Of a stretch of 29,805 nucleotides of DNA, positions 1-29,805 are shown piece by piece. The DNA is taken from IMG/VR virus record IMGVR_UViG_3300050126_000013, positions 1 through 29,805 of that record, one strand, 5' to 3'. The position numbers were made by a program, and so were the translations under genes. The DNA is from a virus. The first letter of the stretch is position 1; each line of letters starts with the position of its first letter. Below the pieces are notes generated by a model. That model made no database searches. It saw nothing but the letters and a program-made list of their open reading frames with translations, and was not told the origin of the DNA.

Positions 1-1
1 T

Positions 2-220
2 CCTGACCCCTGGGGTTGGGACGATGTCGATCTGGTCACGCGCTACTGCATGGCTGAAGGCAACATCAAGATGCCAGAGTGTGTCGCGACGCACCAGTGG
101 CATCCGTCGACGCAGATCGATCAAGGTCCGAATGAGCGCTACTTCCAAGCGAAGCAAGCGGAAGGGGCAGACGAAGTCGCGAACCGCGGCTGCGAATGGG
201 GTATCGTGGTACCGCGATGA
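2..220 (+). CDS. Glycosyltransferase family 2-like protein, C-terminal part (5' end outside window)
   Basis: The frame is open from base 2 to the TGA at 218-220 and gives 72 residues. It begins with PDPWGWDDVDL, which matches the galactosyltransferase-type C-terminal motif WGWEDVDL of the complete glycosyltransferase at 1714-2412. It later carries THQWHP, a motif also present near the C-termini of the genes at 1714 and 3129. The N-terminal nucleotide-sugar-binding half lies outside the window. The stop overlaps the ATG of the next gene (ATGA). A GT-A fold sugar transferase is likely by homology to its neighbour; donor and acceptor are unknown. Confidence 0.75.
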   Translation, partial: PDPWGWDDVDLVTRYCMAEGNIKMPECVATHQWHPSTQIDQGPNERYFQAKQAEGADEVANRGCEWGIVVPR

Positions 221-1002
221 AGCCGATCTCGATCCTGATTTGCATCCCGACTGTTCCGGGACGCCAAGCTTACCTCTGCAATGCAGCAATCGGTTTCGCA
301 ACGCGAACACCGGCTGTCGAGTACCACTTCTCAATCGTGACCGACGCAGAGTCGGCTGGTGAAGGTTGGAACCGCTGCGCTGCGCAGGGCCTTGAGTGGT
401 GGCCGGAGTCGACCTTCCTGCACTTTGCCAACGACGACACGGTCTGCGCTCCGGGCTGGTGGCCGCCGCTGTATGAAGCGATTGAGCGCGGCTGCGTCCC
501 GTGCCCGCGGATCGAGCCTGCTGGCGGCCACATCGCCGGCAACATCTTCCAGGATCATCCACCGATGCCTCCTGGTGACAACTTCCCAGTGCCACGCGAC
601 AAGATGGCGTACTTCTACGCTGACCTGCCGGAAAACCAGCCGACTGAGGATTGGGCTGAGCTCAACCACGGCAACCTTCCAACCTGCTCGCGCGAGCAGT
701 GGGAATCTATTGGTCCGTTCCCACCGATTCACTACGGAACGGACGTGTATTTCTACCACCGCGCTCGACAGCTGGGCTTCCCGATTGTCGCGCGGATGAA
801 CTCCGTCTTCTACAACTTCAACGCGCCACAGGGTCGGCATAAGCCTGGTTGGTCTGAGCAGACGGCGCTCGACTACGACAACGTCTTCGCGCTGCCGAAG
901 TACATCTCAGGAGAATTGAAGCCAACGGAGCGCGATCCTCTCTGGCGGACACCAGAGGGGGAGCGTTTAGCTGCTAATTGGAGAAAGGCGGCCTTCGGAT
1001 GA
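217..1002 (+). CDS. GT-A (family 2-like) glycosyltransferase
   Basis: The 261-residue product starts at ATG 217, which overlaps the preceding stop as ATGA. A longer in-frame start at 196 would overlap the upstream gene by 25 bases and is less likely. The N-terminus, ISILICIPTVPGRQ, is the first strand and loop of a GT-A nucleotide-sugar-binding fold. FANDD at about residues 70-74 is in the place of the metal-binding DXD motif and is followed by a Trp-rich stretch (PGWWPP). The HQWHP motif of its neighbours is absent. It sits in a run of glycosyltransferase and methyltransferase genes, so it probably adds a sugar to a phage or host product. The substrate cannot be read from sequence. Confidence 0.7.
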   Translation: MKPISILICIPTVPGRQAYLCNAAIGFATRTPAVEYHFSIVTDAESAGEGWNRCAAQGLEWWPESTFLHFANDDTVCAPGWWPPLYEAIERGCVPCPRIEPAGGHIAGNIFQDHPPMPPGDNFPVPRDKMAYFYADLPENQPTEDWAELNHGNLPTCSREQWESIGPFPPIHYGTDVYFYHRARQLGFPIVARMNSVFYNFNAPQGRHKPGWSEQTALDYDNVFALPKYISGELKPTERDPLWRTPEGERLAANWRKAAFG

Positions 1003-1157
1003 GCGAGTACGAGATTACAGGCGAGCCACAAGAAGGTGGTTACATCGAGCAGGTCGAACTAGACCTGATTGCGAAGCCTCCTTATCTACTAGTTATCGAC
1101 ATCATCAGCGCTGCACCTTCAGATAAGACAAGCGTTTTGTCTGTTTGGCAGATATAA
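999..1157 (+). CDS. Small hypothetical protein (52 aa)
   Basis: An ATG at 999 overlaps the upstream stop as ATGA and the frame stays open to TAA 1155-1157. The product is acidic at the N-terminus (MSEYEITGEPQEGG) with a short hydrophobic stretch (PYLLVIDII). No domain is recognisable. The coupled start and the lack of any other explanation for this interval favour a real gene. Its 3' end overlaps a possible TTG start (1145) of the methyltransferase downstream. Confidence 0.5.
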   Translation: MSEYEITGEPQEGGYIEQVELDLIAKPPYLLVIDIISAAPSDKTSVLSVWQI

Positions 1158-1165
1158 CGAGCGAT

Positions 1166-1717
1166 ATGACGGAACTTGACCCAGTCGCTGTCGAGGCCGA
1201 CAAATTCGCTAATCAGCTGGTGTACGAGCTTTCGTGGTTGGTGGAGATTCTGCGGAAGAATCCACCGTCAAGTGTGCTGGAGATCGGGGTCGAGCACGGC
1301 GGCTCGATGTGGGCGTGGGCGCAAGTCGCTACAGATGATGCGCGATTGATGGGCATTGACGCGGCTTTGTCAGGGAACGGGTTCGAGGAAACAGTAACTC
1401 GCTGGCCGTGGCCTGCACGAGCACAGCAGACGCTCTGTTGGGTACAGGCAATGAGCCAGAGCCCCGAGGCGGTTGCAGAAGCTACCGCACGCGCACCGTT
1501 TGACTTCCTCTTCATCGACGCAGACCACGCACTAGAGCCAGCAAAACTAGACTTCGAGTTGTACTCCCCACTAGTACATCCGGGCGGTATCGTCGGTTGC
1601 CATGATGTCGTAAACCAGGCGAAAGAGTTCTGGGCATGGATCAAGCAGGAACATAAGACGGACGAGTGTGTGGACCCAAATAATCAAGGCTGTGGAATGG
1701 GCGTCATCTACCTGTGA
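1166..1717 (+). CDS. Class I SAM-dependent methyltransferase
   Basis: The product is 183 residues from ATG 1166. An in-frame TTG at 1145 would add seven residues but overlaps the preceding small ORF; neither start has a clear Shine-Dalgarno site. SSVLEIGVEHGGS at about residues 35-47 is motif I (SAM-binding glycine loop). FLFIDADH (near residue 115) and VHPGGIVGCHDV (near residue 140) match the later strands and metal/substrate region of Methyltransf_24 or cephalosporin-hydroxylase-like small-molecule and sugar O-methyltransferases. Position between glycosyltransferases suggests methylation of a sugar. The stop overlaps the GTG of the next gene. Confidence 0.75.
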   Translation: MTELDPVAVEADKFANQLVYELSWLVEILRKNPPSSVLEIGVEHGGSMWAWAQVATDDARLMGIDAALSGNGFEETVTRWPWPARAQQTLCWVQAMSQSPEAVAEATARAPFDFLFIDADHALEPAKLDFELYSPLVHPGGIVGCHDVVNQAKEFWAWIKQEHKTDECVDPNNQGCGMGVIYL

Positions 1718-2412
1718 GCATCACGCTTCTGATATCGACGTTCAATCGCACCCCGCTACTGAATCGCTCGCTCGCACGGCTGCTCACTTTCACACCACCA
1801 GAACAGATCATCATCGTCGACGACGGCTCCTCAGACGGCTGCGAAGAGACGTGCTGGCACTACACGCAGCAGGGCTTACCAATCACGTATATCTACCTTG
1901 ATCGGCCGTTTGATTCGAATCCGTGCTTGCCACGGAACATCGGCATCAAGCTAGCGACGACGACCGACATCCTCGTGACCGAACCGGAGATTCTCTTCCT
2001 GACTGACATCGTCGACCAAACCGGAGCTGCACGTTCGACCAAACCGGAAGACATCCTCTACGGGCGGACGTATCACGAGCCCGCAGCCGGCGCGACACTC
2101 GACGAGTGCGAGACCATCGATCACTTCCCGTTCTACTCGCTCTACAAGCGCGAGTGGCTCGAGGAAGTCGGCGGCTACGATGAAGCTTTCCCCGAAGCGT
2201 GGGGTTGGGAAGATGTCGATCTCAACGGCCGGCTCGCTGAGATCGGTCATCACACAGTTCGCATAGACGGCTGCGCTGCAGTACACCAGTGGCATCCGTC
2301 GCGAGTAAACGAAGCCGTCGAACAGGAACGTCACGCGCGAGCAAAGCGTTGGCCACAAGACATCGAAGCCAACCAGGAGGCGGGCTCGTGGGGAGTTATT
2401 CCAAGCACCTAG
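1714..2412 (+). CDS. Family 2 glycosyltransferase with galactosyltransferase-type C-terminal motif
   Basis: The 232-residue product uses GTG 1714 in a GTGA overlap. ITLLISTFNRTPLLNRSL is the classical GT2 N-terminus and IIIVDDGSSDG (residues 32-42) the nucleotide-binding DDGS motif. LPRNIGIKLA (72-81) is the conserved RNxG region. The usual DXD site is replaced by VTEPE (88-92), so metal binding may differ. GGYDEAFPEAWGWEDVDL (153-170) is the glyco_transf_7C-type acceptor/galactosyl motif. VHQWHP (190-195) recurs in the partial gene at 2-220 and in the gene at 3129. It is likely an active sugar transferase, with acceptor unknown. Confidence 0.85.
   Translation: MSITLLISTFNRTPLLNRSLARLLTFTPPEQIIIVDDGSSDGCEETCWHYTQQGLPITYIYLDRPFDSNPCLPRNIGIKLATTTDILVTEPEILFLTDIVDQTGAARSTKPEDILYGRTYHEPAAGATLDECETIDHFPFYSLYKREWLEEVGGYDEAFPEAWGWEDVDLNGRLAEIGHHTVRIDGCAAVHQWHPSRVNEAVEQERHARAKRWPQDIEANQEAGSWGVIPST
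2375..2380 (+). promoter_or_regulatory. Ribosome binding site that fixes the GTG start at 2388
   Basis: AGGAGG lies seven bases before GTG 2388 and inside the end of the upstream glycosyltransferase gene. It selects this GTG over the far upstream in-frame ATG at 2289, whose extra residues are arginine/serine-rich frame-shadow sequence. Confidence 0.7.
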
Positions 2413-3026
2413 AAGCTGAGATCGCTACGTGGGTCATCGACAACCCAGAGGAACGATCTGAGAAACTAACGCGCGAGCGCATACGCCACTACGGGATCGT
2501 GAAGGCGCTGCTGCTCGACAAGCTGCCGACACACCGCATGGCAATCCTTGAAGTCGGCGGTGGCCCGCTGCCGGTCTCCGACTTGCTCCCGTTCCGGCGT
2601 CGGCTTGTAGTCGATCCCTGTACGGAGTCATATCGAACGATCGCACCGTGCCCCGACCACGTCGATGCAGAGATCGAGCGATTTGCGCTGCGGCAAGAGT
2701 GGGATCTGATCATTGCCACGAACAGCCTTGATCACGTGCAGCACGTCGGCGCCGCGCTCAAGGTGATGCACAGAGCGCTACGACCAGGCGGTTACATCGC
2801 GATTCTCTGTGCGGAGAACAACGCTCTAACGCATCCGCACCCGGCGCACGAGCACAACATCACGGCGCGAACGATCCATGCGGCGTTTGACGCGGACTAC
2901 GAGACCGTCTGGGAACTCGACTACGAGAACGACGGTTTCCGCTATGGTTGGGTGCCGTTCGAAGGCAAGCGCGGCCAACCAGCGTTTGCGCTGCTAATGC
3001 GGAAAGCAGGAGGCTACAGTGGTTGA
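2388..3026 (+). CDS. Class I SAM-dependent methyltransferase
   Basis: The 212-residue product starts at GTG 2388, seven bases after AGGAGG. AILEVGGGPLPV (52-63) is the SAM-binding motif I. LVVDPC (73-78) carries the acidic motif II residue, IIATNSLDHV (108-117) is motif IV and LRPGGYIAIL (131-140) motif V/VI. This is the layout of Methyltransf_11-type enzymes. The C-terminal part is aromatic and acidic (WELDYENDGFRYGW). Its place between two glycosyltransferases suggests it methylates a sugar or glycan precursor. The gene overlaps the upstream glycosyltransferase by 25 bases and the next small ORF by 8. Confidence 0.75.
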   Translation: MGSYSKHLEAEIATWVIDNPEERSEKLTRERIRHYGIVKALLLDKLPTHRMAILEVGGGPLPVSDLLPFRRRLVVDPCTESYRTIAPCPDHVDAEIERFALRQEWDLIIATNSLDHVQHVGAALKVMHRALRPGGYIAILCAENNALTHPHPAHEHNITARTIHAAFDADYETVWELDYENDGFRYGWVPFEGKRGQPAFALLMRKAGGYSG

Positions 3027-3132
3027 CGCTCTTCGAGATCTCGCAACGGCGATCCGCGAGCTGATTCAGTACCTGCGTGCGCAAGAGCAGCGTGATAACA
3101 ACCGGCGGCTCTTCGAGCAAAACATCAGATGA
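3019..3132 (+). CDS. Small coiled-coil protein (37 aa)
   Basis: GTG 3019 follows AGGAGG at 3008-3013 and the frame ends at TGA 3130-3132, overlapping the next ATG as ATGA. The product (VVDALRDLATAIRELIQYL, then a Gln/Arg-rich tail) looks like one amphipathic helix. No family is recognised. The strong ribosome site and the coupling on both sides support translation. Confidence 0.55.
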   Translation: MVDALRDLATAIRELIQYLRAQEQRDNNRRLFEQNIR

Positions 3133-4016
3133 GCGAGTTTCGTTGCGGTGTTGTCATTCCGACATGCGCTGGCCGTGAGGAGAATCTCCGCGCTTCGTTC
3201 GAGAGCCTTGTCGCGCAGACGTATTCAATTGAGCGAATCGTGGTGGTACACGATGGCGGCGACCCGGTTGCCGTCTCCTACGTGCCGAGCTTTATCGAGA
3301 ATGCCTACGTCGCCAAGCACCGCCCAGGGCTTGAGCAGCCGCGCAACATCGGCGCTCAACGGCTGCAGGAGATCGCGCCGGATTGCACACACGTTTGGTT
3401 CGTAGACTCCGACGTTGTGCTCGAGCCGACAGCACTCGAAGCGTTCGCCGCTGCGGCAGCCCTTCACGACGAGCCGCGCATCCTCATCGGACCATACGAC
3501 TTCCTCGCACCAGGCGAGACGGGGCTTCATCCCGAAGCGCGGCAAGACCTTCGCTGGAACAGCTTCGACGATCACGGACCCGAAGAGATCCACTACCACC
3601 CTGTCGCGGCTGGTTGTGCGTGCTTCAGCGGCAATCTCGTTTGGCCGCTCAAGGAGTTTCTCGATATCGGCGGCTTCTGGAACGAACTCCACCACGGACG
3701 TTGTGAAGATGGTGAGCTCGGCATCCGCGCGACGATGGCTGGGATCGGGGTTTCGTTCGTTCGCGGTGCACGCGGCTATCACCAGTGGCACCCAGCTGAC
3801 AGTGTTCGAATCGAAGCAATCAACCGTCGCGATGTACCGATGATCAATCGTCGACATCCGTTTATGCCCGATGGTGTGGGCGACCACCTCTTGATGACAG
3901 CGAAGGACGGAATCCGTTTCGACTTCCGCTGCCCTGCCTGTGACAAACGCATGAACAGCCTGCTCTACTGGGAGCACTGTGGCGGCACGAACTGGGAGTG
4001 TACCGCCACTAACTGA
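3129..4016 (+). CDS. Family 2 glycosyltransferase with C-terminal zinc-finger-like tail
   Basis: The 295-residue product starts at ATG 3129 (ATGA overlap). CGVVIPTCAGREENL (6-20) and IVVVHDGG (37-44) are the GT2 N-terminal motifs. LEQPRNIGAQ (68-77) is the RNxG region and VWFVDSDVVLEP (89-100) holds a canonical DXD (D93, D95). WNELHHGRCEDGELGIR (184-200) is in the place of the acceptor-site ED motif. YHQWHP (217-222) is shared with two neighbours. The last 30 residues contain CPAC (268-271) and two further Cys (284, 291), spaced like a zinc finger, which is unusual for a glycosyltransferase. It is the most canonical enzyme of the cassette. Confidence 0.85.
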   Translation: MSEFRCGVVIPTCAGREENLRASFESLVAQTYSIERIVVVHDGGDPVAVSYVPSFIENAYVAKHRPGLEQPRNIGAQRLQEIAPDCTHVWFVDSDVVLEPTALEAFAAAAALHDEPRILIGPYDFLAPGETGLHPEARQDLRWNSFDDHGPEEIHYHPVAAGCACFSGNLVWPLKEFLDIGGFWNELHHGRCEDGELGIRATMAGIGVSFVRGARGYHQWHPADSVRIEAINRRDVPMINRRHPFMPDGVGDHLLMTAKDGIRFDFRCPACDKRMNSLLYWEHCGGTNWECTATN

Positions 4017-4035
4017 ACTGACAAAGGAGCCGCGT

Positions 4036-4416
4036 GTGCTTGCAGCGTTTGACGTAGATGGCACAATCGACGCGGACCCTCCTCTCTTTCTCTCGCTGAT
4101 GCAAGCGCTCCGCGCTGCGGGGCACAGCGTTGTTGTCTTGACTGGCGCCGGCACCGACAAGGTGGCGCCCGACGACATCGCACAGAAGAAGGAATACCTT
4201 CAGAGCCTTGGTTGCGCAGACGCGTACGACAAGCTCGTCGTCTTCGCGGCGCCTCCTGCTGAGGCGAAGGCTGCATGGATCAAGAACAACGGTGTCGATG
4301 TGCTGTTCGACAACAACCGCGGCAATGCTCAAGCCGCGAGCCAATACTGCACAGTGCTCCTGCCGTGGGCATCACGCACCGGAAACAAGAACAACGCAGT
4401 GGATGGTGAAAGCTAA
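4036..4416 (+). CDS. HAD-superfamily hydrolase (small phosphatase)
   Basis: The 126-residue product starts at GTG 4036, seven bases after AAGGAG. FDVDGTID (5-12) is HAD motif I with nucleophile D6 and acid/base D8. VVLTGAG (33-39) holds the motif II threonine (T36), K78 or K83 may serve as motif III, and VLFDNN (89-94) is motif IV. The core is minimal, without a large cap domain, as in polynucleotide or sugar phosphatases. In this cassette it may dephosphorylate a sugar phosphate; a nucleic-acid-end phosphatase cannot be excluded. The stop overlaps the ATG of the next small ORF. Confidence 0.75.
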   Translation: MLAAFDVDGTIDADPPLFLSLMQALRAAGHSVVVLTGAGTDKVAPDDIAQKKEYLQSLGCADAYDKLVVFAAPPAEAKAAWIKNNGVDVLFDNNRGNAQAASQYCTVLLPWASRTGNKNNAVDGES

Positions 4417-4505
4417 TGACGACTGATCCTAGCCGCCCGATCGCTCCTGCGCCGGCTCCTCAGATCCCTAAGAAGGTTGTCGTTCTCGTCAGCAAGGACC
4501 GCTGA
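4416..4505 (+). CDS. Tiny proline-rich protein (29 aa)
   Basis: ATG 4416 overlaps the HAD stop as TAATG and the frame ends at TGA 4503-4505, directly before the GTG of the protease gene. The product has an Ala/Pro-rich segment (RPIAPAPAPQIPKK) followed by VVVLV. No family is recognised. It may be a real peptide or merely a coupling ORF carrying ribosomes to the protease start. Confidence 0.4.
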   Translation: MTTDPSRPIAPAPAPQIPKKVVVLVSKDR

Positions 4506-4506
4506 C

Positions 4507-5190
4507 GTGTGCTGGTCTTGTGGTGCTGCGGTGAACGATCCGACGCTCGCACCACATCCACACAACGATGGCCGCTCGATCACAACGTCTGTTCTTCAAG
4601 ACGCAGCTGACCACGCAGGAACAGACATTCCTGGTGTCGTCGGGAATCTCGTGAAGACACTCGCTGGTCAGAAGTTCACAGTTGCGAAGGGAGTACAGAT
4701 GCACGACGAAGTGATCAACATCGGCCGTGCGGTCGCTGAGGCTTACGAGGAGTTCGTGGCAGTGCGTGTGTTGAAAGCGGTCGATGAATCGCGCTACACA
4801 CTTGGACTTGCCTACCCCGCAATGCGTGCTGATGTCTCGCGCGCTGCTGATGGCCATCGCGACTTTGTCGGCGCCGAAGCTCTCGAGAAGTGTGCATGGG
4901 AGTGGATGCGAAAGAGCGGCGACATTGGTCTCTTCCACCGTGAAGGAACCAGTGGTCACGCCACTGTAGTCGAGAGCTACATCTACCGCGGTCCTGACTG
5001 GCATCAGGTCTCGCCGGTTGATGAAAAGAGTTACCTCGTGAAGTCTGGTGACTGGATGCTAGGCACCGTCTGGGACGAGTACGGCTGGCAGTTGGTCAAG
5101 GCAGGACTGGTCAAAGGCTGGTCTCCAGAAGGCGGAGCAAAACGCGCAACCGCGAGCCCTGAGCGGCTTGCCCTACTCAGGAGTGCTTGA
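4507..5190 (+). CDS. XkdF-like prohead maturation protease
   Basis: The 227-residue product starts at GTG 4507, eight bases after AAGGA. A TTG at 4477 would overlap the preceding ORF. The central and C-terminal part resembles the XkdF-type phage serine protease: GDIGLFHR with H144, HATVVESYI with E156, and LVKGWSPEGG with S206 (the position of GFSxGG in relatives) are plausible catalytic residues. GTVWDEYGWQLVKAG precedes the serine motif as in other prohead proteases. The N-terminus has a single CxxC (MCWSCG). The product should cleave scaffold and capsid termini during head maturation. The neighbours, assembly protein and capsid, agree. Confidence 0.75.
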   Translation: MCWSCGAAVNDPTLAPHPHNDGRSITTSVLQDAADHAGTDIPGVVGNLVKTLAGQKFTVAKGVQMHDEVINIGRAVAEAYEEFVAVRVLKAVDESRYTLGLAYPAMRADVSRAADGHRDFVGAEALEKCAWEWMRKSGDIGLFHREGTSGHATVVESYIYRGPDWHQVSPVDEKSYLVKSGDWMLGTVWDEYGWQLVKAGLVKGWSPEGGAKRATASPERLALLRSA

Positions 5191-7295
5191 TGAAAACTGA
5201 AGACGAGATCACCGAACTGACGATGCTTGACGCATCCAAAGTAGCCGGGGTCGCAAGTCCTGCGAACGGGACTCCGTTCCTGCTGCTCAAAGCTGCGGCA
5301 ACCGCTGAGGACACACAGAAGCCCTGCACAACCTGCAAGGGTGACGGCAAGATCCTCAACAACAGCCGGAAGTGCCCAGACTGTAACGGCACCGGCAACG
5401 TCGCGAAGACCGCAGAGGAACTCGGGCTCGTGAAGTGCGTTGCGTGCGACGGAACTGGTAAGCCTGCTGGCCCTGCGTTAGTTCCATGCGCCGAATGCGG
5501 TGGTGCTGGTCTCGTGAAAGCCGAAGCCGACGATATCGAGAACGAAGTCACGAAGGCTGACGAAGCCGACGAGCAAGAGGACGAGATGACAGACGACGCG
5601 GAGAAGGCGAAGCTGTCCGCCGCGGATCGGAAGAAGCTGCCGAAGAAGAGCTTTGCGTACGTGGACCCAAAGGGGAAGGGGCACCTTCCCATCCATGACG
5701 AGAATCACGTTCGTGCAGCGATGGGTCGACTCAGCCAGCAGGACTTCAGCGATGCGCCGGACCCAGCCAAGGCAAAGTCACTCGCAGCTCGCAAGATCAA
5801 AGCGGCAGCATCCAACCACGGCATCGTGATCGAAGACGATTCCGATGTTGCACAGCAAGCGAAGAAGGCGCTCCAACTCACAAAGGACGAGCAGAGCTGG
5901 TTGATGGAAGACCCGACCCTCAAGAAGGGTGACGTGCAGGATGCGCTCGACGGGACAAAGACTCCCGCTGAAGCAGGGCACCTAGCAACGGGTGGCAGTG
6001 AACTCGCCGGACCTGTCACAGACGGGGTATACGATCCACCGCACCCTGGGCCGGCTGGAGTTGTGGAGACCGGCACCAGCGGTGTAACGTCTTCACGCCG
6101 CGGCGGCGAGTCTGCATACATCATCCCCGCTGAAGACAAGATCAACGGGCCTGCTGTTGCTCGTGATCCAGCGACCTACATGAAAGCTATCGCTGCTGCT
6201 TCGTTGATAGAAGCGATGGGCGCGATCGAAGAGCAGCGAGCAGCAATCAAGGACGGCAAGTTCTTGCAGTTGGATCAGCCAACAGGAGCTGCCGCAAACG
6301 AACCTTCCAGCATGCCGTGGGAGACTTACGACGCCGCGACGCTCGCACAGGTTGCGATGGTACTCGCCAGTGCTGGCTGCGCGATCGACGCGATTCAACA
6401 GCGCGAAGCGGTCGAAGCAGCTTCTGGCCAGTCCAGCGACTACCAAGATTCATGGGCGCTCGGCGACGCAGAACAGGCGCTCGAGTACGCGCTTGGCATC
6501 GCAGCGAGACTTGCCTACGGCGAAGCCGCAGCTGCTACTGCAGCCGGTGACGCAACGAAAAGCGTGGAGCTTGTGGAGAAGCTTGGCCGCAAGCTCAGCG
6601 GAACGAGTGAGTCTGCGCTTCGCGCGGCTCGCGATCATCTCACCAGCGTGCTAGGCGATGGTGGGAGTAAGACGGCCAGCGGCGCTGGCTCGAACTCCAA
6701 TGAAGGAGAAACGATACAAATGGAAGTCACGAAGAGCGACTTCGTAGCCAGCGTCGATGAGATCGTCAAGGCGCGGCTCAAGGCCGAGAAGAAGGCAGAG
6801 AAGAAGGCAGCCAAGGAAGCGAAGAAAGCTGCTGAACTCGCTGCTGCTTCTAGCGACGAGACAGTCGATGAGGCTGAGAAGAACGCCAACAACGGTGGAG
6901 ACATCAGCGCTGCTGACATCAAGCCGAAGAGCGAGCAAGATGCTGACGACGTGAACTCCGTTGGTGGAGCCGTCAACAGCGAGTACATCAACAAGGGTCT
7001 GGAGACGGCCTTCGAGACGATCACCAAAGAACTCGGTGAAGTCAAGGGCCTCGTCACCAGGATGGGACAGAAGCCGCGTTCGGGCGGTCCAGTTCTCGAC
7101 GGTACGCCGCGGGGTTCATTCCCGGCTGAGGGCGGTCGTCACTCGGAGACAGTGACCAAGAGCGAAAGCGGGGAGATGATCGAGCGTCTTGAGAAGGAGC
7201 TCGAAGACACCAAAGACCCACAACAGGCTGCTGATCTCCGGTTGCGCATCACGCGCGAGCGTCTCTACGAGGCGCACCTGACCGGCCAGATCTGA
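5190..7295 (+). CDS. Large head-assembly protein with DnaJ-type zinc domain and scaffold-like C-terminus
   Basis: The 701-residue product starts at ATG 5190, six bases after AGGAG, in a TGATG overlap with the protease gene. Residues 10-35 (LTMLDASKVAGVASPANGTP) resemble the pAN segment near actinophage proteases. Four CxxCxGxG motifs at Cys 46/49, 62/65, 83/86 and 100/103 form a DnaJ-like cysteine-rich zinc domain. Residues about 140-215 (KKLPKKSFAYVDPKGKGHLP) resemble a short domain often found in phage protease or portal proteins. An alpha-helical region follows at about 310-430. The C-terminal 190 residues are Lys/Glu/Ala-rich coiled coil, typical of scaffold. It probably chaperones capsid assembly. 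Confidence 0.65.
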   Translation: MKTEDEITELTMLDASKVAGVASPANGTPFLLLKAAATAEDTQKPCTTCKGDGKILNNSRKCPDCNGTGNVAKTAEELGLVKCVACDGTGKPAGPALVPCAECGGAGLVKAEADDIENEVTKADEADEQEDEMTDDAEKAKLSAADRKKLPKKSFAYVDPKGKGHLPIHDENHVRAAMGRLSQQDFSDAPDPAKAKSLAARKIKAAASNHGIVIEDDSDVAQQAKKALQLTKDEQSWLMEDPTLKKGDVQDALDGTKTPAEAGHLATGGSELAGPVTDGVYDPPHPGPAGVVETGTSGVTSSRRGGESAYIIPAEDKINGPAVARDPATYMKAIAAASLIEAMGAIEEQRAAIKDGKFLQLDQPTGAAANEPSSMPWETYDAATLAQVAMVLASAGCAIDAIQQREAVEAASGQSSDYQDSWALGDAEQALEYALGIAARLAYGEAAAATAAGDATKSVELVEKLGRKLSGTSESALRAARDHLTSVLGDGGSKTASGAGSNSNEGETIQMEVTKSDFVASVDEIVKARLKAEKKAEKKAAKEAKKAAELAAASSDETVDEAEKNANNGGDISAADIKPKSEQDADDVNSVGGAVNSEYINKGLETAFETITKELGEVKGLVTRMGQKPRSGGPVLDGTPRGSFPAEGGRHSETVTKSESGEMIERLEKELEDTKDPQQAADLRLRITRERLYEAHLTGQI
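5325..5510 (+). repeat. Four CxxCxGxG repeats (DnaJ-type cysteine-rich domain)
   Basis: The motifs CTTCKGDG, CPDCNGTG, CVACDGTG and CAECGGAG occur in order. This is the number and spacing style of the DnaJ/Hsp40 central domain, where two pairs each bind one zinc ion. No J-domain (HPD motif) is present in the protein. Confidence 0.9.
6703..6708 (+). promoter_or_regulatory. Internal ribosome binding site for a nested scaffold start
   Basis: AAGGAG occurs in the coding sequence 11 bases before an in-frame ATG at 6720. It sits exactly where the linker (SGAGSNSNEG) ends and the charged coiled coil begins, which is where a separately translated scaffold would start. Confidence 0.45.
6720..7295 (+). 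CDS. Putative nested scaffolding protein (in-frame internal start)
   Basis: Translation from ATG 6720, after AAGGAG at 6703-6708, gives a 191-residue protein identical to the C-terminus of the large assembly protein. It opens with MEVTKSDFVASVDEIVKARL, continues with a Lys/Ala/Glu-rich helix and a disordered linker, and ends with a second helix (MIERLEKELEDTK) and the short tail LYEAHLTGQI. The arrangement parallels lambda C/Nu3, where the scaffold is encoded as the in-frame 3' end of a larger head gene. The start is inferred from the ribosome site; the protein may instead exist only as a domain of the long form. Confidence 0.5.
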   Translation: MEVTKSDFVASVDEIVKARLKAEKKAEKKAAKEAKKAAELAAASSDETVDEAEKNANNGGDISAADIKPKSEQDADDVNSVGGAVNSEYINKGLETAFETITKELGEVKGLVTRMGQKPRSGGPVLDGTPRGSFPAEGGRHSETVTKSESGEMIERLEKELEDTKDPQQAADLRLRITRERLYEAHLTGQI

Positions 7296-7334
7296 CCTGA
7301 ACAACCTCCCCCCGAACCACAGAGGAAACAAACG

Positions 7335-8813
7335 ATGGATGCGAAAGAGATCACGGCGGAGACGCTGGCGATGCTGAAGAAAGCAACGACCAGTGGCCTT
7401 CTCGTGGCAACGGGCGTCCAGGGCGTAGACCTCAGCGGACTTGTTTCGCTAGTCCCGGTCAACGTTCCGGCCCGCAACAACACGAGCGCGTTCCCGCGCA
7501 CGATCGCTGGTGAAGGTAGCCAGACGGCGACGTGGCGAGCACTGCTCAACATCAACAGCGCGCAAGCGAACCCGGCCGTTGGCCGTGACTACGCCGGCAC
7601 GCTGGTGCAGTTCTCAGAGCAGGATTGCTTTGCTCAATACCAGCCGCTCGCAGAAGCTGGCCGTGTGACGCTCGACGCGGTTGCGGTCGCTCGCAACTTC
7701 GCGGACGCGCTCGCGACAGCAGAGCTGCAGACCCTGAACCAGCTGTTCATCGGTCAAGACATCTACATCGTCAACGGCCAAGCTTGGTCGTTGGGTACGC
7801 CTCCGACCCCTGTCACCACAGCGGCGACTTCGGGCGGCAGCATCACGGGCGGCACGACGGTGTACGTGAAGGTGTGCGCGCGCTCCGGCACGAACTACTA
7901 CTACGGTGGCAACTCTGTCGCTTCGGTAGCGGGCAGCATCACGACAGCGACAGGGCAGAACACCAACACCGTTTCCGCGAGCATCGCCGCAGTAAAGGGC
8001 GCGGTCGCTTACGACTGGTACGTCGGCTCTTCAGCGTCGAGCCTGTTCTACTACACCACAACCTCCGTGGCGAACGTCACGATCACGGCAGTGCCGACTA
8101 CGGCGCAGAGCGTTCCAACGACTCTGCCGTTGCTGTCGACCATCGCTCCTCCGAGCACGCCTCCGTCCGCTGACACCAGCTGGAATCAGAACTGGTTCAA
8201 CGGTTTGATCGCAACGACTCTGGGCGACTACGGCTCTTCGGGGCCGGTCACTCCAGGCACGGGCCAAAACCCAAGCGGTGCGACGTTCATCGACAACGGT
8301 GGCGCTGCATTGGCCGCGTCGGGCGCAAGCATCACGCTGCTCGACACGATCAACGACGATCTCTGGACTTCGGTCCAGCTGTCGCCGACCGCGTACATGG
8401 TCAACTCGCTGCAGGGAGACGAGATCAGCAAGCTGCTGCTCAACTCGACTGCATCGACTACGTTCCTGCCTCCGACTGATGCAGACGCGCGTACGAACCT
8501 GGCTGGTGGCGGGTACGTCGGGCGCTATATCAACAAGGCTGCAGGCGGCGTGCCTGTCGCGATCGAAGTGCATCCGCACGTTCCTCCGGGAACGATCATC
8601 GCGCGCACGGATCGCGTTCCGTTCCCCGGTAGCAACATCGGTTCGGTGTTCGAAGTGCGGTGCCAGTACGACACCATGCGCTTCGATTACGCCGCGAACT
8701 ACAACCCCGGCGTCGTAGGTGGCGGACCGCGTTACGACTTCGAGATTCGCTCGATGGAGGCGCTCATCAACCGCGCTCCCGTCGCGCAGGCTGTTGCGAC
8801 CAACATCGCGTAA
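7335..8813 (+). CDS. Major capsid protein, HK97-like fold with inserted beta domain
   Basis: The 492-residue product starts at ATG 7335, eight bases after AGGAA. Position after protease and scaffold and before connector genes, and the overall pattern, indicate the major capsid protein. The flanks fit: an N-terminal E-loop/spine-helix region (VTLDAVAVARNFADALATAE at 111-130) and a C-terminal axial domain (MVNSLQGDEISKLLL, then RVPFPGSNIGSVFEVRCQYD and YDFEIRSMEALINR). Residues about 155-280 are a Thr/Gly/Ser-rich insertion (SITGGTTVYVKV, AYDWYVGSS) that looks like an Ig/fibronectin-type beta sandwich and would project from the capsid surface. Alternative structural roles are unlikely. Confidence 0.85.
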   Translation: MDAKEITAETLAMLKKATTSGLLVATGVQGVDLSGLVSLVPVNVPARNNTSAFPRTIAGEGSQTATWRALLNINSAQANPAVGRDYAGTLVQFSEQDCFAQYQPLAEAGRVTLDAVAVARNFADALATAELQTLNQLFIGQDIYIVNGQAWSLGTPPTPVTTAATSGGSITGGTTVYVKVCARSGTNYYYGGNSVASVAGSITTATGQNTNTVSASIAAVKGAVAYDWYVGSSASSLFYYTTTSVANVTITAVPTTAQSVPTTLPLLSTIAPPSTPPSADTSWNQNWFNGLIATTLGDYGSSGPVTPGTGQNPSGATFIDNGGAALAASGASITLLDTINDDLWTSVQLSPTAYMVNSLQGDEISKLLLNSTASTTFLPPTDADARTNLAGGGYVGRYINKAAGGVPVAIEVHPHVPPGTIIARTDRVPFPGSNIGSVFEVRCQYDTMRFDYAANYNPGVVGGGPRYDFEIRSMEALINRAPVAQAVATNIA

Positions 8814-8828
8814 GCCGTCTCGATCCCC

Positions 8829-8883
8829 CTTCGCTGGCCGGCCGCTCCTTCTCGACCTCCGGGGGAGTGGTCGGCCGGCGAAG
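8829..8883 (+). terminator. Long hairpin after the capsid gene (possible terminator or mRNA stabiliser)
   Basis: The arms 8829-8848 and 8864-8883 pair over 20 bp with three G-U wobbles (5' arm core GCTGGCCGGCCGCTCC) around a 15-base loop. It lies in the gap between the capsid stop and the next ribosome site. No T-run follows, so it is not a standard rho-independent terminator. It could be a partial terminator or processing and stability element that sets capsid mRNA level. Confidence 0.6.
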
Positions 8884-8905
8884 TCCTACTGAAAGGAGGT
8901 GTCCA

Positions 8906-9214
8906 ATGAAGATTCACAATGTAGAAGAGCATTACCAAAACGTTCACCGCATCGATCCGTACCGCGGAGAGGTGATCGAACGTGTACGGCAGCTACGGCG
9001 TTCGAGCGTTGAGCGCATCAAGCATCCTGACTTCGGAACGTACGAAGTCGGTCTTGATGGTGCGTTTGACGTGCCGAACGACGTCGCTGTCTACTTCCTC
9101 AAGCAACCGGGCTGGTACGAAGGCGTGAGTCCGTTCGAGATCAAGCCGGCGGCTGCTGTCTCAGTTGCTGCAAAGACCGCGCGCAAACCGCGACAGGTTC
9201 CTGTCGCCGCCTAA
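8906..9214 (+). CDS. Conserved-looking small protein after capsid gene (102 aa)
   Basis: ATG 8906 is preceded by AAAGGAGGT (8892-8900), one of the strongest ribosome sites here, in keeping with a structural or abundant product. The mid region (FGTYEVGLDGAFDVPNDVAV) predicts a small alpha/beta fold, and the C-terminal 25 residues are Ala/Lys-rich and probably disordered. I recognise no enzymatic motif. Small proteins of this kind commonly sit between capsid and connector genes in actinophages. A head accessory role is possible but not shown. Confidence 0.65.
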   Translation: MKIHNVEEHYQNVHRIDPYRGEVIERVRQLRRSSVERIKHPDFGTYEVGLDGAFDVPNDVAVYFLKQPGWYEGVSPFEIKPAAAVSVAAKTARKPRQVPVAA

Positions 9215-9691
9215 GTGCGCGTCGTTTGTCCGTACACAAGCCTGCATCCGCTTGCGGAGCAGGCGTTGGCGGACTATGCCCCACTTGCTGACTGCCTAGA
9301 GCTCCACGAAGCTGACGACTACTACAAACTTCTGTGCGAGCTCTGGGCAGCCGGCGAAGCTTTCCTCGTTGTCGAGCACGACATCGAGATTCACGAAGGT
9401 GTGCTACCAGCGCTCGAGACCTGTCCTGAACCGTGGTGTCTTTACGGCTACGGCGGCCCAACGCCGGAGCACCTCTTTATCGGAAGTCTCGGCTGTACTC
9501 GTTTCTCTGCTGCGTTGCTTACAGCAGTGCCCGCACTGATGACCGCGTTGCCGGTGCGGCACTGGCAGCGGCTCGACTGCGAGATCTTGCCTGCGCTCCG
9601 AACTGCCGGCTTTGAGCCGCACGTTCACGAGCCTCCGGTCCTACACCATCACGTCTACAACGACTGCTGCGCATGCGGCAAGGAGCATTGA
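9215..9691 (+). CDS. Glycosyltransferase-like protein in the head-tail region
   Basis: The 158-residue product starts at GTG 9215, immediately after the preceding stop. The N-terminus (MRVVCPYTSLHPLAEQAL) resembles a GT-A first strand. AFLVVEHDIEIHEG contains EHD in the place of a DXD motif, and PEPWCLYGYGG and GSLGCTRFS follow as in short phage glycosyltransferase-like proteins. The C-terminus is His- and Cys-rich (VHEPPVLHHH, then CCACG), so a metal site is plausible. It lacks the HQWHP motif of the upstream cassette. The fold assignment is tentative. If right, it is a minimal sugar transferase placed between capsid and connector genes. Confidence 0.55.
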   Translation: MRVVCPYTSLHPLAEQALADYAPLADCLELHEADDYYKLLCELWAAGEAFLVVEHDIEIHEGVLPALETCPEPWCLYGYGGPTPEHLFIGSLGCTRFSAALLTAVPALMTALPVRHWQRLDCEILPALRTAGFEPHVHEPPVLHHHVYNDCCACGKEH

Positions 9692-9692
9692 C

Positions 9693-9854
9693 ATGACGCG
9701 AGCCGAACAGAGACGACAGCTGAGAGAGGAAGGCTGGCGCGGCAAGAAGTCGAAGCGTGGTGCAACTCGTGAGCAGGCTGAGACGAACGTGAAGACGAAG
9801 AGCATCGAACGTTCACGACAGAACTTGAAGTCGATGGGAATCTCGCTGCCGTGA
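9693..9854 (+). CDS. Small basic protein (53 aa)
   Basis: ATG 9693 follows AAGGAG at 9680-9685 and the stop overlaps the GTG of the connector gene (GTGA). The product is strongly basic (REEGWRGKKSKRGATREQAE) and probably helical. No family is recognised. Charge suggests nucleic-acid or capsid-interior binding, which is inference only. Confidence 0.6.
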   Translation: MTRAEQRRQLREEGWRGKKSKRGATREQAETNVKTKSIERSRQNLKSMGISLP

Positions 9855-10843
9855 GCACGCCAGCACCGCAGTTCACACCGACGCCGTTTGCTACAGCGAT
9901 TGTCAGACCGGATACAGCTAGCCTCTTCCGGCGCGCGCCGTACATCAGCGTATCTGAGTTTTCGCAGGCGCCGACCGCCATTGCGACAAACACGCTGGTT
10001 CCGGGCGGCACGGAAGCACAACAGCAGCAGTCGCTGGCGAATACGATCATGCGCGCAAGCGATTGGGTCGACACGATCTGCTTCCATTCGCAGGACGGGA
10101 CGCTCGCAGCGTCTCCCTCGACGGAGTCCAGCTGGGTGAAAGCAAAGCCTGACGGATCGCTCGCGCTGCAGTGCTACTACCGGCCGGTGCTTGAAGTAGA
10201 CGCAGTTGCCATCGGTTGGGCACCAAACCAGCTTCAGAACATCTCACAAGCAACAGCAGACACGATCTGGATCGACAACTCGAAAACGATCTGGGTGCCT
10301 GCATGCTTCCCTAGTGGAACATCGTTTCCAACGTGGCCTCCGACAGCGGTAGGTCGCGGCGGCGGAGTCTACGCGATCTGGCAGTACGTCTCCGGCTTCC
10401 CGCACAGCTCGCTGGCTCAGCCGTGCTCGCAAGGAGCAACAGCAATCACCATCGCTCCTGCAGTGCCTGGTGGTGTCTACGGGGTCTACTCAGGAACTCC
10501 GCTCGTGATTCACGACAACGCGAACACGGAAACGGTCATTGTCGAGTCAGTCAGCGGAACGACTCTCACGCTTTCCGCCGGCACGCAGTTCGCGCACACG
10601 CCGCCAGCGTATCCCGATCAGATCCTCGTCTCCGCTATTCCGTGGGTAGTCGAGCAGGCGTGTATTTCACTCGCGTCTTGTTTGATCAAGATGCGTGGTT
10701 CACGTGCTGCGCAGCTACCTCAAACGGCTGGCACACCACCTCCAAGGCAAGCGATCATGCAAGCAGGCGGACTCGAAGACTACCAAGCTGCGCTCAGCAT
10801 GCTGAAGCCGTTCACAACGGTCTATCGCCGCACCGCTAACTGA
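9851..10843 (+). CDS. Head-tail connector (adaptor) protein
   Basis: The 330-residue product uses GTG 9851 (GTGA overlap). The N-terminal part (APYISVSEFSQAPT, then LANTIMRASDWVDTICFHSQ) and the C-terminal helical part (PWVVEQACISLASCLIKMRG, LEDYQAALSMLKPF) fit gp6-like connector proteins, in which helices pack beneath the portal. Residues about 188-255 form an inserted beta module (GATAITIAP, SGTPLVIHD, TETVIVESVSGTTLTL, FAHT) that resembles a segment of the major tail protein here. Placement after the capsid and before the tail genes supports the assignment. Confidence 0.65.
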   Translation: MSTPAPQFTPTPFATAIVRPDTASLFRRAPYISVSEFSQAPTAIATNTLVPGGTEAQQQQSLANTIMRASDWVDTICFHSQDGTLAASPSTESSWVKAKPDGSLALQCYYRPVLEVDAVAIGWAPNQLQNISQATADTIWIDNSKTIWVPACFPSGTSFPTWPPTAVGRGGGVYAIWQYVSGFPHSSLAQPCSQGATAITIAPAVPGGVYGVYSGTPLVIHDNANTETVIVESVSGTTLTLSAGTQFAHTPPAYPDQILVSAIPWVVEQACISLASCLIKMRGSRAAQLPQTAGTPPPRQAIMQAGGLEDYQAALSMLKPFTTVYRRTAN

Positions 10844-11361
10844 TGAGCCGCAATTCTGTTCGCGCAGCGATCCAGTCGTACTTCAACACGGCAGGAATCC
10901 CCAACGTCGGTACCGTCTACGAAGCTCGAACCTACATCAACGAGCAGGACTATGAACAGAATTACATGGGCGAAGTCGTCGCTAGCTCCAACGGCTCTGG
11001 TTGTGTGCTCGTCGTCAACCTGACCCAAGACAAGCGCACGCGTCGCGCCGACACAGGGCGCGGTGCAGTGAACGACAGCGTCATCCATTCCGTTGCGCTC
11101 GAGCTTTTCTTTGCGTCGACGCTCGGTGATCCGGTCGCTGCACAAAACGACTACGACGCAACCGTTGAGGGAATCATCGACGCGATCCGTACTGACGCAA
11201 CACTCGGTACCGGCGGCAATCCGATCTGGTCTGCTGGGGAATACTCGCCGTGGATTGATCACCACCAGGCGATGCCCTACACCGATGCAGACGGCATGAC
11301 TGTTTTCATTCCCGGCGTCGTCTTCTTCGAGGCTTGGGAGTGGGTCGCAGGGCCCGTCTAG
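10843..11361 (+). CDS. Tail terminator / tail completion protein candidate
   Basis: The 172-residue product starts at ATG 10843 in a TGATG overlap with the connector. SVRAAIQSYFNTAGIPNVG at the N-terminus and the central SVALELFFASTL are typical of the small alpha/beta proteins that cap the tail tube. The C-terminal strand (MTVFIPGVVFFEAWEWVAG) completes the fold. Gene order connector, this gene, major tail protein matches tail terminators of siphoviruses. A head-closure function is the main alternative. Confidence 0.55.
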   Translation: MSRNSVRAAIQSYFNTAGIPNVGTVYEARTYINEQDYEQNYMGEVVASSNGSGCVLVVNLTQDKRTRRADTGRGAVNDSVIHSVALELFFASTLGDPVAAQNDYDATVEGIIDAIRTDATLGTGGNPIWSAGEYSPWIDHHQAMPYTDADGMTVFIPGVVFFEAWEWVAGPV

Positions 11362-11370
11362 GAGGCCACG

Positions 11371-11595
11371 ATGAAGCATGTAAACACCGACAGCCACACA
11401 CGCGTGTGGCTGCATCTGAAGAACCCCAAAACGTTTGCGACGCTGGAACTCAAGCCGGGAGAGGCGGTCAACCTTCCGTTCACGGTCGATGACCCCTATC
11501 TCAAGCCGATGCAGCCTCCAGCGAAGCAGGAACACACGTCGCACAGGAAGCGGCCCGTAAAAGGCCGGAAGTCAACTACCGAAGGAGCCGGCTAA
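11371..11595 (+). CDS. Small protein before major tail gene (74 aa)
   Basis: ATG 11371 follows AGGAGG at 11360-11365. The N-terminal 45 residues (VWLHLKNPKTFATLELKPGE) look like a small beta domain, and the tail is basic and disordered (HTSHRKRPVKGRKS). No recognised family. The position suggests a virion or assembly protein. Confidence 0.55.
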   Translation: MKHVNTDSHTRVWLHLKNPKTFATLELKPGEAVNLPFTVDDPYLKPMQPPAKQEHTSHRKRPVKGRKSTTEGAG

Positions 11596-11598
11596 GTA

Positions 11599-12798
11599 AT
11601 GCCCGCTTTCCCTGTTTTCAATGCACTACCTGTTGCTGAGACCGAAGTCGGTCTCGCAGTCGAGGCAGTTCGCGGAACCCCGGTGCAGCCTACTACTTGG
11701 CTGCCGATCATGGGTCCGAAGTACAAGCCGGATCTGCAGATGTTGATGGACGAGACACTGCAAGGCTCGATGGTGAAGATCTACGACGCGATTCCGGGTC
11801 TGCGCCGTGATGGGCACGGCTGGGACGGTTTGCTGTATCTCGACTCCTTCCCAAACATCGTTCGAGGGATTCTCGGCTCGAGCGACACCGTGACCGCAGC
11901 GCCCGCCAGCACCACACTAAACCAGATCGCCGCGGCTGGTCAGAGCACGATCTCCACCAATGCGACAGTCGCGTCTGGTTCGTTTATCGTGATCGACACA
12001 GGCGTTGGCGTTATGGAGACGCACCTTACCAACGGTGTGTCAGGCAGCGGCCCGTACACGGTGACGCTTGCTTACCCGCTGGCGTACAACCATGCGGTCA
12101 ACGCTGCGGTGACTGGGCTCAACAAGCACCAGTTCTCGTTGCTGAACAACTCGAACAGCACGAGCAACCAGCCGCCGTCGTACACGATCACGGAGTACGC
12201 AGGCGACTTCTGGCGCCAGCTTCCAGCGACGCAGTTCGACAAGCTGACGATCTCTGGTAGCGCAGACGCGCTACCGAAGTACACCATCAGTTCGTTCAGC
12301 AACGCAGCGGTCACACCAAGCACCCCGTCCGCGTCGTTCAGTACGACTGAGGCGGCGCCGGGCTGGACACTGATCGCCGCGATCAACGGGGTTCAAGTCG
12401 CATATGTGGTGAGCTGGGAAATCGAGATCAACCGCAACGTCAAGTCGGTTCCTGCAGTGACAGGAACACAGGCGTACTACGAGCACTTCGCGGGGCCGAT
12501 TGAGGCTACTGCAAAACTCGTAGTGCTGGACGATCCGAGCGCTACTCAACTCGGGCTGTACGAAGGCGGAAACAACGTCGGCCCGCTCGACCTGACGCTC
12601 TACGACGTGAAATCCGGCTACGCGCTGAACATGCACTCGACCAAAGCGAAGTACACAACCGGCGAGCTCGATCGCTCGAAGGAGTATGTCGAGGTGCCGT
12701 TGGATGTTCAGCTACTACCAAGCTCGACAGACGCACTGGCCGGCGGAGTCTCGCCGATCGTTGTTGCGTTCGGGAACGCGCAGACCGCTAGTTACTGA
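11599..12798 (+). CDS. Major tail (tube) protein with inserted beta domain
   Basis: The 399-residue product starts at ATG 11599. The N-terminus (AETEVGLAVEAVRGTPVQPT) and the core (YTITEYAGDFWRQLPATQFD, LTISGSADALPKYTISSFSN, VVSWEIEINRNVKSVPAVTG) match actinophage major tail tube proteins of about 300-400 residues. Residues about 110-172 (GQSTISTNATVASGSFIVID, VSGSGPYTVTLAYPLAYNHA) form a separate module similar to one in the connector. It is followed by the tail assembly chaperone and tape measure, as expected. Confidence 0.85.
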   Translation: MPAFPVFNALPVAETEVGLAVEAVRGTPVQPTTWLPIMGPKYKPDLQMLMDETLQGSMVKIYDAIPGLRRDGHGWDGLLYLDSFPNIVRGILGSSDTVTAAPASTTLNQIAAAGQSTISTNATVASGSFIVIDTGVGVMETHLTNGVSGSGPYTVTLAYPLAYNHAVNAAVTGLNKHQFSLLNNSNSTSNQPPSYTITEYAGDFWRQLPATQFDKLTISGSADALPKYTISSFSNAAVTPSTPSASFSTTEAAPGWTLIAAINGVQVAYVVSWEIEINRNVKSVPAVTGTQAYYEHFAGPIEATAKLVVLDDPSATQLGLYEGGNNVGPLDLTLYDVKSGYALNMHSTKAKYTTGELDRSKEYVEVPLDVQLLPSSTDALAGGVSPIVVAFGNAQTASY

Positions 12799-12816
12799 TC
12801 CAAACAAGGAGGCATG

Positions 12817-13356
12817 ATGAGTCGTACGATTGACATTCCCGGTGGGACTGCGGTCCTCCGGGACCGACAGGATGAGATCCGAGTTCGCGAGCAGCGGATC
12901 ATCGACACAGCACTTGTGCCGGCGCTGCCTGCCTTTTCGAAGGCGCGCGATCGGAAGGCGTGGGAGACAGACGGTGATGTCGTTCGCTCTTCCAAGCTGA
13001 CGCGGCAGGAGTCCGTAGCGTTGATGGAGTTCCAGGACGCGCAGGTCATTGCACTGCTTCAGTCCTGGTCGCTGCCGCGTGAGCTGCCGGACATCGACAC
13101 GATTCAGGATCTCGATCCGCTGCTCTACGCTGCGCTGCTTGACGCGACACGTGTGATTCAGTCGACGACGGACGTATTCAAGCGTCCAGACGTGAACCCG
13201 GAGAGCCTCAGCCCCGCGGAGGAGAGCCCTACCGATCCCTCGGGCGACTCCGACAAAAGCTCGAGGGAAGAGAAGGGGTTCGAACCCTTCCAGGAGACCG
13301 AGCAATCCTCGAACGCTGGCGAGAGCACAGGTATCGCAAGCTCTATCCCGGACTGA
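12817..13356 (+). CDS. Tail assembly chaperone, short (0-frame) product
   Basis: The 179-residue product is read from ATG 12817, four bases after AAGGAGG; ATG 12814 is only one base from it and less likely. The N-terminal region (SRTIDIPGGTAVLRD) and helical middle (SVALMEFQDAQVIALLQSW, LDPLLYAALLDATRVIQSTT) are typical of gpG-like chaperones between tail tube and tape measure genes. The C-terminal 50 residues are acidic, Ser-rich and probably disordered, as commonly seen just before the frameshift. It binds the tape measure during tail assembly and is not part of the virion in known systems. Confidence 0.75.
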   Translation: MSRTIDIPGGTAVLRDRQDEIRVREQRIIDTALVPALPAFSKARDRKAWETDGDVVRSSKLTRQESVALMEFQDAQVIALLQSWSLPRELPDIDTIQDLDPLLYAALLDATRVIQSTTDVFKRPDVNPESLSPAEESPTDPSGDSDKSSREEKGFEPFQETEQSSNAGESTGIASSIPD

Positions 13357-13472
13357 CACACGAGCAGTACCTGGATGAGCCGGTCGCAACTGTGGACTGG
13401 GCGATCGTCTTCGACAACCTGCAGAACGATCTACGGGCGGCGGCAAACAAGCGAGCAAACGAGAGGCGCTAA
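12817..13472 (+). CDS. Tail assembly chaperone, long product by -1 frameshift
   Basis: Downstream of the acidic tail, the -1 frame is open from 13143 to TAA 13470-13472 and has no ATG. It encodes a convincing extension: AILERWREHRYRKLYPGLTH, then VDWAIVFDNLQNDLRAAANK, ending NERR. Its composition is protein-like, unlike a shadow frame, and this matches gpGT-type extensions before the tape measure. The shift must occur between 13143 and 13354. No canonical XXXYYYZ heptamer is in phase. Candidates are CAAAAGC (13254-13260) and GAAGGGGTTC (13272-13281), where a GGG codon can re-pair perfectly. The end point is well supported, the slip site is not. Confidence 0.6.
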
Positions 13473-13864
13473 TGCCTGTTGATGCAGATGGCACACGAGC
13501 CGCTTTGGTGGCGCTTGCTAGCCGACTGACTGCAGCGGGAGAGGTGATCGCCAACACAGGCGCGCTACGAGTGCAAGCGCTCGGCATGGGACTGACTCGT
13601 GTCGAGACCGGAACAACCCGCCGTTCGTGGCGGACAATGCCTGCAGTCGGTGACGGTGGATCGTGGTCTGCGTCTGTTGGACCGACCACGATCTACGCGC
13701 GTCGACTTGAGCTTGGCTTTCTTCCACCGCTGGTGGACTCGCTCGGTCGGAGCTTTCCGAACGACCGCGGCAGACCATACGTGCGCCCTGCTGCGTATGC
13801 GTCTCGTTCCCCAATACTGAGCATGGCTCAACAAATAGTTGCGGAGGCGGTGAGAGGTGGCTGA
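13472..13864 (+). CDS. HK97 gp10-like head-tail joining protein
   Basis: The 130-residue product starts at ATG 13472 in a TAATG overlap with the frameshifted frame. GTTRRSWRTMPAV followed by WSASVGPTTIYARRLELGF and GRPYVRPAAYASRSPI is the hallmark pattern of the HK97-gp10 family (TGxLxxS, Y/E-G, and G-P-xxRPA segments). These proteins form neck or head-tail joining rings. The unusual point is location: it lies after the major tail protein and chaperone, directly before the tape measure, not in the connector cluster. Confidence 0.7.
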   Translation: MPVDADGTRAALVALASRLTAAGEVIANTGALRVQALGMGLTRVETGTTRRSWRTMPAVGDGGSWSASVGPTTIYARRLELGFLPPLVDSLGRSFPNDRGRPYVRPAAYASRSPILSMAQQIVAEAVRGG

Positions 13865-16800
13865 CGAAGGTGGTTTGATCCCCCCGATCATTGTCGACGT
13901 AATCGTCAACACCGCAGAAGGTGCTGATGCGCTTGATGAGTTTCAGGGCCAAGTCGGGGAGATGGCTGGTGCTGTTGACGCGTCGACCGCTGATGTCTCA
14001 GCATCGTTCGATGAGCAAGGCGCTGCTGCTGCTCGCGCAGCTGGGCAGATGTCGCTGTTTGCTGATGATGCAGCAGCCGCTGTCGAACGAGTATCTGCAG
14101 CAGCTAGCGAATCAGCAGACTCGATCACTGACTCAGAAGCGCGTGTTGCAGGAGCGGCAAGTGCCTCTGCTGACTCACAGGTCGATTCAGCCGGTCGCGT
14201 TGTTGCGGCGCAAACTGCGCTCGCGGACGTGCTGCGAGAGACTGCTGCTAGTGCCGGTGAAGCTGCTGCTCAGCAAGCTGCTGCTGAAGGTGCTTCCGCC
14301 GACGAGCAAGCGGACGCCGCTGGCCGCGCGGCTGCTGCTCAAGTAGAAGCATCAGGTGCGATCTCATCCGCTCAGCGAGCTGCGGGCATCGCCGCTGCTG
14401 AAGCTGCGCAGGCTGCTGGTCTGAGTGCAGACGAGCAAGTCGCTGCCTCTGACCGCGCGATAGCGGCACAGGCAGATCTAGAAGCCTCCAGCGGTGGTTT
14501 GATGGCCCGCATGAAGGGTTTTGCTGGTGGCTGGACTACTTGGCTCATCGGTGCTGCGGCTGCTGCTTACGGAACCGACAAAGCGATCGGTGCATTTGAC
14601 GCCTTCGATGAGGCGCAAACACGTTTGCAGGTCGCGGTCAAGAACTCTGGGGAATCGTGGGCGTCGTACACTCCAGAGCTCGACAAGGTCATCAAGTCGA
14701 GCATGAACCTCGGCTTCAGCCAGCAAGACGTTGTTGGTGTGCTGCAGGCGCTCACAACCGCCACCAACTCGCCAGCCAAGGGCTTCCACGATCTCGGGCT
14801 GGCTGAGGATCTCGCGCGGGAGAAGGGCATCAGTCTGAGTGCGGCTGGCCAGATGGTGACGCGCATCTTTGCCGGCTCGAACCGCGCGATCACGCAGATG
14901 GGTTTGAACCTCGACATCGGCTCCGCCAAGCTCTCGAGTCTTCGCACCGCGACTGAGGCTGTTACCTCTGCACAGCTTGGCCTCAAGAACACACAGAAGG
15001 AAATCGCAGATGGTGCGATTCAAGGGACCGAAGCTGAAGAGGATCTCTCTGCTGCCCACCTGAAGCTCTCGCAGGCTGAAGAGAAGGTCTCGCTCGACCA
15101 CAAGACTCTCGCCACGATTACCGAAGCGTTGACACAGCGCACCAAAGGCGCCGCACAAGCGTTTGGCCAGACGCTCCCCGGCCAGCTCGACATCGCAAAA
15201 GCCTACCTCGATCACTTCGCAATCGAAGCCGGTGAGCATGCGCTCCCTGCTATCGAAGATCTCATTCACGGAGTCGAGTACCTCGTTTCAGGATTTGAGA
15301 GCGGTAAAGGTGTCTTCGGTCAGATCGATAGCGCCGTGTCGACATTCGCGAGCGTACTTGAGGATGCATTCAATGTAGCTAAGTCTGTCTACGAAGCAAC
15401 GTGGCCGGCGATTGAAGAGTCGTTCAAGGGGCTTGTCGATACCTTCGAAGGAGTCGCTGAACTCATAAAGGGTGTTGTCACACTCAACTTTGGGGAGATG
15501 TGGGACGGTGTCAAGGACATCTTCGATGGCGCCATCGACAGCATCAAAGCGTTGTTGATGGAGTTTGAGGAAGTCTTCAATCTGATCTTCGGCGGCTTGA
15601 TCGGTTCGATTGGTTCAGCCGCCTCATCTATATGGCACTCAGTCGAGAGCGTTTTTGAATCAGGGATTGATGCTGTCGAGTCTGTAATCCGTGGCGCAAT
15701 AGACGATGTCGAATCAGCAGCTAAGACTGTGTGGGACGGAATAGCTTCAGCAGCGACCGCTGCTTGGAATGCTGTCAACAGCGCAGTCGGTGGGCTACTC
15801 AGCAAAGCCATCGCTGCGGTCGGCGATTTCGTATCCGGCATGTTCTCGGCCGGCGTCGATCTAATCAAGGGGCTCATCAACGGCGTTGAGAGCATGGTCG
15901 GTAGCGCTATTGATTCTGTCAAGCATCTCGGATCAAGTCTTGTTGATTCCATTGGTGACACACTCGGAATCCATTCACCGTCCACGGTTTTCTTCGATGT
16001 CGGTACCAACATCGGACAAGGTCTTGCGCTCGGGATGGAGGCGAGTAGCACTCGCGTAACAGAAGCCGCGAAGAAGCTAACCGCTGCGGCAACAATCTCG
16101 CCGGCTGCAATCCCGCCGATACCTATCTCCTTCACATCTAGTGGCGCACCGGGGCAAGCTGCATCAGCACCAACTGCTCTCACACAAGAAGTCGAGAACG
16201 CGTGGGTCACAGCTGCTCAGAACATCGAGACGGTTGTCGACACGGCAATTCAGAACAGCACCACCAAGCAATCGACCGCGATCACCAACGCCGCGAACAA
16301 GCAAACCGCGGACATCAGCGCAAATGCGGAGAAGGGGTCGAAAGCTCAGCAGTCCGCGGCGACCAAAGAAGAAGCTGACATCAAAGCTGCCGCTGCTCAA
16401 CACGTCAACGCGGTGAAGGCTGCAGCGACGCAAGAGGAGAACGCCGTCAAGACCGGGCAGAGCACGTTGTCGAGCCTGATGTCGGCGATCACAAGTAACT
16501 CGCAGTCGTCGCTAAACGAGACGCTCGCTGGCATCACAAGCACGAGCATGTCCAAGACTGAAAAGGAATTGGTCGCGACTCACCAGTCAGCGTTGAAGAC
16601 TCTTGCCGCTGAACTCGTCACCACCTACCAGCAGGCGTTGGCTGCGCAAGCTGATGCGAATCAGGCTGCTGCTATCACTGCGGCGGAGACTGTCGCCCAC
16701 GATACGGCAGCGGCTGCTACGCAGGCGTTGACGGATCAAGCTCAGGTGCTCTCTGATCAGGTTGCTGAGCAAGGCTTGACCGGCTGGGACTTGCTCGCGC

Positions 16801-17162
16801 AGCAGGCAAAGGTCGCCGTCGATCAGGTCACACAGCAGCAGGACCAGCTCGTCGGCCAAGCTCAGCTCGGGGTCGATGCAGCTGCGGGTGGGACTCAGTC
16901 TCAACAAGCATCGGCCGCTGCAGCTCTACAGCAGGCACAGGATGCCGCTGCTGCGGCTGAGGCAACCGCCAACCAGGCCTATACCGTTGCTGAGGCGATG
17001 GCCAACCAGCAGGACAACCTCTCCACCAACGGAGGGTCTACGGTCGCTGCCCCTGTCTTCAACATCACTTCCGCGAGCACGGACCCGCTCCAGACAGCGC
17101 AACAGCTCTATCAGGAGATCCTGCCGCTCATCACCGCGACTCTGACTGCGCAGGCTGCCTAA
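13857..17162 (+). CDS. Tape measure protein
   Basis: The 1101-residue product starts at GTG 13857, nine bases after GGAGG, overlapping the previous gene by eight bases. The N-terminal 210 residues are Ala/Ser-rich coiled coil with 43-residue repeats. A hydrophobic segment (GGWTTWLIGAAAAAYG) leads into a TP901-like core (DEAQTRLQVAVKNSGESW, GISLSAAGQMVTRIF). Further hydrophobic helices (VFNLIFGGLIGSIGSAASSI) and the C-terminal motif LGIHSPSTVFFDVGTNIGQG are typical of tape measures. The last third is again Ala/Gln-rich coiled coil. At about 0.15 nm per residue the tail would be roughly 165 nm long (inference). Confidence 0.92.
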   Translation: MADEGGLIPPIIVDVIVNTAEGADALDEFQGQVGEMAGAVDASTADVSASFDEQGAAAARAAGQMSLFADDAAAAVERVSAAASESADSITDSEARVAGAASASADSQVDSAGRVVAAQTALADVLRETAASAGEAAAQQAAAEGASADEQADAAGRAAAAQVEASGAISSAQRAAGIAAAEAAQAAGLSADEQVAASDRAIAAQADLEASSGGLMARMKGFAGGWTTWLIGAAAAAYGTDKAIGAFDAFDEAQTRLQVAVKNSGESWASYTPELDKVIKSSMNLGFSQQDVVGVLQALTTATNSPAKGFHDLGLAEDLAREKGISLSAAGQMVTRIFAGSNRAITQMGLNLDIGSAKLSSLRTATEAVTSAQLGLKNTQKEIADGAIQGTEAEEDLSAAHLKLSQAEEKVSLDHKTLATITEALTQRTKGAAQAFGQTLPGQLDIAKAYLDHFAIEAGEHALPAIEDLIHGVEYLVSGFESGKGVFGQIDSAVSTFASVLEDAFNVAKSVYEATWPAIEESFKGLVDTFEGVAELIKGVVTLNFGEMWDGVKDIFDGAIDSIKALLMEFEEVFNLIFGGLIGSIGSAASSIWHSVESVFESGIDAVESVIRGAIDDVESAAKTVWDGIASAATAAWNAVNSAVGGLLSKAIAAVGDFVSGMFSAGVDLIKGLINGVESMVGSAIDSVKHLGSSLVDSIGDTLGIHSPSTVFFDVGTNIGQGLALGMEASSTRVTEAAKKLTAAATISPAAIPPIPISFTSSGAPGQAASAPTALTQEVENAWVTAAQNIETVVDTAIQNSTTKQSTAITNAANKQTADISANAEKGSKAQQSAATKEEADIKAAAAQHVNAVKAAATQEENAVKTGQSTLSSLMSAITSNSQSSLNETLAGITSTSMSKTEKELVATHQSALKTLAAELVTTYQQALAAQADANQAAAITAAETVAHDTAAAATQALTDQAQVLSDQVAEQGLTGWDLLAQQAKVAVDQVTQQQDQLVGQAQLGVDAAAGGTQSQQASAAAALQQAQDAAAAAEATANQAYTVAEAMANQQDNLSTNGGSTVAAPVFNITSASTDPLQTAQQLYQEILPLITATLTAQAA
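14163..14495 (+). repeat. Tandem 43-residue (129-bp) repeats in the tape measure N-terminus
   Basis: Units start at residues 103, 146 and 189 with ASADSQ, ASADEQ and LSADEQ, each followed by xxAAGR/SDR and AAQ. Spacing is exactly 43 residues twice; the third unit is partial, about 25 residues. Base-level identity is diverged. Confidence 0.7.
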
Positions 17163-18100
17163 TGGCTTTTCCTTCCCCGTCTCTGGTCGTCCCCACACTC
17201 GCTAATTACCAGTTCAACTACAACAACGCGTTGACGTTTGGTGCCGGCACGGCGTGGGGATTCCTGAAAGCACAGGGATTCGATCTCGCGTCAATCGCCA
17301 ACAAGGATGTTCAGCGGCCACGCGACTTCGGGATGATCGTCGGGCTCGATGTGTACTCCGACCGCACGATCACCTTCGACATGTGGATGAAGTCGGACGG
17401 AGTTTCGCTCCAGGATGCGCAGTTGCAGTTGGCTGCTGCGTTTCCGATTGAACCAGACAGCGACACCTATCCGCTGTGGTTCCAGCTTCCGAACCTACCG
17501 ACCCAGTGCATCATGTGCCGAGTCCGCAAGCGCTCGATCGACATCGACAGCGACTATAGCGCTGGAGGCGTCGCAAAGCCGAAGCTGGTGCTGCACGCTA
17601 CGGACCCCCGGATCTACGGTCAAGGACAGAGCAGCACTCTCGCACTCGGCGGTACCATCGCTACTGGGTTAGGTCCGTTTCCGGTTGGCCCATTTCCAGT
17701 CACCTTCGGTGTCGGTTCGCAGGTCACGACTATCGTGGTCAACAACACCGGCAACTGTGAGATGCGCCCGCTGGTGATCTTCAACGGGCCACTGACGAAC
17801 CCGTTCATCACCAATTCGACGCAGTCTGCGACGCTCACAGTTTCGAATCCGCTGCAGGTTAGCTACACCGTGCTTGCCGGAGACCAACTCTCGATTGATC
17901 TTGATCTGCACACGATCACGTACTACCCCGGCGGCATGTCAAGTGGTGCAGCGAGCTACACCGTCGCCAACTACCTCACATCGACTTCTACTTGGTGGGA
18001 TATCGCAGCTGGGAACAACACGATCCAATTCGGATCTGCGGACTCAGTCAACACGGGTGGTACTTGCGTCTTCGAGTGGGCTCCAGCCTGGCAGCTGTAA
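17162..18100 (+). CDS. Distal tail protein (Dit-like)
   Basis: The 312-residue product starts at ATG 17162 in a TAATG overlap with the tape measure stop. The N-terminal half (DFGMIVGLDVYSDRTITFDM, then PLWFQLPNLPTQCIMCRVRK) matches the beta-sandwich of Dit/phage-tail-domain proteins that form the hexameric ring at the tail tip. A GPFPVGPFPV hinge leads to a C-terminal beta domain (TIVVNNTGNCEMRPLVIFNG) of the galectin/CBM-like type usual in evolved Dit proteins. Position right after the tape measure is diagnostic. Confidence 0.75.
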   Translation: MAFPSPSLVVPTLANYQFNYNNALTFGAGTAWGFLKAQGFDLASIANKDVQRPRDFGMIVGLDVYSDRTITFDMWMKSDGVSLQDAQLQLAAAFPIEPDSDTYPLWFQLPNLPTQCIMCRVRKRSIDIDSDYSAGGVAKPKLVLHATDPRIYGQGQSSTLALGGTIATGLGPFPVGPFPVTFGVGSQVTTIVVNNTGNCEMRPLVIFNGPLTNPFITNSTQSATLTVSNPLQVSYTVLAGDQLSIDLDLHTITYYPGGMSSGAASYTVANYLTSTSTWWDIAAGNNTIQFGSADSVNTGGTCVFEWAPAWQL

Positions 18101-19342
18101 ATGGGGATTCCGTCTGTAAACACAGTGACGGCGAAGTTTTGCTACGCGCTCGGCTCGAGTGCGGGCCAGTTGATTGCGGAACTCCCAGTTACAGACCTGT
18201 CTATGACGCTCGCAATGAACGGCGCTGGCCCGTGGCGCTGTTCGCTGCCGGTAGAGGATCCTCGAGTCGCAGCACTGGGTTGGCGACTCGCAACGATTCC
18301 TTACCAGACAGCGATGTGGCTCGACATCAACGGTGTCCTTATAGGTGGCGGTCCGGTGCTTGGCCGCAAGTACACACTGAGTCAGCAAGCCGTCAAGCTC
18401 AACGGAGCGGAGCCGGGCTGCTACTTCGCGAATCGTCTCCAAGCTCAGGACTACGCGAACTACACGGACGCAAACGGCAACGAGTGGGCATCTGGCGGCG
18501 CACCGGCTATTGAGATCGGCTACACGCTGATGTACGACGCGCTGAACACCACAAGCACAACTGGTGGGGCGCTGAGCCCTTACAACGCGTACAGCCTTCC
18601 GATCACTCTCGTTCAGGATGGGACAGCAGCGGCAGCTGACTACGTCACTGCAACATTTCCGCTGACGCAGCGTCAGACAATCCAGTCGATGCTTACTCAG
18701 CTGACAGGGATGAGCTACCAGGTCGGATTCGATTGGATTCACACACCGACCTACGTCGGTGGTCTCCCGTCGATGATCTGCGCGTTGTACTACCCGCGCG
18801 TCGGGCTTGCAGCTGGTGCTTCAACAGCGAGGATTGACCTTGCTGCAGTGCTGGACTTCGAATACGACGAAGACGCAAGTGTGATGAGCAACGGTATCGT
18901 GGAGATGCTGGGCGCTAGCGGCGGTGTAAGTTCAGAGAACTACACCGCAGCATCCTTTGCCACCGGCTGGCCTTTGCTAGAGCAAGTCGTCTCGCACGCC
19001 AGCTTCAGCCCAGCCCAACTCCCAGCAGCGGTGCTAGCAGCATTTCTCGCCGCGGATCTGGCGCAATACTCCTACCCTGTCACTGTCGCAACAGTGACGC
19101 TCCCGTTGTTCAACTCCATGCTGCCGCTCGGGAGTTTCACTATCGGGCAGGATGTCGAGCTGAACGTGTATGGTGCCGCTGGCTCACAAGCACCAACCAA
19201 CCCGCGGTTTCCAAAAGGTCTCAGCTATTGGTTTCGCATCGTTCGCTGCGACATCAACATACCTTCTTACGGGGTGCCGACTATGGCGTTGACGTTGAAC
19301 ATTCCACCGAATACGACGCCTATCCAACCCCCTTCACCGTAA
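18101..19342 (+). CDS. Minor tail protein, baseplate hub-like
   Basis: The 413-residue product starts at ATG 18101 directly after the previous TAA. The N-terminal part (LIAELPVTDLSMTLAMNGAG, WLDINGVLIGGGPVLGRKY) resembles hub/Tal-type proteins of actinophages (ReqiPepy6 Gp37-like group) in which a split beta barrel is followed by an insertion domain. The C-terminal stretch (LGSFTIGQDVELNVYG, YWFRIVRCDINIPSYGVPTM) returns to the barrel. No peptidase motif is visible. Gene order after Dit supports a hub. Confidence 0.65.
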   Translation: MGIPSVNTVTAKFCYALGSSAGQLIAELPVTDLSMTLAMNGAGPWRCSLPVEDPRVAALGWRLATIPYQTAMWLDINGVLIGGGPVLGRKYTLSQQAVKLNGAEPGCYFANRLQAQDYANYTDANGNEWASGGAPAIEIGYTLMYDALNTTSTTGGALSPYNAYSLPITLVQDGTAAAADYVTATFPLTQRQTIQSMLTQLTGMSYQVGFDWIHTPTYVGGLPSMICALYYPRVGLAAGASTARIDLAAVLDFEYDEDASVMSNGIVEMLGASGGVSSENYTAASFATGWPLLEQVVSHASFSPAQLPAAVLAAFLAADLAQYSYPVTVATVTLPLFNSMLPLGSFTIGQDVELNVYGAAGSQAPTNPRFPKGLSYWFRIVRCDINIPSYGVPTMALTLNIPPNTTPIQPPSP

Positions 19343-19785
19343 TGCCAAATCCGATCATGCCGTCGTCGCATCGGCTGGCGCAAGTCATCGCTTCGACAAA
19401 GAACACAGCAGACGCGCTGAGCCAGCAAACTTATACGTTCCAAGCGATCACAAACTTTGGCGCGAACGTCGCTGCTAACACGACTATTGATCCGGCAGCG
19501 CCGCCGCAGTACCGGATTGAAAGCGGCGGCGTGCAGCTCCGTTGTCGTGGCCAGATCATAACCACGGGCAGTGTTGCACAAGGCGCAACGCTCTTTACGC
19601 TGCCGTACGCGCCGAACGAGGAGGGTTTGTTTCCGGCCTTGGCCTTTTCCGTGAACAGCGGCACGGTCTTGACCATTGGTCTCCGAGTAGTCGCTCTAAC
19701 AGGCGCTGTGGTTCCCTACGCCGGATCGCTTGCAACAAACACCATTATTTTTCTCGACCCGATCAACATCGGCATTCTTTCTTAG
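19342..19785 (+). CDS. Minor tail protein (147 aa), beta-rich
   Basis: ATG 19342 overlaps the previous stop (TAATG). A short N-terminal segment (IMPSSHRLAQVIASTKNTAD) is followed by a beta-rich domain (YRIESGGVQLRCRGQIITTG, TLFTLPYAP, AGSLATNTIIFLDPINIGI) of the jelly-roll kind common at tail tips. Location between hub and receptor-binding genes suggests a tail-tip or fibre protein. The function is otherwise unknown. Confidence 0.55.
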   Translation: MPNPIMPSSHRLAQVIASTKNTADALSQQTYTFQAITNFGANVAANTTIDPAAPPQYRIESGGVQLRCRGQIITTGSVAQGATLFTLPYAPNEEGLFPALAFSVNSGTVLTIGLRVVALTGAVVPYAGSLATNTIIFLDPINIGILS

Positions 19786-19794
19786 GAGGTTGTA

Positions 19795-20172
19795 GTGAAC
19801 AAATGGACTGTCGTCGCATCGGGGGCTGCTGGCAAACGTGCCAGTCTGCTCACTCATCTAGACCGCTCGGGCCTTGCTGATGCTTCTCAACAGCCGGCGG
19901 TGAATCCTTCGCACGGTCTGCCACTCGGCCCGAAGACTGACAGTTGGGTGACGTTTCTCACAGACGACATCGAGGGGCCGCGGGAGATCATCCACGCACA
20001 CGGCTGGCGCCAGCGGCTGCACTGGCTGACACCTCCTTGCAGTGTTTGCGAAGGGACTGGACAGAACACCAGCGGCCAGCCTTGTCCGGTGTGTAATGGC
20101 GAGGGCTTGCGCAACGAGCCGTCTCCATACCTGAATCCTGTTGACCGACTTGACGCAAAGGGCGTGATCTGA
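19795..20172 (+). CDS. Protein with two DnaJ-type CxxCxGxG zinc motifs, in the tail gene cluster
   Basis: The 125-residue product starts at GTG 19795, five bases after AGGAGG. The N-terminal 80 residues are unrecognised (PLGPKTDSWVTFLTDDIEGP). CSVCEGTG (82-89) and CPVCNGEG (97-104) form one complete zinc-binding pair of DnaJ type. A polar tail follows. There is no J-domain. It may act as an assembly helper for the tail-tip proteins on either side or be a structural zinc protein; the sequence does not decide. Confidence 0.6.
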   Translation: MNKWTVVASGAAGKRASLLTHLDRSGLADASQQPAVNPSHGLPLGPKTDSWVTFLTDDIEGPREIIHAHGWRQRLHWLTPPCSVCEGTGQNTSGQPCPVCNGEGLRNEPSPYLNPVDRLDAKGVI

Positions 20173-20173
20173 G

Positions 20174-21463
20174 GTGGCACAAGAAACTCCTCCGTATGTC
20201 ATCTCCGCCTCCTCGCACTCAGCGGCGCTGTTTCGCCAGATTCTGCAGTCGCTGATCCAGGGTGCCGGCGTCGTTGGCTCTACCGATTACGCGGTCACAC
20301 AAAACGGCGGCGGCAACCTCTCCGTCAACGTTGCTCCAGGCATCATCTGGGTACCTGGAACGCAAGGGTCAACAACGGGGATGCAGCAGAACGCTAGCTC
20401 TCAGTCCAGCGTATTCTCTGCTCTCTCCGCGAACTTTCAGCAGCAGGGTAGCTACGTCGGTTACAACGACGCGTCGACCAACCTCTCTGTTGCTTCCAAC
20501 TCGTCTGGTAATCCACGCGTCGATAGCGTCTGCGCAACGGTCAATGATGCTTTCTACAGCGGCTCGACGAACCAGATCATTCTACAAGTCGTCGAGGGAA
20601 CGCCGGCCGCGTCACCAGTAGCGCCGACGATTCCGAACAACAGTGTCGTACTCGCCAACCTAGCTGTAGCCAACGGTGCGACTCAGATTCTCACCGCGAA
20701 CATCACGGACTATCGTCCGTTCCTTGCTCTCGGACCGCAAATCGGAACCCCTCACGGTTCACTCGCAGCCTACACGCGGGCAGCCAGCGCGACAGTGCAG
20801 CCCGGAGAGATGTCGATCGTTACTGGCGCGTCACTAACGATGACGTTGCCGACGACACCACGGAACGGGACGACGAATACGATCATCGCGCAGGGTGCCT
20901 CAACGACGATCAGCGGCTCGATCAACCACTACGCGACGACAGGGCTCTCGTCGCTGGTGATCCCGCAAGGAATGCTCATCGCGTTGACCTACATCGGCGG
21001 CATCTGGTACGTGGTCGATGGCGGCTTCTCGCCGGGCTATGAACTCGGCACGCAACAGTATGCGCCGGCCTCCATACAGACTTATGCCCTGACCACCAGC
21101 ATGGCGCTGCTCGATGCGACGAACTTGACGCTTGCGTTCATTGCACCACCAGACGGGAATGCCGATATTCACACGCAGATATCTGCAGCAACAGGCGCGG
21201 TCGCGGACCCTGCAGTGCTTGGTATCCTGAACAATAGCGGTGGCGGCCAGCTCGGCTACGACAACAACTTCATCGTTACCGGCAGCGCGACGCTGCTCGT
21301 TTGCCGGTTCCATCTGACCGGGCTAACTGCTGGCGCTCTGCAGATCAATCTCGCTGGCTCATCGAGCGCTGTTTCGGAAGTCTCGGTGTATGCACAGGGC
21401 TATACTGGGGGCGGCAACGCGAGCAAGGTCGGCCCGGCACTGATACAAGCGTTCGCAGCGTAA
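20174..21463 (+). CDS. Minor tail / receptor-binding protein
   Basis: The 429-residue product starts at GTG 20174, one base after the previous stop. Residues 1-190 (LSVNVAPGIIWVPGTQG, NPRVDSVCATVNDAFY, LQVVEGTPAASPVAPTIPNN) match the N-terminal virion-attachment domain common to actinophage tail-tip proteins. A beta-helical or collar segment (SLTMTLPTTPRNGTTNTIIA) follows, and the C-terminal 130 residues look like a beta-sandwich head (LLVCRFHLTGLTAGALQINL). It is likely the adhesin or part of it. No depolymerase residues are evident. Confidence 0.65.
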   Translation: MAQETPPYVISASSHSAALFRQILQSLIQGAGVVGSTDYAVTQNGGGNLSVNVAPGIIWVPGTQGSTTGMQQNASSQSSVFSALSANFQQQGSYVGYNDASTNLSVASNSSGNPRVDSVCATVNDAFYSGSTNQIILQVVEGTPAASPVAPTIPNNSVVLANLAVANGATQILTANITDYRPFLALGPQIGTPHGSLAAYTRAASATVQPGEMSIVTGASLTMTLPTTPRNGTTNTIIAQGASTTISGSINHYATTGLSSLVIPQGMLIALTYIGGIWYVVDGGFSPGYELGTQQYAPASIQTYALTTSMALLDATNLTLAFIAPPDGNADIHTQISAATGAVADPAVLGILNNSGGGQLGYDNNFIVTGSATLLVCRFHLTGLTAGALQINLAGSSSAVSEVSVYAQGYTGGGNASKVGPALIQAFAA

Positions 21464-21472
21464 GGAGGCAAG

Positions 21473-22000
21473 ATGACTAACAAGCAACTCGTGAAGGTAC
21501 TTGAAGATCGTGGGCTGCAAAATGCGCAAGACATCATCGACGCTTTCAATCAAGGCGGCGGCGCTGACGACCGAATTCAGTGGAGTCTTGCAGCTGTCTG
21601 CGCAACGGTTCAAGACGAATCTGGTGGCCGCAACGTCTTTGGGGACGACCCTGCCGGTGACGCACTTCCACGGATGTGGTTTGGAACTCCTGTCACGCAC
21701 ACCAAATACGTCGTCTATAGATGGCGCCGCAATCACGGTATGACTCCAAATGGAGTCGGCCCATGTCAGCTGACATCGGCTAGTCTGCAAATCGAAGCAG
21801 AAAAACTTGGGGGTTGCTGGAAGCCGATTCCGAACATGCTTGTCGGGTTCCACTTCCTCAAGGAACTCTTCATCGAGCATGGCTCAGCTCGACTCGGCTA
21901 CCAGTTCTACAACGGCTCAGGACCAGACGCGGTAGCGTATGGGATTCGGCTCGACGGGTTCCGCCAACAGTGGCAGGGCTGGATCAATGCCGCCACTTGA
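21473..22000 (+). CDS. Endolysin, lysozyme/transglycosylase-like
   Basis: The 175-residue product starts at ATG 21473, four bases after AAGGAGG. ATVQDESGGRNVFGDDP places E49 in the ESGG context of soluble lytic transglycosylase and goose-lysozyme folds. GVGPCQLTSASLQIEA and YQFYNGSGPDAVAYG are the later conserved motifs (GxxQxT and YNGSG). It cuts the glycan strands of peptidoglycan at lysis. No cell-wall-binding domain is attached. It opens a run of membrane and hydrolase genes, fitting a lysis cassette. Confidence 0.8.
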   Translation: MTNKQLVKVLEDRGLQNAQDIIDAFNQGGGADDRIQWSLAAVCATVQDESGGRNVFGDDPAGDALPRMWFGTPVTHTKYVVYRWRRNHGMTPNGVGPCQLTSASLQIEAEKLGGCWKPIPNMLVGFHFLKELFIEHGSARLGYQFYNGSGPDAVAYGIRLDGFRQQWQGWINAAT

Positions 22001-22262
22001 TGACGAAGCCGTCAACGGAGACATTCTCCCGGTCGAAGGTGACGCTTACACCGTTGCGCTCGAGCGCTGCATGCAAGGCTTCATCGTCGGCTTGCATCCG
22101 ATGCAGGACGGGCTCATCCATCTCGTTACAGCGGTAGCTGCCTCCGAACGCGCGTGTGCTGAAGCTCTGAATCCAGATCTGAACATTCGCGGCATGTTCC
22201 TTGTACGAGCGTTGATGGCGCAACACGATCTGCTTGCACAGACGATCGACGGCGAAACATGA
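21987..22262 (+). CDS. Hypothetical protein in lysis cassette (91 aa)
   Basis: ATG 21987 lies 14 bases inside the end of the endolysin gene and the stop overlaps the next ATG (ATGA). The product is helical and soluble-looking (TVALERCMQGFIVGLHPMQD, IRGMFLVRALMAQHDLLAQT). I recognise no family. Tight coupling to the endolysin suggests a lysis-related or late role. Confidence 0.55.
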   Translation: MPPLDDEAVNGDILPVEGDAYTVALERCMQGFIVGLHPMQDGLIHLVTAVAASERACAEALNPDLNIRGMFLVRALMAQHDLLAQTIDGET

Positions 22263-22663
22263 ACATCAACAACATCGCCGACATCCTCCTGATCGTGATG
22301 GGTCTCTTCGGGGGCGGCGGGCTCGTCGCGTTGTGGCGCGCGGGCGGTACACGCGCCGTTCGCGAAGCACGCCTGGACCGCGTCGCCGACACAGTGCTTG
22401 GGCGCGCTGACGACCCCAAAGACGAGGGACTGATCGCAGTGGTGCGACATCATACCGAGCAACTCGATCAGCTTCTCTACGTGCTTACCCCAAACGGCGG
22501 CTACGGCAAGCACGTTGGTGATGTAGCACTTCGCACCGAAAACGCGGTCAAGGCGCTCGACGCGAAGGTGACTGAGAACATCGGCGCCAACGAAGAAGCA
22601 CACCGCGGCTTCCGCCGGCAGTTAGACGCGCAAGGCCGCCGGCTTCGAGAGCTGAGCAAATGA
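22259..22663 (+). CDS. Membrane protein with one N-terminal span and coiled coil (holin-like candidate)
   Basis: The 134-residue product starts at ATG 22259 (ATGA overlap). Residues about 5-27 (NIADILLIVMGLFGGGGLVA) form one transmembrane helix. A basic segment follows, then a long helical region (AVKALDAKVTENIGANEEAH) ending RRLRELSK. This architecture resembles the DUF2746-like membrane proteins beside lysis genes of mycobacteriophages. It may help release endolysin, but pore formation is not shown. Its stop overlaps the next ATG. Confidence 0.6.
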   Translation: MNINNIADILLIVMGLFGGGGLVALWRAGGTRAVREARLDRVADTVLGRADDPKDEGLIAVVRHHTEQLDQLLYVLTPNGGYGKHVGDVALRTENAVKALDAKVTENIGANEEAHRGFRRQLDAQGRRLRELSK

Positions 22664-22932
22664 CGACTCGCTGGCGAATACTGCTCACTGGTGGCAGCGT
22701 GCTGCTGCTGGCGACACTCGTGATGGTCGTCATCGCGTTGTCGGAGCTTTCGTCTTACGAGAGCAGCCAATTCAAGAACCGCGTCAAGAACGTCGCAACG
22801 TGGTGCAACGGCATAAACACCGTCATCGACTACGACCTCGCGTTTGTCTCGAAGTTTCACGTCTTACCATACACACTGAAGAATCTTCCCTGCGCAGCTA
22901 TCGAGCAAAAAACGGAGGCGTCCGCGAAATGA
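22660..22932 (+). CDS. Small membrane-anchored protein (90 aa)
   Basis: ATG 22660 overlaps the previous stop (ATGA). A basic start (MTTRWR) precedes a strong hydrophobic span (ILLTGGSVLLLATLVMVVIA, residues 7-26), and the remaining 60 residues would lie outside the membrane (one Cys at 49, another near 79). The topology resembles an inner-membrane spanin or an anchored accessory lysis protein. No lipoprotein partner is seen, so a spanin call is not made. It overlaps the protease gene by four bases. Confidence 0.6.
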   Translation: MTTRWRILLTGGSVLLLATLVMVVIALSELSSYESSQFKNRVKNVATWCNGINTVIDYDLAFVSKFHVLPYTLKNLPCAAIEQKTEASAK

Positions 22933-23783
22933 ACACGAGACCTGCACTCTTCGGTCGATTCCAGACCCCAGAAGCACCCAGCGCTCTGCTGCGACTCCAT
23001 CTACACGACGAAGCAACACCGCTGCATACCGTCGACTGGGAGCCGAATGCAGGCGTACTCGATCAGCAGGATCTGCTCGCTCAGGGGATCGAGACATCGT
23101 CGTTCATCCCCGGCTGCAAGACCAACGTCAACGAACTCGGCTCGTGTACAGCCAACGCGACGATCGTCTACCTGTCGAACATTCTGCGGTCGGATCAGTT
23201 CTCAGATCTTCCAAAGACGCTGGGGATTGCCCCTAACGGTTCTCGCCCGTTAGCTTACGACAACGTGGTGCTAGGCGAGGAAGCCGCCATCGGTTTCTAT
23301 CACCGCTGCACCGACCAGACCGGGACACCGGCCCAGGAGTGGCCGCCAACGGATTGCGGTTCGAGCGGACCATACATCTTCGAGTACCTGAAGCACCTCA
23401 AACTCGTCTCGACTGAGGCGATTGCCCACGGCCCACAGAACCTCGTCTCGCTTCTGCAGAAGGGCGCAGTGCTGGTTGGCCAGCCCTTCCTCAACGCCTG
23501 GATGGAGCCGGGACCAGACGCAATGATCGACGGCAACGGGACTGTCACCACAGTTGAGAGGCAGATTCAGGATGGTGTCGCTGGTGGTCACGAGACGGTC
23601 ATCACGGCGATCGAGAAGCTCGTGCTCAACAACAACGGACAGGTCAATCCGTGGGAGACGATCATCCGCCTGCGGAACTCGTGGGCGAAAAGCTGGGGCG
23701 ATCACGGCAGCTATCGGGCGCACCTGAGCACGTACACCGTGATCCTCGGCCAGTATTGCGACTTCAGGCAGCCAACCGTATGA
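22929..23783 (+). CDS. Papain-like (family C1) cysteine protease
   Basis: The 284-residue product starts at ATG 22929 (ATGA overlap). ELGSCTANATIVYLSN holds the nucleophile C73 in the GSCxAN context of bacterial C1 peptidases. GGHETVITAI supplies H221, and LRNSWAKSWGDHGSYRAH is the classic NSWGxxWGxxGY motif with N250. The usual oxyanion glutamine before GSC is not evident (NVNELGSC). No secretion signal or propeptide is seen; the enzyme would need the lysis pathway or the virion to reach a surface substrate. Coupled to lysis genes, it may cleave envelope proteins or be packaged. Confidence 0.8.
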   Translation: MNTRPALFGRFQTPEAPSALLRLHLHDEATPLHTVDWEPNAGVLDQQDLLAQGIETSSFIPGCKTNVNELGSCTANATIVYLSNILRSDQFSDLPKTLGIAPNGSRPLAYDNVVLGEEAAIGFYHRCTDQTGTPAQEWPPTDCGSSGPYIFEYLKHLKLVSTEAIAHGPQNLVSLLQKGAVLVGQPFLNAWMEPGPDAMIDGNGTVTTVERQIQDGVAGGHETVITAIEKLVLNNNGQVNPWETIIRLRNSWAKSWGDHGSYRAHLSTYTVILGQYCDFRQPTV

Positions 23784-23818
23784 GCGAGACAATTTACCCT
23801 GAAGGAGAAGATCGATGA
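23780..23818 (+). other. 12-codon ORF linking the protease and glycanase genes
   Basis: ATG 23780 overlaps the protease stop (ATGA) and its own TGA (23816-23818) overlaps the next ATG. It reads MSETIYPEGEDR and contains the ribosome site of the next gene. Probably a translational coupling device; a functional peptide is not demonstrated. Confidence 0.3.
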
Positions 23819-24972
23819 GCCCCAGCATCCCCGTCACCTACCCGTCCGGTGAGACACAGACCTTCGAGGTTGACGTGACCACCGGGCCTGCTGCGCCGAG
23901 CACCAAGAAGATCGTGACTGCCGTGTTCGGGACCGGCAAGAATAAGGTCACAATGAAGATCACGCCGGGTGCTGTCGCGGAGCCTACGCCACCATCTCCC
24001 ACGCTCGCGATCACAACGACGGAGTTTCCGCCGGCCGTTGAGGGCGTCGCGTACACAGCCCAGCTCGAAGCCTCGGGCGGCACGCCACCATTTTTGTGGG
24101 TGAACCAGGGCGGTCTCGCCGATGGCCTGCACATCGACGCGACGACTGGCGCGGTGTCCGGGGCGGTTGATATCGGTGCGAACACCTACACCGCCCAGAT
24201 CCAGGTGACGGATAGCAAGGGCGTGATCGCGCACGCCGCGATCGCGATGGTCGTCACAGCCGCCCCCACACCACCACCGTCTCCTCCTCCCACACCGCCA
24301 GGCGGCTATCAGCCGTCGCTGCCGGCCGATCTCGCGTCGCTCGTGGACCCCAACAGCATCCTGTTCGACTACGACTTCGCGACCCAAGGCGAACCAACCT
24401 GGGGCGACGTGTTCGTCAACAGCTGGTTTGGCGGCCAGGAGTTCAACGGCAAAGCGAACTTCAGCCTCGCCAACCTGTCCTTCACCGACGAGGGCATGGT
24501 GTTCGCCTCAACCGACAACGGTGACATCGGCGTGATGGTCAACACCGACCTACGCCAGAACAGCAAGGGCTACCAGTACCAGTACGCCTACGTCGAAGCG
24601 CTCCTGAATTGTCCGGCGGACGCGAACTGGTTCACGTTCTGGACCGCCGCGCAGGGCGACCCGAACGGCGGCGAGAACGACATCATCGAGTTCGATGGCC
24701 CGAACGCATGGACCTCGAACTACCACTGGGCTGGCGGCGGCTCGAATGACACGCCGGGGCCCCAGTATCCGGGCCAGTGGATCAAGTACGGGCTGATCGC
24801 CACACCCGACACCTACTACGTCATCTGGAACGGCGAAGTCGTCCGCCAGTACACGAACGAGGACGCCGGCGCCGAGCATTACCTGCTGTTCTCCAGCGGC
24901 ACAGCCGGGGCGTTCCAGGCGAGCGATAGCCCGACAACGATCGGCCGGGTGACAGTGTGGGCGCTCGCGTAG
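23815..24972 (+). CDS. Ig-like domain plus GH16-like glycoside hydrolase
   Basis: The 385-residue product starts at ATG 23815 after GAAGGAGA. Residues about 65-148 form a putative Ig/cadherin-like domain (FPPAVEGVAYTAQLEASGGT, LHIDATTGAVSGAVD). A proline-rich linker follows (APTPPPSPPPTPPGG). Residues 180-385 fit a concanavalin-like GH16 domain. ENDIIEFDG matches the family ExDxxE active site with E287, D289 and E292, and WIKYGLIATPDTYYVIWNGE matches the conserved strands after it. It likely cuts a beta-glucan or other surface polysaccharide. Base composition of the 3' two thirds is visibly more GC-rich than the neighbours. Confidence 0.75.
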   Translation: MSPSIPVTYPSGETQTFEVDVTTGPAAPSTKKIVTAVFGTGKNKVTMKITPGAVAEPTPPSPTLAITTTEFPPAVEGVAYTAQLEASGGTPPFLWVNQGGLADGLHIDATTGAVSGAVDIGANTYTAQIQVTDSKGVIAHAAIAMVVTAAPTPPPSPPPTPPGGYQPSLPADLASLVDPNSILFDYDFATQGEPTWGDVFVNSWFGGQEFNGKANFSLANLSFTDEGMVFASTDNGDIGVMVNTDLRQNSKGYQYQYAYVEALLNCPADANWFTFWTAAQGDPNGGENDIIEFDGPNAWTSNYHWAGGGSNDTPGPQYPGQWIKYGLIATPDTYYVIWNGEVVRQYTNEDAGAEHYLLFSSGTAGAFQASDSPTTIGRVTVWALA

Positions 24973-24979
24973 ATCTGAT

Positions 24980-25001
24980 AATCTACAGCTTGCTGTAGGT
25001 T
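24980..25001 (+). terminator. Short hairpin after the glycanase gene
   Basis: AATCTACAG and CTGTAGGTT pair over 9 bp (one G-U) around the loop CTTG, eight bases after the stop. TTCCCC follows, not a T-run. It may be a weak terminator or mRNA 3'-end element; it also precedes the ribosome site of the next gene by ten bases. Confidence 0.45.
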
Positions 25002-25010
25002 CCCCTAGCT

Positions 25011-25016
25011 AGGAGG
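25011..25016 (+). promoter_or_regulatory. Ribosome binding site selecting a TTG start
   Basis: AGGAGG stands seven bases before TTG 25024. No ATG or GTG suits this spacing, so TTG is the likely initiator for the small hydrophobic protein. Confidence 0.65.
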
Positions 25017-25023
25017 TCATCAC

Positions 25024-25215
25024 TTGATCAGCACCATTCAGACCGCAGCTGCCGCCTTCGTTGTCGAGGTCGGTAATGCGCTCGTCTCGTTCAGCGTCTT
25101 CGGACAGAACCAGGCGACGGTCATTGAGAACGCAGCGGTCGGCTTGCTGGCGCTCGGGCTGGCCATCGGCCAAGCCATCGAGAACCACGGCAAGAGCACG
25201 GCTGCGGCGAAGTAA
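25024..25215 (+). CDS. Small hydrophobic protein, holin-like candidate (63 aa)
   Basis: It begins at TTG 25024, seven bases after AGGAGG. The product has two moderately hydrophobic helices (TAAAAFVVEVGNALVSFSVF and ENAAVGLLALGLAIGQAIEN) and a short charged C-terminus (HGKSTAAAK). Size, topology and position as last gene of the lysis region, before a strong terminator, fit a small holin or antiholin. The hydrophobicity of the first helix is marginal, so a membrane-associated structural peptide is possible. Confidence 0.55.
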   Translation: MISTIQTAAAAFVVEVGNALVSFSVFGQNQATVIENAAVGLLALGLAIGQAIENHGKSTAAAK

Positions 25216-25234
25216 CCAAGCAACTCGATTCGAT

Positions 25235-25268
25235 AGGAGGGCATCGCAACCGCGGTGCCCTCCTTTTT
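25235..25268 (+). terminator. Rho-independent terminator at the end of the late operon
   Basis: AGGAGGGCATCGC (25235-25247) and GCGGTGCCCTCCT (25252-25264) form a 13-bp stem with one U-G wobble and an AACC loop, followed by TTTTT (25264-25268). This is the clearest terminator in the window and separates lysis/structural genes from the downstream DNA-metabolism genes. Confidence 0.92.
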
Positions 25269-25288
25269 CATCCTTCCAAGGAGGAACG

Positions 25289-25546
25289 GTGCCGAAGCCA
25301 GAACCTGATCTGTCTGAGTTCGTCGCGCTGACTCGGAAAAGCCTTTGCAAAGTTGCCTACACGCTAGGCCAACTACCGACCGCGGAGCGAGTCAATCTAG
25401 AAGCAGCATTAGCTTGCGACAACGGACGTTTTCCGCACAACGTCATTCGCCGTTGGATTGTTGCAAAGGCGCCGGAGCTCGGCGCTATGATGCCTACTAC
25501 GGAGGGTATCGCCAGACATCGAAAGAAAGAGTGCTCCTGTGGCTAA
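25289..25546 (+). CDS. Small protein with C-terminal CxC, possible HTH (85 aa)
   Basis: GTG 25289 follows AAGGAGGA (25278-25285). The product (FVALTRKSLCKVAYTLGQL, then FPHNVIRRWIVAKAPELG) is helical and ends HRKKECSCG. Helix spacing around IRRWIVAKAPELGAMMPTTE followed by the arginine-rich RH..C.C tail resembles small actinophage DNA-binding proteins placed before a phosphoesterase gene. DNA binding is inferred. The stop overlaps the next gene by eight bases. Confidence 0.55.
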   Translation: MPKPEPDLSEFVALTRKSLCKVAYTLGQLPTAERVNLEAALACDNGRFPHNVIRRWIVAKAPELGAMMPTTEGIARHRKKECSCG

Positions 25547-26573
25547 CCTGTCCGAGTTCGACAAGCTCACAGAGGTCGAAGACCTACGCGGAGCGTTACG
25601 CAACGCGCAAACTGCGCTGAGTAAAGCCAAGCGCAAGAACGAAGCACTCGTCGCCGCTACGCTGCAAGGCGCGCATGATGCGATGGTCGCGTTAGGGCCG
25701 ATCCCCGCTGTCCCGAAACCGCAGTTTGATCTGAAGGGCGTTCCTTCCAAGAAGGAGGAAGTTGCGCTTTGGCATCTCACCGACTGGCAAGGCGCAAAGA
25801 CGACTACCTCCTATAACACCGCGGTGATGAAGGAGCGGATGATCGCGTACTGCCGCAAAGCACAGAACCTGACAGGGATACAGCGCACGCACCACCCTAT
25901 TCGCAAGGGGGTTATCTTCTTCGGTGGCGACATGGGCGAGGGCTTGTTCCAATTCCCGCAGCAGCCGTTCGAGATCGACATGTCGCTGTTCCAGCAGTTC
26001 GCGGTCATCGCACGTGTCGAAGTCGACGTAGTCCGCGCAGCACTCGCGACATACGAAGAGGTCGAGGTCGTCTCCGAGTGGGGCAACCACGGACGCATCG
26101 GCAGCAAACGAGCATCTGTGCCTCTCGCTGACAACTTCGACCGCATGACCTACGAACTCGCACGGGCACTCATCCAAGACAGCCCAGACGCCGAGCGTGT
26201 GAAGTGGGTCGACTCTGAAGAAGACATCCAGCACATCGAGATCGGCAACTACCACGCGCTCGGTATCCACGGCGACGAGGTTGGGCGCAACGGCTTCGCG
26301 TCGCGGACCACGGTCGTACGACGCTGCAACGACTGGGCAGCCGGTGCACATGACTGGGCCTTCCGGGACGTCTACGTCGGGCACTACCACTTTCACGGCG
26401 AAGACCCGCTCTCAAACGGCTGGGGCCAAGTCTTCTGGACAGGCAGCCCGGAGAGCGACTCCCGTTACGCCTCTGACAAGGTCGGTTCTGGCAGCCGCCC
26501 AAGCCAGCGTCTGCACTTCATCGATCCTGAGAAGGGTCGCGTCACGAATCAGTATCGCGTTTGGCTCGACTAA
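25539..26573 (+). CDS. Calcineurin-like metallophosphoesterase
   Basis: The 344-residue product starts at GTG 25539, inside the end of the previous gene. After a helical N-terminus (residues 1-50), the two-metal motifs appear in order: HLTDWQ (D82), FFGGDMGEG (D131), EWGNHGR (N183, H184), GIHGDEVG (H244) and GHYHFHG (H282, H284). The first motif has DWQ instead of DxH. Phage proteins of this type are often annotated as Mre11/SbcD-like nucleases; a partner SbcC is not visible, so the substrate (DNA ends or nucleotides) is open. Confidence 0.8.
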   Translation: MANLSEFDKLTEVEDLRGALRNAQTALSKAKRKNEALVAATLQGAHDAMVALGPIPAVPKPQFDLKGVPSKKEEVALWHLTDWQGAKTTTSYNTAVMKERMIAYCRKAQNLTGIQRTHHPIRKGVIFFGGDMGEGLFQFPQQPFEIDMSLFQQFAVIARVEVDVVRAALATYEEVEVVSEWGNHGRIGSKRASVPLADNFDRMTYELARALIQDSPDAERVKWVDSEEDIQHIEIGNYHALGIHGDEVGRNGFASRTTVVRRCNDWAAGAHDWAFRDVYVGHYHFHGEDPLSNGWGQVFWTGSPESDSRYASDKVGSGSRPSQRLHFIDPEKGRVTNQYRVWLD

Positions 26574-26612
26574 ACCTGCTACGATGGCACGCGCAACACC
26601 CTCTCCTCCCTC

Positions 26613-26646
26613 AAATGGGCCTGTATCTTCGGATACAGGCCCATTT
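26613..26646 (+). terminator. Perfect 15-bp hairpin with UUCG tetraloop before the helicase gene
   Basis: AAATGGGCCTGTATC (26613-26627) and GATACAGGCCCATTT (26632-26646) pair without mismatch around TTCG closed by C-G, an exceptionally stable tetraloop. It lies 39 bases after the phosphoesterase stop and ends six bases before ATG 26653. The run after the stem is GCTTTG, not poly-T. It can be a terminator for the upstream gene, or a leader structure controlling the helicase start. Confidence 0.75.
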
Positions 26647-26652
26647 GCTTTG

Positions 26653-27996
26653 ATGGCTCACCAGCGAGCCGGCGTCGAGTTCCTCAAGCACCGACCGCGC
26701 GCGGCGTTGTTCGACGAACCTGGTTTAGGAAAGAGCGCCCAAGCTCTACTCGCCGCGGTTGAACCAGTGCTCGTAGTCGCTCCGGCGATGATTCTCGATG
26801 GCGGGGTCTGGGATGACGAGATAGAACGATGGTGCCCTGGTGCGAGCGTTCATCAGGTCAGCTACTCGTCGCTGTCGGAACGGACGAGAACGGTCAGTGG
26901 GGGGTCTTCCGCGACAGGTGCACTTCGCGCTGATCTCGCCCGCGAGTGGGGTACCGTCATCTTCGATGAGGCGCACTACTTGAAGGGCCGCAAGACGAAA
27001 TGGACACGCGCAGCCATCGAGCTTGCGAAGAAAACCGATCGTCTTGTCGAGCTAACTGGGACGCCGATTCCCAACTGGGCCCACGAAGCTTTCGTGCTGC
27101 TGCAGTTGATCTACCCAGAGGAGTCGCGGGCCGGCCAACGGCTCGGCAGCTACTGGCGCTGGGCCGCAGAGTGGTTCGAAGTCGGGCCGCTTTACTCACG
27201 CAAGGGCCTCAAGCTCGCAGACATGGCGGTTGGTCCGTTCCGCGAAGACAAGCACACCTGGGAAGAGTTTGCAGCTGTCAACTGGGGAGACCGCTGTCTG
27301 CGCCGGCTCCGCGAAGAGTGCCTCGATCTACCGCCGATGACCCGCCACACGATTCTAGTAGATATGGGGCCGGCACAGCGTAAGGCGTACCGCGAACTCG
27401 CGCGTGACTTTGTGACGTGGCTCGACTCCGGTGTCGAGGTATCGGCGTGGAACAATGCAGCGCAGCTAATCAAGCTCTGCAAGTGCTCGACAGGCCTCGA
27501 CGTGCTCGACGCGGAGACAAAGGGTAGCGGCAAGCTCGACGCACTCGAGCAACTACTGGCCGACCGGGAACTTCCAACACTAGTCGTGGCGCACTTCCGC
27601 GATACGGTCGACGCCTGCGCTCGGCGTGCAGAGGCTGCTGGTCGCAGCGCGGTCGTAGTCCGCGGCGGAGTATCGAAAGCGAACCGCAGGCAAGCTGTGC
27701 GCGCATTCCAGCGCGGCGAAGTCGACGTGCTCTGCGCGACGCTCGACACGATCAGCGAAGGACTGACGCTCACGGTCGCTGATCAGGTGATCTTCGTTGA
27801 ACGCAGTTGGCGCCCTAGCCGCAACGAGCAGGCGCTGCGCCGGATACACCGCATCGGAACAAAGCGGCCGGTATCGGCCATCGACTTGGTTACACGCAAG
27901 AGCTCGGACGAGCGCGTTCTCGCTGTGCTTGCTGCGAAGAACGATCAGCAGATGGCCGCTCTCGATGTTGCTACACTGCGCGGTCTAATCGACTAG
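26653..27996 (+). CDS. SNF2-family DNA helicase/translocase
   Basis: I take ATG 26653 (447 residues), since MAHQRAGVEFLKHRPRAALF is the usual Q-motif start. ATG 26584 would add 23 residues encoded by the hairpin. Motifs: DEPGLGKS (21-28, Walker A K27), VIFDEAHYLKG (102-112, DEAH), LVELTGTPIPN (131-141, motif III), ISEGLTLTVADQVIFVERSW (motif V region), and QALRRIHRIGTKRP (motif VI, R396 region). The length is compact, with no accessory nuclease. SNF2-like helicases are frequent in the early regions of actinophages and act in replication or recombination. No clear ribosome site precedes the chosen start. Confidence 0.88.
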   Translation: MAHQRAGVEFLKHRPRAALFDEPGLGKSAQALLAAVEPVLVVAPAMILDGGVWDDEIERWCPGASVHQVSYSSLSERTRTVSGGSSATGALRADLAREWGTVIFDEAHYLKGRKTKWTRAAIELAKKTDRLVELTGTPIPNWAHEAFVLLQLIYPEESRAGQRLGSYWRWAAEWFEVGPLYSRKGLKLADMAVGPFREDKHTWEEFAAVNWGDRCLRRLREECLDLPPMTRHTILVDMGPAQRKAYRELARDFVTWLDSGVEVSAWNNAAQLIKLCKCSTGLDVLDAETKGSGKLDALEQLLADRELPTLVVAHFRDTVDACARRAEAAGRSAVVVRGGVSKANRRQAVRAFQRGEVDVLCATLDTISEGLTLTVADQVIFVERSWRPSRNEQALRRIHRIGTKRPVSAIDLVTRKSSDERVLAVLAAKNDQQMAALDVATLRGLID

Positions 27997-28007
27997 GAGA
28001 GGAGCCA

Positions 28008-28157
28008 ATGACCGTCTGGTGGGCACTGCTCTACGTTCAGGTCGCTACGTTTGTCGTGCTCGGCAGCTACTACCTCGCGCACGGCAACTGGCGGCTCGGT
28101 ACGGCGCAACTGCTACTCGCTGCGGTGCAGGCGATCATCTACAGCGCCGGTCTATAA
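28008..28157 (+). CDS. Small membrane protein (49 aa)
   Basis: ATG 28008 follows GGAGAGGAG at the end of the helicase gene. The product has two hydrophobic helices (WALLYVQVATFVVLGSYYLA and QLLLAAVQAIIYSAGL) with a short HGNWRLG loop, that is, a two-span hairpin. No family is recognised. A membrane role in the early region (for example exclusion or host takeover) is possible but unsupported. Confidence 0.6.
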   Translation: MTVWWALLYVQVATFVVLGSYYLAHGNWRLGTAQLLLAAVQAIIYSAGL

Positions 28158-28161
28158 GGGC

Positions 28162-28190
28162 TTGACAAACCAGCTTCGATGCTTTACTGT
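28162..28190 (+). promoter_or_regulatory. Sigma-70-type promoter, TTGACA-17-TACTGT
   Basis: A perfect -35 hexamer TTGACA (28162-28167) is followed after exactly 17 bases by TACTGT (28185-28190), matching three or four key positions of TATAAT including the first T-A and last T. The predicted start, seven bases on, is A28197, the first base of an ATG. The 39-base gap between genes holds nothing else. Confidence 0.75.
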
Positions 28191-28196
28191 TGTCGC

Positions 28197-28358
28197 ATGA
28201 ATCAAGCAACCCCAACGAAGGAAATGTATCGGCGCGTCGTTCCTGACAAGCGCGAAGTCGAAGCGCATTGTCTTGAGTGCGGCTGCCGCTTCATCCCGAT
28301 CAACGGCGCAACGGTCTGCGATCCGTGTAGTGCTCCCGATTACGAGCCACAGCGATAG
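28197..28358 (+). CDS. Zinc-ribbon protein, probably leaderless (53 aa)
   Basis: ATG 28197 coincides with the predicted transcription start of the promoter at 28162-28190, so the mRNA would lack a 5' leader. The product is basic at the N-terminus (KEMYRRVVPDKREVE) and has CLECGC, then CDPC, a compact four-Cys zinc ribbon. An internal ATG at 28224 has AAGGA only three bases away and would remove nine residues. Zinc ribbons of this size act in nucleic-acid or protein contacts; a regulator is possible. Confidence 0.65.
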   Translation: MNQATPTKEMYRRVVPDKREVEAHCLECGCRFIPINGATVCDPCSAPDYEPQR

Positions 28359-28373
28359 CAAGAGAGGTCAATG

Positions 28374-28946
28374 ATGGCAAAGCCCACACACACAATTGAC
28401 GAAGCGCTCAAGAACTTCGACCTGATCAGCGGCGCCGGGTCGGAAGACTCGAAAGAGGCGTGTGCGATGACGCTGCTCGCTTGGGTCGCTGGGCGCGAGT
28501 GGACCGACCGCCCTCCGTGCGCGCATCGATTGATTCGAAACGAAGTCGTCCAGGTCAACGATGCTAGCGGTACGACCAAGGCGATGCGCACAGCGATTGT
28601 CAAGGCTGGCGAGACGGGCATCCTTGATACGTGGTGGATCACTGACCAGGTAATCGTCTGGGCATTCGCTACGCCGAAGGGGCAGAAGCGCTCGACGAGC
28701 CGTTACAAGCTTCTTCTAGCCGCGCTCGAGCGGATCTCGGCTTGGAAGCTTGACAAGGGCCTGCCGCCCACACTTTGCGAGGCGGACCTCTCCGGGGCGA
28801 ACCTCTCCGGGGCCAACCTCTCCGCGGCCAACCTCTACGGGGCGAACCTCTACAGGGCGAACCTCTACAGGGCAATTGGTACACCACTAGGAAGGATGCT
28901 GCCCGGTTGGGCGCTCGACGATGCTGGTTTGTGGATGAAGTCGTGA
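28374..28946 (+). CDS. Pentapeptide-repeat fusion protein (190 aa)
   Basis: ATG 28374 is six bases after GAGAGG; ATG 28371 is an alternative. Residues 1-130 are a globular domain of unknown function (EACAMTLLAWVAGREWTDRP, VQVNDASGTTKAMRTAIVKA, GTWW-type aromatic core, then a basic helix). Residues from about 137 contain six pentapeptide repeats (A[DN]L[SY]x), followed by a short non-repeat tail ([15 protein letters not shown]). Six repeats make only one and a half coils of the beta-helix, so it is a minimal or shortened array. It overlaps the next gene as GTGA. Confidence 0.75.
   Translation: MAKPTHTIDEALKNFDLISGAGSEDSKEACAMTLLAWVAGREWTDRPPCAHRLIRNEVVQVNDASGTTKAMRTAIVKAGETGILDTWWITDQVIVWAFATPKGQKRSTSRYKLLLAALERISAWKLDKGLPPTLCEADLSGANLSGANLSAANLYGANLYRANLYRAIGTPLGRMLPGWALDDAGLWMKS
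28782..28871 (+). repeat. Six 15-bp pentapeptide-repeat units
   Basis: Units [30 protein letters not shown] are encoded by near-identical 15-mers built on AACCTCTCCGGGGCG and AACCTCTACAGGGCG. The central Leu codon is always CTC, indicating recent tandem duplication or conversion. Confidence 0.9.
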
Positions 28947-29281
28947 GCGTTGACCGCAAAGCAGTGATGCTGGAGATGCTCGTCACTGGCGCGACGTTGC
29001 AGGAGGTTGCTGACTTCTTCGGTCTTACCAAGCAGCGGGTCTCGCAGATCGTTGGGCCAGACCCCGAAGGGAAGCGACGAACGACAAGTCGGCAAAAGCA
29101 CCGTGAGCATCGCTATGTGGAATTCAAGCTGACGCACAGCAACGAAGTTCTTGAAGCGCGTCGCAGCGGTCATTCGATTGCTCGAATCGCATATGGCCGG
29201 CATTTACCTTACGACTTCGTTCGGCGAGTTATCGCTGATGCTGGGTTACCGTCCAACTGGACAGGAGGTGCAGGGAAATGA
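28943..29281 (+). CDS. Helix-turn-helix protein (112 aa), sigma region 4-like
   Basis: GTG 28943 overlaps the previous stop (GTGA); GTG 28931 is an in-frame alternative. [20 protein letters not shown] followed by RVSQIVG is a clear HTH of the sigma-70 region 4/LuxR type near the N-terminus. A second, similar helical repeat occurs in the C-terminal half ([20 protein letters not shown], then [12 protein letters not shown]). Between them lies a basic segment ([15 protein letters not shown]). It probably binds DNA and may regulate this small operon. Confidence 0.7.
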
Positions 29282-29805
29282 TCGAGATTCGGAACGTCGA
29301 CGGGTCTGTGCTTTACACAGCTAAGTCGGCTACAGACGTACGTCAGGCGCTACAGGAGGCAGTCGCGCAGCACGCCAACCTCTCCGGGGCGAACCTCCGC
29401 GAGGCGAACCTCTCCGAAGCAAACCTCCGCGAGGCGGACCTCTCCGGGGCGAACCTCTACGGGGCGGCCCTCTCCGGCGCCGACCTCTACAGGGCGAACC
29501 TCTCCGGGGCGGACCTCCGCGAGGCGAACCTCTCCGGCGCCATCCTCTCCGGCGCCAACCTCTCCCGCGCCGACCTCTACGGCGCCAACCTCTACGGCGC
29601 CAACCTCTCCTGGGCGGGCCTCTGCGGAGCGACCCTCTGCGGAGCGAACCTCTCCAGGGCGGACCTCTCCGGCGCCATAGGCATCGCTCCCGAGCTCTCG
29701 ACCGACCTGCTCCTACTTCTAGATCAGGTCGGCAAGATCCGTGCCTACAAGCTCGTGACGAGTGACCTGCGAAGCCCGATCAACGACAAGCAGCGCCTGA
29801 AGTAC
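29278..29805 (+). CDS. Pentapeptide-repeat protein (3' end outside window)
   Basis: ATG 29278 overlaps the HTH gene stop (ATGA), with AGGAGG at 29263-29268 upstream. The frame is open for 176 codons to the window end. A 32-residue N-terminal segment ([20 protein letters not shown]) leads to twenty uninterrupted pentapeptide repeats, with Leu at every central position, predicting a right-handed quadrilateral beta-helix of five coils. A different segment follows ([20 protein letters not shown]) that starts a C-terminal domain. Such proteins (Qnr/MfpA type) can mimic DNA and bind gyrase; that role is unproven here. Confidence 0.8.
29374..29673 (+). repeat. Twenty tandem 15-bp pentapeptide-repeat units
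   Basis: Twenty units of consensus A[DN]L[SYRC]x run without interruption. Core codons GCG/GCC-AAC/GAC-CTC are nearly invariant while positions four and five vary (TCC, TAC, CGC, TGC; GGG, GAG, GGC, CGC). Confidence 0.95.

Follow-up and report, generated by a model that had tools for sequence, protein, structure and literature searches.

Glycosyltransferase and methyltransferase genes beside the head protease of a soil phage: a probable virion-glycosylation cassette

Why would a phage keep a run of glycosyltransferase and methyltransferase genes among the genes for its head, and what might their products decorate? To our knowledge, only a small number of phages have been shown to have glycosylated virions. 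The question is raised by a soil-phage fragment of 29,805 bases (hereafter the window), in which such a cassette occupies positions 2-4416 and runs past the contig start, its left end lying outside. We argue that it is probably a new example of an already known kind of capsid-decorating cassette, with a gene for a small predicted GT-A enzyme beside the capsid gene as an unexpected extra.

Layout of the cassette and the head genes

The stretch from 2 to 4416 encodes a HAD-like protein and two SAM methyltransferases besides one partial and three complete glycosyltransferases. Their long, overlapping frames lie on the + strand just 5' of an XkdF-type head protease, with ATGA or GTGA overlap junctions at 217, 999, 1714 and 3129. 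All of the genes listed by the initial annotation are present as such frames, GT1 being the weakly supported one. The order is GT0 (2-220), the C-terminal 72 amino acids of a glycosyltransferase whose 5' part is cut by the contig end; GT1 (217-1002); the methyltransferase MT1 (1166-1717); GT2 (1714-2412); the methyltransferase MT2 (2388-3026), with AGGAGG ahead of it at 2375; GT3 (3129-4016); and the HAD-like gene (4036-4416). Two small + strand frames, absent from that annotation, lie within the run: one of 52 amino acids that is ATGA-coupled to GT1 (999-1157), and one of 37 amino acids that joins MT2 to GT3 (3019-3132). No hydrophobic stretch above a Kyte-Doolittle mean of 1.2 occurs in the glycosyltransferase and methyltransferase proteins of the window, and thus, from Pfam, frames and hydrophobicity together, several soluble glycosyltransferases stand with methyltransferases in a single run.

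The protease gene (4507-5190, +; Peptidase_S78_2, PF14550, 5e-13) forms the right boundary of the interval in which the cassette lies. The run had been described as joined directly to this gene, and the two are indeed nearly adjacent, but a 29-amino-acid frame (4416-4505) separates the protease from the HAD-like gene. The left boundary can only be presumed from relatives, in which a portal/Mu-F gene is followed by the HAD gene and the protease, the portal gene of this phage being off the contig. Downstream on the same strand are a protein in the scaffold position with Cys-rich DnaJ-like repeats close to its N-terminus (5187-7295), the major capsid protein, into which a Ser/Thr-rich domain is inserted (7335-8813), and a predicted GT-A protein of 158 amino acids in the gap between the capsid and head-tail adaptor genes (9215-9691).

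Two of these genes had been linked to the proposed glycan. The HAD-like protein carries the motifs of its superfamily, namely a DxD motif I (DVDGT, matching DxDGT), a conserved Lys (K51/K78) and an acidic motif IV (D92-N93, DNN), conserved in five relatives and invariant across six sequences, while no Pfam model scored above its cut-off. However, relatives without any cassette retain this gene between portal and protease; we therefore assign it to the head module and reject it as a default glycan-synthesis gene. The Ser/Thr-rich capsid insert, proposed as a glycan acceptor, is real, but its Ser+Thr content (33%, against 21-31% in ten relatives) does not discriminate, and it is not evidence for an acceptor because relatives without this cassette have an insert of similar composition.

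The cassette enzymes

GT0, GT2 and GT3 share an HQWHP block near the C-terminus (92-106, 2284-2298 and 3780-3794, respectively), as first noted, and each combines it with an xED motif. GT2 matches PF00535 (8e-10) and PF02709 (4e-6), the latter giving it a GT7-type C-terminal domain; it has WGWEDVD as its xED motif and aligns with the chondroitin polymerase structures 2z86/2z87 (E 5e-9). GT3 matches PF00535 (2e-8), has CEDGE as its xED motif and ends in a Cys-rich tail (CPAC...EHC...WEC). At the DxD position, GT3 has DSD and GT2 has EPE, whereas the sequence of GT0 begins beyond it. The xED and C-His positions of GT2 and GT3 were aligned to 2z87; those of GT0 (WGWDDVD and HQWHP) were placed through its similarity to the GT2 C-terminus (34% identity, BLASTP E 6e-12).

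The idea that HQWHP is an unnamed signature did not survive comparison with known GT-A families: its first His is the C-His of GT-A enzymes, as defined in PMC7185993, and aligns with His386 of 2Z87, so that the block is an ordinary feature of such enzymes. Actinomycetota homologues have HQHHP, HQYHE or HLDHP at this position, and KfoC, the Escherichia coli K4 chondroitin polymerase (2Z86/2Z87; GT2-CHS/GT7/GT27 clade), has AYHQEPP, with H386 as its His. GT2 resembles KfoC over the N-terminal domain and in xED and C-His. However, KfoC is a two-domain polymerase, while the window enzymes are single small domains with no sign of being polymerases, and GT2 has EPE in place of DxD.

GT1 can be called a putative GT-A glycosyltransferase only: it lacks HQWHP, has NDD at the DxD position and matches PF00535 at E 0.044 and 14.2 bits, below the curated cut-off of 23.3. 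An AlphaFold2 model of GT1 made without an alignment (pLDDT 35) was discarded. MT1 is of the Methyltransf_24/CmcI-rhamnosyl O-methyltransferase type (PF13578, 5e-14; PF04989, 2e-6) and matches O-methyltransferases in the PDB, and is probably a sugar O-methyltransferase; MT2 is of the Methyltransf_23/11 type (PF13489, 6e-8).

A search of viral contigs returned no close homologue of GT1, GT3 or MT1 and only distant ones of GT2, and the matches of the glycosyltransferases and methyltransferases among 50,697 phage records were all distant, the matched phages being large and uncultured. Bacterial relatives of the GT2/GT7C type, at 27-33% identity, were found in Actinomycetota genomes.

Glycan genes in related phages

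The window belongs to an actinophage lineage related to the Arthrobacter phages Mufasa8 and Sonali; some relatives in the lineage are prophages. Mufasa8 and Sonali themselves have neither PF00535 genes nor a member of the 9215-9691 family described below, and their virions are presumably unmodified. The portal-protease interval is usually short in this lineage, but in a few members it holds glycan cassettes unrelated to that of the window. L040/L041 have a 6.7 kb cassette there, with six glycosyltransferase-like genes and two NAD-epimerases, L050 has the same cassette, and L103 a single glycosyltransferase. The cassette of L040/L041 and L050 is like that of the window in its interval, its protease and scaffold families, and its several GT-A-like genes in overlapping frames; it differs in its glycosyltransferase families (PF13704, TOD1/MUCI70), in its two epimerases and in having no detected methyltransferase, and in L040 it sits after rather than before the HAD gene. 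The PF13489 profile found no methyltransferase in 15 relatives. In L006 and L119, glycosyltransferase/epimerase genes lie immediately 3' of the capsid gene; those of L006/L007 were missed by PF00535 alone and were seen on inspection downstream of the capsid gene. Linkage of glycosyltransferases to head genes is not universal in the lineage, as they lie far from the head genes in G426, G428/G429 and G454.

The 158-amino-acid protein (9215-9691) belongs to a family whose members adjoin the capsid gene in many of the related phages too, with an invariant ExD, D121, H138 and H144. Its predicted structure (pLDDT 88, pTM 0.84) has GT-A enzymes as Foldseek matches, among them the PBCV-1 capsid glycosyltransferase 2P72 (E 1.3e-3) and Ardmore Gp87 (E 1.1e-3), with TM scores of 0.43-0.64, and we predict the product to be a GT-A enzyme of minimal size. 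It is only about 12% identical to these two proteins, is much smaller and has ExD for DxD. This family offers a compact test case for whether a dedicated capsid-priming enzyme exists.

What the cassette may decorate

Virion glycosylation is the best explanation of the cassette, because the lineage and the cluster O mycobacteriophages have glycan cassettes in the same interval and cluster O virions are reported to be glycosylated. Starting from the observed gene content, order, coupled overlapping frames and position, and from the recurrence of unrelated glycan cassettes in relatives and cluster O, we consider it reasonably likely that the cassette serves virion glycosylation and is expressed late, having been inserted into an actinophage head operon with the portal-side genes on one side and the HAD and protease genes on the other; by analogy, the phage probably decorates its own shell with these enzymes. 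The predicted GT-A protein next to the capsid gene, the glycan genes 3' of that gene in L006 and L119, and the lack of a GtrA flippase and of hydrophobic stretches in the cassette proteins also speak for this reading; the scant homology to the cluster O enzymes, the capsid insert shared with relatives that lack the cassette, and the relatives whose glycosyltransferases lie away from the head genes speak against it. The cassette would be expressed late, and its soluble GT-A glycosyltransferases would draw on host NDP-sugars in the cytoplasm and might add sugars stepwise to a head or tail protein during assembly, with MT1 and MT2 capping or modifying the glycan. The 9215-9691 protein may attach the first sugar. 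The benefit could be shielding, adsorption or evasion. More tentatively, and with chances well below even, capsid glycosylation in this lineage may have two layers: the conserved enzyme of the 9215-9691 family would start the glycan, and related phages would differ in its outer part through interchangeable extension cassettes, which lie either in the portal-protease interval or behind the capsid gene. If so, this variation would resemble that of bacterial surface polysaccharides.

The enzymes might instead act on the surface of the actinobacterial host, changing a cell-wall glycan or a glycolipid so as to exclude superinfecting phages or bring about lysogenic conversion, as phage glycosyltransferases often do; the Actinomycetota relatives of the enzymes and the prophages in the lineage would fit. 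We regard this as unlikely, since neither the window nor eight further records yielded a GtrA-type flippase, and the cassette proteins have no membrane-spanning stretch, so that the window does not hold a Gtr-type O-antigen conversion module (GtrA flippase with membrane-anchored GtrB). From its place in the head operon the cassette should be expressed late, at a stage when converting the host surface would be of little use, and the cluster O precedent, as far as the report of it goes, favours virions. The chance that modified bases of the phage genome are the target seems slight. Virus glycosyltransferases that hypermodify DNA are known, according to works cited in PMC12619734, and methyltransferase domains could work on base modifications; however, no thymidylate-synthase-like gene was found in the window, a fragment, or in eight other records, in a search with positive controls, and in this incomplete window the cassette has no gene for DNA replication or base modification next to it. 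A search for Tet/JBP was also empty, which carries little weight since its control gave no match. It is similarly improbable that these are passenger (moron) genes, acquired not long ago at a site that tolerates insertions, and host-directed or without virion function. The same interval takes unrelated non-glycan genes in L006/L007, L013, L051 and L053, so that the position could follow simply from the interval's tolerance of insertions, and the lack of close homologues among the phage records would agree with recent capture; against this, independent glycan cassettes occupy the interval in several lineages, and tight ATGA coupling with intact frames suggests that function has been maintained.

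The initial interpretation is supported in part: a methylated glycan on a virion protein is now better supported than at first, by a position and content like those of cluster O and by the other glycan cassettes that relatives have in the same interval, and not by the HQWHP, HAD and capsid-insert arguments. In cluster O, an O-methyltransferase and three glycosyltransferases are encoded between the portal and the capsid maturation protease, and the enzymes were detected in infected cells and were absent from virions (PMC4351075); a later paper states that the virions are glycosylated and that these enzymes modify the capsid and tail tube proteins (PMC11600133, citing Freeman 2023). Like the window cassette, that of cluster O (Corndog gp35-38; Catdawg gp33-36) consists of overlapping genes in the same interval, 5' of the capsid gene, an arrangement seen in Catdawg genes 32-37, and Catdawg gp35 has a C-His block, YHLYHL, comparable with HQWHP. 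The window differs in its second methyltransferase, its at least four glycosyltransferases and the HAD gene between cassette and protease, and the cluster O head genes are unrelated to its own. Between the enzymes of the two cassettes, no homology was recognisable beyond a weak match of GT2 to gp35 (BLASTP E 0.002-0.004 over 22 amino acids; phmmer 2.5e-5 in a 7-sequence set); in the relative L006, the similarity of 15070-15930 to Catdawg gp34 (hhalign E 1.7e-4, probability 24%) is suggestive of homology. As judged from these comparisons, the window cassette probably works like that of cluster O but is different by descent. Phage shells may vary their sugars through gene exchange, and the recurrence of unrelated glycan cassettes at one interval, in an actinophage lineage and in the unrelated cluster O, points to the position itself as a predictor of virion modification.

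Gene content of the left-end cassette

The window (a linear virus record of 29,805 bases) begins on its plus strand with the run of glycosyltransferase and methyltransferase genes described in the initial annotation. The gene order is GT0 (2–220, truncated at the left edge), GT1 (217–1002), a 52-aa ORF (999–1157), the methyltransferase MT1 (1166–1717), GT2 (1714–2412), the methyltransferase MT2 (2388–3026), a 37-aa ORF (3019–3132) and GT3 (3129–4016). A HAD-like gene (4036–4416), a 29-aa ORF (4416–4505) and the head protease gene (4507–5190) follow. Start sites were chosen by overlaps, ribosome-binding sites and relatives. Pfam supports GT2, GT3, MT1, MT2 and the protease, and GT1 weakly; the cassette is real and intact apart from its left truncation, and its G+C (0.56–0.60) is inside the range of the remaining window. 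GT0 and GT2 are paralogues (34% identity across 70 aa, E 6e-12). Unusually for a glycosyltransferase, GT3 has a C-terminal tail that is rich in Cys and resembles a zinc ribbon (CPAC...EHC...WEC).

The HQWHP motif, reported as an unfamiliar signature of three glycosyltransferases, is indeed found in GT0, GT2 and GT3. GT2 aligns with chondroitin polymerase (2z86/2z87; E 5e-9), which places HQWHP opposite AYHQEPP. Structure 2z87 is the prototype in an analysis of GT-A enzymes, with G-loop glycine G335 and C-terminal histidine (C-His) H386, the C-His binding metal in many of these enzymes (PMC7185993). A single numbering offset reconciles both G335 and H386 with the alignment, so the first His of HQWHP is the C-His. 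PF02709 proteins sampled from Actinomycetota have HQHHP, HQHHG, HQYHE or HLDHP at this position, and therefore the block is a generic GT-A feature rather than a new signature.

The portal-protease interval in related phages

The capsid (gene at 7335–8813) matches 16 viral contigs at 65–80% identity. Mufasa8 and Sonali, which are Arthrobacter phages, share 44% identity with it, and eight prophage-like loci of actinobacteria (Streptomyces, Arthrobacter, Pseudarthrobacter, Subtercola) share 43–46%. Protease alignment found 80 loci. Roughly 42 distinct records reach from the portal through to the protease, and in most of them this interval is below 0.8 kb; often it is empty. Many closer relatives have the HAD gene, often immediately 5' of the protease. 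The default order is therefore portal, HAD, protease; the cassette of the window has been inserted 5' of HAD, which is not the cassette member it had been taken for. In relatives, the portal gene is joined or fused with a NUDIX domain (PF00293), and Mu-F-like domains come next (L007, 835–4260; L009, 1522–2697). The N-terminal part of the window's scaffold-position protein (5187–7295) has DnaJ-like Cys repeats (CxxCxGxG), unusual for a scaffold and also present in the corresponding gene of L048, L053 and L119. At the right end (28371–29805), two frames each hit phrog_7713 and related families whose function is unknown, which suggests a repeated domain.

The interval recurs as a site for glycan genes. 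In L040 and L041 it holds 6.7 kb, with glycosyltransferase genes and two NAD-epimerases between HAD and protease; three genes match glycosyltransferase families (PF00535, PF13704, TOD1/MUCI70), and three more are glycosyltransferase-like but draw little or no support from Pfam. L050 carries this cassette too, and in L103 (cut before the portal) a PF00535/PF13704 gene lies 5' of the protease with one small ORF in between. The window glycosyltransferases showed no similarity to those of L040 and L050. The interval of L013, L051 and L053 holds unrelated genes, and the site therefore tolerates other cargo. Elsewhere, an epimerase gene and glycosyltransferase-like genes occupy the capsid-adaptor gap of L006/L007, a PF00535 gene lies 3' of the capsid in L119, and glycosyltransferases occur at other genome places in G426, G428/G429 and G454. 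Collagen-like GTQGTTGTQG repeats (L103, 3–434), shortly 5' of the glycosyltransferase and protease, are a possible glycan acceptor. An endonuclease VII-type gene is inserted directly 3' of the capsid gene in L040 (13005–13808; PF02945) and L050 (10127–10933).

A predicted GT-A protein beside the capsid gene

Beside the capsid gene, 9215–9691 encodes a predicted minimal GT-A protein of 158 aa. Neither PHROG nor Pfam families match it, and a comparison with PDB sequences gave nothing meaningful. The 11 sequences of its family share ExD, an LGC resembling a G-loop, D121, H138 and H144. AlphaFold2 on the family alignment gave pLDDT 88 and pTM 0.84, and when the model was compared with PDB and viral structures, the top matches were GT-A enzymes or GT-A-like nucleotidyltransferases, the PBCV-1 capsid glycosyltransferase and Ardmore Gp87 among them (E 5e-5 to 2e-3; TM by query length 0.4–0.64). 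The model supports a GT-A fold, and the protein may be a glycosyltransferase. By profile, the family occurs in the capsid-adaptor gap or just 3' of the capsid gene, both in the window and in L004, L006/L007, L009, L018, L040/L041, L050, L082, L087, L098, L110, L112 and L119 (two copies each in L006, L040 and L050). L062 and L070 have it 5' of the protease. By the same search, many members of the phage group lack it, Mufasa8 and Sonali among them.

Function of the cassette and comparison with cluster O

The cassette most likely serves virion glycosylation and glycan methylation, a reading consistent with the glycan cassettes of relatives and with a cluster O analogue in the same interval. The Ser/Thr-rich inserted capsid domain, also cited in its favor, does occur, but similar composition in relatives without the cassette makes it non-discriminating. 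It is unlikely that the enzymes instead convert the host surface, since no GtrA flippase was found in the left-truncated window or eight other records and no membrane segment in the window glycosyltransferases and methyltransferases. DNA hypermodification is somewhat less probable still: no thymidylate-synthase homolog was found in the same set, and a Tet/JBP search gave no match but carries little weight, as its control was silent too. Because the window is incomplete, both alternatives keep some probability. The interest lies in one interval used repeatedly by unrelated glycan cassettes, and in the capsid-adjacent family of small predicted GT-A proteins.

In the cluster O mycobacteriophages Corndog and Catdawg, the stretch from portal to capsid maturation protease encodes three glycosyltransferases and an O-methyltransferase. 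All four enzymes of Corndog were seen in infected cells but not detected in virions, and few capsid peptides were recovered, from which the authors proposed capsid modification (PMC4351075). In a statement citing Freeman et al. (2023), PMC11600133 has these enzymes modifying capsid and tail tube proteins. The window cassette likewise places methyltransferases and glycosyltransferases before the head protease. Because the homology test gave only a weak match between GT2 and Catdawg gp35, we consider that the cassette works like that of cluster O but descends separately.
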